Below, piece after piece: positions 1 through 64,000 of a stretch of DNA of 64,000 bases. Origin of the DNA: Bacillota bacterium (GTDB taxonomy: Bacteria; Bacillota; TC1); the NCBI GenBank assembly GCA_024635925.1, contig JAGXHY010000022.1, positions 1 to 64,000 on the forward strand, given 5' to 3'. Both the position numbers and the translations under genes were made by a program. The notes under the pieces were generated by a model. That model was not told the origin of the DNA. It did no database searches and worked only from the letters and a program-made list of their open reading frames with translations. How positions within the stretch are numbered: position 1 is the stretch's first letter; each line of letters begins with the position of its first letter.

Positions 1-1
1 T

Positions 2-103
2 GATTTAAAGATTGGTGCTAGAGTAGAGGTTTCTGTCCCAGAGATGATCATTGAAATCTATCCATATCAGTATGCTACTGATCGTGTAATAATTTTAGAC
101 TAA
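2..103 (+). CDS. C-terminal fragment of small anchored protein (paralogue of the gene at 1972)
   Basis: The window opens inside a gene whose last 33 codons are visible. They end in YPYQYATDRVIILD. The gene starting at 1972 ends in YPYQYATERIIILK after an almost identical stretch, so the two are paralogues. The visible part lacks the N-terminal anchor and its function is unknown. The pair sits on either side of two broken genes, which suggests local duplication and rearrangement. Confidence 0.75.
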   Translation, partial: DLKIGARVEVSVPEMIIEIYPYQYATDRVIILD

Positions 104-234
104 GATATCTCAAATTAAATTAAAACTAGCAAAGGCAACTGCTGGTTTACACATTTCCAAGTCTTCTTTATGGTTTGCAACTGCTAATGTTGTTAACATT
201 AAATCATGGAAACAGTAAAAAAAGAAAGGACGGA

Positions 235-584
235 ATGAAGGAAATGATATTAGCAGACAAGATTGTTTATTTAAGAAAAAAGCAGATTGGTCTCAAGAGG
301 AACTAGCTGATAAAATGAATGTATCAAGACAATCAATTTCTAAATGGGAGGGTTCAACAAGTATCCCAGATCTTAATAAGATAATAAAACTTAGTCAAAT
401 ATTCAGTGTGTCTTTGAATTATCTTTTAAAGGATGAAATTGATCAGGTGGATTTTACTGGAGCAGACACTAATGATAATATGCCTATGATTAGTTTAAGT
501 GAAGCAACAACACTATTAGAAGCAATGATAAAAATCATTTTCCTTAGCACTCAATTATTACCTTGTCCCTTCCGTCTTCTTTAG
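235..584 (+). pseudogene. Broken XRE-family HTH regulator (frameshift and 3' truncation)
   Basis: The ATG after an AAAGGA site encodes MKEMILADKIVYLRKK, which stops soon after a run of six A at 276-281. Adding one A joins it to the frame that continues as WSQEELADKMNVSRQSISK, a textbook XRE helix-turn-helix. The rest (ISLSEATTLLEAM) matches the linker of XRE proteins that normally carry a membrane domain. Here the coding sense is lost near 530, and the frame runs into the 3' end of the opposite-strand diguanylate cyclase. The gene is therefore broken twice: by a 1-base loss in a homopolymer and by loss of its 3' part. A sequencing error could explain the first defect but not the second. Confidence 0.8.
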
Positions 585-1578
585 CCTTATAAAGCAGCTT
601 ATCTGCTATCCTAAGAGTTTCATCAAAATCACCATTATATTTGACAATACCACCACTGATGGTTATATTAAGACCATCTTTGAGCAAAGTTCTGAAGTTG
701 GTTAATTTTTCATTTATCATGTCAGTTTGGCAATCTATTCCAATAAGTAAGAACTCATCGCCACCAAACCTAATACTTGTCATTTTACCAAATATTTCTA
801 TCATATATTCAGCAACCATTTTAAGTATTCTATCTCCTTCTGCATGCCCTTTTGTATCATTTATTTTCTTAAATCTGTCTATATCGAATAAAAATAGACA
901 GACATTTCCTTCCTTATTATCAAGTTCCTCTACCCTTTCACGAAGATACCGGCGATTAAAAATCCCTGTAAGCATATCACTTCTTGAAATCTGCTCCATT
1001 TCCTTGGAAAATTCGTTGGCCTTATTCCTTTCATAATGATGCTCATTGGAAACCCAAAGGGCAAGTACTGATATAAGTATCAGTATAACCGGAGCATTGG
1101 TTATCCAGTCGATAACCATCATTTCATCAGATACATGAGGGAAGATTTCAGGTAACAGATAATTTATTATCATTAATATCTGAGCTATCAAAATATAGCT
1201 AGATAGAAGAAAAATCCTCAATTTACCAGAAAAAGAATGGATAAGAGCCAATAGAAGTACTATCATATAAGGTATAGCAGAAGTCCTTAAACCTCCGCTG
1301 AAAATATAGAGTAATGGGAAAATAACGAAGATGATTAGGATGAAACTTATATTTCTTATCCATCTTCTCCTATTCCTTTTCTTTTGCTTTATATAAATGA
1401 AAGCAATAATCAGAATGAAAATTAAAAAAACTAGCCATTTTATATTATTGCCCATTGGAAGTCCTGTAACTATATTCATAACTACAATCATAAGTGTAGA
1501 CAATACAATTGTCACATAAACGAAAAGCACCATTCTCTCTTCTAACGGATACTCCCTATTATTCAACATAAACTTCAC
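544..1578 (-). CDS. Membrane-bound GGDEF diguanylate cyclase
   Basis: This probably makes cyclic di-GMP from two GTP. The first ~180 residues contain about six hydrophobic segments. A short helical linker and a complete GGDEF domain follow: DMLTGIFNRR near 201, FDIDRFKKIND near 231, and the active-site RFGGDEF at 270-276. The RxxD inhibitory site expected five residues before GGDEF is absent (that position reads GKMT), so product inhibition by the usual route is unlikely. The start is GTG, placed six bases after AGAGGTG. The gene stands alone. Its 3' end overlaps the degraded XRE gene on the other strand. Confidence 0.9.
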   Translation of the reverse strand: MKFMLNNREYPLEERMVLFVYVTIVLSTLMIVVMNIVTGLPMGNNIKWLVFLIFILIIAFIYIKQKKRNRRRWIRNISFILIIFVIFPLLYIFSGGLRTSAIPYMIVLLLALIHSFSGKLRIFLLSSYILIAQILMIINYLLPEIFPHVSDEMMVIDWITNAPVILILISVLALWVSNEHHYERNKANEFSKEMEQISRSDMLTGIFNRRYLRERVEELDNKEGNVCLFLFDIDRFKKINDTKGHAEGDRILKMVAEYMIEIFGKMTSIRFGGDEFLLIGIDCQTDMINEKLTNFRTLLKDGLNITISGGIVKYNGDFDETLRIADKLLYKAKEDGRDKVIIEC

Positions 1579-1614
1579 AATAACACCTCTTTTTCCATTC
1601 TTATCTTAATAGAT

Positions 1615-1744
1615 CTAACTATCAATACCCATTTTCTTCATCGTTACACTAAATAAGTTATATGTACCACCATAAATAGCAGTTGATGCTATAAAATGGT
1701 CTCCAGCCTTCGATTATACATTTAGTTTCTATTTTATTACTCAT
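1615..1744 (-). pseudogene. metY remnant (O-acetylhomoserine sulfhydrylase) with internal deletion
   Basis: After a GGAGA site the reading frame begins MSNKIETKCIIEGWRP, which matches the start of O-acetylhomoserine sulfhydrylase. In the next frame the same DNA continues as KAGDHFIASTAIYGGTYNL and FSVTMKKMGID, which is the PLP-fold segment normally about 80 residues further on. It then stops. The two parts share GCTGGAGACCA at the junction, so an internal deletion through a short direct repeat is likely. Everything after about residue 120 is also missing. The gap from here to 1971 shows no other gene, only AT-rich sequence with likely promoters for the next gene. Confidence 0.7.
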
Positions 1745-1971
1745 TTAAGTTCTCCATTACTATCCCAATTTTTTAATTAGGTAAATACATAATTAAATAA
1801 ATATAATATTCTTAATTCATATACACTATAATCCACACCAAACCCCTATTAAATTAACTTAATTTCTTATTATAAGAATACTCTGTTTTTGACTATATTA
1901 CCATATTTTACTTATATGCTATACTATATTTAATAATATCTTATTTAAATATTAACAAGGAGAATATTTTC

Positions 1972-2346
1972 ATGTCAAAGAAAAACTTATTCATTACCCT
2001 AATCTCCTTATTAGTTTTACTACTAACAAGTATTTTGCTTTATTACTTTTTGTTTTTAAAACCCCAGTCAGTAAAAGATATGCCTATTCAAAAAAGAACT
2101 GAAATTGGAATAATAAAAGAAATTTCTAATGAGAGTGAATATGGAACAATATATATTGAAAGAGATGATTATAAGGCCTATGTTTCGGTAAATAAAAATA
2201 CTATTATTACTGAAGAAAAATCGAAGCAAAAACTTTCTTTTAAAGATTTAAAGGTAGGGGATAATGTTAAGGTTAGTGTTCCTGAAATCATTATAGAAAT
2301 ATATCCTTATCAATATGCTACAGAGCGTATAATTATACTTAAATAA
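1972..2346 (+). CDS. Small membrane-anchored protein of unknown function
   Basis: This 124-residue protein has one N-terminal transmembrane or uncleaved signal segment (about residues 6-29) and a predicted extracytoplasmic domain of roughly 90 residues. That domain is rich in beta-strand patterns (GIIKEISNESEYGTIYIE, YKAYVSVNKNTIITEE, LKVGDNVKVSV), which looks like a small OB-type barrel. A clear AAGGAG site precedes the ATG. The C-terminus is nearly identical to the fragment at the left edge of the window. No catalytic motif is visible and no function is claimed. Confidence 0.75.
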   Translation: MSKKNLFITLISLLVLLLTSILLYYFLFLKPQSVKDMPIQKRTEIGIIKEISNESEYGTIYIERDDYKAYVSVNKNTIITEEKSKQKLSFKDLKVGDNVKVSVPEIIIEIYPYQYATERIIILK

Positions 2347-2350
2347 TTTA

Positions 2351-2388
2351 AAAAACATCATTATAATTTTAATTATTTTGATGTTTTT
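2351..2388. terminator. Bidirectional intrinsic terminator
   Basis: The arms AAAAACATCA and TGATGTTTTT flank an AT loop. The hairpin serves convergent genes and its right arm covers the last codons of the minus-strand gene. Confidence 0.7.
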
Positions 2389-2710
2389 TATTTAGCTCAT
2401 TGTATAAGCCATACCACCTTTGCACTCCTTTTTCTAACTTATATAAATGTAAAAGGTAAAAAACTTCAATGACTCCAATAAAAAACACCAAGAAATATAA
2501 TAAATTTTTATTAAATAATAGTGCCATCCCAAAAGTTATGGCTAAAAATAAACCAAAAAATAAAGTTACTATCATATGGACCAAGCGCTCATGTTGCATA
2601 AACATAATTTGCACCTTATGTAACTCTTTTATTTTACCCCAGTCTTGTTCCTCTTTAGATTCTAGAAGTCTTTTAATGTAATCTTCGTGTTTTTTCATAT
2701 ATTCAATCAT
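2369..2710 (-). CDS. Two-TM small membrane protein, unknown function
   Basis: The protein is 113 residues long. A charged helical N-terminus (residues 1-38) is followed by two adjacent hydrophobic helices (about 40-60 and 65-88) and a basic tail. The start codon overlaps the stop of the exonuclease gene upstream by four bases (ATGA), so the two are translationally coupled. No family is recognised. Confidence 0.7.
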   Translation of the reverse strand: MIEYMKKHEDYIKRLLESKEEQDWGKIKELHKVQIMFMQHERLVHMIVTLFFGLFLAITFGMALLFNKNLLYFLVFFIGVIEVFYLLHLYKLEKGVQRWYGLYNELNKKHQNN

Positions 2711-3243
2711 ATCCCAAGCCTATACTCCTTAATATATTCTTTTAAATCCGCTCCATCTTCTATTAAGTTTAAAAGTAGATTGGCACAAGCAAAACTATCA
2801 CTACCTGAATCATGATGATTTAATTCTATATCATAATACCAACAAAGAGTTGGTAATTTATGATTTGCTGATTCCTTTAAAATCTTTCTAGCTATTTTCA
2901 AAGTATCTACATATAACAATAAAGAACTTTCTATACCATAATATATAAGTGTTTTTTTAAGAACACCTAAGTCAAAGTTCGCATTATGAGCTACTACTAT
3001 ATTTGTTAAAAAATCTTCAGCTATTATATCCCAGATAATAGGAAAAGTTGGAGCACTAATAACAGCTTCAGGTTTAATTCCATGTATACTGATATTTCTA
3101 AAATCAAAATTACATTCAGGATTAACTAGATAATTCTTTGAGTCAACAACTAGACCTTCTTCTATTTTAGTTATCCCAATCGAACATATTTTATCATTTT
3201 TAAAATTCGGGGTTTCTACATCAAAAACAATTATTCTTTTCAA
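2707..3243 (-). CDS. DEDDh 3'-5' exonuclease (DnaQ/RNase T-like)
   Basis: This single-domain 178-residue protein has all the expected DEDDh residues: D8 and E10 in FDVET, D91 in HNANFD, and H144 with D149 in HDSGSD. It should remove nucleotides from 3' ends of DNA or RNA with two metal ions. It lacks the BRCT or polymerase domains of larger relatives and may be a stand-alone proofreading or RNA-trimming enzyme. The following membrane-protein gene is coupled to it by a 4-base overlap. Confidence 0.9.
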   Translation of the reverse strand: MKRIIVFDVETPNFKNDKICSIGITKIEEGLVVDSKNYLVNPECNFDFRNISIHGIKPEAVISAPTFPIIWDIIAEDFLTNIVVAHNANFDLGVLKKTLIYYGIESSLLLYVDTLKIARKILKESANHKLPTLCWYYDIELNHHDSGSDSFACANLLLNLIEDGADLKEYIKEYRLGI

Positions 3244-3300
3244 ACTAAACCTCCACTTTTTTACTAAACTTACTTTCTATTATATATCATTTTATCAATA

Positions 3301-3340
3301 AAAAAGCAGAGATAATAATTAAATTAATCTCTACTTTTTT
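3301..3340 (-). terminator. Intrinsic terminator
   Basis: A hairpin built on AAAAAGCAGAGAT and ATCTCTACTTTTT lies just downstream of the DUF975 gene. It is symmetric enough to work in either direction. Confidence 0.65.
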
Positions 3341-3376
3341 ATTGAGAAAATGATATCTTCTAAATTAAATTTGCAT

Positions 3377-4105
3377 CTAATTAACTACAAATTCGTTTCC
3401 GTTAGCAATTCCTTTACTTAAAGCAATTCCTTTAAGTTTTAAATATAATTCAGCATTTGTTGAATTTATATATGGGAAAACAAATATAATACCAATAAAA
3501 AAGGCCAAAAGACCTAAAATAATCCAACCAATAAAAGATAGATCTAGTACAAATATATCTCCCTTATGTCCTTTAGTCATCCTTTCACTTAAGTTAATAG
3601 CTTCAGATGCCTTCATTCCTGGATTTTCAGTTAAAATATATGGAACCATTCTATATGCATAACTTTTAACAATACCCGGTATGATTAGTAACAAGGACCA
3701 AAGAACAATATATAAATTACGAAGAAATATTGTTAAGACCACATTAAAATAAGTTTCTTTACTAAATCCTGCCCCTAAATATTTAAGATTACTGTCTTCT
3801 TGTTGGTTTTTAACGAAAAACTTCTGTCCCCCTACTTCTAGTGGACCGCCAACAAAAATTGATATGAGTAATGAAAAAGTTATTATAATAATAGCGACTA
3901 TTGCTATTATGGCTACTACAGGGAAAATTATATTAGCGTCAATGTTAGAAAATTCCTTACTCATATCTCCACTATTAAATTTCCAGTTAAAAGATAACCC
4001 TCCTCCTGTAGCAAATGATAATACAAGACTTGCAGCAAATGCCTTCCAATATGTATTTTTTAATATCTGTTTTGCTCTTAGTTTTAGTTCTAACCTAGTC
4101 CACAT
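3377..4105 (-). CDS. DUF975 family integral membrane protein
   Basis: The N-terminus MWTRLELKLRAKQILK followed by a membrane segment is typical of DUF975, as is the later stretch MVPYILTENPGMKASEAI. About five to six transmembrane helices are visible over 242 residues. The function of the family is not known. The gene has its own terminator and no operon partner, so context adds little. Confidence 0.85.
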   Translation of the reverse strand: MWTRLELKLRAKQILKNTYWKAFAASLVLSFATGGGLSFNWKFNSGDMSKEFSNIDANIIFPVVAIIAIVAIIIITFSLLISIFVGGPLEVGGQKFFVKNQQEDSNLKYLGAGFSKETYFNVVLTIFLRNLYIVLWSLLLIIPGIVKSYAYRMVPYILTENPGMKASEAINLSERMTKGHKGDIFVLDLSFIGWIILGLLAFFIGIIFVFPYINSTNAELYLKLKGIALSKGIANGNEFVVN

Positions 4106-4184
4106 AATCTATCTCCTTTACATCTATATATAAGTTAACTAAATTATAACAAATAATATGTTTTAAACAATAATATTTATAACA

Positions 4185-4225
4185 ATAAAAATGATCACCA
4201 AATAAATGATGATCACTTTTTATTT
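4185..4225 (-). terminator. Intrinsic terminator
   Basis: TGATCA repeats flanked by A-runs and T-runs form a hairpin just past the stop codon of the HD-domain gene. Confidence 0.6.
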
Positions 4226-4232
4226 TATCAAT

Positions 4233-4760
4233 TTAAAATCCAAACAAAAGCTTTATACGTTTCTTAAGTGATTTTCTCCAAATCATTATTTCTCCTAAAG
4301 TACAATAATTATCCATCATTAATACAACAAAAGATTCTTTAAACCTAGGTAAACTCAAGGTTAGTGGCCACATATGCTTTTTGATTATATCCTTTTCTGT
4401 CTTATTTAACTCAAAGTGTTTTTCAGCATTATTTAAAGCAATGCGTGGATGTACTATTCCATGTCTGCCTTTATACCCTTTATAACTTTTATCAGCATGC
4501 CAATCATAAAGAAAGAAGTCATGTAACAAACCACCTCTAGCTGCAGACCTAAAATCTAAACCAAAGTTTTTACAAAACCTATAACTTGCATAAGATACAC
4601 TAAGACTATGTTCTAATGTTGATGTATTTCCATGTTGTATAAAACCCCTCATAGAACCAACCAATTTATGATCTAATAAATCACTTACACACTCTTCATA
4701 TTCTTCCTCACTTGGAGGATCTATGAACCAATTAAACTTACTTTTTATAATTTTTAACAA
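4233..4760 (-). CDS. HD-domain phosphohydrolase
   Basis: Residues LEHSLSVSYASYRF (H51) and GLLHDFFLYDWH (H80-D81) form the metal-binding core of an HD domain, and further histidines lie near 100-130. Such proteins usually hydrolyse phosphomonoesters or phosphodiesters, often of nucleotides, but the substrate cannot be read from sequence. The length of 175 residues fits a single-domain HD enzyme. It stands alone between two terminator-bounded neighbours. Confidence 0.8.
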   Translation of the reverse strand: MLKIIKSKFNWFIDPPSEEEYEECVSDLLDHKLVGSMRGFIQHGNTSTLEHSLSVSYASYRFCKNFGLDFRSAARGGLLHDFFLYDWHADKSYKGYKGRHGIVHPRIALNNAEKHFELNKTEKDIIKKHMWPLTLSLPRFKESFVVLMMDNYCTLGEIMIWRKSLKKRIKLLFGF

Positions 4761-4892
4761 CTACATTCTCCCTAGACTAATTATTCTGCAGATTTTTCAT
4801 CCACGTACTTCATATAATATCACTTTAAAATAAAAAATGTCTATTTTATTCTTAAAATTCAGATAACTTTCACATTCAATAAAAAAACTATT

Positions 4893-5699
4893 CTACTTAA
4901 AATCAAATTTATTCTTTAAAAATAAAACATTAAATTCGGCTAAAGTAAAAAACACCAAACATACACTAACCGTAAGAATAACCACAGGGTACATCCCAGA
5001 AAATCCATCAGCGGAAATATGTTTAATAAGTATACCTACATAAGCCCAAATAAAAACTAATCCATAAGCAAAATCTTTATTCCTTAAGATAGTTATTACT
5101 CCAATTAATAAACCAACTATTAAAACAATAACAGTCCATATTTCTGCAGATATTCCAAAACCATTCCAACCTATACTTACCAATAAGGTAGTCGCATTTG
5201 CTATAGTAGCCACAGTTATCCACCCAAAATAAATACTAAAAGGCAGGGCTATTAATAATTTTTCTCTAACTTCTAATTTTTCTGCCATAATTAATCTATT
5301 AATAAAAATTAAACACCCCAAGATAACCAGTATAAATAAAAATGATAATGGTATTAATTTATAATGCCAAGAGAAAATCCATGCTGTATTAGCTAGAGAT
5401 GAAATTGCAAATAGAATTCCAACCTTTTCCAAAAGCTTAACTTTAACAGCAGTCTTTTTATCTTGAAAAATTCCTAATTGATAAAGTGTATATACAAATA
5501 ATAGTAAATATATAACACCCCAAATAGAAAATGTCACACCTGCAGGAGCGAATAAATTTGTATAAAAATCAGATACTTCACCAGAATTTACACCATTTAT
5601 AGGTAGTATATTCGCAAGAGCATTAACTAATATCATTAATACAAAAGTAAATGCAACTAACAGTTTAATAGAACTCTTAACACCATTTTTTTCCATCAT
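4893..5699 (-). CDS. TspO/MBR-like multi-pass membrane protein
   Basis: This hydrophobic protein of about 268 residues has at least eight membrane segments. The stretch LFAPAGVTFSIWGVIYLLL resembles the proline/tryptophan motif of the TspO/MBR family, and conserved tryptophans recur (AWIFSWHYK, FGWITVATIAN). It is longer than classical five-helix TspO. The start is set at the ATG four bases after AAAGGAGG; an earlier in-frame TTG lies upstream of that site. The ligand is unknown (tetrapyrroles are typical for the family). Confidence 0.65.
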   Translation of the reverse strand: MMEKNGVKSSIKLLVAFTFVLMILVNALANILPINGVNSGEVSDFYTNLFAPAGVTFSIWGVIYLLLFVYTLYQLGIFQDKKTAVKVKLLEKVGILFAISSLANTAWIFSWHYKLIPLSFLFILVILGCLIFINRLIMAEKLEVREKLLIALPFSIYFGWITVATIANATTLLVSIGWNGFGISAEIWTVIVLIVGLLIGVITILRNKDFAYGLVFIWAYVGILIKHISADGFSGMYPVVILTVSVCLVFFTLAEFNVLFLKNKFDFK

Positions 5700-5904
5700 A
5701 TTTCCTCCTTTTATCAATTAATTACTATCTGTAATAATTACTTTGTTAAATTGTATCAAATATTAAGCAAAAATCAATCAGATGATTAATCCATCACTAA
5801 CAAGATTGTATCAAAAAATGATGCTTTCTCAACTAGTCTTATTATATATTTAATGATATTATTTTATTAATGAGTTTTACTATTATGAAGAAGAGGAATT
5901 TACT

Positions 5905-7254
5905 ATGGCCAAACTAAAAATCACAGAAACAATTCTAAGAGATGCCCACCAATCATTAATTGCAACTAGGATGACTACCAAAGAAATGGAACCTATATTA
6001 ACTACACTTGATGATGTAGGTTATCATGCACTCGAAATGTGGGGTGGTGCCACCTTTGATGCTAGCCTTCGTTTCCTTAATGAAGACCCTTGGGAAAGGC
6101 TCAGAACTATAAAAAAATATGTTAAAAAGACTAAACTACAAATGCTACTTAGAGGACAAAACCTTGTCGGTTATAGAAATTATGCTGACGATGTTGTTGA
6201 TAGCTTTATTAGACTATCCATTAAAAATGGTATAGATATTATTAGAATATTTGATGCACTAAATGACACTAGAAACCTAAAAGCAGGCATAGATTCTTGC
6301 AAAAAATATGGTGGACATGCCCAAGGTGCAATTTGTTATACAATAAGTCCAGTTCACACTAATAAACTATTTGTTAACCTAGCTAGAGAAATTGAAGATA
6401 TGGGCGCTGATTCAATTTGCATAAAAGATATGGCGGGACTTTTAGATCCTTATAATACCTTTGCATTAATTAAAGATATCAAAGCAGCAGTTAGTGTTCC
6501 TGTAGAATTACACACTCATGCTACAAGTGGTCTTGGATCCACCTCCTACTTAAAGGCTGTAGAAGCTGGGGTAGATATTATTGATACTGCTCTTTCTCCT
6601 TTTGGAGAAGGCACTTCCCAACCATCAACTGAGCCAATGGTAGCAACCTTTAAAAATACACCTTATGATACTGAATTAAATTTAGATGCTCTAAATAAGG
6701 CTGCCGCATATTTTAAACCCTTAAGAGAAAAAGCACTAGAAAGTGGTCTAATGGATCCAAAAGTTTTAGGGGTCGATATTAATGCTTTAATTTATCAAGT
6801 TCCTGGTGGTATGCTATCAAACTTGGTACAACAATTAAAACTACAAAATGCAATTGATCATTTTGATGCAGTCTTAGAAGAAATACCTAAAGTAAGAGAA
6901 GATTTTGGTTTTCCTCCACTTGTTACTCCAAGTAGCCAAATTGTTGGAAGTCAAGCAGTTTTGAATGTACTATTAGGAAAGCGATATAAGATTGTCCCTA
7001 GAGAAGCCAAAGCACTTGTTAGAGGTATGTATGGAAAACCAACTATTCCAATTAGTGACGAAATATTGAATATTATCATAGGTAATGAGAAACCTATATC
7101 CGTTAGACCAGCTGATCTTCTCGAACCTGAATTAGAAAAAGCCAAAGCTGAACTTGGAGAATATATGGAAAGTGAAGAAGATCTATTAACTTATGTCCTA
7201 TTCCCAAAGCCAGCCATCGACTATTTTAAATATAGAAAATTACACAAGAAATAA
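5905..7254 (+). CDS. Carboxytransferase subunit (oxaloacetate decarboxylase alpha / pyruvate carboxylase B type), no biotin domain
   Basis: The protein begins with the carboxytransferase TIM barrel: ETILRDAHQSLIATR (D13), the carbamylated-lysine segment CIKDMAGLLD (K174) and the metal-binding ELHTHATSGLG (H203, H205). The conserved C-terminal PYC/OADA helical domain follows. Family members of 580-620 residues end in a biotinyl domain. This one stops at 449, so biotin must be on a separate carrier, which is not in the window. It should move CO2 between oxaloacetate or pyruvate (or a related acid) and biotin. If it pairs with a membrane beta subunit it would be part of a Na+ pump, which would suit the N-ATPase at the right end. 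That link is inference. Confidence 0.85.
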   Translation: MAKLKITETILRDAHQSLIATRMTTKEMEPILTTLDDVGYHALEMWGGATFDASLRFLNEDPWERLRTIKKYVKKTKLQMLLRGQNLVGYRNYADDVVDSFIRLSIKNGIDIIRIFDALNDTRNLKAGIDSCKKYGGHAQGAICYTISPVHTNKLFVNLAREIEDMGADSICIKDMAGLLDPYNTFALIKDIKAAVSVPVELHTHATSGLGSTSYLKAVEAGVDIIDTALSPFGEGTSQPSTEPMVATFKNTPYDTELNLDALNKAAAYFKPLREKALESGLMDPKVLGVDINALIYQVPGGMLSNLVQQLKLQNAIDHFDAVLEEIPKVREDFGFPPLVTPSSQIVGSQAVLNVLLGKRYKIVPREAKALVRGMYGKPTIPISDEILNIIIGNEKPISVRPADLLEPELEKAKAELGEYMESEEDLLTYVLFPKPAIDYFKYRKLHKK

Positions 7255-7273
7255 TATAAAAATTAATTAACAA

Positions 7274-7324
7274 AAAGAAGAGAACCTGCAATGAATAATT
7301 CATTGCAGGTTCTCTTCTTTTAAA
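7274..7324. terminator. Strong bidirectional terminator
   Basis: Two perfect 21-base arms (core AACCTGCAATGA / TCATTGCAGGTT) with flanking A and T runs separate two convergent genes. Confidence 0.9.
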
Positions 7325-7344
7325 TCTATTCTACCAAATTTTTG

Positions 7345-8427
7345 TTAAAAATTATTTACTTTCTTTTCTCTATAGATTAAACTTCCAATAATCAAACCAT
7401 AACCTATAACCAATAATGGGAAGCTAATAAGGCCAGAAATTATTGGAATAGCTTTTAATATTCCTACACCTACTGCCATGAGTAATACTATGAGAATATT
7501 ATTACCAACAGCCATTTTAGGCATCTTCTTACTAATCAAACTACTCAAGACAACTATTGCTATACCAACTGATAGATACAATAAAGCAGAATTTAATACT
7601 ATTGTGAATATTCCTAATTTAAGACCAATCCCGGTTATGAATAAAAATATTGGTAATATGAAGGAAATAAGCAAGCCAACCAAACCGAAAAGAAATATAG
7701 TAGTTACTGCATTTCCCTTATCCATTAATCTCACAAACTTCTCCTTATGATCCTTATTGATTACAAATGTAATTACAACCCAAATCATAATCACTGAAAA
7801 AACAAAGCTCAAAAAGGTGAATAATTTACCAAGTAAAATCGATCCAGCAACATCAACTTGATTTTTCTCTCCTCTAAAGATACTACCTTGCACACTATCA
7901 TCATCAATATCAACTTTATCAGCACTATAGTTTAAATCGCCAGCAATCATACCACTCAATGAAATATATCCAGCAGCAAGATAACCATCACCATTAATTT
8001 GCGAGTCAACATTAATATCTCTTCCAGTTAAGAATACATCAAGTCCAACTTTTGCTCCCTTATCAAGTTCCAACTTATTACCTGCGGCAAATACATTACC
8101 TCCCACTGTGCCAGAAATCTTAATATCTTGACCTGCAGTATAAATATCTCCACTCACCGAACCATTGATTTCAATATTACTTCCAGCTACAAATAAATTA
8201 CCCATGACTTCACCATTGATAATAATATTGTTTCCGGCTGCATAAAGGTTACCTTTTATTTGACCATTATGCTCAAAATATGTTCCGGATACACTATAGT
8301 TTTCTTCTATAACCTCGTTACTTTCAACAATAACCCTATCACCACTATCTACTTTAAAACCTACTGCAGTAAGTGAAGCAAGTAGTATTAATGTAAATAT
8401 TATTAAGCCTCTAAACATTTTTTTCAT
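7345..8427 (-). CDS. Bactofilin-like beta-helix domain with C-terminal membrane helices
   Basis: A signal peptide (residues 1-24) is followed by about ten short repeats of the type GNLYAAGNNIIINGEVMGN and GDIYTAGQDIKISGTVGG, to about residue 190. This is the right-handed beta-helix pattern of polymer-forming bactofilins. The last 160 residues contain about five membrane helices. The repeats would therefore lie outside the membrane, unlike cytoplasmic bactofilins, and could form a surface scaffold. The next two genes in the same direction upstream (DUF3021 and LytTR) may be co-regulated. The exact function is unknown. Confidence 0.75.
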   Translation of the reverse strand: MKKMFRGLIIFTLILLASLTAVGFKVDSGDRVIVESNEVIEENYSVSGTYFEHNGQIKGNLYAAGNNIIINGEVMGNLFVAGSNIEINGSVSGDIYTAGQDIKISGTVGGNVFAAGNKLELDKGAKVGLDVFLTGRDINVDSQINGDGYLAAGYISLSGMIAGDLNYSADKVDIDDDSVQGSIFRGEKNQVDVAGSILLGKLFTFLSFVFSVIMIWVVITFVINKDHKEKFVRLMDKGNAVTTIFLFGLVGLLISFILPIFLFITGIGLKLGIFTIVLNSALLYLSVGIAIVVLSSLISKKMPKMAVGNNILIVLLMAVGVGILKAIPIISGLISFPLLVIGYGLIIGSLIYREKKVNNF

Positions 8428-8463
8428 TTTCTTTCTCCTTTCATTTATACAAATAACTTTTTG

Positions 8464-9012
8464 TTAATTATTATTTTTTTTCTTTAAAGCTGCATTTACT
8501 TTGTTAATCTTAATTCTCATATTTAAGAAAATTATTAACCAGAATGCAATATATCCAACCAAGAAGACTAATAGATAAACTAATAGACTTCCAAAAGTAT
8601 AAGGATAAAAATAGAATACCTCCTTATTAGGTAAAAAGGTTCCAAGGATAACTCTTATATTGGAAAAAAACTGAGTAATCAAATCATGTTTTATCCAATA
8701 GTTTATATAAGAAACAATATAGAAACTTGAACCAACAACAAGAAAATGAATTATTGTAGATTTTAAAATGCTAAATTTCTCATATAGAAATATAGTTGAT
8801 ATCCCACCGATTATTCCACCAAGAATACCAGTTGTTAAAATTTGAAATGCCATGGCCATGGGTAGACTTCCAAAAAAGACAACAAGCCCATCCTTTGCTC
8901 CATAATATTGATTATTACCAGCAACAAAAGCTACCACAATAGAACCAATATACAAAATAACGACTCCTAGCAATATTCCCAACAATATATTCCCTAATAT
9001 TTTATTCCTCAT
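8464..9012 (-). CDS. DUF3021-type four-TM membrane protein
   Basis: The 182-residue protein has four membrane helices, with a glycine-rich second pair (TTGILGGIIGGISTIFLYE). It follows the LytTR gene by eight bases. A LytTR regulator coupled to a DUF3021 membrane protein is a common Firmicutes pair, in which the membrane protein is thought to restrain the regulator. The assignment rests mainly on this arrangement and the hydrophobicity pattern. Confidence 0.65.
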   Translation of the reverse strand: MRNKILGNILLGILLGVVILYIGSIVVAFVAGNNQYYGAKDGLVVFFGSLPMAMAFQILTTGILGGIIGGISTIFLYEKFSILKSTIIHFLVVGSSFYIVSYINYWIKHDLITQFFSNIRVILGTFLPNKEVFYFYPYTFGSLLVYLLVFLVGYIAFWLIIFLNMRIKINKVNAALKKKNNN

Positions 9013-9020
9013 CCTATCAC

Positions 9021-9473
9021 CTATATTCCTAATACTTCTTTAATCTTACCTACATACCTTCTAGATACATATGTAGTTTCCTTATTATCTAAATTCACAC
9101 AAATTGTACCACTAAAGCTTAAATCGAAATTTACTACTCTTTTCAAATTAATGATTTCAGAGTTTGATATTCTTACAAAATTATTCTTATCTAGTCTTTC
9201 TTCTAATTCGTAAAGTCTAGCTTTAATCAAATAAGTACCAATACTTGTTTGGGCCAAGACCTTTTGCATAGAAGAATATATTCTGATGATTTTATGCTCA
9301 TCAATTATTTCAACAATATCATCTTTAAAACCAGTAATAGTTCCTTTGGGATTCTTATTCTCTATTTCTTTAAGTTTATTGATGATTTCTGTTATTTCTT
9401 CATCAATCTTACTTGCCTGAACTATTATTGTTGTTTCTTGTGTTTTCTCATCAATTCTAATATCAATCTTCAA
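9021..9473 (-). CDS. LytTR-domain transcriptional regulator
   Basis: The C-terminal half reads as a LytTR DNA-binding domain: IRIYSSMQKVLAQTSIGTYL, LEERLDKNNFVRISNSEIIN and the terminal TTYVSRRYVGKIKEVLGI. No receiver domain is present, so it is a one-component regulator like those paired with DUF3021 proteins. The start is placed at the TTG eight bases after AGGGAGG; an upstream in-frame TTG has no ribosome site. It probably regulates its own operon. Confidence 0.8.
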   Translation of the reverse strand: MKIDIRIDEKTQETTIIVQASKIDEEITEIINKLKEIENKNPKGTITGFKDDIVEIIDEHKIIRIYSSMQKVLAQTSIGTYLIKARLYELEERLDKNNFVRISNSEIINLKRVVNFDLSFSGTICVNLDNKETTYVSRRYVGKIKEVLGI

Positions 9474-9659
9474 TTTCGGGGCCTCCCTCAAGTTCTAAAA
9501 AAAGTATATCATAATACTATATGAATTCATCCAAATAAACATAATTGGTATATTTTTATATATATTCGGTCATTTATACATATTGCATAGTTATTTTTTA
9601 TGTATTAAAATTATCCTGATGATTAATAATATATAGAATACGTGAAAAGAGGTATTTTA

Positions 9660-10208
9660 ATGAAAGAAAAAGCATTAGAAGTATTAAAAAAATACAATAA
9701 AAGTGAAGCCCTAGTACGCCACGGTATTGGAGTAGGAGGTGTAATGGCCTATTTTGCCAATGAAGCTAAAGAAGATGTGGATTATTGGACTGCAGTAGGA
9801 TTACTACATGACATAGACTATGAAATGTATCCAAATGAACATTGCATTAAAGCCAAGGAGCTATTAAAGGAAAATGGCTATGATCAAGAATTCATCCACG
9901 CTGTTGTATCACATGGATATGGTCTGGTTGTTGATATAAAACCAGAACTATATATGGAAAAGGTACTCTATACAATTGATGAACTAACCGGACTAATCGG
10001 AGCTGCTGCCTTAATGAGACCTTCAAAATCAGTCATGGACATAGAAATAAAAAGCGTCAAAAAGAAATTCAAGGACAAAGCCTTTGCAGCCAGTATAAAT
10101 AGAGAAGTAATTCTTGAAGGTTGTCAAATATTAGATATAGAACTTGATGTAATTATAGACAAGTGTATCCAAGGAATGCGTAGTGTAGCTAAAGATATCG
10201 GACTATAA
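9660..10208 (+). CDS. HD-domain hydrolase
   Basis: The motif ALVRHGIGVGGVM with AVGLLHDIDYEMYP supplies the histidines and HD doublet, and AVVSHGYGL adds a further histidine. The family includes small HDIG-type phosphohydrolases of unknown substrate. The start is the ATG after AGAGGT; an upstream in-frame GTG has no ribosome site. It is followed at 62 bases by the CDP-alcohol transferase gene on the same strand and may share a transcript. Confidence 0.8.
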   Translation: MKEKALEVLKKYNKSEALVRHGIGVGGVMAYFANEAKEDVDYWTAVGLLHDIDYEMYPNEHCIKAKELLKENGYDQEFIHAVVSHGYGLVVDIKPELYMEKVLYTIDELTGLIGAAALMRPSKSVMDIEIKSVKKKFKDKAFAASINREVILEGCQILDIELDVIIDKCIQGMRSVAKDIGL

Positions 10209-10270
10209 TCTACAGCATAAGCTTATCAACCATAGATAATAATCCATGATTTAAGCAAGGAGAGCTAATA

Positions 10271-10801
10271 ATGAAGTGTATACCTAACATAATTACCATG
10301 ATTAGAATAATACTATCCCTAGTCATATTAATAACAATTCCTTTATCTCCTTCCTTCTTTGTTCTCTATTTTATCTGTGGTTTAAGTGATTTACTTGATG
10401 GTTATATTGCTAGAAAAACAAAATCCACAAGTAAACTAGGAGCCAACCTAGATGGACTTGCAGATTTCATATTTATTGCAGTTGTCTTATATTCTCTAAT
10501 CCCTATTATAGACTTTCACTACTTGTCCCTAGTCTTCATCGGACTAATAGCATTGATCAGACTATCATCTCAGATTATAGGCTGGGTTAGATTCCATAAA
10601 TTAGCTTTTCTTCATACCTATTTTAATAAAGTCACAGGTCTTGCTCTTTTCATCTCACCTCTTCTACTAGTTATATTAGATTTTAATATAACTCTAATAC
10701 TAGTATTATCCTTAGCCATGATATCAGCAATTGAAGATCTATATCTTAACCTAAAGGAAAAGAAACTAAACTTAAATAACAAAGGTATCTTCTTCAACTA
10801 A
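10271..10801 (+). CDS. CDP-alcohol phosphatidyltransferase family protein
   Basis: The family signature D-G-x2-A-R-x8-G-x3-D-x3-D is complete in DGYIARK, then G, then ANLDGLADF (residues about 43-65). Five to six membrane helices surround it. Such enzymes transfer a phosphatidyl group from CDP-diacylglycerol to an alcohol such as glycerol-3-phosphate, serine, inositol or phosphatidylglycerol. The acceptor cannot be decided here. At 176 residues it is close to PgsA size, but the sequence is a divergent stand-alone type, so pgsA is not assigned. Confidence 0.85.
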   Translation: MKCIPNIITMIRIILSLVILITIPLSPSFFVLYFICGLSDLLDGYIARKTKSTSKLGANLDGLADFIFIAVVLYSLIPIIDFHYLSLVFIGLIALIRLSSQIIGWVRFHKLAFLHTYFNKVTGLALFISPLLLVILDFNITLILVLSLAMISAIEDLYLNLKEKKLNLNNKGIFFN

Positions 10802-11662
10802 CTATAATGAATTCTTCTTTAATCTAAATCTCCAGATAGCTAATAGTAGAAAGAAGACAAATGATGCAGCAAGTACCATTATATGTGTAGGCACACTTAT
10901 AAATCCATCACCAGACGTGAAAACTACCCCTAAGGTCACCTTGAAATCCTCAAATCTATCTATCGGCACATTTGCAAAGGACTCTTTCATAGGGACCTCC
11001 ATGAATACCTGTCTAAACAAAGCTGCAGAATGGGAAATCGGGAAAAGTTTTATAGCTAATTGTACTGTTTCTGGCAGGGTTCCTAATGGAACATATATAC
11101 CTGTTAAAAATCCAATCAAGGTTCCTAGAATCGTACTAAATGAAGCAAAAGCATTTTGACTCTTAAAGAAAGTAACAATAAAGGCTACCATCGAACTACT
11201 TGTTAGAGTAGTGAGAAGAACTAATCCAATTATCTTTAGGATATTCATTAATGGAAGTATTCTCCCTCCATTAATTACTATATAAGCTTCACATAAAATA
11301 AAAGCTACCATAGATATAATAATGCCAATAATAAATGTGCTAATTAAATATCCACCAATCAGCCTGCTTCTTTTAATAGGTGAACAATAAAAATCCTTAA
11401 ATATTTTTTTGTATCTATCATCAACCATAATTCCAAAAGCTCCAAGAGTGGTTGTAATAGAGGTAACAGACAACAAGCCCCCCATAATCCAGCTGTCCAT
11501 TAAGAACCTACCACCTGGAATATCTACTAGACTAGAAGACAACATATCTCCAAGAAATAAAATATATAAACCTATAATAATAAAAACAGCCAACAAAGAA
11601 AAGAAAACAGCACTTCTGTCTCTAAAGAATAATTTAAGATTTCTTAATATCAATTGTTTCAT
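10802..11662 (-). CDS. ABC-2 type transporter permease
   Basis: The protein is 286 residues with six hydrophobic helices and the ABC-2 membrane domain pattern (FKDFYCSPIKRSRLIGGYL; GTLIGFLTGIYVPLGTLP). It pairs with the ATPase gene upstream, whose end overlaps this start by four bases. Together they form a minimal exporter of the multidrug/daunorubicin-resistance type. The stop codon is one base away from that of the convergent neighbour and no hairpin is visible between them. Confidence 0.9.
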   Translation of the reverse strand: MKQLILRNLKLFFRDRSAVFFSLLAVFIIIGLYILFLGDMLSSSLVDIPGGRFLMDSWIMGGLLSVTSITTTLGAFGIMVDDRYKKIFKDFYCSPIKRSRLIGGYLISTFIIGIIISMVAFILCEAYIVINGGRILPLMNILKIIGLVLLTTLTSSSMVAFIVTFFKSQNAFASFSTILGTLIGFLTGIYVPLGTLPETVQLAIKLFPISHSAALFRQVFMEVPMKESFANVPIDRFEDFKVTLGVVFTSGDGFISVPTHIMVLAASFVFFLLLAIWRFRLKKNSL

Positions 11663-12573
11663 TCCCTTATTTCCTTTCCAGTTATATTAATAAAAGCATC
11701 ATCCATTGTTCCTTTTAACACTTCAAAACTAATCAAATTTTTCCTATACTTTTCAATTATAGGAATAGCCTCGAAAGTGGTCCCAATTTCTAGGACTATA
11801 GTATCTGCTAATACTAAATAATTACGCCCATCCTTTTCTATTCCCCTTTTTAACAGCTCAATATCTCTTGCAGTCAATATCAATCTATCCTTAGAGTATT
11901 TATCCCTGAGTTGTGAAGGTGTTCCACTAGCTGCAAGTTCACCATTATCGATGATTATTACATAATCAGCTTCAGCTGCTTCTTCCATATAGTGAGTTGT
12001 AAGAAATACTGTCATCCCAGTGTCTGCTTGCATTTCCTTGATAGATTTCCATATATTTCTCCTAGTTTGTGGATCCAAACCTGTAGTAGGTTCATCTAAA
12101 AACAAAATTTCAGGAGTATTTATCAAAGCTCTAGCTATATCACTTCTTCTTCTTTGACCTCCAGAGAGCTTACCATAGGGACGGTCAAGAAATTCTAGCA
12201 CACCACAAGCTGTGGCTGATTTTTCAACAGCCTTATCTAGTTCAGTTTTACTTAAACCATAAAAACTACCTCTAACAAGAAGGTTTTCTCTGACAGTAAG
12301 TAAATTATCTAATAAACTATCTTGAAAGACTACTCCTATAAGACTTCTAATCTTGTCATCATCAACTCCTACAATATTTCCTTTGATTGTAACTTGACCA
12401 GAATCTTGCTTAAGCAAAGTGCTAATTATATCAATAGTTGTTGATTTGCCAGCACCATTAGGTCCTAGAAATGCAAATAGTTTCCCCCTTTCAACAGTAA
12501 AACTAATATCTTTTATAGCTTCAACTCTGTCATAAGATTTTTTCAAATTCTTTACTGAAATAATTTCATCCAT
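11659..12573 (-). CDS. ABC exporter ATPase (DrrA-like)
   Basis: The nucleotide-binding domain is complete: Walker A GPNGAGKST (about 36-44), signature LSGGQRRRSDIARAL, Walker B ILFLDEPTTGLD and switch histidine TTHYMEEAAEAD. A C-terminal tail of about 90 residues is typical of the drug-exporter subfamily. It drives the ABC-2 permease encoded next. The substrate is unknown and no adjacent resistance or biosynthesis gene suggests one. Confidence 0.92.
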   Translation of the reverse strand: MDEIISVKNLKKSYDRVEAIKDISFTVERGKLFAFLGPNGAGKSTTIDIISTLLKQDSGQVTIKGNIVGVDDDKIRSLIGVVFQDSLLDNLLTVRENLLVRGSFYGLSKTELDKAVEKSATACGVLEFLDRPYGKLSGGQRRRSDIARALINTPEILFLDEPTTGLDPQTRRNIWKSIKEMQADTGMTVFLTTHYMEEAAEADYVIIIDNGELAASGTPSQLRDKYSKDRLILTARDIELLKRGIEKDGRNYLVLADTIVLEIGTTFEAIPIIEKYRKNLISFEVLKGTMDDAFINITGKEIRE

Positions 12574-12780
12574 TCAATCACTTCCTTTTAACATATACTA
12601 AATATAAATCAAATTTAGTAATATATTTATTTTACTTTATAAAAACAATAGTAGTATTTAAATTTAACTCCTAATGCAATATATATTTGTGCTATTATTT
12701 TGGACAAATACTGGATAATGACAGTTCCTGAGTTTTAAGCTACTTTTTATTATATCCTTCATCTAAAATGCCCCGAAAAA

Positions 12781-12812
12781 AATAAAAGCCTTTACTAGAG
12801 GTTTTTATTTTC
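12781..12812 (-). terminator. Intrinsic terminator of arsC
   Basis: The near-perfect arms AATAAAAGCCT and AGGTTTTTATT lie just after the arsC stop codon. Confidence 0.7.
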
Positions 12813-12819
12813 TATTATA

Positions 12820-13230
12820 TTAATTCAATTCTTTAATTAATAGACTAATTCTTTTTTCAATTTCAGCAATTGTTTTTTTAAATTCCTCATCACTTTTTCC
12901 TGTTGGATCCTCTAATCCCCAATCAACTCTATAATCACATGGTAAATATGGACATTCAACATTACAACCCATTGTTACAACAACATCAACTTTTGGTATT
13001 TCACTTATAAGCTTTGAGTATTGCTCTTTTTCCATATCTAGATTATAAAGCTCCTTCATCAGCCTGACAGCATCTTGATTAATTTGTTCTTTTTTCTCTG
13101 TTCCTGCTGAAAAACTTTCAAACACCTCATGACCTAATAACTTACCTAAAGCTTCAGCAATTTGAGAACGACAAGAATTATGAACACAGATAAAAGCCAC
13201 TTTTTTCTTAATTTTATTCATTTTTGTCAA
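12820..13230 (-). CDS. arsC: Arsenate reductase, LMW-phosphatase type (thioredoxin-coupled)
   Basis: The phosphatase loop CVHNSCRSQ (C-x5-R) sits at the N-terminus after FI, and the redox cysteine pair is seen in GCNVECPYLPC. The DP acid motif is present in LEDPTGKS. This arrangement is that of the Bacillus/Staphylococcus ArsC, which reduces arsenate to arsenite by relaying a disulfide to thioredoxin. The likely start is TTG four to five bases after AAGGG, with an ATG three codons later as the alternative. No arsR or arsenite pump is adjacent, so the enzyme is separated from a classical ars operon. Confidence 0.88.
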   Translation of the reverse strand: MTKMNKIKKKVAFICVHNSCRSQIAEALGKLLGHEVFESFSAGTEKKEQINQDAVRLMKELYNLDMEKEQYSKLISEIPKVDVVVTMGCNVECPYLPCDYRVDWGLEDPTGKSDEEFKKTIAEIEKRISLLIKELN

Positions 13231-13355
13231 ACATCCCTTTTGTTTTATTTATAAATACACTCATCCTTATCTTAAATGACATACCTAATTATATCAATAT
13301 TTTTCAATGTTATCTAATTTTATCCATATGAATATTTTGTCTAACAAATAATTTA

Positions 13356-13925
13356 CTATATTACTAAAACTTTATTGTCTTCATCCACTAATTGTTCTAC
13401 TGAACTATACATATTAGTAATTAAACCAATTTTTAAATTGTCTTTAAGATTATAGAAATCAAGACAAGTTCCACAACTATAAATCACAGTTCCTTTATTC
13501 TTAAAAGCTTTTAAAACCTCTATTACCTCTAAATTCTTTGTTGTTAATTCAACACCACTATTCATTAAAATTATAGACTTAACTTTTTTATCACTTTCTA
13601 AAAGACTAACTAAAAAACTTTTCATCAATATATTACCTAACTTAGGCTCACCTTCTCCAAAAAGACATGATTTTATTAAAACCACAACAGCATTTTCAGC
13701 ACTAGTTTTCACTTCCTTATTATCTTTTCTTAAAAATAGTTCAATTCCTTTTTCATTTTCTACTATAGTAACCTTACATCCAGAATTTAAGCCAAAACGT
13801 TGAACATTATCCCTTGCGACTTCATTATCAACGAGGATCGAAGCTTCACTTACTTCTTCCATTGCTTTTTTTATTAATATTACTGGTCTTGGACAATCTA
13901 GTCCTCTTCCATCTAATTTTTTCAT
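13356..13925 (-). CDS. yedF: YedF: TusA-like plus DsrE-like sulfur/selenium protein
   Basis: Residues 1-70 form a TusA-like sulfur-carrier domain with the CPRP motif (LDCPRPVILIKKAM). Residues 95-190 form a DsrE-like domain with YSCGTCLDFYNL. This two-domain architecture is the YedF family, which is associated with selenium metabolism in bacteria that use selenium. The start ATG follows GGAGG at five bases; an upstream in-frame ATG has no site. A sulfur-anion transporter gene lies divergently next to it. No selD or selA is in the window, so a selenium role rests on family knowledge. Confidence 0.88.
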   Translation of the reverse strand: MKKLDGRGLDCPRPVILIKKAMEEVSEASILVDNEVARDNVQRFGLNSGCKVTIVENEKGIELFLRKDNKEVKTSAENAVVVLIKSCLFGEGEPKLGNILMKSFLVSLLESDKKVKSIILMNSGVELTTKNLEVIEVLKAFKNKGTVIYSCGTCLDFYNLKDNLKIGLITNMYSSVEQLVDEDNKVLVI

Positions 13926-14111
13926 AATATCCTCCATTTAAATTCTCTTATCTATTATATAGCAAATTCAATGCAATATAAATAAAAACTATTTAATAAT
14001 AAATAGTTTTTATATTAATTCATATAACATAAAATAATCTTTGTTTATTTAAGTGGAGTAATTAATATTATTTGGTATAATTAAAGAAATTAATTAATAA
14101 GAGGTGTTTTT

Positions 14112-14930
14112 ATGGGGTCTTTAATCTTATTATCCTTATTAGGTGTCTTTGTTGGAGTTATTGGCACTATGATCGGTGCTGGTGGAGGATTTATTCTCGT
14201 ACCAATTCTTTTAATTATCTACCCAGATAAATCTCCAGAAGAGATAACAAGTATATCTTTAGCTGTAGTTTTCTTTAATGCAGTATCTGGTACTTTAGCT
14301 TATCAAAAAATGAAAAGAATTGATTACAAATCAGGAATACTCTTTTCTATAGCTATAGTTCCTGGTGCTATTCTAGGTTCTTTAGTAGTAGGAATGTTAT
14401 CTAGAAATATTTTTAATTTGATTTTTGGAACTCTTTTAATTGTCATAGCTACCTACCTTATATTAAAACCCGATAATAAAAATAATGTAACTTCAACAAT
14501 AAATAAAAATTTCACATATCGTCAAATTATTGATTCAGATAACTATAAATATGCATACGCATATAATAAGAAGCTTGGATTAGGCCTAAGTCTTATAGTT
14601 GGTTTTGTATCAAGTTTATTAGGTATTGGTGGAGGAATTATCCACGTACCTATTTTAGTACATGTATTAAATTTTCCAGTCCATTTAGCAACAGCAACAT
14701 CTTACTTTATTCTAACAATTATGGCCTTTTCAGGCAGTCTAATTCGTCTATTTAATGGAACTTTATCAGATAGTTACCTGTCTGTTCTAGTATTAGCAAT
14801 TGGGGCAATAATTGGAGCTCAAATAGGTGCTAGACTTTCAAAGAAACTCAAAGGTCGTTTAATCATTAAAATATTAGCCTTAACCCTATCCATTGTTGGT
14901 CTAAGAATACTCTTTTTAGCTTTTAAATAA
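14112..14930 (+). CDS. TauE/SafE (TSUP) family anion transporter
   Basis: Two homologous halves are visible, each opening with a glycine-rich helix: GTMIGAGGGFILVPILLI near residue 15 and SLLGIGGGIIHVPILVHVL near 178. Eight or so membrane helices span 272 residues. Family members export or import sulfite, sulfonates or related organosulfur compounds. The position beside yedF suggests sulfur or selenium oxyanion traffic, which is inference. Confidence 0.88.
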   Translation: MGSLILLSLLGVFVGVIGTMIGAGGGFILVPILLIIYPDKSPEEITSISLAVVFFNAVSGTLAYQKMKRIDYKSGILFSIAIVPGAILGSLVVGMLSRNIFNLIFGTLLIVIATYLILKPDNKNNVTSTINKNFTYRQIIDSDNYKYAYAYNKKLGLGLSLIVGFVSSLLGIGGGIIHVPILVHVLNFPVHLATATSYFILTIMAFSGSLIRLFNGTLSDSYLSVLVLAIGAIIGAQIGARLSKKLKGRLIIKILALTLSIVGLRILFLAFK

Positions 14931-14931
14931 A

Positions 14932-15819
14932 TTAATATTCAAATTCCTCACTTTTAAAATCAACTTCAATGGTAACGTGATCTATGTTATTTTTTTTCAA
15001 TAATTCTCTAATTTGTTTTTTCATATCAATAATATCTTGTCTTGTTGAGCTATCACTTACAATAATATGTAAACTTAAAAGATTTTTTTCTCCATCAAGT
15101 GACCATATATGAGTGTGATAAGCTTTCAAAACATCAGTCTTTTCAAATATTTGACCTTCTATTTTTTCTATAGAAATATTTTGCGGCACACCTTCAAGAA
15201 ATATATTTAACGTTTCTTTTAAATTCTTAAAAACATTAAATAAAACATAAATAGTTATAAATACAGATAGAGCTGGATCAATCCAAGGTAAATCCGCAAA
15301 AAGCATAACTATACTACCAATCAATACAACTACCCAACCTAATACATCTTCTAATAAATGCCAAGAAACAACACGTTCATTTAATGATGAACCATGTCTA
15401 AGCCTAAGAACAGCTAAACCATTTATCAAAATTCCTATGACTGCAAAAATTATCATTCCTTGAGGATTTACTTCTTGTGGATAAAAAATTCTAGGAATTG
15501 CTTGGCTTAATATAATAACTGACCCTATTATTAAAATAATACTATTAAGAAGTGCTCCAAGTAAGGAGAATCTAGCGTAGCCAAAAGAAAATTTATGATC
15601 AGTTCCTTTACCTGCATATTTTTCAAGAAACCATGCAATACCTAGGGATAAAGAATCCCCTAGGTCATGTAAAGCATCAGATAAAATAGCCATACTATTA
15701 GTCCATAGACCTCCAATAACTTCTAATATAGTAAATGAAAAGTTTAATAAAAAAGCAACTTTAATATTTCCAATTCTATCATGATTATGATTATGAGGTT
15801 GATTATGATTTTCTGACAT
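14932..15819 (-). CDS. Cation diffusion facilitator (Zn/Cd/Co efflux)
   Basis: The protein starts with a histidine-rich segment (HNQPHNHNHD) that could bind metal. Six membrane helices follow, with the transport-site motif SDALHDLGDS in helix two and its partner HLLEDVLGW in helix five. A C-terminal cytoplasmic domain of about 85 residues includes KAYHTHIWSLDGE. These are marks of the CzcD/ZitB branch, which exports zinc and related ions in exchange for protons. The gene is convergent with the TSUP gene, with one base between stop codons. Confidence 0.9.
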   Translation of the reverse strand: MSENHNQPHNHNHDRIGNIKVAFLLNFSFTILEVIGGLWTNSMAILSDALHDLGDSLSLGIAWFLEKYAGKGTDHKFSFGYARFSLLGALLNSIILIIGSVIILSQAIPRIFYPQEVNPQGMIIFAVIGILINGLAVLRLRHGSSLNERVVSWHLLEDVLGWVVVLIGSIVMLFADLPWIDPALSVFITIYVLFNVFKNLKETLNIFLEGVPQNISIEKIEGQIFEKTDVLKAYHTHIWSLDGEKNLLSLHIIVSDSSTRQDIIDMKKQIRELLKKNNIDHVTIEVDFKSEEFEY

Positions 15820-15910
15820 TATTTGCCCCCTCTTTACTTATTACAATATATTCTAACACAGAACTTTACATTCTATATAGACTTTAATTTATCCATAATT
15901 AGCTCTTTTC

Positions 15911-15938
15911 TCTACAGTTTAAACCTTTAACCTCTAGA
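15911..15938. repeat. 28-bp intergenic element, copy A
   Basis: This is one of three 28-bp intergenic sequences in the window with the same layout: complementary ends (TCTA and TAGA here), an internal TTTAAA starting at position 8 and CCTCTA near the right end. This copy lies between the divergent cation-efflux and cyclo-ligase genes. The other copies are at 33878-33905 and 57775-57802. Confidence 0.6.
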
Positions 15939-16094
15939 TTTTTAGTATATTTTAAAGGCTATTTCACATCTATCAATTTATTTTATCATATAAAAGTAGT
16001 AATCCTACTAAAAAATATCTAATATTGTAAAACTCATATTTATCTGATAACATACTTGTATTAGTTTATAAAATAGAAATTTAAAGGAATCATT

Positions 16095-16694
16095 ATGAAA
16101 TCAATTAGTTGGGAAAAAAAAATTCTAAGACAAGAAATTAAAGAAATAAAAAATAAGTTAACAACTGAATATATTAATTTAGCTAGTTCAGCTATAACTA
16201 AACAACTATTAAATACAGATACCTTTAAAAAAGCAAAAGTAGTTATGTGTTATCTTTCTTTTGGTAATGAGGTTAATACTAAAAATTTTATCAAAGAATG
16301 TCAATCATTAAACAAACGTATATTAGCCCCAGTAATTATAAAAAATTCTGATGGCATATTTGTAATGGAAGCCTCAGAAATAATCGATTTCAAAAATGAA
16401 CTTACACCTGGAGTTATGGGCATTATGGAACCAAAAAAACAATTTCAACGACTAACTAATCCTGAACTCATAGACTTTATAGTTATTCCTGGACTAGCCT
16501 TTGATAAAAAAGGGAATCGCCTAGGTTATGGTGGAGGCTATTATGACTATTTTTTAACAAGAACTAGACTAGATTCCACTAAAATAGCTATAGCCTACAC
16601 TAAACAAATAATCAATGAAGTACCTATAGAAGAACATGATACACCAGTAAAGAATATTCTTACTGAAGAAGGTTTTATTAATATAATTATTTAA
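16095..16694 (+). CDS. 5-formyltetrahydrofolate cyclo-ligase
   Basis: The N-terminal basic helix (KKILRQEIKEIKNKL) and the two hallmark segments are visible: GNEVNTKNFI near 57 and IPGLAFDKKGNRLGYGGGYYDYFL near 134-158. The enzyme converts 5-formyl-THF to 5,10-methenyl-THF with ATP, which clears a folate dead end. The length of 199 is normal. It is preceded by AAAGGAA and appears monocistronic. Confidence 0.93.
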   Translation: MKSISWEKKILRQEIKEIKNKLTTEYINLASSAITKQLLNTDTFKKAKVVMCYLSFGNEVNTKNFIKECQSLNKRILAPVIIKNSDGIFVMEASEIIDFKNELTPGVMGIMEPKKQFQRLTNPELIDFIVIPGLAFDKKGNRLGYGGGYYDYFLTRTRLDSTKIAIAYTKQIINEVPIEEHDTPVKNILTEEGFINIII

Positions 16695-16704
16695 CTATAT
16701 ATGG

Positions 16705-17754
16705 CTAGCTAATATATAATATTTCTTCTTCTGGTATCTTCAAATAAATATAATTCCCCTCAGGTCTTAAATCCCATTCTTTCTTCTTGACTTTAAAAAT
16801 AATTTCCGAATATTTCTCATCACCATCTTTTACTAAATGGACGTTATATTCAAACATATCTTCATAAATTTTTATTATCTTAAATCTAAAACTATTCATC
16901 TTTTTTTTATCATCATCTAGTATAAAATTGTGAGCTCTTATACCAATATGAGTAGTATCAATAGGAACAGCATTTCCAACTTCAAGTTCTAAACCCCAAT
17001 CTACCGCTCTTATTCTATTTCTTTCTAATAATTCATATTTTGAAATGTTTTTACATCCAGTTAGTCTAGCTGCTATTAAAAGTTTAGGTTTATGAAAAAT
17101 ATCTTTAGTATTACCAAATAAAACAGATTTACATTTATTTAAAATAACTAAATTCTTACAAAACTTATAGGCTTCATCTCTACTATGGGTTACCATTAAT
17201 ACTTCCCCATTATAGTCTTTTAGTATTTCTAAAACTTCATTTTGTAATTTTTCTTTTAAGTGCATATCTAAAGCAGAAAAAGGTTCATCTAACATTAAAA
17301 CATCTGGTTGATAGATCATACATCTAGCTAAGGCAATTCTTTGTTGTTCCCCACCAGATAGTTGATTAGGATATTTTTTACCTTGACCTTCAAGATGAAA
17401 GTTTTTTAATATTTTTTGTACTCTTTCACTTTTTTCTAATTTTGAGCAAGCTAAACCAATACCTATATTTTCTTCAACTGTCATATGAGGAAACAAAGCA
17501 TAGTTTTGAAAAAAATAACCTATATTACGTTCTTGTGGTTTTAAATTAATTTTCAATTGAGAATCAAAAAGGACTTTACCATTTAGTACGATTCTACCCT
17601 CATCAGGAGTTTCAACTCCGGCAATACATTTTAAAGTCATACTCTTACCACTACCTGATGCTCCTAAAAAAGCCAAATATTCACCATTAGTTTCAAATGA
17701 AACATTAAGGTTGTAAGATCTCAGTTTTTTCCTTATATCTACATGTAAACCCAT
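16705..17754 (-). CDS. modC: Molybdate ABC transporter ATPase
   Basis: The ATPase domain has Walker A GASGSGKSM, signature LSGGEQQRIALARC and Walker B VLMLDEPFSALD. It is followed by an accessory C-terminal domain (THIGIRAHNFIL and beyond) of the TOBE/ModC type. It is third in a modA-modB-modC operon, with ModB ten bases upstream. It powers uptake of molybdate, and possibly tungstate. The length of 349 is normal. Confidence 0.93.
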   Translation of the reverse strand: MGLHVDIRKKLRSYNLNVSFETNGEYLAFLGASGSGKSMTLKCIAGVETPDEGRIVLNGKVLFDSQLKINLKPQERNIGYFFQNYALFPHMTVEENIGIGLACSKLEKSERVQKILKNFHLEGQGKKYPNQLSGGEQQRIALARCMIYQPDVLMLDEPFSALDMHLKEKLQNEVLEILKDYNGEVLMVTHSRDEAYKFCKNLVILNKCKSVLFGNTKDIFHKPKLLIAARLTGCKNISKYELLERNRIRAVDWGLELEVGNAVPIDTTHIGIRAHNFILDDDKKKMNSFRFKIIKIYEDMFEYNVHLVKDGDEKYSEIIFKVKKKEWDLRPEGNYIYLKIPEEEILYIS

Positions 17755-17764
17755 AATTAATTCC

Positions 17765-18436
17765 TTATCTTAAATATTTTCTATCTTTTAAACTAAAGTA
17801 ATTCATAAGAACCACAACTAAGAAGGATATTACTAATATTATTATTACATAATATAATGCTATATCCATATTTCCAGCTGCAACTTCCGAATAAATAGCT
17901 AAAGGCAATGTTCTAGTTTTATTAGCAATATTTCCAGCAATCATAGCTGTTGCTCCAAATTCCCCTAGTCCTCTAGCAAATGAAAGTACTCCTCCTGCAA
18001 GAACTCCTGGTAGAGCTAAAGGCATAGTAATTTTCCAAAAAATCTTACCTTCTGACATGCCTAGTGTTCTTCCTGCCATAATTAATTGCTTATCTACTTG
18101 CTCAAAAGCACCTCTAGCCGAGCGATACATTAAAGGAAAAGAAATTACTACTGCAGCAATAACTGTTGCAGTCCAAGAAAAGACTATCCTAACCCCTAGT
18201 ACTTCTAATAAAAATCTACCAAAGGGTCTATTAACCCCAAAAGTCATCAATAGCAAGAAACCCACTACAGTTGGAGGTAAAACTAACGGCAAAGTCATAA
18301 AACCATCAACTACCATCTTAGCTTTTTCAGACTTCATATTAACTACTAATCTAGCCACAAATAGTCCTAACATAAAAGTCAGGACTATTGCTACAGCTGC
18401 TGTTTTAATTGATATTATTATTGGTGAAAGATCCAT
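17765..18436 (-). CDS. modB: Molybdate ABC transporter permease
   Basis: This is a 223-residue permease with five to six helices and the EAA loop in AGRTLGMSEGKIFWKITMPLALPG, which docks on ModC. The helix pattern and the PLVLPPTVVGFLLL segment match ModB. It is preceded by AGGAGATT and follows modA closely. Confidence 0.94.
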   Translation of the reverse strand: MDLSPIIISIKTAAVAIVLTFMLGLFVARLVVNMKSEKAKMVVDGFMTLPLVLPPTVVGFLLLMTFGVNRPFGRFLLEVLGVRIVFSWTATVIAAVVISFPLMYRSARGAFEQVDKQLIMAGRTLGMSEGKIFWKITMPLALPGVLAGGVLSFARGLGEFGATAMIAGNIANKTRTLPLAIYSEVAAGNMDIALYYVIIILVISFLVVVLMNYFSLKDRKYLR

Positions 18437-18445
18437 GATAATCTC

Positions 18446-19234
18446 CTATTTTATAATTGTGAATCCATTATTCTCAAATATATCTAACATATCTTTTGTT
18501 TTTAAAAATTCTGTAAATTTTTTAGATGAATCCTCATTATTTGTTCCTTTAATTACACCAATTGGATAAATAACTCTTTTTACACTACCTATAGGTGCTT
18601 CTTCTACTATTTTAACATTTTTATTAGTCATTGCATCAGTAGAATAAACAATTCCTGCTTCTGCACTACCTTCAGCTACCCAATTCAAAACTTGCGTAAC
18701 ATTTGTTCCAAGACTTGCTTTAGTAGAAACCTTATCCCAAATTTTTAAATTTACTAGTGCTTCCTTACCATATTGTCCCGCTGGTACACTAGCAGGATCT
18801 CCAAGAGCAATATTGTCAGCTTTAATAATATCTGTAAAATTCTTTATATCTTTAGTACTATTTTTTGAAACAATCAATACTATTTTATTTTCTAATAAAT
18901 CAATAACTGAATTTTCTAGTAGTAACCCTTGTTCTTCTAAGGCTGTCATTTCTTTAGTTGCTGCAGACATAAACACATCTATACTAGCACCTGCTTCTAT
19001 CTGTGATTGTAGTTTACCTGAACTATCATAAGTCCCTTGCACTTTAATATTAGGGTACTTCTTTTGGAAGGCAGGTGTGATTTCTTTCTCCAAAGTGTTT
19101 TTCAAGCTTGCTGCTACAGCAATTGTGATAGTTACTTGTTCTTTTTCATTATCATTTTTCCTAGTATTATCACAACCAGAAAAAACGAAAAACATAGCTA
19201 AAAACATTAGAACTATACTTAATCTTTTCTTCAT
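18446..19234 (-). CDS. modA: Molybdate-binding lipoprotein
   Basis: The signal peptide ends in a lipobox before C20 (VFSGC). The mature protein has the ModA core: AVAASLKNTLEKEI with the oxyanion-binding serine, YDSSGKLQSQIEAGA, and LGDPASVPAGQYGKEAL. It captures molybdate or tungstate outside the membrane for ModBC. A block of four 10-bp direct repeats lies 67 bases upstream and probably controls the operon. Confidence 0.94.
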   Translation of the reverse strand: MKKRLSIVLMFLAMFFVFSGCDNTRKNDNEKEQVTITIAVAASLKNTLEKEITPAFQKKYPNIKVQGTYDSSGKLQSQIEAGASIDVFMSAATKEMTALEEQGLLLENSVIDLLENKIVLIVSKNSTKDIKNFTDIIKADNIALGDPASVPAGQYGKEALVNLKIWDKVSTKASLGTNVTQVLNWVAEGSAEAGIVYSTDAMTNKNVKIVEEAPIGSVKRVIYPIGVIKGTNNEDSSKKFTEFLKTKDMLDIFENNGFTIIK

Positions 19235-19300
19235 TGTTTCTCCTCTAACTTAGAATAAACTTAAAAGTTTTAGCTAAAAAATATATATTCAAACACAACT

Positions 19301-19340
19301 ATAACTAACTAAAACTAACTATTACTAACTATTACTAACT
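19301..19340. promoter_or_regulatory. Four tandem 10-bp repeats in the mod divergent promoter region
   Basis: Four consecutive 10-bp units ATAACTAACT, AAAACTAACT, ATTACTAACT and ATTACTAACT lie between modA and the divergent HTH-TOBE regulator. Each repeats once per DNA turn, so bound protein would sit on one face. On the modA strand a TATATT at 19281-19290 could be the -10 box, which places the repeats at and upstream of -35. A role as the operator for the neighbouring regulator is inference. Confidence 0.65.
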
Positions 19341-19447
19341 AAAAACATTATACTAAAACTAAATATGACTGTCAATAAATTGTTATCTCTATAAGCATAT
19401 GGTAGAATAAAAAATAAATATAATGTAGATTGATGAGGATTATTTTA

Positions 19448-19969
19448 ATGAATATAGAAGAATTATATACACCTGAAGAAATAGCAGCAAAACTTAAAAT
19501 AACTAAATATACTGTCTATGAAATGATTAAAAGAGGTGATTTAGATGCCCATCGTCTTGGTAAACAGCTACGTATTTCTGGAGAACAATTAAATCAATAT
19601 CTTCAAAGAGCCAAAGGATCTTCTAATATTTATGATGCAGAAATAAATTCAACTGGTAGTGAGACTACTGCTTTAGTCGATAAAACAATTATCTTTATCA
19701 ATACAGAACTTAGAGGAAAAGTTAGAATATCAATTCATCCTGATGATATTATTTTGAGTAAGGAACCGATGGTCAGTAGTGCTAAAAACAACTATAAAGG
19801 TAAAGTTATAGATATTATAGAAGACAATACAAGTGTTAAGATTATTTTAGATATTGGTATTCCAATCTCAGCTATAATTACAAAAAAATCTTTCTATACA
19901 ATGAACATTAAAAGAGGTCAAGAACTTTTTGTTATATTTAAAACAATGTCAGTTAAGGTATATAAGTAA
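19448..19969 (+). CDS. HTH-TOBE molybdate-type regulator
   Basis: The N-terminal ~55 residues form an excisionase/MerR-like winged HTH (YTPEEIAAKLKITKYTVYEM, then HRLGKQLRISGEQLNQYL). The C-terminus holds a TOBE/Mop-like oxyanion-binding domain (NYKGKVIDIIEDNTSVKIIL, then ELFVIFKTMSVKVYK). This combination is found next to molybdate transporters and is thought to sense molybdate or tungstate. It differs from E. coli ModE in the DNA-binding part. The start is the ATG nine bases after GAGG. It is divergent from modABC across the repeat operator. Confidence 0.85.
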   Translation: MNIEELYTPEEIAAKLKITKYTVYEMIKRGDLDAHRLGKQLRISGEQLNQYLQRAKGSSNIYDAEINSTGSETTALVDKTIIFINTELRGKVRISIHPDDIILSKEPMVSSAKNNYKGKVIDIIEDNTSVKIILDIGIPISAIITKKSFYTMNIKRGQELFVIFKTMSVKVYK

Positions 19970-20073
19970 AAAAAAATAACTGGACTTGATTGCTTACCAA
20001 TATATGTTATGCTATTTATACAGACCGAAATGTTTGTAAAATCAAACAAATATAACATTAGGAGGAACAAAAA

Positions 20074-20652
20074 ATGGAACACAAGTTAAAAGACTTACCT
20101 TTTAGTATGGACGCATTAGAACCAATTATATCTCGTGAAACTCTCGAGTATCATTATGGTAAACATCACCAATCATATGTAACAAATTTGAATAAACTGA
20201 TTGTAGGCACTGAATTTGAGAATATGACTTTAGAGGAAATAATTATGAAATCTAGTGCTGGCATATTTAATAATGCTGCTCAAGTCTTTAATCATACATT
20301 CTACTGGAATAGCTTAGCTCCCAACGCTGGTGGAGAACCAAGTGGTAAATTAGCTGAGTTAATCAGTAAAGAATTTGGTTCATTCTCTGCCTTCAAGGAA
20401 AAATTTAGTAAGACAGCGGCTACAACATTTGGTTCTGGTTGGGCTTGGTTAGTTAAAGATAAGAATGGAAAATTAGAAATAGTAAGTACTAGTAATGCTG
20501 GAAATCCAATGACCGATGGTAAAAAACCATTATTAAATTGTGATGTATGGGAGCATGCCTATTATATTGATTATAGAAACGCCCGTCCTAGTTATATTGA
20601 AAAATTTTGGGATTTAGTAAATTGGGATTTCGTTTCATCTAATCTAGAATAA
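20074..20652 (+). CDS. sodB: Superoxide dismutase, iron type
   Basis: The metal ligands are in place: H27, H74, D157 and H161 ([15 protein letters not shown]). Q70 in [13 protein letters not shown] is the glutamine position typical of Fe enzymes rather than Mn enzymes. It converts superoxide to oxygen and peroxide in the cytoplasm, so the organism meets oxygen at times. An AGGAGG site precedes the ATG. The gene is monocistronic and ends in a strong terminator. Confidence 0.95.
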
Positions 20653-20690
20653 ACAAAAAACTTTAATAGTCAAATTAAAATAAAATAGAA

Positions 20691-20733
20691 AAAAAGATGA
20701 GCTATGAAATATTTCATAGCTCATCTTTTTTTT
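20691..20733. terminator. Strong bidirectional terminator
   Basis: A perfect 40-bp palindrome (core GAGCTATGAAAT / ATTTCATAGCTC, flanked by A5 and T5) separates sod from the convergent dehydratase genes. Confidence 0.92.
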
Positions 20734-20738
20734 AAAAA

Positions 20739-21263
20739 TTAATATCTATTATCAGCATAATTAACCCAACCGCCTTCTTGTACTAATACCTTATCAAAGC
20801 CACCAAGTTCAAAATCTAGAACTTCAGATTTCTCACCAGAACTCACATAAATCTTAGCCTTATCTATATCAACTTCTATATTAGTTTTAGAACCAGAATA
20901 GTTATTAAATAAATTGTCAATCTGAGCCTTTGGTAATTCAATAGCCATCATCCCACAGTTGAACATATTTTGTCTAAAAATTCTAGCAAAACTTTCAGCA
21001 ATAACAACATTTATCCCATTAACCTCTAAAGCCCAAGGAGCATGTTCTCTTGAAGAGCCACAACCAAAATTTTCTCTAGTAACCACAACAACCTTATCTT
21101 TAATATCTTCTTTATTATCAAAGCCAGTTAAAGTTAAATCCTCTAATAAATAGGGCTTTAAGGCCTCTTTAGTAATTTCAGTTAGATACCTAGCAGGGAT
21201 TATTTCATCAGTATTAATATCACTTCTATCTAAAAATAAAACTTTTCCATTAAAATTCTTCAT
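20739..21263 (-). CDS. leuD: Isopropylmalate dehydratase-type small subunit
   Basis: The aconitase swivel domain is clear: INTDEIIPARYLTE and ENFGCGSSREHAPWAL, with IAESFARIFRQNMFNCG. It forms the active enzyme with the large subunit encoded directly upstream. The start is set at the ATG preceding KNFNGK, which matches family N-termini; an ATG four codons earlier overlaps the leader of the site. No leuA or leuB is nearby, so the substrate may be isopropylmalate, citramalate/methylmalate or a related acid. Confidence 0.85.
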   Translation of the reverse strand: MKNFNGKVLFLDRSDINTDEIIPARYLTEITKEALKPYLLEDLTLTGFDNKEDIKDKVVVVTRENFGCGSSREHAPWALEVNGINVVIAESFARIFRQNMFNCGMMAIELPKAQIDNLFNNYSGSKTNIEVDIDKAKIYVSSGEKSEVLDFELGGFDKVLVQEGGWVNYADNRY

Positions 21264-21275
21264 TATTTTCACCAT

Positions 21276-22562
21276 TTATCCTTTATACAATTGAGAATTA
21301 ACTATAGTTCCAGCAATAGCAGAAGCTGCAGCAGTAGCTGGACTCATTAAATGAACCATACCACCCTTTCCCATTCTGCCAGTAAAGTTACGATTAGTAG
21401 TAGAGGCACAAACCTCACCACTCGCAAGAACACCATTACTCATACCAAGACAAGCACCACAAGTAGGATTTGTTACACAAAATCCAGCACTTTGGAAGAT
21501 TTCAATCAAACCTTCTTTTAATGCCATAGTATAAATTGCAGGTGAAGCAGGACTAACAATTGCCCTAACTTCATCACTAATCCTTTTTCCTTTAAGAATA
21601 CTAGCAGCAACTCTTAAATCCTCAATACGACCATTAGTACAACTACCAATATATATCTGATCTAATTTAGTTCCAGTCAATTCCTTAACTGATTTTACCT
21701 GATCAGGTTTATTTCCAAAAGTTGCCATTGGTTCTAGTTTACTAATATCATAATCATACACTTTTTCATAAATAGCATCTTCATCAGAAACCCATTTGGA
21801 ATAATCCTTCAAGGCCTCTTCTTTAGAACTAAATTCATCTTTAATATGATTCCATAAATAATCTACTGTTGTCATATCAGGATAGCAAACACCAACTGTG
21901 CCTCCTGCCTCAATTGCCATATTACATAAAGTCATACGTGACTCCATAGACATTTCATCAACAACAGGTCCTGTAAATTCTATAGCCATATTAGTAGCAC
22001 CATTAACAGTTAACTCTTTAATAATAAAAAGAATTAAATCCTTAGCATAAACACCAGGTCTTAAACTTCCTTTTAAATTGAATTTAATCGACTTAGGTGA
22101 TTTAAAAGCACAAACTCCTTTTAGAATTCCCACTTCCAGGTCTGTTGTTCCAACACCTGCTGCAAAGGCACCAAATGCTCCATGTGTACAAGTATGAGAA
22201 TCTCCCATAATGATAGTATAACCTGGTCTAACAAAGCCTTTTTCAGGGAAAATTACGTGGCATACGCCATTTCTTCCAATATCAAAAAAATCCTTTATTT
22301 TATGCCTTCTAGCCCAGTCCCTAATTATTTTTCCTTGTTCTGCAGTTTTTGAGTCCTTCGCTGGAGTAACATGATCGATTACAGCTTTAATTTTTGTTGA
22401 ATCAAAAACTCTATCCTTACCTCTTGCCATCAAATCTGTAATAGCAATTGGTGTAGTTATTTCATGACAGAAGACTCTGTCTAATTTTAATACATGAGTA
22501 TCTGGATAAGGTTGTTCTACCCTATGTGCATCAAATATTTTTTCTACTAATGTTTTGCCCAT
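21276..22562 (-). CDS. leuC: Isopropylmalate dehydratase/homoaconitase-type large subunit
   Basis: The 4Fe-4S cysteines are visible in IGSCTNGRIEDL and in NPTCGACLGM, with substrate-loop residues in GDSHTCTHGAFGAFAAGVG. The length of 428 is that of the shorter LeuC/homoaconitase branch of archaea and clostridia rather than the ~466-residue E. coli type. With the small subunit it isomerises or hydrates a 2-alkylmalate through dehydration. Oxygen sensitivity is expected. Confidence 0.88.
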   Translation of the reverse strand: MGKTLVEKIFDAHRVEQPYPDTHVLKLDRVFCHEITTPIAITDLMARGKDRVFDSTKIKAVIDHVTPAKDSKTAEQGKIIRDWARRHKIKDFFDIGRNGVCHVIFPEKGFVRPGYTIIMGDSHTCTHGAFGAFAAGVGTTDLEVGILKGVCAFKSPKSIKFNLKGSLRPGVYAKDLILFIIKELTVNGATNMAIEFTGPVVDEMSMESRMTLCNMAIEAGGTVGVCYPDMTTVDYLWNHIKDEFSSKEEALKDYSKWVSDEDAIYEKVYDYDISKLEPMATFGNKPDQVKSVKELTGTKLDQIYIGSCTNGRIEDLRVAASILKGKRISDEVRAIVSPASPAIYTMALKEGLIEIFQSAGFCVTNPTCGACLGMSNGVLASGEVCASTTNRNFTGRMGKGGMVHLMSPATAAASAIAGTIVNSQLYKG

Positions 22563-22708
22563 TTCATTCTCCTTTTTCTTTTCTTACTCGTTCCCTATAA
22601 TTATATAGTTTTTGATGAAAATTATAAAGTCTAAAATCATATTTTCGTGGTAATATAATAGTATAAATAATAATGAAGTATTATTCATTATAGTAAGGAG
22701 ATAATATT

Positions 22709-23365
22709 ATGAAAATTAAAATTCTATTTGTTTCAATTTTAAGTATTCTTCTTCTATTTACTCTGACTGGTTGTGGCAGACAGGAAGTTAGCGAAAATCT
22801 TAAAGAACTAGCCAAAGTAGAAGTTAAAGAATATGAAGGAAAGGATTTATCCTCAATCGTTGATTTTAGAGAAAATTCAATTGCAGGTCCTCAAAATGTG
22901 GACATAAGCAAATATAAGCTAAAAATTGATGGATTAGTAGAAAATCCTAGTGATTTCACCTATGATGAAATTCTTACAAACACAAAGTATACTAAAGTAG
23001 TAAGACTAGACTGCGTTGAAGGTTGGAGTGTTGATATCCTTTGGGAAGGTGTTTTAGTTAAGGATCTCTTAGATAAAGTTCAAGTTAAAAGCTCTGCTAA
23101 TACTGTGATTTTTTATGCATATGATGGGTATAGCACTTCACTTCCACTTAGTACAATCCTTGATAAGGATATGATTATGGCCTTTAAGATGAATGGTGTG
23201 GTTCTCCCTCCAGAAAGAGGATATCCATTCCAGTTAGTTGCTGAAGATAAGTTAGGTTATAAATGGGCTAAATGGATAACTCATATAGAATTATCTAGTG
23301 ATGAAAACTATAAGGGTTATTGGGAAAGTAGAGGATATAGTAATGAAGCTAATGCCGAAAATTGA
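22709..23365 (+). CDS. Molybdopterin-dependent oxidoreductase lipoprotein (sulfite-oxidase fold)
   Basis: A signal peptide ends in a lipobox at C22 (LTGC). The mature domain is the sulfite-oxidase Moco fold: YKLKIDGLVENPSDFTYDEI, then VVRLDCVEGWSVDILWEG with the molybdenum-ligand cysteine C102, and ERGYPFQLVAEDKLGYKWAKW. It lies on the outer face of the membrane. The next gene overlaps by 23 bases and encodes a small helical membrane protein, a likely electron partner. The substrate is unknown. The mod genes 3 kb away could supply molybdenum. Confidence 0.88.
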   Translation: MKIKILFVSILSILLLFTLTGCGRQEVSENLKELAKVEVKEYEGKDLSSIVDFRENSIAGPQNVDISKYKLKIDGLVENPSDFTYDEILTNTKYTKVVRLDCVEGWSVDILWEGVLVKDLLDKVQVKSSANTVIFYAYDGYSTSLPLSTILDKDMIMAFKMNGVVLPPERGYPFQLVAEDKLGYKWAKWITHIELSSDENYKGYWESRGYSNEANAEN

Positions 23366-23645
23366 TCGAATTGCTGCCTGGGTTCTTCTATTATCATTTA
23401 TAACCTATATGCTCTCAGGTATTGATACTGTAAGAAGACTTTTGATACCCCAGTTATCATCACTTATACATTTGCAATATCTTTTTATTCCAGCACATAT
23501 TGCCTTTACTATCCATACTACTTACGCAATACACCTGGCTATAAAAAGATGGAATCTATGGAACACAATAAGTAAAATAATCTTATCCATTTACTTATTG
23601 TTGAATGTAACTCTATTAGTCTATTACATTACAAACTTTTATTAA
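23343..23645 (+). CDS. Small membrane partner of the Moco protein (possible heme b protein)
   Basis: About 100 residues with three helices. The ATG inside the end of the Moco gene follows AGAGGATA and is the best start. Histidines in and next to helices two and three (LIHLQYLFIPAHIAFTIHTT, then YAIHLAIKRW) could ligate heme, as in MsrQ-like or cytochrome-b-like partners. It is shorter than MsrQ and no family is certain. The tight overlap says it acts with the oxidoreductase. Confidence 0.65.
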   Translation: MKLMPKIDRIAAWVLLLSFITYMLSGIDTVRRLLIPQLSSLIHLQYLFIPAHIAFTIHTTYAIHLAIKRWNLWNTISKIILSIYLLLNVTLLVYYITNFY

Positions 23646-23739
23646 AATTTATCAAACCGTAACTGTAGATACATCATATTCTATTAACCTATAGTACAAT
23701 ATCAGTATAATAAGAAAATATGAAAGGAAGTTGAACTTT

Positions 23740-23973
23740 ATGGAAAATTTTACTGCGAGAGTAGATGCAAGAGATTATGAACCAAAACTTAAACATCCAG
23801 CTATCTTTGGAGCCTTTGATGCCCTAAAACCAGGAGAAAAAATGGAGTTGATAAATGATCATGAGCCTAAACCACTTCTTTATCAATTCATGATAGAAAT
23901 GCCTGAACAATACGAATGGGATTACCTTGAAGAAGGACCTGAAATTTGGAGAGTTTGTATAACTAAAAAGTAG
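23740..23973 (+). CDS. DUF2249 domain protein
   Basis: The sequence VDARDYEPKLKHPAIFGAFD, GEKMELINDHEPKPLLYQF and the terminal EGPEIWRVCITK define DUF2249, a small domain related to the TusA fold. It is 77 residues from the ATG about ten bases after AGGAAG. Such proteins occur with anaerobic respiration and nitrogen-oxide or heme enzymes. Its place after the Moco pair is consistent with redox metabolism, but the function is not established. Confidence 0.82.
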   Translation: MENFTARVDARDYEPKLKHPAIFGAFDALKPGEKMELINDHEPKPLLYQFMIEMPEQYEWDYLEEGPEIWRVCITKK

Positions 23974-24004
23974 AACCTAAAATACGATACCCTACAATAA
24001 TTTA

Positions 24005-24042
24005 AGAGCTATTAAGATTTAATCTTAATAGCTCTATTTTTT
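24005..24042. terminator. Intrinsic terminator
   Basis: Perfect 14-base arms (AGAGCTATTAAGAT / ATCTTAATAGCTCT) with a three-base loop and a following T-run end the DUF2249 transcript. Confidence 0.88.
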
Positions 24043-24394
24043 ATACTTCATTTTTCACTAAATCATATAATCTTTTGTTTTGAAAAATTCTTTCCTTACC
24101 TATTTTTTCAGAAACAAGAAAGCCTTCTTTTTCTAAGGATGAAAGATAACTACTAGCTGTTTTTCTTGTAACCTTTAATCCCTTTTCGATATATACTGTC
24201 TTAGTATAAATCTCATAGAAAAGTAAATCAATTAATGCCTTAGAGTAAATCTTTGGAAGTTTCTCTTTTATTTCAGTATTAATTAATCCTAGCTCAGTAT
24301 TAATTCGCCTAACGAGTCTTAAGGATTCTACTGCAGTTTCCTCAATACCTTTAAGAATATATATAATCCAATCTTCAATCTTCAATATTCCCAT
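24041..24394 (-). CDS. Orphan C-terminal winged-helix of a Fic-family protein
   Basis: The sequence EDWIIYILKGIEETAVESLR, EIKEKLPKIYSKALIDLLF and a winged helix (YIEKGLKVTRKTASSYLSSL, EKIGKERIFQNKRLYDLV) match the C-terminal third of SoFic-type Fic AMP-transferases. The catalytic HPFxDGN motif and the rest of the Fic domain are absent. It is either a truncated remnant or a stand-alone regulator. The ribosome site is weak (AGGT). A 41-bp inverted repeat lies immediately upstream, which would suit an autoregulator. Confidence 0.7.
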   Translation of the reverse strand: MGILKIEDWIIYILKGIEETAVESLRLVRRINTELGLINTEIKEKLPKIYSKALIDLLFYEIYTKTVYIEKGLKVTRKTASSYLSSLEKEGFLVSEKIGKERIFQNKRLYDLVKNEV

Positions 24395-24410
24395 ATTTTA
24401 CCTATGTCAA

Positions 24411-24451
24411 GAGTACGTGGATAAAATATTAACTATTTTACCCACGTACTC
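24411..24451. promoter_or_regulatory. 18-bp-arm inverted repeat upstream of the orphan wHTH gene
   Basis: The left arm GAGTACGTGGATAAAATA and the right arm TATTTTACCCACGTACTC differ from perfect symmetry at one position and have a 5-base loop. No T-run follows on either strand, so an operator is more likely than a terminator. It lies between the clpB stop codon and the start of the orphan winged-helix gene. Confidence 0.6.
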
Positions 24452-24474
24452 ACATGTTTATATTATATTTTCTC

Positions 24475-27093
24475 TTATACGCTTGGATTCACCCATTTGA
24501 GAGTCAACTCTTCATCAACATAGTCCACTGTGATAGCAGCACCATCAAGAATCTCTCCGCTAATTAGTTTCCTTGCTAACAAGTTCTCTACCTGATTTTG
24601 TAAGAAACGTCTTAAAGGTCTAGCACCATACACAGGATCATAACCACCTTCAATTATATACTCAACAGCCTTATCAGTCATAGAAAGCTTCAATCTACGA
24701 TCATCAAGCCTTGACTGAAGTTCTTTTACCAATATATGAATAATCTGTTCAATATCTCCTCTATTAAGAGGCTTGAAGAAAATAATATCATCAACTCTAT
24801 TTAAGAACTCAGGCCTAAATAAGCGCTTAAGTTCATCCATAACCTCTTTTCTAGCAACCTCAGTTATATTACCCTTCTTATCAATACCCTCTAACAAATA
24901 TGAAGAACCAACATTAGAAGTCATGATGATAATAGTATTTTTAAAATCAACCATACGACCTTGTGAATCAGTTATCCGTCCATCATCTAAAACCTGTAAT
25001 AAAATATTAAACACATCCGGATGAGCCTTCTCTATCTCATCAAAAAGTATTACAGAATAAGGCTTACGACGAACTGACTCAGTTAATTGACCCCCCTCTT
25101 CATATCCAACATATCCAGGAGGGGCACCAATCAATCTAGAAACAGCATGCTTCTCCATATACTCACTCATATCAATACGAACAATATTTTCCACAGAATC
25201 AAAAAGATTAATAGCAATAGTCTTAGCCAATTCTGTTTTACCTACACCAGTAGGACCAAGAAAAATAAAGGATCCTATTGGTCTTTTAGGATCTTTAATC
25301 CCTGCCCTTGCTCTAATAATAGAATCAGTCACACTTTGTACAGCTTCATCTTGACCAATTACACTCTCATGAAGAATCTCATTTAAACGCATTAATTTTT
25401 CTCTTTCACCCTCAACAAGTTTTGTTAAAGGAATACCAGTCCATTGAGAAATAATTTTAGCAATTTCTTCTTCTATAACTTCCTCTCTAATAAGAGGAGT
25501 AGCCCCTCTGTTCTTCATAAACTTTTCTTCCTCATCTTTTAATCTCTTTTCAAGTTCAGGAATTTTACCATACTTTAATTCAGCAGCTCTATTTAAATCA
25601 TACTCTCTCTCAGCTTTTTCAACCTCTTGATGAAGTTGTTCAATTTCTTCTCTTAACTTACTTACATGAGTAATAGCCTTTTTCTCATTATCCCACTGAG
25701 ACTTCATAGTCATCATTTTTTCCTTTAAATCAGCAAGTTCTTTTTGAAGAATATGTAACCTATTATGACTAGCCTTATCTTTTTCCTTCTTAAGTGCCGC
25801 TTCTTCAATCTCCAGCTGCATTACTCTTCTAGAAACCTCATCAAGTTCTGCAGGTAAAGAATCTATTTCAGTTCTAATTAAAGCACAAGCCTCATCAACT
25901 AAATCAATCGCCTTATCAGGTAAGAAGCGATCACTAATATAGCGGTGAGACAAAACAGCAGCAGAAACTAAAGCATTATCATGAATTCTAACACCATGAA
26001 AGACCTCAAAACGCTCTTTCAAACCTCTAAGTATTGAAATTGTATCCTCTACAGTAGGTTCATCAACCATAACCGGTTGGAAACGACGTTCTAAAGCAGA
26101 ATCTTTTTCAATATATTTTCTATACTCATCTAAAGTAGTTGCTCCAATACAATGAAGCTCACCACGAGCCAACATTGGCTTTAACATATTGCCAGCATCC
26201 ATAGAACCTTCAGTTTTACCAGCACCTACAATAGTATGAATTTCATCAATAAAAAGAAGAATTTCACCATCACTTTTTTTAATTTCTTGCAAAACGGCTT
26301 TAAGTCTTTCTTCAAATTCCCCTCTATACTTAGCACCCGCAATTAAAGCCCCCATATCAAGAGAGAATATTTTCTTATCCTTTAAACCTTCAGGCACATC
26401 ACCTCTAACAATACGATGAGCAAGTCCTTCTACTATAGCAGTCTTACCAACACCAGGTTCTCCAATTAATACCGGATTATTCTTAGTCTTTCTTGATAAA
26501 ATCCTAATAGCATGGCGTATTTCCATGTCCCTACCAATTACAGGATCTAATTTGTTGTTTCTAGCCAACTTCACCAGTTCCTGACCATATTTTTCCAATG
26601 CCTCATAGGTTGATTCTGGAGTATTACTAGTAACTCTTTGATTCCCCCTAATTCCAGACAAAGCCTTAAGAAAACCATCCTTAGTTATATTAAATATTTT
26701 AAATACTCCATCTAATGGACTACTTTTAATCTCGGCTAATATACCTAAAAATATATGCTCAACTGAAATATATTCATCCTTCATGTTTTTAGATTCATTT
26801 TCACCTTTTAATAAAACTTTATCAACTTTCCTACTAATATATATTTTCCCTGGTTCACGTCCAGGTCCACTTACTTTAGGTTTCTTCTCTAATAAACCCT
26901 CTATTTCCTTACTAAAAGATGCTGTGTTTACATCCATATTTTTTAATATACGTGGTAGTAAACCATCCTCTTGTTCTAAAAGAGCAATTAAAAGATGCTC
27001 TATTTCAATTTCTATTTGCCCATATCTAAGAGCTTTTGTTTCTGCTTGTTGTAGAGCTTCCATTGATTTTTGAGTTAATTTGTTTGGATCCAT
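24475..27093 (-). CDS. clpB: ClpB disaggregase
   Basis: The protein has the N-terminal Clp repeat domain (1-150), the first AAA+ module with [15 protein letters not shown] near 207, and the coiled-coil middle domain (about 410-530). The second AAA+ module has [13 protein letters not shown] near 610, and the small C-terminal domain reads [15 protein letters not shown]. At 872 residues it is full length. It pulls apart aggregated proteins together with DnaK. AGGAGG precedes the ATG. It is divergent from htpG, with a CIRCE operator in the shared gap. Confidence 0.97.
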
Positions 27094-27164
27094 AATATTT
27101 CCTCCTAACTAATTACTTTATACTAATATAATACACCTTTTTAATAAAAATATTATAAAAAAAT

Positions 27165-27194
27165 TTGACTTAAAGTAGGTTTTTATGATATAAA
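27165..27194 (+). promoter_or_regulatory. SigA-type promoter of htpG
   Basis: TTGACT (27165-27170) and TATAAA (27189-27194) are separated by 18 bases. The CIRCE element begins eight bases downstream and so covers the expected transcription start. Confidence 0.7.
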
Positions 27195-27201
27195 GTATCT
27201 A

Positions 27202-27228
27202 TTAGCACTCATTATATCAGAGTGCTAA
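27202..27228. promoter_or_regulatory. CIRCE operator (HrcA site)
   Basis: TTAGCACTC-N9-GAGTGCTAA is a perfect match to the CIRCE consensus. HrcA repressor bound here should block the htpG promoter, whose start point it overlaps, and could also affect the divergent clpB transcript, whose start codon is 109 bases away. hrcA itself is not in the window. Confidence 0.95.
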
Positions 27229-27273
27229 ATGATAGTCAAAAAAATAATTAATTATACGAAGGGAGAGATAATT

Positions 27274-29154
27274 TTGGCAAAAAAACAATTTAAATCAGAA
27301 TCAAAACGTTTACTCGATTTGATGATACATTCAATCTATACTCATAAAGAAATCTTTATTAGAGAACTTATTTCTAATGGAAGTGATGCTATGGATAAAA
27401 TGTACTACAAAGCATTAACAAATGATAAAATAGCTTTCAATAAGGAAGATTTTAAGATCAAAATAACTATTAACCAGGAGGAACGTATACTTAAAATAAG
27501 GGATACTGGTATAGGTATGACTAAGGAAGAACTTGATAAAAACTTAGGAACTATAGCAAAAAGTGGATCTTTGAATTTTAAGGAAGAAAATAAGGCAGAA
27601 GAAGGTTATGACATTATTGGACAATTTGGGGTAGGATTTTATTCATCCTTTATGGTTGCAGATGAAGTAACAGTTATATCTAAAGCCTATGGTAGTGAAG
27701 AAGCCTATTGTTGGAATTCTAAAGGCACCGATGGTTATAGCCTTAATACTTGTGAAAAAGAAGATGTGGGAACAGAAATAATTTTAAAAATTAAAGAAAA
27801 TACTGATGATGAAAATTATGATACCTATCTTAACCCTTATAACTTAAAGTCTCTTATTAAAAAATATTCTGACTTTATTCGCTATCCAATAATTATGGAT
27901 ATACCTGTAAGTAATTTAAAAGAAGGTACTAAAGATGAATATGAAGAATCCATGGAGGAGCAAACTATTAATAGTATGGTTCCTATTTGGAGAAAGAATA
28001 AAAACGAACTAAAAGATGAAGATTATGATAATTTTTATTCTGAAAAACATTATGGTTTTGACAAACCAATCAAACATGCACATATTAGTGTAGAAGGGGC
28101 TATTCGCTATAACGCTATCCTCTTTATTCCAGAAAAAGCACCTTATGACTACTATACTAAAGACTATGAAAAGGGCTTAGAGCTTTATTCAAATGGTGTA
28201 TTAATTATGCATCGTGCACCTGAACTATTACCTGACCATTTCAGTTTTGTGAAAGGTCTTGTAGACTCTGAGGATTTATCTCTTAATATTTCAAGGGAAA
28301 TGTTACAGCACGATCGTCAGTTAAAGCTAATTTCTAAAAATATTGAAAAACAAATTAAAAAAGAACTACTAAACCTCTTGAAAAATGATCGTGAAACCTA
28401 TGTTAAGTTTTATGAGTCCTTTGGTCGTCAGTTAAAGTATGGAGTATATGCAGATTATGGTGTAAATAAAGAAATCTTAACTGACTTACTTCTTTTCTAT
28501 TCTTCTAAGGAGAAAAAACTTGTAAGTTTAGATGAGTATCAAGAAAGAATGCTTCCTGAGCAACAGTATATCTATTATGCTACTGGTGAATCTTTAGATA
28601 AAATAGAAAGACTCCCTCAAACAGAACAGTTGTTAGATAAGGGTTATGAGATTCTTTATCTAATAGATGATATTGATGAATTTGCTCTTAAAATACTTAG
28701 TAACTATAAGGAAAAAGAATTCCGTTCTGTTTCTAGTAAGGATCTTGGTATTGAGGATTTAGACAAAAAAGAAGAATTAGAAGAAGAGATTAAGAAGAAC
28801 AAGGATCTTTTTGCTAAGATGAAAACTATCCTTGCTGATAAGGTTTTTGATGTTCGTCCCTCTAAGAGATTAAAAAAACATCCAGTTTGTTTTGCTAGTG
28901 ATGGTGATATTTCTATTGAGATGGAAAAAATTCTAAGTCAAATGCCTAATAGCCAAGAAGTAAAAGCTGATAAAGTATTAGAAGTTAATATTGATCACAG
29001 AGTTTTTAAGGCTTTAGAATCAGCCCTCAAAAACAACGAAGAGGACTTTGCCTTATACACTAAACTACTTTATGATCAAGCCCGCCTAATTGAAGGCTTA
29101 TCTATTGATGATCCAGTAGAGTTTGCTGATAATATTTGGAAGTTAATGAAATAA
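27274..29154 (+). CDS. htpG: HtpG, Hsp90 chaperone
   Basis: The N-terminal GHKL ATPase domain has [26 protein letters not shown] and [15 protein letters not shown]. The middle domain carries [16 protein letters not shown], and the C-terminal dimerisation region follows. At 626 residues from the TTG start it is full length. That TTG lies eight bases after AAGGGAG and gives the family N-terminus [14 protein letters not shown]. Upstream codons read through CIRCE and are not coding. It folds and remodels client proteins under stress. Confidence 0.96.
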
Positions 29155-29170
29155 AAAAAAATACAAAAAT

Positions 29171-29215
29171 AAAAAACAGACATGCGCAAAATTAACTGAC
29201 GCATGTCTGTTTTTT
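29171..29215. terminator. Strong bidirectional terminator
   Basis: The arms AAAAAACAGACATGCG and CGCATGTCTGTTTTTT separate htpG from the convergent bioY. Confidence 0.92.
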
Positions 29216-29227
29216 ATTCAAATAGCC

Positions 29228-29785
29228 CTAATCTAATAAATCCCTTTTTACTAGTGCATCTCTAATAAACACACCAAGTATTCCAGCTATAACAGCCTTA
29301 ACAATATCAGGAATAAAGAAAGGCACCATAATCCCCACAATTGCTAACAAACTAAAGGGCTTGTCTACTATTACATTTTGTACTACATAAAAATAAAGGA
29401 TACCTGGTATATAAACTATTATCCCACCAATTAAAGTACTAACAACACCCCTCACATACCTATTCTTAATCATTAATTTCTTAAACAAAAGACCAGTGAC
29501 AAAAGCTGCTAGAATAAAGCCTAATAAAAACCCAAAAGTTGGACTAAGTAAAGCCGCAAAGCCTCCCTTACCTTGAGTGAAAATTGGTAGTCCAAAAAGA
29601 CCTAATAACACATAAACTATCTGAGACAAGGCCCCATACTTATATCCAATAATAATACCTGCCATTAGCATAAATAATGTTTGCAGAGTAAAAGGTACAG
29701 GGGAGCCAAAACTAATATTAATAAAGGCACCCACAATCATCAAAACAACAAACAAAGCAGTTTTAGTTAAATTCTTTAATTTCAT
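29228..29785 (-). CDS. bioY: BioY biotin transporter (ECF S component)
   Basis: The protein is 185 residues with six helices and the BioY signature: ISFGSPVPFTLQTLFML near 24, and GLFGLPIFTQGKGGFAALL with GFLLGFILAAFVTG near 62-100. It brings biotin in, with or without an ECF energy module. Its start overlaps the birA stop (ATGA), so uptake and the biotin-sensing ligase are made together. Confidence 0.95.
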   Translation of the reverse strand: MKLKNLTKTALFVVLMIVGAFINISFGSPVPFTLQTLFMLMAGIIIGYKYGALSQIVYVLLGLFGLPIFTQGKGGFAALLSPTFGFLLGFILAAFVTGLLFKKLMIKNRYVRGVVSTLIGGIIVYIPGILYFYVVQNVIVDKPFSLLAIVGIMVPFFIPDIVKAVIAGILGVFIRDALVKRDLLD

Positions 29786-30765
29786 CTAATTTTCTCCTTA
29801 AAATTTTTATTCAAAGTTACTTCCCCAGAATTTAGGATAACTTCTTCTCCCACATTATTAATAATTACTAGATTACCTAAATCATTTATACCTATAACTC
29901 TACCCTTACACTCAACTCCACTTAGGTTGTAAGTTATATTCTCACCAATCAAAAAACATCTTTGTCTATATTCTTCCATCACATCACCATCATCAGTCAC
30001 ATAAATTCTCATAAATTCATTAATAATATTTCCAATAAGCTCATTTCTAGTTACATTACTAGGAAAAAGAGAACTTGCTAAACCACTTAGATCATTAGGA
30101 AAGTCTTCTTCCTTAGTCTTAATATTTAAACCAATACCAATTATTAAAGTTTCTACCATACCACTTTCAAAATCTGTTACAGCCTCAGTTAGTATTCCTC
30201 CAACTTTTTTACCCTTAATATAGATGTCATTAACCCATTTAATTTCAGACTTAACATCCATAAATCTATCAATCACTCTGCAAATAGCCACACAGACCTT
30301 AACAGTTATTGTAGCTAATTCTGATACATGCCTACTAGGATGTAAAATAATACTCATATAAATACCAGTCCTTGGAGGTGAAAAAAAGGCTCTACCCATT
30401 CTCCCCCTACCAGCTGTTTGTTCTTCAGCAACAACAATCATTTCAGCCTTTTTATCTTCTAAGACTATTTTCTTAGCTAGAGTATTAGTAGAGTCTACAC
30501 TTTTAAATATCTCTATAGGATACTTTAAGTTAGCCTCATTCAAATATAATGAAATCCCTTCAGAAGAAATAACATCACTTTCTTCACTTAACATATACCC
30601 TTTGTTATTAACTCCAATTATTATGTAACCATCATCTTCCAAGCGCTTAACAGCTTTCCAAATACCAGTACGAGATACACCAAGTTTTTCTGCTAATTCT
30701 TGTCCTGATATATAGGTATTTCTATTTTGCTCCAATATGGTCAACAAATTATTAATTAAAGACAT
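29782..30765 (-). CDS. birA: BirA biotin protein ligase and repressor
   Basis: The N-terminal winged HTH (ISGQELAEKLGVSRTGIWK) is followed by the ligase core: STNTLAKKIV, the biotinyl-AMP loop AGRGRMGRAFFSP, IKWVNDIYIKGKKVGGIL and a C-terminal SH3-like domain. It attaches biotin to carrier proteins and represses biotin genes when charged with biotinyl-AMP. A BirA-type inverted repeat covers its own promoter. Its apo-carrier substrates are not in the window, though the carboxytransferase at 5905 implies one. Confidence 0.95.
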   Translation of the reverse strand: MSLINNLLTILEQNRNTYISGQELAEKLGVSRTGIWKAVKRLEDDGYIIIGVNNKGYMLSEESDVISSEGISLYLNEANLKYPIEIFKSVDSTNTLAKKIVLEDKKAEMIVVAEEQTAGRGRMGRAFFSPPRTGIYMSIILHPSRHVSELATITVKVCVAICRVIDRFMDVKSEIKWVNDIYIKGKKVGGILTEAVTDFESGMVETLIIGIGLNIKTKEEDFPNDLSGLASSLFPSNVTRNELIGNIINEFMRIYVTDDGDVMEEYRQRCFLIGENITYNLSGVECKGRVIGINDLGNLVIINNVGEEVILNSGEVTLNKNFKEKIR

Positions 30766-30809
30766 TTTACAACTCCTATCCTCCTATATTAGCTCAAATA
30801 CTAATTGAT

Positions 30810-30863
30810 ATCTTACTATAAAACAAGAAACTCGTCAACCAACACTAAAAATTTGGTTAACAT
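30810..30863 (-). promoter_or_regulatory. birA-bioY promoter with BirA operator
   Basis: On the minus strand TGTTAACC and GGTTGACG form an imperfect inverted repeat with a 14-base spacer (30833-30862), as in known BirA boxes. TTGACG inside the proximal half is a good -35, with TAAGAT (30810-30815) 17 bases on as -10. Charged BirA would therefore block its own transcription. Confidence 0.8.
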
Positions 30864-30873
30864 TATAAAAATA

Positions 30874-30910
30874 CAAAAAAAGAACACTCTAATAAAAATT
30901 AGAGTGTTCT
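30874..30910 (-). terminator. Intrinsic terminator of the cupin gene
   Basis: The arms AGAACACTCTAAT and ATTAGAGTGTTCT are perfect and are followed on the minus strand by a T7 run. Confidence 0.9.
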
Positions 30911-30931
30911 AAATAGTTTTAAAAAATGTCT

Positions 30932-31276
30932 TTACTCTATACCTTGAGCATATCTTTCATCTTCAGGTCTAGGGCTTAATGTTACGTATAAGCTCATATC
31001 CTCTTTAATCTTAGGAATACTAAAATCATCTTCTCCATTTACAAGACCAATAGAGCCTTCTTCAATGTTAATAATACTATCATTTACCTTCATTTCTGCA
31101 GAGCCTGAAAGAACTTTATAAACTAAAGCTGATGTTCCATGCTTGTGAACAGGTAGCTGGTGTCCCACCTTTAAATTTAAAACAAAAGCAAGAACCTTTT
31201 GCTCATCAAATATTATCTTCTTAGTTATAGCCTCATCATTAAATACAATGCTATCTTTTATATTTTTGTTTTCCAT
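30932..31276 (-). CDS. Cupin-domain protein
   Basis: This is a 114-residue single cupin. The first motif is LPVHKHGTSALVYKVLSGSAE, with metal-type histidines H38/H40, and the second is IEEGSIGLVNGEDDFSI, where the usual histidine is replaced by D or N. It could bind a metal or small ligand. No function is assigned. It is monocistronic, with its own terminator. Confidence 0.78.
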   Translation of the reverse strand: MENKNIKDSIVFNDEAITKKIIFDEQKVLAFVLNLKVGHQLPVHKHGTSALVYKVLSGSAEMKVNDSIINIEEGSIGLVNGEDDFSIPKIKEDMSLYVTLSPRPEDERYAQGIE

Positions 31277-31394
31277 CTTTTTTTCCTCCTAAATATTATA
31301 TTTGGATTCCTTTACTAATGTGGAATCATTAACTAAATAATAACACATTTATCTCCTAGTAGCAAACTAGGTTATGTATATTTTAGGTAAACTA

Positions 31395-32231
31395 TTAATT
31401 CAAGGTCTTATACCAAACATTCATACTTTCAATATTACCTGCTATACCAGTATTGTTAGTTAGTGTTCCAGCAAATTGATAACCTAGTTTAGCAAAGGTT
31501 TTATTCATACCTGGAGATAGAGCTCTAGCAATTGTAAAATAGGTTTGAATCTCTTTATTTTTTAGTTCCTCTTCTATTCTAATTAAAAGTTGTTGTGCTA
31601 GGCCTTGTCTTCTATATTCTTTTAAGACAGCAAAGTCAGTTGCTTCAGCATTAGAATTTTCAAAATCTATTTCTGCTGAGGCTAAGGCTATTAACTTTCC
31701 CTCATCTCTAATCCCAAAATATTCTACATCTTCGTGCATAGTTTTTGCTATGTACTCGGGGTCAAATATAGGGAATGGGTAAGTTGCAAATACACCCTTA
31801 TAAAATTCTGCCATTTCTTGAACTTCACCTAAACTCATTTTAAAAATTTCTCTTTTAACACTATTTCTAGAATCAGCTACTTTAATACTTTGAAAAGATT
31901 CTTCTAGAATCTTTTCAATTTCGTCTTTATAGGTTTCAATTTCTCTGTCTGGTGAAAGATATTTACTCATAAAATAGCCATCTTCTATACCATGATACAT
32001 TTGAGGAATATGAGCTTCTTGAACAAAACCATTTCCTACAAAGTCAGTTATGCTGCGCTCTGGGATTTTAGCCATTATTTTTGTATAGCCATTAGTCTCT
32101 GCTAAACTTTCAAGAAGACGAATTACCCTCCCTGTATTTTTAGTATCAAGAGACATTAAATAAATTCTATCACTATGTTTTCCATGTTGAAATATTGTGT
32201 TATCTATAGTTTCAATTTTATCTATCGTCAT
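31395..32231 (-). CDS. ablB: Beta-lysine N6-acetyltransferase
   Basis: A C-terminal GNAT domain is visible ([20 protein letters not shown], then [18 protein letters not shown] with the acetyl-CoA loop). The N-terminal half ([15 protein letters not shown]) is typical of AblB. It acetylates the epsilon-amino group of beta-lysine to give the compatible solute N-epsilon-acetyl-beta-lysine. The ATG six bases after AGGAGG is the start and overlaps the end of ablA by 14 bases, so the two enzymes are coupled. Confidence 0.93.
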
Positions 32232-33528
32232 CCATATCCTCCTCACCAGGTGTTAAAGTAATTCTATCATCAAAATCAGATAATAGACTAGCTACTCCAG
32301 TTGTTTGTTCATCTTCCCCTTTAATTTTTAATACATGTTGAAGATCACATTCAAGACAATGTAAGTCACAATTACCTCCAGAATAGTGTTCTGGTTCCTG
32401 GTAGGTAGTTATTACACCTTCATAGTTTCTTAATATAACCTTATGATCTGACCAAGATATTAAATAATTTGGCATAACAGGTATTTTACCACCACCACCT
32501 GGTGCATCAATAACATAGGTAGGAACAGCAAAACCGCTTGTATGTCCTCTTAGACTTTCCATAATTTCAATACCTTTACCAACTGAAGTTCTAAAATGCT
32601 CTAGTCCTTCTGATAAATCACATTGATATAAATAATAAGGGCGAACTCTATTTTGAGTTAATTTATGAACTAATTTTTTCATAATAATTGGACAATCGTT
32701 AACTCCTGCTAAAAGTACTGATTGATTTCCTAGTGGAATGCCTGCAAAGGCTAACTTTTTTAAGGCAGCTTTTGAATCTTTAGTAATTTCTTTAGGATGA
32801 TTGAAGTGAGTATTTAGCCATAAGACTCCATGTCTTTTTAGCACTTCAATTAAATTGTCTGTTATTCTAAATGGTAATACTACTGGTGTTCTAGTCCCAA
32901 TTCTTACTACTTCTACATGTTCTATTTTTTCTAGTTCACCAAGTAACCAGTCAATCATCTCGTCACTTAATAGGAAAGGATCTCCTCCTGAAAGAAGTAC
33001 GTCTCTAACTACTGGTGTATTTTTTATATATTCTAAACCTTTTTCCAATTGTTCTTTTTTAGGAATAAAGTCTTTATCTCCTACTTTTCTTTTTCTAGTA
33101 CAATGACGGCAATACATAGCACAAACATTACTTACATGAAAGAGTACTCTATCAGGGTAACGGTGTGTAATACCTAATACTGGGCTATCTTTATCTTCTC
33201 CAAGAGGGTCAAGCATGTCATGGTCAGCCACATCTAATTCTCTCATATTAGCAAAGGCCTGTTTAAAGACCGGATCATGTTTATAGTCTTCTGTATCTAC
33301 TAATGATAGATAATATGGTGTTATTGACATAGGAAAGTGCTCTATGGTATGACTTAGCTTGTCTTTTTCTTCCACACTAAATTCTATTCCTAATATTTCT
33401 TCTACTTGTTCGAGTGTTGTAACAGCATTTTTAACTTGCCATTTCCAATCTGTCCATTTTGCTTCTTGGTCAGGACTCAGTTCTTTTTTTTCTCTCTTAC
33501 TCTTAGTTATACTAATTAACTCATCCAT
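32218..33528 (-). CDS. ablA: Lysine 2,3-aminomutase
   Basis: This radical SAM enzyme has the cluster motif CAMYCRHC (C136, C140, C143), GGDPFLLSD near 181 and the PLP lysine K348 in [15 protein letters not shown] cysteine-containing C-terminal segment ([11 protein letters not shown]) follows. It converts L-lysine to L-beta-lysine. Coupling to ablB shows the route is osmolyte synthesis rather than lysine fermentation, since no kamDE or related genes are nearby. Transcription probably passes a conditional terminator in the 220-base leader. Confidence 0.95.
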
Positions 33529-33750
33529 ACTTGTCCTCCTTATAAAAAAAACTCTAACCCTTACATAGAGTTAGAGTGTTTAAGTTTTCCTGTTATACAG
33601 TCCACTTCATACTATATTAATATATAGTATAGATTATCACATTACGATCCTAATCAAATCCTAGTTCTAATTTTCATTTTTCACGCAAGTTATCTTGTAA
33701 GCTCTACTCAATCTTATTACTTCAAAATACTATTACGTACTGTTTAGTAC
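33529..33750 (-). promoter_or_regulatory. Long structured 5' leader of ablAB (unrecognised; possible riboswitch)
   Basis: Between a strong promoter and ablA lies a transcribed leader of about 220 bases. Visible hairpins in order are GUACU-AAAC-AGUAC at the 5' end, CAAG-AUAA-CUUG, a 9-bp hairpin (AUACUAUAU / AUAUAGUAU), CUGU-AUA-ACAG and the terminator next to the ribosome site. A stretch reading GAGUAGAG could pair with the CUCUAACUC of the terminator's 5' arm and act as an antiterminator. I do not recognise lysine, SAM, T-box or ydaO consensus elements in it. Confidence 0.5.
33544..33577 (-). terminator. Attenuator hairpin directly before the ablA ribosome site
   Basis: The minus strand reads ACTCTAAC, an 11-base loop, then GTTAGAGT followed by T8. 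The T-run ends only a few bases before the AAGGAGG of ablA, so this must act on ablA itself rather than on an upstream gene, which ends over 300 bases earlier. Confidence 0.75.
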
Positions 33751-33756
33751 TATATG

Positions 33757-33785
33757 AGTATACATCATATTGCCCTTTTTGTCAA
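33757..33785 (-). promoter_or_regulatory. SigA-type promoter of ablAB
   Basis: TTGACA (33780-33785) and TATACT (33757-33762) are separated by exactly 17 bases. This near-consensus promoter puts the transcript start near 33750. Confidence 0.85.
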
Positions 33786-33877
33786 AAACAAGACTTATAT
33801 AATTAACACCACAAAATGCTGAAAACAGGCCCTTTTTTCTATTTAAAACCAAAATAATCATATATTTATGTCTTTAT

Positions 33878-33905
33878 TCTAGGCTTTAAACGTTTATCCT
33901 CTAGA
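33878..33905. repeat. 28-bp intergenic element, copy B
   Basis: This copy has ends TCTA and TAGA and the block TTTAAACGTTTATCCTCTAGA shortened here to its key parts TTTAAAC and CCTCTAGA. It shares the 28-bp layout with the copies at 15911 and 57775. It lies just past the stop codon of the DUF3307 gene and about 90 bases upstream of the ablAB promoter. Confidence 0.6.
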
Positions 33906-33914
33906 CTTTTGACC

Positions 33915-34667
33915 TTAAATAAGGTTAATACCTACTACAATACAGATTAAAGCAACAACAACACTAAGTAATGTTCCTACTAAATACTTTTCTGCAAAAT
34001 CCTTGTTATCTAGTTGTTTAAATCTAGCTAAACTCTTAGCTGCCAAGACAAATCCAATAGCTCCAATTTGTCCACTTAATCCTAGAGTCAACATTATGAT
34101 TCTTTCTAATACACCAATTAAATATCCACTCTTTATTAGATCCTCTTTTTCATCTTTATCACCACTATCAAGTGAAAATAATCTAAATACCAACCTTATA
34201 AGAACTGCTGCAGGTGTTGTAATGAGTAAGTATAACAATACAGTTATCAATATCTTACTAAGTTGTTCCCCACCTACATAATTAACTACCAACTGTCCTA
34301 TACCACTTAAACCTTGTATAAAGGAACTAAAGATAATAATAATCAGGATATGAAGCAGTTGATCCACTAGGAAGGCAGATAATTCTCTTTTTCTCTTATC
34401 TATCTTCTTATCTGATCTATTCTTATTCTTTTTGATTAGAATATGTAGCCTATCAATTAAACCATGTAAGCTCACAATTGTAATAAATATTAGAGCAATC
34501 TTACTCACTGGATCAAACCAAACTAGAGCTAAAAATATCATTAAGGCATATATCAAACAATGTTTAATGAAATACCTAAAATCCTTAGTCTTTCCCTTAG
34601 CTAACTTACTACTTTGGAAGATAAAATCTCCTAGTACATGGGCTATTAATAATAGTGTTAATTCCAT
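33915..34667 (-). CDS. DUF3307 membrane protein
   Basis: The N-terminus LIAHVLGDFIFQSSKLAKGK followed by FRYFIKHCLIYALM is typical of DUF3307. About seven membrane helices span 250 residues. It follows a SatD-family gene by 31 bases. The two families are repeatedly found side by side (satD/satE in streptococci), so they probably act together. Their role is not known. Confidence 0.82.
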   Translation of the reverse strand: MELTLLLIAHVLGDFIFQSSKLAKGKTKDFRYFIKHCLIYALMIFLALVWFDPVSKIALIFITIVSLHGLIDRLHILIKKNKNRSDKKIDKRKRELSAFLVDQLLHILIIIIFSSFIQGLSGIGQLVVNYVGGEQLSKILITVLLYLLITTPAAVLIRLVFRLFSLDSGDKDEKEDLIKSGYLIGVLERIIMLTLGLSGQIGAIGFVLAAKSLARFKQLDNKDFAEKYLVGTLLSVVVALICIVVGINLI

Positions 34668-34698
34668 AGTTCACCTCAATTTACTTTCATTCACACAA

Positions 34699-35517
34699 CT
34701 AACTTATATAATTATCTTTAATATAGAGTATTGAAGTTAGATCAATATTTCTTATATAGCCTATATTAGCTTTTTTTATAGTACTTTCTATATTTTGCCT
34801 TGTTGTCTTAGTAATTCCTGCAATTATTGAAGATAGACCTTTTACTACAGGTACTTCTATTATCATTCCACTATCCCCAATACCCACATCACCTGCAATA
34901 TCAAATGGAAATATCTCATGCTCATAATCAAATTTATAAGTACTTTTCTCCTCTATCAACTTATATATCCTAAGTATATTGTCATTGTCATATATCATCA
35001 ATTCTTTGTCAATTAGAGGACTGATCATCTCAACTAATAATTGAACTCTATTTTGTTTAAGGCTCTGACCTCTTACCAATAAGCTCCTCGTGTTCAATAA
35101 GGTATTTAAGTACCCATCTCTAACGCTTTTAGAATTAAATAATATATCATAGTCTTTTCTATCTTGAACAAGTCTAATAGCTTCTCTAGCATAATGATAA
35201 GTAGGTCCGTCTTGTTCTGAGGAGGTTCCCCCCTCCACCCTTATATCCCATTTACCATAACCAATACCACATCTTATTTGTATTGGTGCAAGTAACATCT
35301 TTAGTAATCTAAAGTAGAGTACAGCACTCTCAGCTCTCCGAAATAATCCTTGAAATTCATCACCAGCACTAAATATTACTTCAAACTCCAATTCTGGTTT
35401 AAAGATATCATTAAGTGTCTCTAAGCAGTTTTTTATATATATTTGTAACTTTTCTCTATCTTTCTTATCAATTTTTTTGGACTGTACTATATCTATCATC
35501 ATAGTTGTATAGTTCAT
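34699..35517 (-). CDS. SatD family protein
   Basis: The protein opens with YTTMMIDIVQSKKIDKKDRE and contains EVIFSAGDEFQGLFR and RCGIGYGKWDI, which define the SatD family. The core resembles class III nucleotidyl-cyclase folds, but catalytic metal residues are not obvious. A C-terminal HTH-like segment (AGITKTTRQNIESTIKKANI) may bind DNA. The start is placed at the ATG following GGTG; a GTG three codons earlier is possible. It is paired with the DUF3307 gene. Confidence 0.8.
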   Translation of the reverse strand: MNYTTMMIDIVQSKKIDKKDREKLQIYIKNCLETLNDIFKPELEFEVIFSAGDEFQGLFRRAESAVLYFRLLKMLLAPIQIRCGIGYGKWDIRVEGGTSSEQDGPTYHYAREAIRLVQDRKDYDILFNSKSVRDGYLNTLLNTRSLLVRGQSLKQNRVQLLVEMISPLIDKELMIYDNDNILRIYKLIEEKSTYKFDYEHEIFPFDIAGDVGIGDSGMIIEVPVVKGLSSIIAGITKTTRQNIESTIKKANIGYIRNIDLTSILYIKDNYIS

Positions 35518-35602
35518 AATTTTCACCTACCTTACCTCTACACCCATTATACCAAGACCTTAAATAATTGCAACCTTTTTACCTTGCTTTTTATCTTTGC
35601 AA

Positions 35603-35637
35603 ATAAAATAGATTGCATACTTACTATGCAATCTATT
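35603..35637 (-). terminator. Intrinsic terminator
   Basis: The arms AATAGATTGCAT and ATGCAATCTATT are perfect and followed by TTTTATTT on the minus strand. It ends the macro-domain/vWA transcript. Confidence 0.82.
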
Positions 35638-35664
35638 CAAGTACTAACTAATCAATCAAATTAA

Positions 35665-36309
35665 TTACTTCCTCTTCATATAATCCTGATCTATGGTAAA
35701 CTTCCAATCTTCACTAATTTCCTTATTTCCTCTCAAATCATTAATAGCATTACTAACAGCTGTATAGTTTAGTTCCACTCCTTCTGTGTCATTATGGAAC
35801 CTAGCTGATCTATCACGGTCTATGCCAAATCTTTCACCTTCAACTTCTGCATCAATATTTGCTCCTAGGAAAATGAATTCCCAGTCATAGTTTTTCTTTT
35901 GTTTTTGTATCATTCTTTTTATTTCATTATAGTTGTATTCACAACTTGCATTTTCCATACCATCAGTGGTAATTACAAATATAACTTTTTCTGCTTGTTG
36001 TTCTTTTGTTGTATTACGTTGAATAGAGATCATTTTATGTATTGTCTTGCCAACTGCATCTAAGAGTGCAGTTGTTCCTCTAACATAGTAGTCTTTCTTT
36101 GTTATTGGTTTTACACCCCTTATACTAATGTGATCATGAAGTAGTTCATAGTCATTATCAAACAAAATGGTAGTAATATTGGCTTGTCCCTCTATTTCTT
36201 TTTGTTTACTTAGCATGGAGTTAAATCCTCCAATAGTGTCCTTTTCTAATCCACTCATTGATCCGCTACGGTCTAGTATAAATACTAGTTCTGTTAAGTT
36301 CTTTTTCAT
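35665..36309 (-). CDS. von Willebrand factor A domain protein
   Basis: The MIDAS metal site is complete: DRSGSMSG at 13-20, a threonine in RGTTALLDAVG and TTDGMENAS near 112. The domain fills the whole 214 residues and has no signal peptide, so it is cytoplasmic. It resembles TerY/YfbK-type vWA proteins. The upstream gene encodes a macro domain fused to an HTH-like region, 83 bases away on the same strand, which suggests a joint role. Confidence 0.85.
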   Translation of the reverse strand: MKKNLTELVFILDRSGSMSGLEKDTIGGFNSMLSKQKEIEGQANITTILFDNDYELLHDHISIRGVKPITKKDYYVRGTTALLDAVGKTIHKMISIQRNTTKEQQAEKVIFVITTDGMENASCEYNYNEIKRMIQKQKKNYDWEFIFLGANIDAEVEGERFGIDRDRSARFHNDTEGVELNYTAVSNAINDLRGNKEISEDWKFTIDQDYMKRK

Positions 36310-36392
36310 GGTATTGTCCTCCTTTAATCTTTTGTTAATTAAAGAATACCATTAAAAAAATGTCTACAGGTCGCACCTAAAGCGACAAATTA

Positions 36393-37415
36393 TTACATAC
36401 CTAATAAGGATAAATTATACTCAAACAACATACTGTTTATTTCGTGTATGTTGTAAAATTCTTCTGTTATGAAGTATTCTATTATAACATCAAACTTACT
36501 GCTCTTAGAGAGGGCAAATCCGGCCTTCTGGAGTAGGTCTTTGGTCTCGTCAAGGTTCAGTTCTAATCCAATAGCAAGTGCAATCGCTGTAGCCTTACTT
36601 GGCTTATAGTTCTTGTCACTCCTTATCTTAGAAAAGAGCTTTCGATCTATATTAGCTTTTTTATAAACTTCCACATCTGTTTTCCCCATTAAATCTATTT
36701 GATTAAGTAGGTGTTCGGAAAAGGTTTCTTGGAGTTTATTTAGAATGTCTTCTAGTTTTCTACTACTTGACTCTTCCTTACTTGATTCACTATAGGAGTC
36801 AATATTAAATAATTGTTGTATATTTCTCTCATCAAATCTACTTATCTGATTATATGATTCATTATAAAGTTCATCATCATCAAACTCTAGTATATAGTTT
36901 TCATCAATATAGTTTTGGACTGAATCAAACAATTCTTTAGAGATAGCATAAGCTCTCTTATCATATACCACTAAAGTAACTTCCATCTCGTGTTCTTCTA
37001 AAAACTTACTTATCATATCTACTGCTATTTCTAATGCTCTTTCTTTAGGAAAGCCATATGTGCCTGCTGATATTAGAGGAAAGGCTATGCTATTTAATCC
37101 TAAATTCAAGGCTAAGTCTAAGGAGTTCTTATAGCAAAACTCTAAAAGCTCTTCTTCTCTAAAACCCCCACCTTCCCAGACAGGTCCTACAGTGTGTATA
37201 ACATACTCAGCTGGTAGATCATATCCACTAGTTAATCTTACTTCTCCTATTGGACAGCCTCCAATTTTCTTACATTCTTCCAATAAACCAATACCTGCTA
37301 CTTTATGTATTGCTCCATCTACACCACCACCACCAACTAACCAAGTATTAGCTGCATTGACTATGGCATCCACTTCTATTTTTGTTATGTCTGCTCTTAT
37401 TATTTTTAGTGGCAT
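36393..37415 (-). CDS. Macro domain with C-terminal HTH-like domain
   Basis: Residues 1-165 form a macro domain (ADP-ribose binding) with IVNAANTWLVGGGGVDGAIH, GEVRLTSGYDLPAEYVIHTV and ISAGTYGFPKERAL. A low-complexity acidic linker leads to residues 220-335, where LLNQIDLMGKTDVEVYKKAN, IDRKLFSKIRSDKNYKPSK and TAIALAIGLELNLDETKDLL look like a divergent XRE-type HTH. The protein could remove ADP-ribose from a target, or bind ADP-ribose and report by DNA binding. The partner vWA gene follows. Confidence 0.85.
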   Translation of the reverse strand: MPLKIIRADITKIEVDAIVNAANTWLVGGGGVDGAIHKVAGIGLLEECKKIGGCPIGEVRLTSGYDLPAEYVIHTVGPVWEGGGFREEELLEFCYKNSLDLALNLGLNSIAFPLISAGTYGFPKERALEIAVDMISKFLEEHEMEVTLVVYDKRAYAISKELFDSVQNYIDENYILEFDDDELYNESYNQISRFDERNIQQLFNIDSYSESSKEESSSRKLEDILNKLQETFSEHLLNQIDLMGKTDVEVYKKANIDRKLFSKIRSDKNYKPSKATAIALAIGLELNLDETKDLLQKAGFALSKSSKFDVIIEYFITEEFYNIHEINSMLFEYNLSLLGM

Positions 37416-37550
37416 ATTTCACCTTCTTTATTTTAATATCAATAAAATGCTATAAAACTGCTTTTTTCAATATTATATTAAATAATATAGTTATTATAAA
37501 CTCAATATATATATATATATTTCCATCTAAGCTATCTTTACTTCATTAAT

Positions 37551-38006
37551 TTATTTTACTTCTTTAAAACCTTTACTTTCTAAGTATTCAGCAGATTTTA
37601 CCATACTAACACCTTTCTCTTCAACATTTTCATCAAAATTCATTCCTGGCAAGTGCATTATTTCTTCAAAATTAACTACATCATAATCTAATTCCAACTT
37701 TTCAATTGCTTGGTCATCCTCATATTGCATTTCATGCATCACTCCATCATAGTTTTGAAATTCTTCACTCATTGGATCAAAAATTACTTGTGCATGTTCT
37801 TTTGAAGTTATTCCAACTAAATCATATACTATAAGGTTTTCAGTAGTTTGTTTTATAACTTTATCATTTTCATATGTATAAACCATGGTGGTTGTTATAC
37901 CATCTTTTTCTAACTTAAATGTTCTTGTTGACCCATTTCCACTATCACATGCTGTTAAAAATAACATCAATAATATAACTGTTATAATTCCTAATATTTT
38001 CTTCAT
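37551..38006 (-). CDS. DUF1307/YehR-like lipoprotein
   Basis: From the ATG seven bases after AAGGAG the protein has a signal peptide with a lipobox (FLTAC). The ~130-residue mature domain (FKLEKDGITTTMVYTYENDK, then MSEEFQNYDGVMHEMQYEDD, then EYLESKGFKE) matches the DUF1307/YehR lipoprotein family. Function is unknown. Upstream in-frame codons lack a ribosome site. A 16-base AT dinucleotide run lies in the gap to the macro-domain gene. Confidence 0.82.
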   Translation of the reverse strand: MKKILGIITVILLMLFLTACDSGNGSTRTFKLEKDGITTTMVYTYENDKVIKQTTENLIVYDLVGITSKEHAQVIFDPMSEEFQNYDGVMHEMQYEDDQAIEKLELDYDVVNFEEIMHLPGMNFDENVEEKGVSMVKSAEYLESKGFKEVK

Positions 38007-38129
38007 AGTCATACTCCTTACTACCTTTATATATGCTTTTTGATTAAAACTATTTTTGTATATATTGATTTTAGAATAAAGTAGTATAATTTTCAAGTTG
38101 AAAGCTTTATTTCATCTTACTTTCATTAT

Positions 38130-40238
38130 TCAATTACTCATCTCAATAAACCCATTCCTAACACAATCCCCCAACAACAACCACTTAACACCAACACCAT
38201 AAAAATCAACCCCAATAATATCATCCTTCATATCCACAACAACACCATCACCAAAACTATTATGAACAACCCCAACACCAACACCATAACCACTTACATC
38301 AATTTTAGCTTTAGTGCTTCCCTTTACATTCACAACCAAACTACCAGATTCAGTTTTATCCATCAAATACCTAACAAACCTAGACATCCTTACAGTTCTA
38401 CCATTAAACCTATCAGAACCAATAATCAACACCTCAGACCTAGCCCTAGTAATACCAACATAAAATAACCTAACCTCCTCCTCATACAAAGAAGAATCAG
38501 AACCATCATTTTTCAATTTAACACTCTCACCAGAAGGAAACAGCCCCTCAACCAAATCAACCAATATAACCTTATCAAACTCCAAACCCTTACTAGAATG
38601 AATAGTCGACAAAGTTACCTCCTTACCCTTAGATTTAGAACTAATCATTACCTCCTCAAGTACACCAAGCCTCTCGAAAATACCATCAGCCCCATAAGTG
38701 CTACCAACACCAGAAGCAATACACCTCAAAACATCCAACTTCTGCAACAATACATCCTTAACATAACCCTTTTTACCCAAACCATTAATACTATCAAGAT
38801 AACCCATATCCTTAACAATAAAATCAATAACCTCACCAGGCTTTAAGGAACCAAGCTTCAAAAACTCAGACCTCTTATCCATAATTTTCTTAACATTACT
38901 CTCATACAAATTAGGAACCGTTAACAAAGTATCAAAAACACTCCTTTTAAAATTATTCCTAACATAATCAAACATCTGTTTACTAATAAAACAATCAAGC
39001 TTATAGTAAATCCTCTCAAAAGCATCAATATCAGAAAAATCCTGAGCCAAATCCAAATAAGCCCTAATATCATTAATAACAAAATGAGAAAAAAAACCAG
39101 ACCTGTTCTCCCTAACAGAAAAAGAAACATTCTCCCGGAGTAAAGTATCAATTATAGGAATAACAGACTCATTATTCCTAAACAAAACCCCAATACTAAC
39201 ACCCTTCTTCTCTTCTCTAATCAACTCAGCTATATAACCATATTGATCTTTTAAATCAATTAAACCCAACTGCTTAATCTTAGAACCTTCCACATTTTTA
39301 CAAAACATATTCTTACAATACCTATTCTTATTTTGCTTAATAAACCTATCAGCAGACCCAACAATACTCTTAGTAGAACGATAATTTTGCTGCATCAACA
39401 ACACCTTACCCCTAGTATATGACTTCTCAAAATTCAGTAAAGCATCAGGATAAGCACCCCTAAAACCGTAAATACTCTGATCCTCATCACCTACCATAAA
39501 AATATTCCCATCACTACCAACCAGTAAACTAATAATCTCATGCTGGATAACAGAAACATCCTGTGCCTCATCCACATTAATATACCTATACCTACCCTTA
39601 ATACCCTCCAAAATCGACTCATTCTTCCTCAATATATGATAAGAATAAACTAACATATCATCATAATCCATCAACCTATTTTCTAACTTATATGATTCAT
39701 AAGCCCTATATATTTCACCAAAGTCACAACCTACAACACTAATACCATCAATACCCTTCTTCTTTAACATCATATTCTTACAATAAGCTATCTTCCTAGT
39801 AATTTCCCCTAAGACATCCTCACCAATATATTCATTATTTAACTCCAAATATATTCTCTTAATTATATGAGCATTACTATCAATAACCTTAAAAGCCTTA
39901 GTATCCTTCAACCTCTCATAATCTTTCAAAACCTGATAACAAAAACTATGAATAGTCTTAAACTCCAATTCCTTAATAAACCTATCACCAAAAATATTTA
40001 AAAACCTCTTCTTCATATCACTAGCTGCAGCCTTACTAAAAGTCAAAGCTAATATTTCCCTTGGATCAACACCATAGTTATATAGCATATTACCAATCCT
40101 AAGTATCATCACCGTAGTCTTCCCACTACCAGGGACTGCCAATAGAAGATTTGCACCTTCTATTGTTAAAACCGCCTCCTCTTGTTGAGGATTAAGCACT
40201 ATATTATGTTCTGTTATTAGTTTATCTAAAAATTCCAA
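38130..40238 (-). CDS. UvrD/Rep-type superfamily 1 helicase
   Basis: All main motifs are present: Q-motif LNPQQEEAV, Walker A AVPGSGKTT (about 34-42), Ia LALTFSKAAASDM, II NVDEAQDVS, III GDEDQSIYGFRGAYP, IV QQNYRSTKSIV, V STIHSSKGLEFDKVILVDLV and VI YVGITRARSEVLI. At 702 residues it is a compact UvrD-like 3'-5' helicase with a short tail. Its C-terminal 250 codons are extremely G-rich and C-poor on the coding strand, unlike most neighbours. A DUF2779 double-nuclease gene with the same look lies 1.6 kb upstream. Confidence 0.9.
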   Translation of the reverse strand: MEFLDKLITEHNIVLNPQQEEAVLTIEGANLLLAVPGSGKTTVMILRIGNMLYNYGVDPREILALTFSKAAASDMKKRFLNIFGDRFIKELEFKTIHSFCYQVLKDYERLKDTKAFKVIDSNAHIIKRIYLELNNEYIGEDVLGEITRKIAYCKNMMLKKKGIDGISVVGCDFGEIYRAYESYKLENRLMDYDDMLVYSYHILRKNESILEGIKGRYRYINVDEAQDVSVIQHEIISLLVGSDGNIFMVGDEDQSIYGFRGAYPDALLNFEKSYTRGKVLLMQQNYRSTKSIVGSADRFIKQNKNRYCKNMFCKNVEGSKIKQLGLIDLKDQYGYIAELIREEKKGVSIGVLFRNNESVIPIIDTLLRENVSFSVRENRSGFFSHFVINDIRAYLDLAQDFSDIDAFERIYYKLDCFISKQMFDYVRNNFKRSVFDTLLTVPNLYESNVKKIMDKRSEFLKLGSLKPGEVIDFIVKDMGYLDSINGLGKKGYVKDVLLQKLDVLRCIASGVGSTYGADGIFERLGVLEEVMISSKSKGKEVTLSTIHSSKGLEFDKVILVDLVEGLFPSGESVKLKNDGSDSSLYEEEVRLFYVGITRARSEVLIIGSDRFNGRTVRMSRFVRYLMDKTESGSLVVNVKGSTKAKIDVSGYGVGVGVVHNSFGDGVVVDMKDDIIGVDFYGVGVKWLLLGDCVRNGFIEMSN

Positions 40239-40265
40239 TTACCTCTCCTAACTATCAAAAATACC

Positions 40266-40988
40266 TTAAACCAGTATCAACAAAATACTATAAGCTAATA
40301 CTCCTATAAAAAAAGCTATAAAACTACTTTCCCTTTCCTCTGGAAGCTCTTCTTTTAATATATTAAGAATAATACCACCAGCCAAAAATGCAAACAATAA
40401 AGATATAACTAACTCATTTATTACAGTATGATAACCGATTATAAAACCTAAAATGCTACCAAGTGACAGAACCCATCTGCCATATTTATCATATATTTTA
40501 TGATGATGATCCCTAAGTCCATAATCAACAACAAAGAAATGTAGGCCTATTGCAATTCCAAAAAGAAGTAATGTATCAACAGTACCATTCACATTATTCA
40601 CCAATAAATAGCCAGTTACAGCATTATAAACAAAAGAAAAAATAATATGAACCCAAAATGCACCTTTAGAAGCTCTATTGTTTTCTGCATTTTTTGCTCT
40701 AGAAAGTTTACTCATCCTCTCTAGACCATAAAAAACTACCAGACCAACGAGAGAAATAATATAAATATGACTTTCTATTAATAGTAAGAATTTATTTTCT
40801 ATAAGTCCCTCAACTGTTTTTTGATTCTTACTAAGTTCTGGCAATAAATGCATAAATACATAAGAAACAGCAACACCACCTGCTATAGATAAAAACTTTC
40901 TTCTTGGTATTTTATCTATATCATTTAAATATGATGTACTAATGTGTATTAAAATAAATATTATTGTAATCAAAAACTCTAAATACAT
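40266..40988 (-). CDS. ZIP-like membrane protein
   Basis: Eight hydrophobic helices span 240 residues. The segments FLSIAGGVAVSYVFMHLLPEL and LLFAFLAGGIILNILKEELP resemble the metal-site helices of ZIP transporters, and a histidine cluster DYGLRDHHHKIYDKYGRW lies in a loop. Import of zinc or a related ion is possible. The middle helices diverge, so the assignment is moderate. Confidence 0.62.
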   Translation of the reverse strand: MYLEFLITIIFILIHISTSYLNDIDKIPRRKFLSIAGGVAVSYVFMHLLPELSKNQKTVEGLIENKFLLLIESHIYIISLVGLVVFYGLERMSKLSRAKNAENNRASKGAFWVHIIFSFVYNAVTGYLLVNNVNGTVDTLLLFGIAIGLHFFVVDYGLRDHHHKIYDKYGRWVLSLGSILGFIIGYHTVINELVISLLFAFLAGGIILNILKEELPEERESSFIAFFIGVLAYSILLILV

Positions 40989-41093
40989 ATAATCCTCCTA
41001 AATATCAATAAGAACTCTAAACACACCACAAAAAGTCCAAACATTATTTTAATTATATCATCTATATTTTTTTACTGCCAAAAAAACATCAAA

Positions 41094-41136
41094 GAATATA
41101 AAAGGATGCTAGTTTACTAGCATCCTTTTATATTCT
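41094..41136. terminator. Intrinsic terminator
   Basis: Twenty-base arms (core AAAGGATGCTAGT / ACTAGCATCCTTT) form a strong hairpin downstream of the lipoprotein gene. Confidence 0.88.
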
Positions 41137-41165
41137 TTATTTAATTTAATTTTTAGTATTTTATC

Positions 41166-41771
41166 CTATTGAAAACTCTCACCAAAATCATTAAATGTTG
41201 AATACATACCTGACATCAAAACATCCAATAATTCATCATTAATCTCAGTAATAAGCCACTCATCATCCTTTTTCACTAAATCAATTTTTAAATCAACCTC
41301 TTTAAAAGTTTCAGGAATTTCCTTCTTCTTCTCTAACATAATATCTTCCAGCATCTTTTCCATATCTTCATCACTCATCTCTTCACCACTAAAAGCAGAA
41401 CCGAATGCCTTAAGTATATACTCACTAAAAGTAGCCTTCAATAAAGGACCAGAATCTACATATTTAGTACTAACAGAAACAACAGCCATATTCCCATCTA
41501 CTTCACTATCAGTAATATTATATGATAACTTCTCCATATTATCCAAAATTAAATTCAAAAAAACAGAATTCTCATCAAGTTCTTTAAACAACTCAGTATT
41601 AACAATCTCCTCCGTCTTCCCCTCAACTAAAGTCTCTTCAATACCCTCAATGTTAAATACCTTAACAGACTTAAAAAACTTTGATACAGTATCCTCTGGC
41701 GTTACAGTTCCACAACCTACAAACACCACCAACATAAACATAACCAATATAAAAGATATTATCTTTTTCAT
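41166..41771 (-). CDS. Lipoprotein with NTF2-like (DUF4878/5105-type) domain
   Basis: A signal peptide ends in a lipobox (VFVGC). The mature domain starts with TPEDTVSKFFKSVKVFNIEG and ends with VDLKIDLVKKDDEWLITEIN, a pattern of NTF2-like lipoproteins in Firmicutes. The acidic insert EEMSDEDMEKMLEDI is variable in such proteins. Function is unknown. Confidence 0.7.
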   Translation of the reverse strand: MKKIISFILVMFMLVVFVGCGTVTPEDTVSKFFKSVKVFNIEGIEETLVEGKTEEIVNTELFKELDENSVFLNLILDNMEKLSYNITDSEVDGNMAVVSVSTKYVDSGPLLKATFSEYILKAFGSAFSGEEMSDEDMEKMLEDIMLEKKKEIPETFKEVDLKIDLVKKDDEWLITEINDELLDVLMSGMYSTFNDFGESFQ

Positions 41772-41809
41772 AATTAACCCCTCCCCTTCTTATATATTTT
41801 ATCATTAAC

Positions 41810-43372
41810 CTATAACTCCCCAAACCTAGACTCAAAAACCAATCTAGCATAAATCCCAACCATAGCCAAAGTATCAAGCCTACAATAAGCCAACAAACCT
41901 GCTCTTACTTTTTGGACCTCATACTCAGGAACTAAACCCTCACTCATCAACTCATAAGCACCCATAGCCTCAGCCCCATTATGAACACCAGGCAATAAAG
42001 AATAATCAAGCTCAGGATCATCACCACACAAAGCAGGCAGTACCTTCTTAATAGAATAAGAACCTCCCATACTCCGGTCATAAAAAGCCATAGACTTAAA
42101 AGGCTCCATCAAATCAACAAACTGCTTATTAATTCTCTCCAAACCGTCAATAATACCAGACAAGTAAGCACTATGACAAGGATACTTATTTGCAAACAAA
42201 CCCACAGCCTTAATCAAATTACTAATAACACCCTTCTCAAAAGACATATTATAAGCCACAACAACACCATTATTTGGAGGAATCATTTCCACCAGCATAC
42301 TAGCCACCTGCAACCGAGGATCTCTTCCCACCTCAGCCAAAAATTCACGATGAATCAAATCATCAATAGAATAAGTCCTCTCTTCAAACAAAATACCACC
42401 CAAACTATCCAACTTATGAATAGAAAATTGAGAAGGAACCTGCATATAAGGCCTATTACCAAAAAGAGGCACAAGAGGCTGGTAAGTTTCAAAATCCAAG
42501 AAATATATAGGAAACCTATACTCATTAACATGCTTTAATAAAGCCTTACTATCAATAACTTGAGACACCTCATTACAAGCACAATCCACTTGAATTTTTT
42601 GCCTTCTATTTAACACAAGCCCAGATTCTAATACCTCACACATACCCTTCACACCATTAAAATATAAGTCTAACTTAATCCTATTAGCCAACCCAGCAAT
42701 ATCAAAAATATCCTCACCAAATTTTAAATCACTAAAACAATGAGAATAATACTCACACTTCTTACCAGAACAACCCAAATAAACACTAGGCTCATCAACA
42801 ACAGCCACATACTTATCTAAACCAACAATACTATCAGCTACCCCATCAATAACAACATGAACCCTCTCACTCACGTCCTCCACAACACAAAAACTCTTAG
42901 CATCTATATTCCCATCACTAACATACTCATTATTAACATAAATAACAAAAGCACCCTTAACCCTATAACCACATAAAGACAACACATGCCACTGAAAAGC
43001 CACATCCTCAATATTCTCTTCACTCACTCTAGTAGAACTCTTCATCTCATATATAAGAACACCATCATCCTCAATTACTAACATATCAACTGCACAAAAT
43101 AAATTATTAACAGCAAAAGAAGCCTCAGCAATCATCTTCTCCCCAGCAGCCATCTTCACCCTAGTATCTTCAATACCCAAAGACAAATCCCTGTTATATT
43201 CCACCTCAACGAAACCAGGAAATAAATTCTTAGCAATATCACCAAACTGTCTACCATGAAGTTCCAAAACCTCTGGTATATCAAAAGACCTTTCCTCATC
43301 TAATTTAGCATCCAACCATAAAAGCTTAGGACATTTAAGACCTCTAATATATTTAGACTTTGAAAAATTCAT
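41810..43372 (-). CDS. DUF2779 protein: Cas4-like nuclease fused to DEDD-type exonuclease
   Basis: The N-terminal half looks like a RecB/Cas4-type PD-(D/E)xK nuclease, with D102 and E115-M-K117 (AVDMLVIEDDGVLIYEMKSS). Cysteines at 20, 207, 212 and 218 (GCSGKKCEYYSHC) could hold an iron-sulfur cluster. The second half is DUF2779, with YFLDFET (D299, E301), VVAYNMSFEKGV and CRLDTLAM (D506), an RNase H-fold DEDD exonuclease pattern. Numbering is from an in-frame ATG six codons upstream of the likely start, which follows AAGGAG. A DNA-processing role, perhaps with the nearby helicase, is inference. Confidence 0.82.
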   Translation of the reverse strand: MNFSKSKYIRGLKCPKLLWLDAKLDEERSFDIPEVLELHGRQFGDIAKNLFPGFVEVEYNRDLSLGIEDTRVKMAAGEKMIAEASFAVNNLFCAVDMLVIEDDGVLIYEMKSSTRVSEENIEDVAFQWHVLSLCGYRVKGAFVIYVNNEYVSDGNIDAKSFCVVEDVSERVHVVIDGVADSIVGLDKYVAVVDEPSVYLGCSGKKCEYYSHCFSDLKFGEDIFDIAGLANRIKLDLYFNGVKGMCEVLESGLVLNRRQKIQVDCACNEVSQVIDSKALLKHVNEYRFPIYFLDFETYQPLVPLFGNRPYMQVPSQFSIHKLDSLGGILFEERTYSIDDLIHREFLAEVGRDPRLQVASMLVEMIPPNNGVVVAYNMSFEKGVISNLIKAVGLFANKYPCHSAYLSGIIDGLERINKQFVDLMEPFKSMAFYDRSMGGSYSIKKVLPALCGDDPELDYSLLPGVHNGAEAMGAYELMSEGLVPEYEVQKVRAGLLAYCRLDTLAMVGIYARLVFESRFGEL

Positions 43373-43444
43373 AAAAACACTCCTTATCATAACCTTAAAA
43401 ATTCATCTATTTAATTAATAACCCAATCAAAAAATACTAATCCT

Positions 43445-43478
43445 TATGAATCCACTTTATGAATCCACTTTATGAATC
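43445..43478. repeat. Short 13-bp tandem repeat
   Basis: The unit TATGAATCCACTT occurs twice in full and then in part (8 bases) in the gap between the DUF2779 gene and the hydrolase cluster. The rest of this 275-base gap shows no gene. Confidence 0.7.
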
Positions 43479-43583
43479 AAGTATAACAATAACAGTGGGT
43501 AATAATTGGTACACTAACTTCTCACTTTTCTATATATCACTTTAACTCATTATACACCAATTTTCTTAATATATTGCAAAAGT

Positions 43584-43610
43584 AAATGACCACCTAATAG
43601 ATGGTCATTT
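43584..43610. terminator. Probable terminator
   Basis: The arms AAATGACCACCT and AGATGGTCATTT form a hairpin about 55 bases after the hydrolase stop codon. The T-run is short. Confidence 0.5.
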
Positions 43611-43665
43611 TGAGCAACAATAATATAAACATAGAAAAAAATATATATAACTTTATCAGTGTAAG

Positions 43666-44982
43666 TTAATATGAACCACTTAATGTGAAATCTCCTTCAC
43701 TCTTAAGATAAGAGTTAAAAAATTCCAGACTAACCATATTTATTGTTTTTAGATAGTATAATGTTTTATCAGAATCATTCTTTCCATCTAAGATACCTGT
43801 TAAAATCGGACTAGTAATGGCAAAATCAGTTAAAGCTAGATGACCAGCACCTCTAATATAAACATTAAATACATCTTCAATCTTTTCATCTAACATTCGG
43901 TAATTTACTTCATATTGCGGTCGTTTTGCAAGTATGGCCCATGCGCTATCTGAATAAACATTAAGTACTGGAATAGGGTAATCCATATCTGTGAAAATAA
44001 ACTCTTTGTTCTCTACTCCTTCAATATCGTACATATATGGAGATTCAAGAGCAATGACTGCTTTAATATCATCTCTGATCCTACCCATTCCAAGGGCTGC
44101 TGAGCCACCAAGGGAATGTCCCATAACACCAACTTTATTAATATCCATAAGTTTATATACCATATCTGTATTATCTTTTTTTGTTTCCCCAATTACATAG
44201 TCTATAACAAAATCCATATCATCTGTACGAATTTCCATCCACTTTTGATAATATTTATAACTTTGTTGTATATCAGATAGTGAATTTTCAAAAAGTAATT
44301 CCTTCATATAACCAAAATTGATAAATGTAGTATTTCCAGACTCATCTTTAGTATAAAAACATTGATATGTGTGATCTATAGATAAAACCACATAACCATG
44401 GCTTGCAAGCTCATTGTAAAGGGACTCATTACTCGACTTTATACCAAGGCCTCCATGTGAAAAAACAATAAGTGGGTACCTTCTTTTATAATTATCAGGA
44501 TACCAAACCTTCACATTTAATTTTCTATTTTCAACAGTACTGATATAACTTTCCAACCGATTTTTATCAATGTATGTATAACTTTTAGTTTTAACTTGAT
44601 ATTGACCTGTATAATCCACTATTTTTTTGTTTTGAGGGAATAAAATTGCTGGGAGAATTAGTATAAAGAATAGCACAGACATCCCTATTGTTCTTAACAC
44701 AACTCTAACTACTTTATACTCTCCTTTTTCTTTCTTTCCTCTAACTAGCGTTTTTACTCCAATAATTGACGTTAATAGCAAAAAAAATGCTAGAGCATAA
44801 TATCTAAAACTAAAGTCAATAATTGATAAAATAACAAGTAACATAAAGACGATAAAAGATACAATACGGAGAATACTTTTTTCTGTTAAGTGATTTGATT
44901 TTGTAATTATACTAAATGTTGCAAATAAAATTTCAACAAATACTACAGTAAAAAATATGATTACTCCCATTTTTTCCCTCAA
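43666..44982 (-). CDS. Membrane-anchored alpha/beta hydrolase (PAF-acetylhydrolase/dienelactone-hydrolase like)
   Basis: Four N-terminal helices (about residues 1-120) precede an alpha/beta hydrolase domain. The oxyanion segment is VFSHGGLGIKSS, the nucleophile elbow GVMGHSLGGSAAL and the likely catalytic histidine is in RGAGHLALTDFA. An aspartate lies in VLNVYSDSAWA. The layout resembles PAF-acetylhydrolase-like lipases. It is the last of a three-gene run with another hydrolase and a CPBP protease, with gaps of 12-17 bases. Confidence 0.82.
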   Translation of the reverse strand: MREKMGVIIFFTVVFVEILFATFSIITKSNHLTEKSILRIVSFIVFMLLVILSIIDFSFRYYALAFFLLLTSIIGVKTLVRGKKEKGEYKVVRVVLRTIGMSVLFFILILPAILFPQNKKIVDYTGQYQVKTKSYTYIDKNRLESYISTVENRKLNVKVWYPDNYKRRYPLIVFSHGGLGIKSSNESLYNELASHGYVVLSIDHTYQCFYTKDESGNTTFINFGYMKELLFENSLSDIQQSYKYYQKWMEIRTDDMDFVIDYVIGETKKDNTDMVYKLMDINKVGVMGHSLGGSAALGMGRIRDDIKAVIALESPYMYDIEGVENKEFIFTDMDYPIPVLNVYSDSAWAILAKRPQYEVNYRMLDEKIEDVFNVYIRGAGHLALTDFAITSPILTGILDGKNDSDKTLYYLKTINMVSLEFFNSYLKSEGDFTLSGSY

Positions 44983-44994
44983 TTCAACTTATCT

Positions 44995-46044
44995 TTATTT
45001 CTTAATACTCTCTATAAAAAACTCATTAATTTTATCCATCAAAATAAGATTTATATCTTGGGCTAAAGCACGATCAATTTTAGAATAAAAATCTTTTTTT
45101 ATTTCATATGGAATATTCTGTTCATAATGGTCATATAATTTTCGATATTTAATATTAATTTTATCAATATAGCCCATACTTGCATCAGATTTAAATATAT
45201 TGTTATGACCACTATGTCCATGTTCATTTAATAATATAGTCTTTACCTTAGTATTAGTAATCTTATTTATTTTCGAAATAATGGAACTGCCCTCATAAGA
45301 AACAGACTCATCTTCCATACCATGTATAATAAGAACTGGAACATCTGATTTATTGATAGCATCTACTGCCTTTAAAGATGCTGTTTCTCCAAATAAAATT
45401 CTTTGATATAACCATAAATATGGGTATTGTATTTTAATAAAATCACCCATCATACTTCTACCTTGCTCTATAATCATTTCCATTGGACTATTAGCACCAG
45501 ACACTGTAACTACAGCTTCAATCTTAAAATCATAATGCAAAATATTAGCTACAGCATAACCACCCCAACTATGACCAAACAAAAGAATCGGTAGATTATT
45601 AAATTCTTCCTGTGATTTTATATAAGTTAACGCCGAATTCAAATCAATTAATGCTTGAGGAAATCCCTTTGTTGTCTTACCTTCACTATCAAAACTTCCT
45701 GTAGCATCATAAGCAAAAACAGACCAACCCTGGTCAACAAAATATTTTATTTGAGGTAAATAACTATCAGCACCACCTCCAAGTCCATGAACAACTACTA
45801 CAAGACCTTTTTTATTATTTAAACCATAAACATATCCTTGTAAAAGATTTTTTTCTGATTTAAAGTTGACCAAATTTCTAGAATACTTATCTTCAATATC
45901 TTCATATCTCAATTCTGCAGTAACCTTAGAATCATGTCTGTCATATCTAGGAAATTGACCATTATAGATAAACATTACAATAATAAAAGAAATAATTGAA
46001 AAAAGTAAAACTAATCCTACTATACTCAAACTTACAATTTTCAT
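44995..46044 (-). CDS. Alpha/beta hydrolase with N-terminal membrane anchor
   Basis: One N-terminal helix (5-30) precedes the hydrolase domain with VVVHGLGGGADSYLPQIKYF, nucleophile elbow LLFGHSWGGYAVAN, an acid in LIIHGMEDESVSYEG and a histidine in LNEHGHSGHNN. A C-terminal helix of about 70 residues follows. It resembles serine aminopeptidase or lysophospholipase-like enzymes. The substrate is unknown. It is in an operon with the neighbours on both sides. Confidence 0.82.
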   Translation of the reverse strand: MKIVSLSIVGLVLLFSIISFIIVMFIYNGQFPRYDRHDSKVTAELRYEDIEDKYSRNLVNFKSEKNLLQGYVYGLNNKKGLVVVVHGLGGGADSYLPQIKYFVDQGWSVFAYDATGSFDSEGKTTKGFPQALIDLNSALTYIKSQEEFNNLPILLFGHSWGGYAVANILHYDFKIEAVVTVSGANSPMEMIIEQGRSMMGDFIKIQYPYLWLYQRILFGETASLKAVDAINKSDVPVLIIHGMEDESVSYEGSSIISKINKITNTKVKTILLNEHGHSGHNNIFKSDASMGYIDKINIKYRKLYDHYEQNIPYEIKKDFYSKIDRALAQDINLILMDKINEFFIESIKK

Positions 46045-46061
46045 AACTTACCTCCAATATC

Positions 46062-46820
46062 TTAATAAATAGCATAAAAAGCAATAATAAAACTAATCGT
46101 TGAAATCAAATTACATAAGCAATGAAATACAATTGATATGAATATATTTTTCTTTTTCCAAGCTATATAAGCAGCTGGAAGAAAGATAGCAATTCGAAAC
46201 AAATTATTGAAGGGAAGCCAAAAATGATAGAGTGAAAATAGCACTGTAATAATGACAGGTGCAAATCTCCCAAATCTACTAATTTTTGAAGTAAGATACC
46301 CTCTAAAAAATAACTCTTCAACAATTGGTCCAATAAAAACATTAAGTATAAAATAAGCGACAATCGTTATCAACAAGATATTATTTGAATATGTCTTAAG
46401 ATATTCCAAGTTGTTCCAATTAAAATATTCTGGTAATATATTAGATAACTTATCTGCAAAGGGTGCAGTCAATATATTTTCTAATGGAACTACGATTACA
46501 GACATAAGCCCAGCAAATCCAAATAATAAAAGACTGTAAATAAGAATTTTCCACCAACTCATTTTTTCATAATTGGCAAATGCACTTTTTAAAGAATAAC
46601 TTCCATGTTTCTTTTTACTTGCATTAAGGACCACAAACAACTCTATAGGAAATAGAATTAGAAGGGCCAAAAGAAAAAATAACAAAATCGATGGTATAGT
46701 GTTTTGTAATAGTCCTAATACAATATAAGAGATAGTTAATATTGAAGTAGGGATAAATACTAGCCCAAATAATTTTGTTAAACTAATATTTTCTGGTATC
46801 TTCAAAATTGATTTTTTCAT
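46062..46820 (-). CDS. CPBP-family intramembrane metalloprotease
   Basis: Six to seven helices carry the CPBP motifs: FIGPIVEELFFRGYLTSKI (EExxxR), then ITVLFSLYHFWLPFNNLF and IAIVFHCLCNL-like histidine motif (SIVFHCLCNLISTI). Such proteases cleave within membranes; some process prenylated or peptide signals. The start is the ATG six bases after GAGG. It heads the hydrolase operon. Confidence 0.87.
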   Translation of the reverse strand: MKKSILKIPENISLTKLFGLVFIPTSILTISYIVLGLLQNTIPSILLFFLLALLILFPIELFVVLNASKKKHGSYSLKSAFANYEKMSWWKILIYSLLLFGFAGLMSVIVVPLENILTAPFADKLSNILPEYFNWNNLEYLKTYSNNILLITIVAYFILNVFIGPIVEELFFRGYLTSKISRFGRFAPVIITVLFSLYHFWLPFNNLFRIAIFLPAAYIAWKKKNIFISIVFHCLCNLISTISFIIAFYAIY

Positions 46821-46883
46821 AATTAGCCTCATTCTTTATTATAAATTCTCTCTTTTTCATGAAACACAAAATAAGTAATTCAT

Positions 46884-47030
46884 CTATTTTTCAACAACCC
46901 TTTTAAAATAATGCCAGCACCAATTAACTGCAACAATTTCCCAACCATCACGACCATATTCATTTAGTTTTCTAGTAGTGCTTTCTCCTAATCCACAAAT
47001 AAAAATACATTTATACTCATATAATTTCAT
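46884..47030 (-). CDS. 48-residue DUF4177-like protein
   Basis: A short reading frame begins with ATG nine bases after AAGGAGGG and encodes MKLYEYKCIFICGLGESTTR, then KLNEYGRDGWEIVAVN and WCWHYFKRVVEK. The pattern YEYK..LNEYGxxGWE(I/L)VAV..W..YFKR is that of DUF4177. The strong ribosome site and complete frame support a real gene although it is very short. Function is unknown. Confidence 0.72.
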   Translation of the reverse strand: MKLYEYKCIFICGLGESTTRKLNEYGRDGWEIVAVNWCWHYFKRVVEK

Positions 47031-47087
47031 TTCTATCATCCCTCCTTCATTAGTTAAATATAGATCTTCATTTTTTAATAAGTTATA

Positions 47088-47630
47088 CTATATTATTCTT
47101 CTTGGCAATCTTTTCACCTCAAAGACTAATAGCATACTAAATATAACTACTACTAATACCATGATTCCTGCTACCATGTAAGGTGGAAAATTAATACCTA
47201 TAAATAAAGCAGTAATTGGTATAATAACAGACATAACCATATAACTTTTTGATTGGTATAACCAACTATATGGTAGTAAGTGGGAACCGAAAATCATAGC
47301 TATTATCATCACCATTTTTTCTGGTACTGTTGGATAAATCCACATTGCAATTAGTAAATATAACATTTGATTAAATGAAAACAATAATCCCAAATTAGTT
47401 AGTGGATTACCTTTGTTTGTAAAGTCCACTTTTATCATTTTGGAAATCATATAAGCCAAGGGCACTAGTGGGGCAGTAAAGCAAAACGTAAGAAAGTTTT
47501 TTGAAAGTATAGGTAGTGATGTGAAATGAATACCCGTTACAATTGACCATATTATAATAGATGCAAGTATAAAGTGTAGCCCTTTTTTTTGTTTTACAGA
47601 ACAATCTAAACGCATTTCTTCTAAATTCAT
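47088..47630 (-). CDS. Membrane protein (DUF7010-like)
   Basis: The protein is 180 residues with about six helices. It opens MNLEEMRLDCSVKQKKGLHF before ILASIIIWSIVTGIHF, a beginning seen in a small Firmicutes membrane family (DUF7010-like). It ends 57 bases before the DUF4177-like gene on the same strand. No function is known. Confidence 0.65.
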   Translation of the reverse strand: MNLEEMRLDCSVKQKKGLHFILASIIIWSIVTGIHFTSLPILSKNFLTFCFTAPLVPLAYMISKMIKVDFTNKGNPLTNLGLLFSFNQMLYLLIAMWIYPTVPEKMVMIIAMIFGSHLLPYSWLYQSKSYMVMSVIIPITALFIGINFPPYMVAGIMVLVVVIFSMLLVFEVKRLPRRII

Positions 47631-47826
47631 TATTCATTCTCCTTTTTACTTAAATCAATAAAGTTAGTATCTGAAATCAAAATATATAAATGCTAAAATG
47701 TAATATATTTTTAATATTTATAATATTATACCATACTATTATAAATACATGTTATCAAACCTTATGAAAATATATACGATTGAGAACTTTTACATAAAAT
47801 AAATAATCATAATTTTTTTGTCAGAG

Positions 47827-48783
47827 TTAATTATTCAATTCTGATAAAAATTCATCTGTAATTTCTGATATTCTATTAACCTTGTTGAGGTATATAAAAT
47901 GCGTTCCCTCTAGAATCTCATATTTTGTCTGATCACCAATGCGGGCAAGGTGCTGTTTTTGATATTCTTGGGGGGTTATCTTGATTTGGCTATTTTTTGT
48001 TTCATATGTTTGCTTGGAAATTATCTTGAAGAAAGGGACATTCTCCGGATACTTCAACTTGTTAACATCCTTGATATAGTCGGTAGTACTTGCAATCTGT
48101 TCTAAAGTATTATCATTCATAGAAAATCCAGCGTAATAAATCAGGTCACTAATTTCTTTTTTTGTATAGCCAATAGAAATCAACTTGTCTTTATTGGTGG
48201 CTATAGGAGCTAGAATAGAAGATAATCCTATAGCTTGTTGAATCTTAACTAAACCAAGTAATGACTTAACAAAATCGGGCATATCATCTCCTATATAAGC
48301 AGTAGAGCTTCCATCAAGAGATATAATAGCTTTCACTTCATCAGGATATTTTGAAGCATAGTATTCACTGTATACGCTCGATATAGAGTGGGCCATTAAA
48401 ATATAAGGATAATCAACCCCTGCTCTTTTTAGTGCTGTACGAATTTCTTCCACATAGTTTTTTGAAGTTCTTGCTCTCTTGGTTTGACTACTAAACCCAA
48501 CACCGAAATACTCTATGCAGACTACTGTATATTTTTCACTTAGACTGCGCATAAGTGGACCAAAATCTGCTGATGGTAGCCCAATACCCATCCCAGGAAG
48601 TAAAATGATTGTTTCTTTGCCACTTCCCATTTTGTAGACATGCATTTTCCCATCATAGACCTCAATCATTTGACCGTATGGTTCTATACTTTCCTTTTTT
48701 TTCTCAAAATATGTTGCGTGTAAAATAGTACCGATCAGTATAAATACAGTAATCAACCCGAGAATAATACCAAATATCATCAT
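47827..48783 (-). CDS. Alpha/beta hydrolase with N-terminal membrane anchor
   Basis: A single N-terminal helix is followed by an alpha/beta hydrolase with IILLPGMGIGLPSADFGPLM, nucleophile elbow LMAHSISSVYSEYY and C-terminal histidine in EILEGTHFIYLNK. The elbow AHSIS lacks the usual glycine after the serine position. The gene follows its likely regulator by 60 bases and probably shares its promoter. Confidence 0.82.
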   Translation of the reverse strand: MMIFGIILGLITVFILIGTILHATYFEKKKESIEPYGQMIEVYDGKMHVYKMGSGKETIILLPGMGIGLPSADFGPLMRSLSEKYTVVCIEYFGVGFSSQTKRARTSKNYVEEIRTALKRAGVDYPYILMAHSISSVYSEYYASKYPDEVKAIISLDGSSTAYIGDDMPDFVKSLLGLVKIQQAIGLSSILAPIATNKDKLISIGYTKKEISDLIYYAGFSMNDNTLEQIASTTDYIKDVNKLKYPENVPFFKIISKQTYETKNSQIKITPQEYQKQHLARIGDQTKYEILEGTHFIYLNKVNRISEITDEFLSELNN

Positions 48784-48843
48784 GATTTTCTCCCTCTCTT
48801 ATCTTTTTTTAAATTTTTGTATTGTCATTTGATTTCATATACT

Positions 48844-49353
48844 TTACTTCTCCTCAGGTGCAGATATGATTGAAATATCTCTGGCCTTTCTCCCCTTTGA
48901 AAACTCAAAATTATACTTTTTAAATAGATCACCTAACTCCGATAAAAACTGATCAAACTCATCATCTGTCATCATAAGTATCGTGTTGTTAAAAAATATT
49001 TTATCTTTTCCAGTATTGGCATTTATATCTTTAAAATAGTTATGAAACAACACATATTTTTTCATCAAAAAAGTAAACGCATTTTGTGAAGCATTTTCTA
49101 ACGTGTTGTTCTTCATTATTTCTCCAGTATTTATAGCTAGTGTTCTTTCAAGACTTCCTCTTATTTTTTGTTCTGAAATGACTGACAGAATATCGCTGTC
49201 CAACAAAATTTTAATATGCCGGTACAGAGTAGTTCGAGGAACATCACTTATTTTTTCGGAAATTTCTGTTGCGGTCATAGTTTGTTTTACAGCAAGCGTC
49301 TGTATAATTCTCATACGCACTGGATTCAGCATAATATCGTTAATATTTTTCAT
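48844..49353 (-). CDS. ArsR-like winged-helix regulator
   Basis: A winged helix covers residues 1-75 (MLNPVRMRIIQTLAVKQTMT, ATEISEKISDVPRTTLYRHI, KILLDSDILSVISEQ). The C-terminal ~90 residues form an effector or dimer domain of unknown ligand. It lies upstream of, and in line with, the hydrolase gene. Its 5' UTR is occupied by a 9-bp G-rich tandem repeat that ends at the ribosome site GGAGG. Confidence 0.85.
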   Translation of the reverse strand: MKNINDIMLNPVRMRIIQTLAVKQTMTATEISEKISDVPRTTLYRHIKILLDSDILSVISEQKIRGSLERTLAINTGEIMKNNTLENASQNAFTFLMKKYVLFHNYFKDINANTGKDKIFFNNTILMMTDDEFDQFLSELGDLFKKYNFEFSKGRKARDISIISAPEEK

Positions 49354-49361
49354 AGTGTACC

Positions 49362-49451
49362 TCCACTTATCCCACTTATCCCACTTATCCCACTTATCCC
49401 ACTTATCCCACTTATCCCACTTATCCCACTTATCCCACTTATCCCACTTAT
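49362..49451 (-). repeat. 9-bp G-rich minisatellite in the regulator's 5' UTR
   Basis: Nine perfect head-to-tail copies and one copy with a single change form a 90-bp array (plus-strand unit CCCACTTAT). On the coding strand this gives ten evenly spaced G-runs (GGGATAAGT repeated), enough for G-quadruplex formation in DNA or mRNA. The last, altered copy blends into the ribosome site of the regulator gene. The repeat number can be expected to vary by slippage. Confidence 0.9.
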
Positions 49452-49452
49452 T

Positions 49453-49481
49453 ATATTAATTCAATAATTGGTATAAGTCAA
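49453..49481 (-). promoter_or_regulatory. Probable promoter of the winged-helix regulator
   Basis: TTGACT (49476-49481) is followed after 17 bases by TAATAT (49453-49458), with an overlapping TATAAT three bases further. Transcription would start at the edge of the G-rich array and so include it in the mRNA. Confidence 0.55.
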
Positions 49482-49599
49482 GTTAAAAATTATTTTATTT
49501 GTTATCAAAATTTTCCTACTTAAAAAAGTCCCTCGCTAAACTGAGATGACCTGTTAATACTAATATTTATAAAATCTCCTAGTTCATTCCCTTTAACAT

Positions 49600-49633
49600 T
49601 AAAACACCCCTAAAGTTATCAACTTTAGGGGTG
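49600..49633 (-). terminator. Intrinsic terminator of the BMP lipoprotein gene
   Basis: Perfect 13-base arms (CACCCCTAAAGTT / AACTTTAGGGGTG) with a 3-base loop and TTTT on the minus strand. Confidence 0.85.
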
Positions 49634-49682
49634 CAATTCAATATCTCACTTATGGTATAGATATTACATAAAATATTGTTTT

Positions 49683-50747
49683 TTATTTCTTAAGGCTTTC
49701 TTTAAAACTTTGTTCCACAAATTCTCCTGTTTCAGGATAGAATTCTTTACCTTCATAAGTCTTGTTTATAGTAATTTCACCACTCTCAAGCTTCTTAGCA
49801 AGTTCCTCTATCTTTGCTTTAATATCTGCTGAAACATCATCAGCAATAGCAAGTTTAACAACATCAGGACTTTCCAAACCTATGCTAGTCACTTTATTAG
49901 CTTCCCATGTTCCATCTGTAAAATCTTTTACAGCATTAAATATTGCTACACTTGCGTCTGATACTGCAGATCCTATGAAACTTGGATCTTTCTTTGTCCA
50001 GTCAGATACGTTCCCTATATGTCTAACATCACCATTAGTGTCTTTAATTACTTCAACAACACCTGCTCTACCTGAGTTTAACATTGTATAAATAACATCA
50101 GCACCCTTTTTGATTTCTGCTTCTGCAGCTTTGGCATTAATAGCCGTGTCATCTAAGTTTCCAGTAAACCATGATAAGAAAGTAGCATTAGGATTCACAT
50201 ATTTCAAACCATCATAAAATGCTGCCCTTCCAATTAGTCCAGGTTTTGGCCAAGCACCTGAGATGTGTCCTACTATATTACTTTTTGTAGTTAAGCCCGC
50301 CAAGGCACCAGCCAACCATGCTGATTCTTCTTGTAGCACTACATAACTTGAAAGATTTTCACCTTTAACATTTCCTTGAATTACCACAAATTTGATTTCC
50401 GGGAATTCTTTGGCTACTGTCTCAGCAGGAATATTATTTTGACCCCCATGACCTATAATCATATCTGGTCCTTTTTCAGCTAAATCTCTCATTGCTTCTG
50501 TAAGTACTTCTGCATCAGAAGTTGCTGAAACATTGGATACATAGTCTACATCAACATTAAGTTCAGATTTGACCTTCTCATATCCCCTATAAGCCGCTTC
50601 CATAAAGCCACCATCAGTATGTTTACCTGGTATCAATATTGATACCTTTAGTTTTTCTTCCTTTGCTTGATTACCATTATCACAACCTACCAAGGCCACT
50701 ATGCTAAATATAGCGATAACCAATAATAATAAAATCCTTTTCTTCAT
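49683..50747 (-). CDS. BMP/PnrA-family substrate-binding lipoprotein
   Basis: A lipobox at VALVGC and the BMP domain are visible: VSILIPGKHTDGGFMEAAYR, DMIIGHGGQNN, LAGALAGLTTKSNIVGHISG and GADVIYTMLNSGRAGV. Family members bind nucleosides for ABC import. No ATPase or permease gene is adjacent. A two-component system lies just upstream on the same strand, so this lipoprotein may be its regulated target or sensory partner. Confidence 0.9.
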   Translation of the reverse strand: MKKRILLLLVIAIFSIVALVGCDNGNQAKEEKLKVSILIPGKHTDGGFMEAAYRGYEKVKSELNVDVDYVSNVSATSDAEVLTEAMRDLAEKGPDMIIGHGGQNNIPAETVAKEFPEIKFVVIQGNVKGENLSSYVVLQEESAWLAGALAGLTTKSNIVGHISGAWPKPGLIGRAAFYDGLKYVNPNATFLSWFTGNLDDTAINAKAAEAEIKKGADVIYTMLNSGRAGVVEVIKDTNGDVRHIGNVSDWTKKDPSFIGSAVSDASVAIFNAVKDFTDGTWEANKVTSIGLESPDVVKLAIADDVSADIKAKIEELAKKLESGEITINKTYEGKEFYPETGEFVEQSFKESLKK

Positions 50748-50859
50748 TGTTAAACCTCCTTTAACATTTCAAATCTTTTATAGCTAAATCATACATAATA
50801 AAACAACTATAAAAAATGAAATATTTAAGGAATTATACCCTACAAATTACGGAATTTTA

Positions 50860-51879
50860 TTATTTACTATTTTTCATTCTATAATTATGAGGAGTAACAC
50901 CCATTATTTTCTTGAAGATTTTGGTAAAATACTCTATATTATTAAATCCAAGACTAAAAGCTATTTCATTCAATTTTAAATCTGACTCTAAAAGAAGAAC
51001 TACTGCTCTATAGACTTTTGCCTTGTTGAAAAACTCACCAATGGATTCACCTGTTTCTTGCTTAAATAATTCACCTAGATAGTTTTTTGATAAGTAGAGT
51101 TTTTCTGCTAGATCATTCATTGATACCCCTTCTTCTATATTTTCAAGTAAATATCTAGCTACATTATTAATATACTGATTTTTGCTATTAACTGCAGAGA
51201 AATTATTAAGTTGTTCAATAACATAAATTAACCAAAGATCTAATTTATATTTATTTTTTTCTCCAAGGAACTTTTTCAACCAAGAGTGTTCTTCATTAAC
51301 CATTTTCTTTATATCATCTTCTACTTTTTCTAAGAGAGTAGTAATCTTCCCCTGATTATCACTGTTACTTAATTTTATACTCTCTTCAATGGCGATTATT
51401 TCCTCAATCCCCTTATTGTCTCCCATACTAATTTTTTTACTAGCATCTATTACATAAGTTTGAGGATAAAAGAAAGTAAGTTGAGCTTGCCTATATTCCA
51501 GTATTTTATGTGCTTTCATTAAGGCATTTTTTAATGCTTCCTTTTCCACCGGTTTAACTAGATAATCAAAAACTCCATATTTAATTCCTTCCTTGGCAAA
51601 GGAGAATTCTGCATAGTCAGTTAATAATATAGTGATAGTATCAGGTGAGATAACCTTTAGCTCCTTTATTAACTCAATACCATCAATTATCGGCATTCTA
51701 ATATCTGAAATAACTATGTCGAAAGTTTCTTCTTCAAATAATTTCAAAGCTTCTTCTCCATCTTTAGCTTCTGCTTTAATAATAAAACCTGAACTTTCAC
51801 CCCAAAAAGGGAAACGTTTTATCATCTTTCTTATTGCTTCCATATCATCGACAATTAATACGCTATATGTCATCTTCAT
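50860..51879 (-). CDS. AraC-type response regulator (YesN-like)
   Basis: The receiver domain has D11-D12, phosphoacceptor D59 (VISDIRMP) and the conserved lysine in DYLVKPVEK. A middle linker of about 100 residues leads to a C-terminal AraC double HTH (VSMNDLAEKLYLSKNYLGEL, then NEIAFSLGFNNIEYFTKIFK). It overlaps the histidine kinase gene by 17 bases and is its cognate partner. An ATG two codons later is an alternative start. Confidence 0.93.
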   Translation of the reverse strand: MKMTYSVLIVDDMEAIRKMIKRFPFWGESSGFIIKAEAKDGEEALKLFEEETFDIVISDIRMPIIDGIELIKELKVISPDTITILLTDYAEFSFAKEGIKYGVFDYLVKPVEKEALKNALMKAHKILEYRQAQLTFFYPQTYVIDASKKISMGDNKGIEEIIAIEESIKLSNSDNQGKITTLLEKVEDDIKKMVNEEHSWLKKFLGEKNKYKLDLWLIYVIEQLNNFSAVNSKNQYINNVARYLLENIEEGVSMNDLAEKLYLSKNYLGELFKQETGESIGEFFNKAKVYRAVVLLLESDLKLNEIAFSLGFNNIEYFTKIFKKIMGVTPHNYRMKNSK

Positions 51880-53515
51880 TTAGCCCCTTATTATAAGCAA
51901 CAGTATTATTGGTTTTTGGAAATATAAGTTCTACTTTCGTCCATTTACCTTTATTGCTTGTTATATTGATTCTTCCATTATGTTTATTTATTATTTTTTT
52001 TGCTAGGGTAAGACCTATTCCTGTACCTTCATAATCTTCATTGTTATGTAGCCTTTGAAATATATTGAATATCTTATCCTTGTGTTTTATGTCAAAACCA
52101 ATCCCATTGTCTTTTATAGAAATAATGTTTTCTTTTTCATACACACTAATTTCTATGTTGATTTCTCCAACTTCACGATTTCTAGTATATTTGATGGCAT
52201 TGGATATAATATTGCTTATTGCATCCTTTATGAGTATTTTATCACCAAGTATAGTTAATCTTTCTCCTATAAGTTTAAATTCTAATTTTCTGGCTGGATT
52301 AGCAATTTTATACTGTATAATAAGCTCTTCTATGATTTCAAATATATCTATACTTTCAATTTCTATTTCTTTATTGCTTAGCTTGGAATATTCCAATATT
52401 TTATCAATAAGTTTAATCATTCCAGAGCAATGATTCTTGATATTCTCTATCATCTCTTTGCTTTTTGAATCGATTTTAGGGTTATCCTCGAGTAACATAA
52501 TACTATAGGCATCTATAGCTCTTATTGGTGATTTTAAATCATGTGATACCCCAAAGGAAAATTCATTCATTTCTTTAATTGCTTGTTTTAAAGCACTTGT
52601 CCGTTCATCAACTTTGCTTTCTAATTCTTCATTCATCTTATTTATTTTTTCGATAACTTGAAGATATTGTCTATTTCTTTTTTCTAAAATTATACTAGAT
52701 TCTTGATTTTTTTGAAGATATCTAACTGTAATTCCAGCCATAACAATAAATAATAAAAGTGAAAGACTTAAAGTTAAGATTGTACTCTCATCTATGTTTT
52801 TTATCCAGGTCCAAACATCTATATTATTAATAAACAAGTTGTTAAACGATATAATAAGAAAGGTGAATATCATGCCAAATGCCACTATACCAAGTAATAC
52901 AGGAGTATTATACTTTGCTCCTCTATAAATTTTTAACTTAAATAATTTTCTTATGAAAGGCATAAGTAATATGGATTCACAAATCGCTATTAGTATACTA
53001 TCTACAATGATACCCTTTATAGCAAAGATCATTATTATATCCAAACCTAAATTTTCCATTACATTATTATACCAAAAAGGAATATCCAACTTAAGTAGAG
53101 GTTGAAATAAAAGTAAATATAATAATAATTTAATTACTATATAAATCAATTGTAGTATATAAATATTATTCCAAATTGTTCTATTTTTTTTCCTGGATAA
53201 GGAACCCCACCCATGTAGACCAATCCAGATGAATAAGGTAATTGATGGTACCAATGAGGCCCATCCATTATATGGACCTAATATAAAAGGATATAGGAAT
53301 ACTAGGCCCATGCTTATACTAAGAAAACCATATTTCCAACCCCAAGATAATGCTATCAGCATCGGTAAAATTAGACTTAGTGCGAAATTTATAGATGTTC
53401 CACTAAATTCTATTCTGATTGAATAAAATATCCCAATAAATGAAATTATTCCTAGTATGAATGAAACAATTATCTTATATAGTCTCAAGTTATCTAATTT
53501 TCTATTCAATATCAT
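51863..53515 (-). CDS. Multi-pass membrane histidine kinase
   Basis: About eight helices fill the first 260 residues. A coiled coil follows, then HisKA with FSFGVSHDLKSPIRAID (phosphoacceptor H) and the HATPase boxes: N in NIISNAIKYT, G1 IKDNGIGFD and G2 GTGIGLTLAKKI. No extracellular sensor loop is large, so the signal may come through the membrane domain. The likely start is the ATG six bases after AAGGTGG, with an earlier frame start that lacks a site. It is coupled to the response regulator. Confidence 0.92.
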   Translation of the reverse strand: MILNRKLDNLRLYKIIVSFILGIISFIGIFYSIRIEFSGTSINFALSLILPMLIALSWGWKYGFLSISMGLVFLYPFILGPYNGWASLVPSITLFIWIGLHGWGSLSRKKNRTIWNNIYILQLIYIVIKLLLYLLLFQPLLKLDIPFWYNNVMENLGLDIIMIFAIKGIIVDSILIAICESILLMPFIRKLFKLKIYRGAKYNTPVLLGIVAFGMIFTFLIISFNNLFINNIDVWTWIKNIDESTILTLSLSLLLFIVMAGITVRYLQKNQESSIILEKRNRQYLQVIEKINKMNEELESKVDERTSALKQAIKEMNEFSFGVSHDLKSPIRAIDAYSIMLLEDNPKIDSKSKEMIENIKNHCSGMIKLIDKILEYSKLSNKEIEIESIDIFEIIEELIIQYKIANPARKLEFKLIGERLTILGDKILIKDAISNIISNAIKYTRNREVGEINIEISVYEKENIISIKDNGIGFDIKHKDKIFNIFQRLHNNEDYEGTGIGLTLAKKIINKHNGRINITSNKGKWTKVELIFPKTNNTVAYNKGLNEDDI

Positions 53516-53751
53516 ATCCAACCACCTTAAATCATACTTATCATAAATTGATTTTAACATAAAAATTCTATTATTAACAAATAATAGAATAGAAACTCAT
53601 ATTAAGTAATCAAATAAAAAACATAAGGTAATAAACATACAAAAAATTGATATGCATTACAAATATGACTGATGATTCTTTGCTTAAAATCCTGAATATT
53701 CAACTATGAATATGTTTAGAAATTCTAACTAATCCAATTGTTAATCTTCTT

Positions 53752-54432
53752 TTAACTAAGTGCTTCTTCAACTTTTCCCATTTTCACTAGAGAACCTTCT
53801 TTTAAAACTGCCACTCTGTCAGCCAGTGCTCTTACATCCTCACGATCATGAGTTACAAAAATTGTAGTTACTTGAGCCTTCAATAAAATATCTTTCAACT
53901 CGCTCCGAATCTTTACTTGAAGATCCGAATCAAGATTACTAAAAGGTTCATCTAGAAGTAAACAACCTGGTGCTGGAGCCAAAGCTCTAGCCAGTGCTAC
54001 CCTTTGCTGTTGTCCACCACTTAGTTCATAAGGATACTTATTTGCATAAGGCTCTAAGTTAACTAATTCAAGCATTTCCTTAACTCTTTTTTTCTTCTCA
54101 CCAATACTCATTTTACTTAGACCAAAAGCTATATTCTTTTCTACCTTCATATTCGGAAAAAGAGCATAATCTTGAAAGACCATCCCCACACCTCTTTTTT
54201 CAGGTAGAACAAAACTATTAGGACCTAACACTCTATTCTTCCCGATTTCTATTACACCAGAACCTTTATGTTCCAACCCAGCAATAAGACGAAGCAAAGT
54301 ACTCTTTCCACTTCCACTTTCACCAAATATCGAAACAATCTCACCCTCTTCTATCTCAATATTTATATCTTTTAAAGCTGGTTTTTTATTACCAGGATAA
54401 TAAAAAGTTAGTTTCTCAATTTTTATGTTCAT
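53752..54432 (-). CDS. Ferric-iron ABC transporter ATPase (FbpC-like)
   Basis: Walker A GESGSGKST, signature LSGGQQQRVALARAL and Walker B CLLLDEPFSNLD are complete. At 226 residues it lacks the C-terminal regulatory domain found in larger FbpC/PotA ATPases. It overlaps the permease gene by 17 bases and completes a three-gene binding protein-permease-ATPase set. Confidence 0.88.
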   Translation of the reverse strand: MNIKIEKLTFYYPGNKKPALKDINIEIEEGEIVSIFGESGSGKSTLLRLIAGLEHKGSGVIEIGKNRVLGPNSFVLPEKRGVGMVFQDYALFPNMKVEKNIAFGLSKMSIGEKKKRVKEMLELVNLEPYANKYPYELSGGQQQRVALARALAPAPGCLLLDEPFSNLDSDLQVKIRSELKDILLKAQVTTIFVTHDREDVRALADRVAVLKEGSLVKMGKVEEALS

Positions 54433-56059
54433 TATTTTTCTCCTTGTCCAATGTCTTGTTAAGTATTAGTATACCAGCAGCTACAATCAATACAATCAAT
54501 AATGATGGAACTGAAGCTTCAGGTATCCTTTCATCATTGGCATAATCGAATACTCTGGTAGCTAGAGTATTAAAATTAAAAGGTCTCAATATCAATGCCA
54601 AAGGTAGTTCCTTTATAACATCAATACATACCAAAGTAAAACCACTTAAAAGAGCTGGTTTTAACATAGGTAAATCAATCTTGAAAAAAGTTGAAACCTC
54701 ACCATGCCCCAACATCTTTGAAGCATCATGATACTTTCTACCAATTCTTTCAAATCCCCCATCAATGGACTGGAATCCAACAGCTAGAAAACGCAATACA
54801 TATGCCCCAATCAATAATACCAAACTCATACTTAGAACTAATCCAGGTGCTCCAGGTAATATAATCTTATATAAAGGAGCTAACCAGCGATCTAAATGTA
54901 TAAAAAACAAAATCATTGTTATAGCCACTACTGCACCTGGTATAGAATATCCCAGTAATGAAATTTTACTATATATCTTTGACAAAAAATTATTTTTTAA
55001 TCTAGAGTAGTTGGCGATAATTATCCCAAATACCAAGATAATTATAGCTGAAATTACAGCTACCCATAAAGTATTTAAACTAAGAACCCATGCTTCAACA
55101 CCAAGTGTGTCCTTGTATGTAAGTATAGCCCAATATGTTAATTGACCCACAGGTATTAAAAATCCTAACAATAAGATAATACTCGCATATGAAGTTGCCA
55201 GGATTGCCATTGGTCCCCTTAACTTCTTACGAGATAAAGGACAGTGTTTAGTATTTGTCATTGAATAACTTCTCCTGCCCCTTAGTATTTTTTCTAAGAA
55301 AAGAAGAACAAGTACAAAAACCATAAGTATAGCTGCTAATCGTATAGCAGAATCTATGTCACCAAGACTAAACCAACTTCTAAAAATAGCTGTGGAAAAA
55401 GTCTGAATTCCAAAATATGAAGCTACACCATAATCACTTAATACTTCTAAAACAACAAGACTAGTACCTGCAACCAAGGCTGCTCTTGATACTGGTACCA
55501 CCACTTTGAGAAAAATACCCAAGTGGCTTTTACCAAGCATTCTGCCACATTCAATTAAAGAAGCTGATTGCCCCTCCATAAATGCTCTTAATATCATATA
55601 GATATATGGCATTAAGGATAGGGATAAAACAAATACCGCACCTGGCATTGACATAATATTAAAATATCTTTGATCAAGTCCAGTTCCTAACAATGACCTT
55701 AATGTTACTTGTACCACACCAGTATAACTGGCCATAGCTGCATAAGTGTAGGCAAGTATATATGAAGGTATTGCGAGTGGAAGAATTAAAGCCCAACGGA
55801 AAAACTTCCTCAATGGAAAATCATAGGCTGATATCAGCCAAGCTAATGTTGTTCCTATTATCAAAGCCAAGATAGCAGTAAAAAAAACCAGAATCAATGT
55901 ATTACCAATATAGTCCTTAAGCAAAAACTCCTTTATTTCCATCCAGTTTTCATTTGGTTTTTCAAATAATTGTAAAATCAAATCACCAAATGGAAATATT
56001 AAAAGTATTGCAATTATAGTACTGGCAAATCCATAAAATCCTGGTTTCCTTTTTAGCAT
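54416..56059 (-). CDS. Ferric-iron ABC transporter permease (FbpB-like, fused halves)
   Basis: This 547-residue protein has about twelve helices and two permease domains in tandem. Each has an EAA-type loop (ECGRMLGKSHLGIFLKVVVP near 170-190 and DASKMLGHGEVSTFFKIDLP near 450). The double-length form is typical of FbpB/AfuB/SfuB iron permeases. It lies between the binding protein and ATPase genes. Confidence 0.9.
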   Translation of the reverse strand: MLKRKPGFYGFASTIIAILLIFPFGDLILQLFEKPNENWMEIKEFLLKDYIGNTLILVFFTAILALIIGTTLAWLISAYDFPLRKFFRWALILPLAIPSYILAYTYAAMASYTGVVQVTLRSLLGTGLDQRYFNIMSMPGAVFVLSLSLMPYIYMILRAFMEGQSASLIECGRMLGKSHLGIFLKVVVPVSRAALVAGTSLVVLEVLSDYGVASYFGIQTFSTAIFRSWFSLGDIDSAIRLAAILMVFVLVLLFLEKILRGRRSYSMTNTKHCPLSRKKLRGPMAILATSYASIILLLGFLIPVGQLTYWAILTYKDTLGVEAWVLSLNTLWVAVISAIIILVFGIIIANYSRLKNNFLSKIYSKISLLGYSIPGAVVAITMILFFIHLDRWLAPLYKIILPGAPGLVLSMSLVLLIGAYVLRFLAVGFQSIDGGFERIGRKYHDASKMLGHGEVSTFFKIDLPMLKPALLSGFTLVCIDVIKELPLALILRPFNFNTLATRVFDYANDERIPEASVPSLLIVLIVAAGILILNKTLDKEKNNEHKN

Positions 56060-56078
56060 AATTTTTTCCTATCTCATC

Positions 56079-57110
56079 TTATTTCCAAGCTGCTCTTGCG
56101 AATATTTCTACAGCCTTCTTATTATTTCTACCGATTTCGCTTAAAACAAGCTCTTGAGGTTTTAATTCCCCCCAAGACAATAGCAATTCACTTGGCTCTA
56201 CATTTTTGTTTGCTGGATACTCATAGTTTTCTTCAGTGTAGGCTTTTTGCACCTTAACCGAAGTTAGATATTCAGCTAGTAATATAGCATTATCTTTATT
56301 GCTTGAATATTTACTTAACACAACTCCACTAATATTCACATGTGTAGGTTCCGGGAAGAATATACCCACTTTTTCAGCGGCTTTAACCTCTTCTGGGTCC
56401 TGAGAATTCAACATTTGTCCTAGATAGTAGCTGTTTACTAAAGTTACAAGTCCTTCTCCAGCAGCAATAGCCTTGACTTGGTCTCTATCATTCCCTTTAG
56501 GATCTCTGGCTAGGTTGTTAACTATCCCTTGTGCCCACATTTTAGCATATTCTTCACCTTCATCTGCTATGAAAGAGGCTAAAAGTGACTGATTGTAAAT
56601 TGAATCTGATCCTCTAACTAAAAGTTCACCCTTCCATTCACTATCTGTAAGCGCAGCATATGTTGACAAACTATTTGGATTAACCTTCTCTTTGTCATAG
56701 ACAATTACTCTTGCCCTTTTAGTTAATGCTACCCATTCATTATTTTCACCTCTAAGATTTTCAGGTATGTTTTCCTTTATAGTTTTTGATGATAGTTCTT
56801 GTGTCATTCCACCTTCGATTGCTTGATAGATATTCCCCATATCAGCTGTTATAAAAAGATCTGCTTGAGTATCAGCACCTTCTCTTTTCATACGCTCAAG
56901 AAGTTCTGGAGCCTTTCCCTCTATAATATTAACTTTGATTCCTGTTTCATTTTCAAAATCAATGTAGGCTTGTTTGTCTACTTCATAATGTCTAGCAGAA
57001 TAAACATTAACTTCCTTGGATTTATCCTGCTGGCTATCAGCACATCCACTTAATATGGCAGCAAGTGCCAATGTTGCCAAAATGGCAAATTTAAACTTTC
57101 TTTTCTTCAT
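56079..57110 (-). CDS. Ferric-iron-binding lipoprotein (FbpA-like)
   Basis: From the ATG six bases after GAGGAGG the signal peptide ends with lipobox ILSGC. The mature protein has NVYSARHYEVDKQAYIDFE near the start and the tyrosine pair NSYYLGQML typical of Fe(III)-binding FbpA/FutA proteins. It delivers ferric iron to the permease. Its upstream region carries two palindromes that probably bind the DtxR-type protein encoded divergently. Confidence 0.9.
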   Translation of the reverse strand: MKKRKFKFAILATLALAAILSGCADSQQDKSKEVNVYSARHYEVDKQAYIDFENETGIKVNIIEGKAPELLERMKREGADTQADLFITADMGNIYQAIEGGMTQELSSKTIKENIPENLRGENNEWVALTKRARVIVYDKEKVNPNSLSTYAALTDSEWKGELLVRGSDSIYNQSLLASFIADEGEEYAKMWAQGIVNNLARDPKGNDRDQVKAIAAGEGLVTLVNSYYLGQMLNSQDPEEVKAAEKVGIFFPEPTHVNISGVVLSKYSSNKDNAILLAEYLTSVKVQKAYTEENYEYPANKNVEPSELLLSWGELKPQELVLSEIGRNNKKAVEIFARAAWK

Positions 57111-57148
57111 TATATCCTCCTCTTTCCCAAATGTCATGGGTTATATAG

Positions 57149-57170
57149 TAAGTTAGTTATAACTAACTTA
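57149..57170. promoter_or_regulatory. Perfect 22-bp palindrome, probable DtxR-type operator 1
   Basis: Arms TAAGTTAGTTA and TAACTAACTTA meet without a gap. The site lies 39 bases upstream of the iron-binding protein start and is divergent from the DtxR-type gene. Confidence 0.82.
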
Positions 57171-57184
57171 ACATCCAAATATAT

Positions 57185-57202
57185 GGTTAGTCGCAACTAA
57201 CC
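57185..57202. promoter_or_regulatory. Probable DtxR-type operator 2
   Basis: GGTTAGT-CGCA-ACTAACC repeats the core GTTAGT-N4-ACTAAC of operator 1, with centres 34 bp apart. Two matching palindromes beside a metal-dependent repressor gene strongly suggest cooperative metal-responsive control. Confidence 0.8.
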
Positions 57203-57347
57203 TTACTTCTATTAAACCATATAATTAAATATAATGTCAAGCATTTTGATTGTAATTAAATAAATATTTACTAATTTATACTATACTTGATACTATAATT
57301 GAATTTCAGACTTTTTTTTGATACCATAGATTTTAGGAGTTGATATT

Positions 57348-57728
57348 ATGATTTTACATGAATCTGAAGAAAACTATCTTGAAGCAATATATTTATTAAA
57401 TAAAGAAAAAGGCTATGTCAGAGCTATTGATATAGCCAATTATCTAGATTATTCAAAACCTAGCGTTAGTGTAGCTATTAAAAATCTTAAGGAAAAGGAT
57501 TATATTGTTTTAGATGATAATAGCATGATAAGTCTTACCCCACTAGGGTTGGATAAAGCAGAATCTGTATATGAACGTCATGAAGTTTTATCCAATATAC
57601 TTATATCAATTGGTGTAAGCAAAGAACAAGCTATTAATGATGCTTGTCGCATTGAGCATATAATAAGCCAAGAGACCTTTGACAAGATCAAGACTTATTT
57701 CAATAAATCCTTAGATACAAAGAAGTAG
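57348..57728 (+). CDS. DtxR/MntR-type metal-dependent repressor
   Basis: The N-terminal HTH (EENYLEAIYLLNKEKGYVRA, IDIANYLDYSKPSVSVAIKN) and the dimer/metal region (YERHEVLSNILISIGVSKEQ, then CRIEHIISQETFDKI) match short DtxR-family proteins without an SH3 domain. Candidate metal ligands E, H and C lie in these helices. It probably senses Fe(II) or Mn(II) and represses the divergent iron transporter through the GTTAGT-N4-ACTAAC sites. Confidence 0.92.
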   Translation: MILHESEENYLEAIYLLNKEKGYVRAIDIANYLDYSKPSVSVAIKNLKEKDYIVLDDNSMISLTPLGLDKAESVYERHEVLSNILISIGVSKEQAINDACRIEHIISQETFDKIKTYFNKSLDTKK

Positions 57729-57774
57729 AATAAATACTTAAACCACTATTATTTGAGTTAAACTAACTATTTCT

Positions 57775-57802
57775 TTACAGTTTAAAGATAACCCCTCTAA
57801 AC
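57775..57802. repeat. 28-bp intergenic element, copy C
   Basis: The ends are TTTA and TAAA where the other two copies have TCTA and TAGA, so the terminal pairing is kept by a double change. TTTAAA starts at position 8 and CCTCTAAA closes the element. It lies 46 bases past the repressor stop codon. Confidence 0.58.
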
Positions 57803-57934
57803 AAATTGGAATATTTAATCTACTTTAACACTCTAAACCATAAAATAATATACCCACCAAAATCAAGAACACCACAACCAGGTACAACAAAAGATCACCA
57901 CCATATAATATTATAGAAAAATGCAATTACACTT

Positions 57935-57965
57935 TAGATTGATTCATATTATATAAATCAATCTA
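57935..57965. other. Inverted repeat upstream of the 58054 gene
   Basis: Perfect 10-base arms TAGATTGATT and AATCAATCTA flank an 11-base AT loop. A following TAATTTATTTTTA stretch makes a weak terminator possible; an operator for the next gene is the alternative. Confidence 0.5.
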
Positions 57966-58053
57966 TAATTTATTTTTATCATATATACTATATAATTACA
58001 ACACATCTTAAGTAATTTATATCAAATCAAAGAAAAAATAGGAGGAAGCAGAT

Positions 58054-58452
58054 ATGCAAAAACTACCAGAAAAACAATCAAAGAACTGGATTTATATACT
58101 ACTAGGACAATTCATAATAATCTTCATAGCCCTAATAATACAAAGCAAAATACTAGATTATAATATGAACACAGAAAATATAATCGGCTTTGCTATACTT
58201 GCCCTATCAATAAGCCTACTAATAACCATAGGCGGCTACCTAGGAGGAAGAATCTACTTTATAACCTCCTCAATCTTTAATATCTCAGGCTTAATCTATA
58301 TGATAACAATCACCTTAAATAAAACTGCAGAAGACTGGAATGACCTTGTAAGCTTAGTATCTTACCTAACTCTCCTAGTCATAGGATTTGGAATTGGACT
58401 AATTGCACAATTAATCTATACCATAATTGCAAAGAAAAAAGGATTATCTTAA
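58054..58452 (+). CDS. Four-TM membrane protein, unknown
   Basis: The 132-residue protein has four evenly spaced helices and a short basic tail (IAKKKGLS). AGGAGG precedes the ATG. The segment TIGGYLGGRIYFITSSIFN is glycine-rich but no family is recognised. It is convergent with the ATPase operon, and its last codons form part of the shared terminator. Confidence 0.68.
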   Translation: MQKLPEKQSKNWIYILLGQFIIIFIALIIQSKILDYNMNTENIIGFAILALSISLLITIGGYLGGRIYFITSSIFNISGLIYMITITLNKTAEDWNDLVSLVSYLTLLVIGFGIGLIAQLIYTIIAKKKGLS

Positions 58453-58466
58453 GTTAGATAATCCTT
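58438..58466. terminator. Terminator of the N-ATPase operon
   Basis: The arms AAGGATTATCT and AGATAATCCTT are followed by T6 on the minus strand, 28 bases after the gamma-subunit stop codon. Confidence 0.8.
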
Positions 58467-58493
58467 GCTCTATTTAATGTATTTATTCTATTT

Positions 58494-59381
58494 CTAGTTA
58501 TCTTTCCTAAAAATACTCTCATACCCAGCAAATATATCAAACATCTCCTCATCAATACTATTTTTCCTCTCCATCTGATAACTTCTAGTCAAATCCTCAA
58601 TTAACTCACCAATATTTTTTTCAGCCCTTTGAGCAGTCGCCAAACGACTAGCATTCTCTGCAATCAAAGACTCCGCACAAGCCCTATAAACAGAAACAAA
58701 AAGATATTCATCAATCAATGAAAGAAGATTACCTCCACCTATAATCTCTGGAGCAATTTTAGTTGGCCAAGGATAATCAGTTGTCTCCTTAAGCCACTTA
58801 GCATCCAAAGGTAAAATACGACTATTAGTAGGAACAGATAAATGATCACTAGAATAATAATTATAAAAAATATAGAACTCGGAAATCTCACCCAACTTTA
58901 AACTACTCTCACTCTCCAACAAAATATTACCAACAAGAGAAGTAATACCCATAACAGAACTAGCTACCTTAAAATTATTAGCAATCTTAACTCCAGCATC
59001 CAAAAGCCTTTCATGAACACCCTCACCAACAGTCCAAACCCTAACATCATCACTAAACCTAGACAAATGATCAAGACTATAATCAGTGATCAACTCATTA
59101 AACTGACCAACCAAACCATTATCACCACCAAAAATAATAGCACCTACAACATTACCCTCCTTCTGATTCACATCACCCTTAAAAAGAACATCAGAACTAT
59201 AATTCCTAAAATAGGCCCCCAAACTCAATTTAACAGTATGATAATAGTCCTCAATTGAAACCTTCAAATCTTCATACTGATGAATATTAGAACTAGCAAT
59301 CATTTTCATAATCCTAACTACAGACTCAAGATTTTCAGCACCATTAATTTTATGACGCATACCCTCCATAGAATTATTCAT
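58494..59381 (-). CDS. atpG: N-ATPase gamma subunit
   Basis: This is the central rotor stalk. The paired terminal helices are visible: GMRHKINGAENLESVVRIMK, MIASSNIHQYED at the start and ASRLATAQRAEKNIGELIED near the end. The core is divergent from standard AtpG, as in other N-type ATPases. It is the last gene of the operon, and its ATG overlaps the alpha stop codon by one base (TAATG). Confidence 0.88.
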   Translation of the reverse strand: MNNSMEGMRHKINGAENLESVVRIMKMIASSNIHQYEDLKVSIEDYYHTVKLSLGAYFRNYSSDVLFKGDVNQKEGNVVGAIIFGGDNGLVGQFNELITDYSLDHLSRFSDDVRVWTVGEGVHERLLDAGVKIANNFKVASSVMGITSLVGNILLESESSLKLGEISEFYIFYNYYSSDHLSVPTNSRILPLDAKWLKETTDYPWPTKIAPEIIGGGNLLSLIDEYLFVSVYRACAESLIAENASRLATAQRAEKNIGELIEDLTRSYQMERKNSIDEEMFDIFAGYESIFRKDN

Positions 59382-60904
59382 TACAACACATCCTCTTTCA
59401 AAGCATTCTTAGCAATAGAAACCATCATATCCCTATTCTCATCAGAAAACTTATCACCTGATAACAACTGCTCAACTAAATCCTTAGGTAATTCTTTTGC
59501 AGCCTTTCTCAAACTATCCTCAGCTTCACTTATCTCATCTAATGGAACCTCATCTAACAAGCCATCAGTCAAAGCCAACAAGATCATAATTTGCTCCACA
59601 ACAGAAAAAGAATCCAGCTCAGCCTGAATCAAAATTTCCCTTATCCTACGACCATGCTCAATAACCTTACTAGTATGCTCATCAAGCCTAGTACCAAAAC
59701 GAACAAAAGACTCCAACTCCTCAAACTGCACATAATCCAACTTTAAATCCCCTGCAATAGATCTATAAGTAGGGATTTGAACCTTACCACCAACTCTAGA
59801 CACAGATAATTCAATATCCACAGCAGGAAGGACACCAAGTTCAAAAAGACTTGGAGAAAGATAAATCTGTCCATCAGTTATGGATATTAAATTCGTTGGA
59901 ATATAGGCTGAAATATTTTGAGCCTCAGTTTCAACAATCGGCAAAGCAGTTAGTGAACCTCCTCCAAATTCAGGAAGTAAATGAGTAGCACGCTCCAAAA
60001 GTCTAGAATGAATATAGAAAATATCCCCAGGAAAAGCTTCCCTACCAGGAGGTCTTCTAAGCAAAAGAGAAATCTCTCTATATGCCCTAGCATGATGAGT
60101 CATATCATCATAAACTATCAGCACATCACGCCCTTTATTCATAAAATATTCAGCAATACTAGTCGCTGCATAAGGGGCAATATAGGCTTGGCCTGGAGGA
60201 TCATTACCTTCAGCAACCACAACAACAGTATACTTTAAAGCATCATTTTTCTTCAGTACAGAAATTATCCGTGCAATAGAAGAAGCACGTTGTCCTATAC
60301 CACAATAAACACATAACACCCCAGTATCCTTTTGATTTAAAATAGCACTAAGAGCTATAGCAGTCTTCCCAGTTTGTCTGTCCCCAATTATAAGCTCCCT
60401 TTGACCCTTACCTATAGGAATCATTGCATCAATTACCTTAATACCAGTTTGCATAGATTCAGTAACTGGACTTCTATCCATTATATGAGGAGCCTGACGT
60501 TCAATCGGCCAGCGCTCTTCAAACTGTAAATGTTCTAAGTCATCCAGAGCTTCACCTAAGGGATTTATTACCCTACCTAGCAAACCTTCACCAACTCCAA
60601 TATCTAAAACCCTACCACTTCTTTCAACCTTGTCACCAACTTCTAGCAACTGATAGTCCCCTAAAAGAACTACTCCCATCTCATCTTTATCCAAATAAAA
60701 AACAATACCAGAAACCCCTTTAGGGAAAAGAACCAACTCTTCCAAACCAGCCTCAGGTAATCCTGAAACTATAGCTATACCAATAGAAATAGATTTTATT
60801 ATTCCTATTTCATTAGTTTTAATATGAGGTTGAAAGCCAACTCGAGCAGAAGAGATTTCAGATATGACTTTCCCAACTACATCAGCAACTTGTAAGTCTT
60901 TCAT
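59381..60904 (-). CDS. atpA: N-ATPase alpha subunit
   Basis: The P-loop GDRQTGKTAIA is near residue 168, and the arginine-finger region (TPTYRSIAGDLKLDYVQFEE-type, with VSRVGGKVQIPTYRSIAGDL) is present. The N-terminal beta-barrel and C-terminal helical domain complete 507 residues. It forms the hexamer with beta. It follows atpF by three bases. Confidence 0.95.
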   Translation of the reverse strand: MKDLQVADVVGKVISEISSARVGFQPHIKTNEIGIIKSISIGIAIVSGLPEAGLEELVLFPKGVSGIVFYLDKDEMGVVLLGDYQLLEVGDKVERSGRVLDIGVGEGLLGRVINPLGEALDDLEHLQFEERWPIERQAPHIMDRSPVTESMQTGIKVIDAMIPIGKGQRELIIGDRQTGKTAIALSAILNQKDTGVLCVYCGIGQRASSIARIISVLKKNDALKYTVVVVAEGNDPPGQAYIAPYAATSIAEYFMNKGRDVLIVYDDMTHHARAYREISLLLRRPPGREAFPGDIFYIHSRLLERATHLLPEFGGGSLTALPIVETEAQNISAYIPTNLISITDGQIYLSPSLFELGVLPAVDIELSVSRVGGKVQIPTYRSIAGDLKLDYVQFEELESFVRFGTRLDEHTSKVIEHGRRIREILIQAELDSFSVVEQIMILLALTDGLLDEVPLDEISEAEDSLRKAAKELPKDLVEQLLSGDKFSDENRDMMVSIAKNALKEDVL

Positions 60905-60907
60905 TAA

Positions 60908-61711
60908 CTATGCCCCCTCTTGAATTCCTGCCTGCTCATGCAGCTGGATTTTATATTGATCATTAATATGTTCTTTAATCTTTCTTTCAAAATCCTGTAG
61001 ATAATCTGCAATATTCCAACTTATATAATAGTCATTAAAAGTTAATTCAATACCACCTATTAAATCAGCTTCATTCTCCTTATATATAACTTCAATATTA
61101 CCTATATACTCTTTGACAACCTCTTCCAATTGTGCTTTTTCTTGAACTGTAAGTTCAAAACCACTTCTGATTATACATTTATTATCTTTAGCCACCTTGT
61201 CTGATATAATCTTAGCCAATTCTTCCTTATCAATATTACCAATCTTACTAATAAATACCTGAATCATTCTTTCTTCAACTCTACTATTAGATAAGTCAGA
61301 TAAGGTTTTTCTAGCAATTTCAATAACTTCTTTTTGAGTTTGATCACTTAAGGATTCTGTTAAAAACTTTTCTTGATCCAATATAGATTTTTTCCATCTT
61401 TCCTTAATAGCTTCCCCTTCTTTACGAACACCATCAAGTATTTCGGTTTTACGTAGTTCTGCTTCTTCTTTAGCTTTTTTAATTAAATCTGCTCTTTTCG
61501 AATCTATATCTTCGTTCTTCTTTTCATATTCTTCCTTTTCCTGCTCTGCTTTTTGCATGACATTTTCTGCACTTGACAACTTTTCTGCAACAAGTGTCTC
61601 TCTAGCATCAATAGCTTTAAGAATAGGTTTATATAAAAAACGCTTTAAAAGCCAAACTAAGATTAAAAAATTTATAATTTGAGCAATTACAGTAAACCAA
61701 TCAATTAGCAT
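60908..61711 (-). CDS. atpF: N-ATPase b subunit with delta-like C-terminal domain
   Basis: One membrane helix (about 6-24) is followed by a long charged coiled coil (45-120). The last ~90 residues read like a delta-subunit end (ELTVQEKAQLEEVVKEYIGN, ADLIGGIELTFNDYYISWNI, ADYLQDFERKI). At 267 residues it is about 100 longer than usual b subunits. No separate atpH (delta) gene exists in the operon, so this tail probably supplies the peripheral-stalk link to alpha. Confidence 0.9.
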   Translation of the reverse strand: MLIDWFTVIAQIINFLILVWLLKRFLYKPILKAIDARETLVAEKLSSAENVMQKAEQEKEEYEKKNEDIDSKRADLIKKAKEEAELRKTEILDGVRKEGEAIKERWKKSILDQEKFLTESLSDQTQKEVIEIARKTLSDLSNSRVEERMIQVFISKIGNIDKEELAKIISDKVAKDNKCIIRSGFELTVQEKAQLEEVVKEYIGNIEVIYKENEADLIGGIELTFNDYYISWNIADYLQDFERKIKEHINDQYKIQLHEQAGIQEGA

Positions 61712-61747
61712 TTTATTCTCCTTTCATAAAATCCATTGTGAAATATC

Positions 61748-62026
61748 TTATAGACTAATAATATAATTCCAAAATGGATTTGCGAAAATAAGGATAATAG
61801 CAATAACAAAACAATAAATTGCTGTAGACTCAATCATCGCTAAACCAATATATAAAGTTCTAGTAATTGTAGGTGATGCATCAGGTTGTTGAGCAAGAGA
61901 GGTCATCGCTGTAGCAACAGCCTTACCTTCACTTAATGATGGTCCAAGTACACCTATACTAATAGTAATACCAGCTGTAATAATAGATGCCATCGTTACC
62001 ATTGCAACCAAAGTTAAATTATCCAT
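61748..62026 (-). CDS. atpE: N-ATPase c subunit, Na+ type
   Basis: Two helices form the rotor hairpin of 92 residues. Helix two carries GLAMIESTAIYCFV, with the E66-S67-T68 triad of Na+-binding c subunits. Helix one has GPSLSEGKA with E33 at the place of the Na+-coordinating glutamine of the Ilyobacter enzyme. The loop AQQPDASPTITRTL is standard. The ion is therefore predicted to be Na+. Confidence 0.93.
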   Translation of the reverse strand: MDNLTLVAMVTMASIITAGITISIGVLGPSLSEGKAVATAMTSLAQQPDASPTITRTLYIGLAMIESTAIYCFVIAIILIFANPFWNYIISL

Positions 62027-62057
62027 AATACCTCCTAAATTTTATAATATATATTTT

Positions 62058-62729
62058 TTATTTATTTGTTACCTGAATAGCCGCTGCAATATAGACAGCT
62101 GTAAGAACAGTGAAAATATAGGCTTGCACCAATCCAGTCAATAGACCTAAGACAGTTAAAAATATCGGTAAAAACAACGGGACTATAGTTAATAAAATAC
62201 CCACAATCATTGTTCCACTCATCATATTCCCGAAAAGACGAATAGCCATAGCCAAGGTTCTTGAAAACTCTCCTATAATATTAAAAGGTAACATTATAAA
62301 AGTTGGCTCAATATATGACTTCAAATACTTCAATAAGCCCTTTTGACTTATACCATATATTGGCACAGCTATAAAAACACATATTGCCAAAGCCGTAGTT
62401 GTAGATAGTGAACCAGTAGGTGATTCATATATAGGTAAAATAGTTAAAATACTAGCAGTAGACAAAAACAAAAACAAGGTTCCTATAAATCCAAGATATC
62501 TTCTATTATCTTTAATTCCAATATCTTTAATTTGTTTATTAATAGTTACAACTATTATTTCTAAAACATTTTGTAACCTAGTTCGTTTAAGCTTATTAGT
62601 CAGTTTTCTTTTAATAAATAGAGAAACTAAAACCAATAACAACATAATCAACCATGTAGTCACAATAGTATTATTTAATTCAACAAAACCATATTTCCAA
62701 TAAACTATTTCATCAGGAGTAATACGCAT
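62058..62729 (-). CDS. atpB: N-ATPase a subunit
   Basis: The stator channel protein has five to six helices and the essential arginine in LAMAIRLFGNMMSGTMIVG. TGLVQAYIFTVLTAVYI forms the last helix. At 223 residues it is a normal N-type AtpB. It passes Na+ between membrane half-channels and the c ring. Its ATG directly follows the atpR stop codon. Confidence 0.93.
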   Translation of the reverse strand: MRITPDEIVYWKYGFVELNNTIVTTWLIMLLLVLVSLFIKRKLTNKLKRTRLQNVLEIIVVTINKQIKDIGIKDNRRYLGFIGTLFLFLSTASILTILPIYESPTGSLSTTTALAICVFIAVPIYGISQKGLLKYLKSYIEPTFIMLPFNIIGEFSRTLAMAIRLFGNMMSGTMIVGILLTIVPLFLPIFLTVLGLLTGLVQAYIFTVLTAVYIAAAIQVTNK

Positions 62730-63035
62730 CTATTCTATCCTCCCATCCTTTGATTTCAGCTCAGGCTTATATTTTTCTATATAGACTTTAATTATAATTC
62801 TAGCAATAATAAAACTAATAAAACAAAACAGTAACCTTAATAGATTACCATCTATGACTAAAACAAAAGAAACTAATACAAAAGTCGTTCGTAATAGATA
62901 ACTTGATAAAAATAACAGTCCTGGTCTTTTAGATACCAATACTTTTTGAACTGTCCACCATAGACCTCCATAAAATATCAAGCCTGCTAATAAGCCAACA
63001 AAAACAGCTAATATCAAGTAGATGATATCATTCAT
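62730..63035 (-). CDS. atpR: AtpR, N-ATPase accessory membrane protein
   Basis: The protein has about 101 residues and three helices. A conserved arginine in SYLLRTTFVLVSFVL lies in the membrane, as in AtpR proteins, which may interact with the c-ring carboxylate. The start is the ATG nine bases after AAGGAGG and overlaps the end of atpQ; a first ATG sits directly on the ribosome site. Its presence defines an N-type operon. Confidence 0.88.
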   Translation of the reverse strand: MNDIIYLILAVFVGLLAGLIFYGGLWWTVQKVLVSKRPGLLFLSSYLLRTTFVLVSFVLVIDGNLLRLLFCFISFIIARIIIKVYIEKYKPELKSKDGRIE

Positions 63036-63402
63036 CCTTATCATCCTCCTTTTTATTTCCAGCCTCTTTATCAGGCTCTTTTTTTTCCTTCTTCATTCTT
63101 TCTTCTTCTTTATTAACCCAATACCAAGCATTTAAACAACCTACTACCAACCCTATGATAAGTAACATAACTGTCCAAGAATAGCTTCCTTTAATACTTT
63201 GGTCTAGCCAGCTACCTAAGGCCACTCCTAAAAGTGTAGGAATAACAATTGACCATCCTATCATGCCCATAGTTCTAAAACTGCTCCATAAATTCATAGC
63301 ATCCTCTTCTTTAGCTTGAATTTTTCTAGCTGTTTTATTCTTAATTTGATTACTGAATTTTTCCTGAGCCTTAGACTTTTTATCATCCTTTTTATTTTCC
63401 AT
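63028..63402 (-). CDS. atpQ: AtpQ, AtpI-like N-ATPase accessory protein
   Basis: Two helices with MIGWSIVIPTLLGVALGSWLD and SWTVMLLIIGLVVGCLNAWY form the AtpI-like domain. They are flanked by long charged termini (N-terminal ~45 residues rich in K and E, C-terminal ~25 residues rich in K, E and D). It may assist c-ring assembly or cation supply. The start overlaps the end of atpC. Confidence 0.88.
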   Translation of the reverse strand: MENKKDDKKSKAQEKFSNQIKNKTARKIQAKEEDAMNLWSSFRTMGMIGWSIVIPTLLGVALGSWLDQSIKGSYSWTVMLLIIGLVVGCLNAWYWVNKEEERMKKEKKEPDKEAGNKKEDDKDE

Positions 63403-63799
63403 GATTATACCTCACTAAGCGTTTGATAAAACTGCTTTCCATTTCTTTTAAAACAGATCTATCAATTTCTTCCTGCTTATTAATCTTAAAAAAATCTTTT
63501 TCTAAAGTTTCATTTAATTTATCTAGGCTAACTCCACCACTTGCATTACGTACAGAAACCCTCACTTCTGATCCAGTTTTAACTAAAATCCCTGCATCAA
63601 CAGCAATATAGACTTCTTCAGCCTCTACTATCTCATAAGTTAAAATACCAGGTTCTAGGACCATAACACAATCTTGTCGATTAGGTAATATACCATATGC
63701 CCCCATATTTGTTTCCACTACAATTCTTTTAACATCAACCTTATCAGTAAAAACCTTATAGGGTAATAACACTTTTAAAGACATAACTTTATAAGCCAT
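63392..63799 (-). CDS. atpC: N-ATPase epsilon subunit
   Basis: The N-terminal beta-sandwich is recognisable (SLKVLLPYKVFTDKVDVKRI, VVETNMGAYGILPNRQDCVM, VAVDAGILVKTGSEVRVSVR-like order). The C-terminal helical part is short. It sits directly after beta and before atpQ, which is the N-ATPase order. AtpC modulates the rotary motor in standard F-ATPases. Confidence 0.88.
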   Translation of the reverse strand: MAYKVMSLKVLLPYKVFTDKVDVKRIVVETNMGAYGILPNRQDCVMVLEPGILTYEIVEAEEVYIAVDAGILVKTGSEVRVSVRNASGGVSLDKLNETLEKDFFKINKQEEIDRSVLKEMESSFIKRLVRYNHGK

Positions 63800-63801
63800 T
63801 A

Positions 63802-64000
63802 CTAATCACTTCCCTCTATTTTAGCTTCATCAATTTTACCTATCATATAAAAAGCACTTTCAGGATAATCTTTAAATTCATCACTAAGTATTCTCTCACA
63901 ACCATCAAGTCCATCTTCAAGACTAACAATTTTACCAGGAATTCCTGTGAATTGCTCAGTTACTGAAAAAGGCTGAGTTAGAAAACGCTCTAACCTTCTT
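63802..64000 (-). CDS. atpD: N-ATPase beta subunit, C-terminal fragment
   Basis: The last 66 codons are in the window. [19 protein letters not shown], then [20 protein letters not shown] and [16 protein letters not shown] form the unmistakable C-terminal domain of F-ATPase beta. The stop codon is two bases before the atpC start. The catalytic part lies beyond the right edge. Confidence 0.95.

Follow-up and report, generated by a model that had tools for sequence, protein, structure and literature searches.

The window, a 64,000-nt stretch of Bacillota DNA (contig JAGXHY010000022.1), carries upstream of the osmolyte genes ablA and ablB a leader that is probably a shortened copy of an undescribed cis-acting RNA that attenuates transcription. 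Relatives share a conserved RNA of ~250 nt upstream of osmolyte genes. We regard this RNA as a riboswitch candidate that would control the synthesis and uptake of compatible solutes in some Bacillota.

All elements of the leader and both genes lie on the minus strand of the window. ablA encodes a lysine 2,3-aminomutase of 436 aa (32218-33528; TIGR03820, 727 bits) and ablB a beta-lysine N-acetyltransferase of 283 aa (31395-32246; TIGR03827, 321 bits). The leader is preceded by a sigma-70-type promoter, TTGACA-N17-TATACT, with 11 of 12 matches (33757-33785), from which the start of transcription was inferred. Since looser 9/12 sites are no more frequent than in shuffled sequences, the weight of the promoter rests on the relatives, where its position is conserved: in 40 of the 48 homologous leaders, the best promoter within 120 nt upstream scored 10/12 or more (mean 10.6 vs 7.9 shuffled). 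The leader itself (33750-33543) folds better than 200 out of 200 dinucleotide shuffles (z -3.25). It ends in an intrinsic terminator, an 11-bp stem-loop (33551-33577) with a T-run at 33550-33544 after the stem; the terminator search found one such element vs 0.3 expected. The terminator abuts the ribosome-binding site of ablA, AGGAGG (33535-33540), and the start codon follows at 33528. The first-pass annotation had described an attenuated leader on ablAB with a near-perfect promoter, and its three elements (promoter, structured leader, and terminator adjoining the ribosome site) were all confirmed. Beyond the promoter, the minus strand at 33915-37415 holds open reading frames that by eye resemble DUF3307-type membrane, SatD-like, vWA-domain, and macrodomain proteins.

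The covariance model R1 covers the 3' domain; built from 19 sequences that did not include the window, it recovered the window copy with a score of 99.2 bits (E 4e-22). When the whole leader was searched as DNA against 61 genomes, strong scores were obtained, besides the leader itself, only in G001 and G002, two members of the same genus. Among 80 ablA loci from the genome collection, 23 had a clear upstream homolog (nhmmer), most of them clostridial, and one (L077) had a weak one; cultured carriers are Acetobacterium, Anaeromicropila, and Clostridium vincentii. The distribution is patchy: 26 of 398 genomes of the phylum carry the RNA. Counted by group, it was found in 7 of 10 genomes from the class of G020 and 2 of 59 from another class, and in 3 of 225 from one order and 2 of 3 from another. 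Weak R1 matches in G006 and G042 and reverse-strand matches on the terminator palindrome were dropped, with three rows of this kind removed from the alignment before counting.

Several individual copies deserve mention. The weak homolog in Alkalibacter mobilis (L077, 2505-2632) is a decayed copy, with deviations at 22 of 42 conserved positions; ablA lies ~370 nt downstream of it. One contig (L086) holds two copies on opposite strands, at 683-965 and 2679-2936, on ablA and on the gene of an ABC binding protein. The contig of a Paludibacter MAG (L083) is probably misbinned: it carries an RNA that hardly differs from the copies in L085 and L094, which belong to Acetobacterium and a Firmicutes MAG. 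In the window, R1 gave a second, weak match on the minus strand (30882-30985; 21.9 bits, E 0.007), partly within a small cupin-like open reading frame, which probably reflects terminator similarity.

The RNA is laid out as a 5' arm with AGUA/GAAA-type internal loops followed by a four-way junction of P1, P3, P4, and P5. In the window, the R1 match and the alignment place hairpins P3, P4, and P5 at 33632-33655, 33608-33631, and 33582-33607. Just 5' of P3, a conserved stretch with the core AGARCUGGGGYYU in homologs (UUAGAACUAGGAUUU in the window, 33656-33670) forms the 5' strand of P1. By pairing with the terminator's 5' arm, it closes P3, P4, and P5 into the junction. The 3' strand of P1 (33565-33581), assigned by covariation and folding, overlaps that terminator arm (AAACACUCUAACUCUAU).

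Covariation was counted on 49 aligned R1 matches (alignment A7), from which the window, L077, L148, L164, and L118 were left out. For P3-P5 and the terminator, 95.8% of cells were paired, 27 of 38 pairs showed two-sided changes, and covariation was 0.534 compared to 0.255 in shuffles, which keep the relatedness among sequences, and at most 0.14 with slid partners, which remove it in part. P1 was paired in 90.0% of cells, with a covariation of 0.322 vs 0.200 shuffled (0/500) and at most 0.158 slid, A7 having been fitted to a model with the terminator and without P1, and the register of P1 having been chosen on the same alignment as was counted. At the column pair 36-218, 44 of the 49 sequences have G-C and 5 have A-U; the A-U pairs occur in L138, L168, L170, L171, and L172, of which L171 and L172 represent one family (G095, G129) and the rest different families or records. 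The pairs 37-217, 38-216, 39-215, and 26-230 also vary in type. The four inner pairs (columns 32-35) are nearly invariant and thus uninformative, and 31 of the 49 sequences lack a pair at column 30-226, where 30 have an A.C mismatch. The 5' domain was counted in 31 of the 49 sequences with a 3' domain (A8) and was paired in 90.7% of cells, with a covariation of 0.859 vs 0.303 shuffled and at most 0.185 slid. The start pattern used for this domain missed L170 and gave doubtful starts in L156, L166, and segments of L064 and L066. The related leaders therefore share a large conserved, covarying structure beyond the terminator, contrary to the possibility, raised in the first-pass annotation, that nothing but the terminator would be conserved.

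The P1 3' strand is at the same time the 5' arm of the terminator, so that P1 and the terminator exclude each other. In folds of the 49 3' domains, the mean pair probability of P1 was 0.52 when the 3' arm of the terminator was missing and 0.01 when the terminator was complete, the terminator itself then reaching 0.90. These values indicate that the terminator is the default. Given the mutual exclusion, we infer that a ligand or other factor stabilising P1 would turn transcription on, as in other switches of the same layout such as Na+-I. Taken together, the RNA has a conserved, covarying complex fold, a 5'-leader position on the sense strand behind a promoter, and, by comparison and prediction, mutually exclusive sensing and expression structures, all of which are expected of a riboswitch.

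No RNA family was found to match the RNA. Rfam gave no match in the whole window at gathering score, just four sub-threshold chance matches to unrelated families in the window leader at E<=5, and chance matches only in two homologous leaders at E<=10. In 19 ablA loci, the majority of which carry the RNA, and 20 whole-genome loci, none of the matches fell on the RNA and five lay elsewhere in the loci. The leaders matched neither RF03071 (Na+-I), RF00379 (c-di-AMP, ydaO; the matches in the genomes are located elsewhere), nor RF00230 (T-box), and the lysine riboswitch model gave no match at gathering score, E<=5, or E<=10. The first-pass view that the leader fits none of the lysine, SAM, T-box, and ydaO patterns therefore holds. 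T-box and lysine leaders are likewise terminator-based and contain AGUA/GAA internal loops of a similar kind, but the genes behind the new RNA are not lysine- or tRNA-specific. Kinship with the T-box was suggested by these loops and by a U(A/G)GAAC stretch; it was rejected for lack of an Rfam match and of the T-box bulge motif UGGNACC, which none of the 49 3' domains and none of the 48 5' domains contain.

Two known riboswitches act on the same genes. According to the parts of PMC9337991 that deal with them, the Na+-I riboswitch (DUF1646 motif) precedes ablA in Dehalobacter as well as further osmolyte genes and is an ON switch in which the aptamer stem and an intrinsic terminator cannot form together. 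The c-di-AMP riboswitch (ydaO) is described there as a regulator of osmolyte genes, among them ablA, where it stands in tandem with Na+-I and acts as an OFF switch. The new RNA thus shares with Na+-I, so described, the genes and the layout of a stem opposed to a terminator; Na+-I is compact, however, with 55 model positions, and occurs in only 1 of 28 genomes carrying the new RNA. The ydaO element, found in 15 of these 28 genomes and not found in 13, shares the osmolyte genes but is described there as an OFF switch, whereas ON is predicted for the new RNA. The opuB motif (PMC11109978) and the proX motif (PMC8632094) are riboswitch candidates upstream of compatible-solute transporter genes. Judging from excerpts of their descriptions, by which alone we set them apart, they occur mostly in Enterobacteriaceae and Spiribacter and act at the ribosome site, not at a terminator. 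Our search of the open-licence literature found no paper describing the new RNA.

The genes downstream of the RNA share a narrow theme. We kept 34 whole-genome loci from the R1 matches, the window included, and in all 34 the RNA lies directly upstream of a gene read from the same strand. Judged by which of six reference proteins each one matches best, these genes comprise 12 family-3 (amino-acid) ABC binding proteins, 11 AblA (window included), 5 ProV, 4 BCCT, 1 EhuB, and 1 phosphoribosyltransferase. Representatives were checked against NCBIfam and Pfam protein families: ProV, of betaine ABC transporters, scored 453 and 408 bits (cut-off 327), BCCT 546 bits (Pfam), and EhuB (ectoine) 287 bits (cut-off 191); the family-3 binding proteins were assigned by Pfam and score below the curated cut-offs for any substrate. 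In the training set of R1, 18 of 19 rows precede ablA and one, the second copy in L086, precedes an ABC binding protein. Most of the non-ablA genes were thus not preselected by the training of the model. Judged from these sequence assignments, the ablA, ProV, BCCT, EhuB, and family-3 binding-protein genes form a putative compatible-solute regulon of the RNA. The sole non-osmolyte context is a 47-bit copy with poor hairpins on the phosphoribosyltransferase gene (L148, 1041-1174). The ablA gene of G002 (L062, 3001-4301; AblA match of 1301 nt) is in two pieces with an internal TGA and looks frameshifted, or contains an assembly error.

The copy in the window differs from this family picture. Its 5' domain is a remnant (33677-33723) that keeps the outer GAAGUA and GAAAAA and the inner GAGUA; ~60 nt are missing between CUUGCG and UGAAAAAU, in the 3' half of the arm (60 nt relative to G001 and 59 nt relative to G002). 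This shortening is visible by comparison with G001 and G002, not from the window alone. At 4 of the 39 positions conserved in the 3' domain, the window copy departs from the consensus; G001 and G002 each do so at 0 of 38. In its P1, a consensus G is replaced by A opposite C, which breaks a pair kept in 49 of 49 homologs, and the P1 duplex amounts to -4.7 kcal/mol vs -8.3 in the G001 sequence. With the 5' arm truncated and an invariant P1 pair broken, sensing by the window copy is probably weakened or lost.

The first-pass annotation had proposed GAGUAGAG (33702-33709) as the antiterminator that frees transcription by pairing with the terminator's 5' arm. For the predicted fold of the window copy the proposal stands: this pairing amounts to -8.4 kcal/mol, and its pair probability is ~0.89 in a transcript stopped before the 3' arm. 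It fails as a mechanism of the family, since the motif occurs in 0 of 48 homologous 5' domains; at that place, homologs have the 5' strand of an AGUA/GAAA internal loop. The partner of the terminator arm in the family is, by covariation, the AGARCUGGGGYU strand of P1, whose duplex is stronger than GAGUA-type pairing in 43 of 48 homologs. When whole transcripts were folded with the 5' domain, P1 gained more expected pairs than GAGUA-type pairing in only 29 of 48. In AT-rich copies, including those of the window's genus, a GAGUA stretch pairing with the terminator arm is predicted to compete with P1, and in the window copy and those of its two genus relatives a pairing of the GAGUAGAG kind is predicted to win. 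Given the energies of the two duplexes and the structure predicted before the 3' arm is made, the window copy may now use the GAGUAGAG antiterminator. It is conceivable, if rather doubtful, that the window leader should be read entirely on its own terms, as one that lost its 5' arm and in which GAGUAGAG became the antiterminator of a constitutive or differently tuned attenuation. A related pairing of -10.1 kcal/mol that is possible in G001 and G002 would fit such a course as well as the window energies do; the homologs, in lacking GAGUAGAG and favouring P1, speak against it, and it concerns the single window copy, not the RNA family.

For the family, the question is what the RNA senses. The regulated genes serve different solutes (N-acetyl-beta-lysine, betaine, ectoine, and amino acids), which makes a general osmotic signal the simplest common ligand. 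At somewhat less than even odds, the RNA may found a new riboswitch class that would sense such a signal (K+, ionic strength, or Na+ by an unrelated fold) and turn on the synthesis and import of several different solutes together. Lysine was considered as the ligand and rejected because betaine and BCCT genes also carry the RNA. It seems very improbable that the RNA is a new sensor of c-di-AMP beside ydaO, turning osmolyte genes down at high c-di-AMP. The regulation of ablA by c-di-AMP riboswitches elsewhere, in the account of PMC9337991 given above, would fit this reading, and the DAC cyclase is present in 25 of the 28 RNA-carrying genomes, the ydaO element in 15. No DAC domain was found, however, in the window's genome (G000), G001, or G002, three related MAGs with a completeness of 95-98%, and G001 and G002 keep full-scoring copies of the RNA despite this. 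Subject to MAG completeness, the lack of a DAC match in the window's genus thus disfavours c-di-AMP, and the overlap of P1 and terminator predicts an ON switch, opposite to the OFF behaviour described for ydaO on ablA. An osmotically responsive RNA-binding protein that binds the junction or the 5' arm and stabilises P1 is a less remote alternative, albeit an unlikely one: the conserved loop stretches and the AGUA/GAAA loops would suit a protein site too, but typical protein-binding antiterminators are smaller than a multi-helix fold of ~250 nt with a conserved core. We hold it to be highly improbable that the RNA senses nothing and is just a conserved leader with a terminator, or else a free small RNA. 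The terminator lies well upstream of ablA in L064, L065, and L066, so that a separate transcript is conceivable there; against this, all 34 whole-genome loci stand before same-strand genes whose functions follow a narrow theme, and covariation links P1 to the terminator arm.

In the mechanism that we propose for the osmotic switch, the terminator would win by default and transcription would stop before the osmolyte genes. A signal that stabilises the junction and P1 would allow RNA polymerase to read through. This signal would most likely be ionic strength or one of the monovalent cations K+ and Na+, because the regulated genes do not have any one solute in common. The window copy keeps the terminator, while its sensing has probably been weakened or lost.

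As far as the relevant parts of PMC9337991 describe them, Na+-I and c-di-AMP riboswitches on ablA were already known; what is new is an RNA without an Rfam match on osmolyte genes. The open-licence literature that we searched named no RNA sensing K+ or the general osmotic state. A large RNA common to beta-lysine, betaine, ectoine, and amino-acid transport genes would offer a direct handle on salt-stress sensing in anaerobic Bacillota, and its cultured carriers make it accessible to experiments.

Follow-up and report, generated by a model that had tools for sequence, protein, structure and literature searches.

The perfect 9-bp minisatellite that occupies the 5' leader of a winged-helix regulator gene probably arose by the recent multiplication, in a single lineage, of the downstream half-site of the operator through which the regulator would control its own gene. 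As judged from the comparison of orthologous promoters, the 9-bp unit is most likely the half-site of the operator of an autoregulator, and the array has the appearance of a recent stutter in a self-regulating switch, not of a device around G-quadruplexes.

A perfect 9-bp array in the leader of a regulator-hydrolase operon

The window, i.e., the whole stretch of 64,000 nucleotides that was analysed, harbors the following elements of the regulator operon:

49363..49452, minus strand: 9-bp minisatellite, 10 units ATAAGTGG(G) (TRF and sequence)
49476..49481, minus strand: -35 box TTGACT (sequence; TTGA[CT]T in equal register in the orthologous loci L020, L027 and L028)
49453..49458, minus strand: -10 box TAATAT with a 17-bp spacer (consensus match only)
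49360..49364, minus strand: Shine-Dalgarno GGAGG, end of the tenth repeat unit (sequence)
48844..49353, minus strand: winged-helix regulator, 169 aa (Pfam HTH_20; near NCBIfam PRK06474.1; PDB relative 4g6q by sequence)
47827..48783, minus strand: alpha/beta hydrolase, 318 aa, in the regulator's operon (order kept in L020, L027 and L028)

TRF retrieved positions 49363-49451 as 9.9 copies with 100% matches and a score of 178, by far the top score in the window. Read on the minus strand (ATAATAAGTGGGATAAGTGGG...ATAAGTGGAGGTACACTATG), the array consists of 10 perfect units. The sequence-only reading had counted GGG every nine bases, ten times; the perfect 9-bp array is indeed present, but it contains nine GGG runs, since in unit 10 the sequence is GTGGAGG, which constitutes the Shine-Dalgarno. 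The same reading had correctly placed the array between promoter and ribosome site on the coding strand of the winged-helix gene (TTGACT-N17-TAATAT to start codon), where the repeat fills the regulator's 5' leader, with the hydrolase further downstream. By sequence, the putative promoter is of the sigma-A type, and its -10 box is overlapped by TATAAT in another register. The array adjoins the ribosome site and runs into it, and few of its bases are complementary to that site.

In the 1.43-Mb genome, neither a second copy of the array nor any other site with the GGG-N6 pattern repeated four times was found. The array was likewise absent from 149 other genomes of relatives when three units were searched for with up to 3 mismatches, and the leader had no match in Rfam (one chance match fell elsewhere). 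The unit number is that of one assembly. Ten identical units would suit a phase-variation device, in which frequent changes in unit number shift regulator and hydrolase levels between cells, and precedents exist in the Moraxella uspA2 (AGAT)n repeat (PMC7302503, PMC4679880) and in Mycobacterium tuberculosis promoter tandem repeats (PMC12817950). We nevertheless regard such a device as unlikely, given the absence of the array from those 149 genomes and the fact that a hydrolase operon is an atypical contingency locus.

With regard to the regulator itself, a score of 54.9 bits against Pfam HTH_20 (PF12840; gathering cut-off 27) makes it a member of that family, while its 116 bits against NCBIfam PRK06474.1 lie below the curated cut-off of 121, so that it is a near relative only; we describe it here as HTH_20/ArsR-like. 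Orthologous regulator-hydrolase pairs were present in L020 (82% protein identity), L027 (69%) and L028 (48%), and searches around G383, G342 and the window's own class yielded no further close orthologs. A search of same-genus genomes at E 1e-15 did not recover the regulator, and relatives on plasmids or phages were distant or none. This scattered occurrence, together with the different genes upstream of the pair in L020, suggests that the regulator-hydrolase pair may have moved horizontally.

Two further observations concern this gene neighborhood. In L028 (2065-3032), the hydrolase beside the regulator is split into two ORFs of 180 and 129 aa. Behind the window's regulator, three alpha/beta-hydrolase-type genes, a CAAX-type protease and a DUF7010 gene stand in a row (43666-48783, minus strand), and the last hydrolase gene is followed downstream by a perfect 13-bp tandem repeat, TTATGAATCCACT, in 2.7 copies (43444-43478).

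An inverted repeat conserved in orthologous promoters, with the unit as one arm

The promoters of the window, L020, L027 and L028 were aligned free of gaps from the -35 box. In the three orthologs, no array is present; there, the unit forms the downstream arm in the inverted repeat ACTTATtCCA-N22-TGGaATAAGT, whose arms flank the -10 box. The corresponding elements in the window are:

49469..49478, minus strand: putative upstream arm of the operator, ACTTATACCA, which shares bases with the -35 box (N22 inverted repeat, four orthologs)
49437..49446, minus strand: putative downstream arm of the operator, TGGGATAAGT, at about +1, followed by the other eight of nine tandem copies (N22 spacing, four orthologs)

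Arm 1 reads ACTTATACCA in the window, ACTTATTCCA in L020, ATTGATTCCA in L027 and ACTTGTTTCA in L028, and arm 2 reads TGGGATAAGT, AGGAACTAAT, TGGAATCAAT and TGAGATAAGT, respectively. The two arms match each other at 9/10 positions in the window, 10/10 in L027 and 8/10 in L028, the downstream arm of L020 being poor (6/10). The spacing is equal in all four promoters and changes in the arms are matched, most clearly in L027, where both arms are altered jointly (ATTGATTCCA / TGGAATCAAT) and still agree at 10/10. Across the four promoters, two of which are fairly similar, the best inverted repeat was the one at N22, with 33/40 arm matches, a value reached by 1 of 2000 column shuffles; with the window left out, 24/30 matches remained (reached by 3 of 2000). 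Sliding arm 2 by 1-8 bp reduced the matches to at most 16/40. Outside the regulator locus, no further operator copies (N22, up to 3 mismatches) were detected in the genome.

Thus, at the sequence level, an inverted repeat such as would be expected of an autoregulatory operator is conserved in the regulator's own promoter in four orthologs. Given the overlap of arm 1 with the -35 box and the position of arm 2 close to the expected transcription start, arm 1 falls outside the transcript, so that the symmetry must work at the DNA level. The arms are separated by 32 bp from center to center, and the usual site of a single winged-helix dimer is shorter than this.

More distant homologues of the regulator point in the same direction. 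In 6-7 of 11 of them, a palindrome TTATCA-N4-TGATAA is present in the regulator's own promoter (upstream of the homologue in L010, L011, L029, L031, L033, L035 and L036). In several of these, its right half starts at a distance of 35 bp from the -35 box, matching the layout of the window, and in some an extra TTATCA lies just past the -35 box and ends at the same position as arm 1. The equivalent position of the palindrome argues for autoregulation at this site as a family trait. The recognition helix is altered in the four members of the clade, which carry RTT, vs. QAT in most other homologues. It is therefore likely, as far as these comparisons go, that autoregulation through a promoter site is a habit of the family, and that both half-site and recognition helix have changed in this clade. 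For this HTH_20 group, in which TTATCA-N4-TGATAA recurs, we know of no described operator.

Weighing G-quadruplex and other RNA-based readings

The sequence-only reading had proposed that four of the GGG runs suffice for a G-quadruplex, so that the mRNA could fold back on its own ribosome site. Formally, the motif qualifies: nine GGG runs with six-base loops fit G3N1-7, and the array is the only such motif in the window. When quadruplexes were allowed, Vienna placed two within the array (-9.4 vs. -3.3 kcal/mol), whereas with quadruplexes off the array stayed unpaired save for a 4-bp hairpin at the Shine-Dalgarno. Moreover, quadruplexes in 5' UTRs do alter translation in E. coli, where Lee and others found that they enhance it, longer loops more so (PMC11087576); the introduction of that paper refers to previous reports of inhibition by a quadruplex close to the Shine-Dalgarno. 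However, the predicted stability is low, with about -2.7 kcal/mol for each quadruplex and a G4Hunter value of 1.04, and the leaders of L020, L027 and L028 contain no GGG runs. Nor does the predicted structure bear out folding onto the ribosome site, since it ends about 6-9 nt ahead of the Shine-Dalgarno, adjoining that element without including it. What the proposal overlooked is the match of the unit to one arm of the conserved inverted repeat, which accounts for the sequence of the unit. A switch in which at least four of the nine runs stack in the leader RNA or the non-template DNA and tune translation or transcription is thus quite improbable in our judgment, and the quadruplex potential may be a by-product. 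A G-rich array can, as this case illustrates, resemble a quadruplex device though protein binding explains its sequence better.

Even further from our expectation is a post-transcriptional element, made of tandem two-codon ORFs, weak Shine-Dalgarno mimics or GGA motifs for a CsrA-type protein, which we hold to be very unlikely. One frame of the array does read GTG GGA TAA, but this is not kept in the orthologs. Pairing of the unit with the anti-Shine-Dalgarno was estimated at -4.3 kcal/mol, compared with -10.7 kcal/mol for the duplex of the real site with the canonical anti-Shine-Dalgarno; a mimic is conceivable from the former value, yet such pairing of the unit to 16S rRNA is weak. A DnaA box was also considered as the identity of the unit and discarded, as TTATCCCAC and TTATCCACA agree by inspection at only 6/9 positions.

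Origin and possible effects of the array

The distance from the -35 box to the ATG is 128 bp in the window and 56 bp in L020, the closest ortholog, and the excess of 72 bp amounts to exactly eight 9-bp units, which identifies the array as a lineage-specific expansion. Arm 2 of the window, TGGGATAAG, is the repeat unit, and in L027 as well as in the window arm 2 resembles the Shine-Dalgarno word, which lies 9 bp from it (AATGGAATC AATGGAGG and AAGTGGGAT AAGTGGAGG, respectively); the 9-bp self-match of the downstream arm is the best in the window, L027 and L028 and is tied in L020. This similarity would have given slippage a start.

The sequence of events that we propose is as follows. The HTH_20 regulator would most likely bind ACTTATtCCA-N22-TGGaATAAGT, bracketing its own -10 box, and, when bound, would repress the regulator-hydrolase operon. 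The ancestral promoter would have had AAGTGGgat, its downstream half-site, beside the Shine-Dalgarno AAGTGGagg, and slippage between these two similar 9-bp words would have added eight units. Half-sites would thereby have come to lie one after another, nine in all, between about +1 and the ribosome site, and the leader would have grown by about 72 nt.

Whether such an expansion matters to the cell is a separate issue. Slippage between the two words might have done no more than lengthen the leader, a neutral reading that we consider less likely. The identical units and their occurrence in one lineage fit recent slippage, and scrambled 9-mers of the same composition occurred in tandem in viral contigs about as often as the unit did (6, 2 and 0 contigs vs. 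5). On the other hand, the array is part of a conserved putative operator and adjoins the gene of a likely autoregulator, for which reason the added half-sites probably have some effect, and the perfection of the units could equally reflect homogeneity being maintained.

Viral contigs that share the 18-mer of the array were rejected as relatives, their contexts being unrelated to the operon and the scrambled controls about as frequent. In one phage-like contig (L025:10731-10799), a near-identical 9-bp array, GTAAGTGGG, lies within a 271-aa ORF and encodes VSGISG repeats; in a viral contig (L021:3230-3560), several AAGTGGGATAAG-like sites occur in both orientations, apparently non-coding and operator-like, though unrelated to the window operon.

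Under the operator half-site reading, the extra copies may strengthen autorepression (by extra binding or as a roadblock), act as decoys or be near-neutral. Steps of 9 bp keep the half-sites off one helix face, which makes simple cooperative stacking doubtful. Most likely, in our view, they modestly alter the regulator level while unit number drifts, and the perfection of the units makes length change plausible. A bolder proposal is that slippage readily multiplies the half-sites of this autoregulator because half-site and Shine-Dalgarno are near-identical neighbors, unit number setting the strength of autorepression as an evolvable dial on the feedback loop; this we put forward as a long shot. 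Other tandem repeats have been described between promoters and start codons, few of them, to our knowledge, with an assigned unit. Reading the unit as a transcription-factor half-site with a possible source makes the effect of repeat number on feedback directly testable.

Comparison with known systems

According to PMC4679880, experiments on bacterial tandem repeats located between a promoter and its start codon had covered two cases, both from Moraxella catarrhalis. The uspA2 (AGAT)n repeat occupies the same position as the window array, and its number is reported to vary and to be able to alter expression (PMC7302503; PMC4679880, citing Attia and Hansen 2006). In contrast, its unit is 4 bp long and precedes a surface protein gene, whereas the 9-bp unit of the window is a putative operator arm that precedes a regulator. 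The promoter repeats of M. tuberculosis are likewise tandem promoter DNA that may change gene output; they have been shown to vary within populations (PMC12817950), while the window array is known from one genome. Marine Beggiatoaceae carry TAACTGA heptamers, likewise short and in tandem immediately before start codons (PMC4679880), but these occur genome-wide in 2-6 copies and often replace the Shine-Dalgarno, unlike the single locus in the window, where the last unit supplies it. A further likeness is to the likely HTH_20/ArsR-like autoregulators (L010, L029, L033, L035 and L036; PDB 4g6q relative), which share with the window an operator-like inverted repeat in their own promoter, in several cases at an equal distance from the -35 box; their repeat is the palindrome TTATCA-N4-TGATAA, whereas the window has outer arms at N22, one of which has been amplified.
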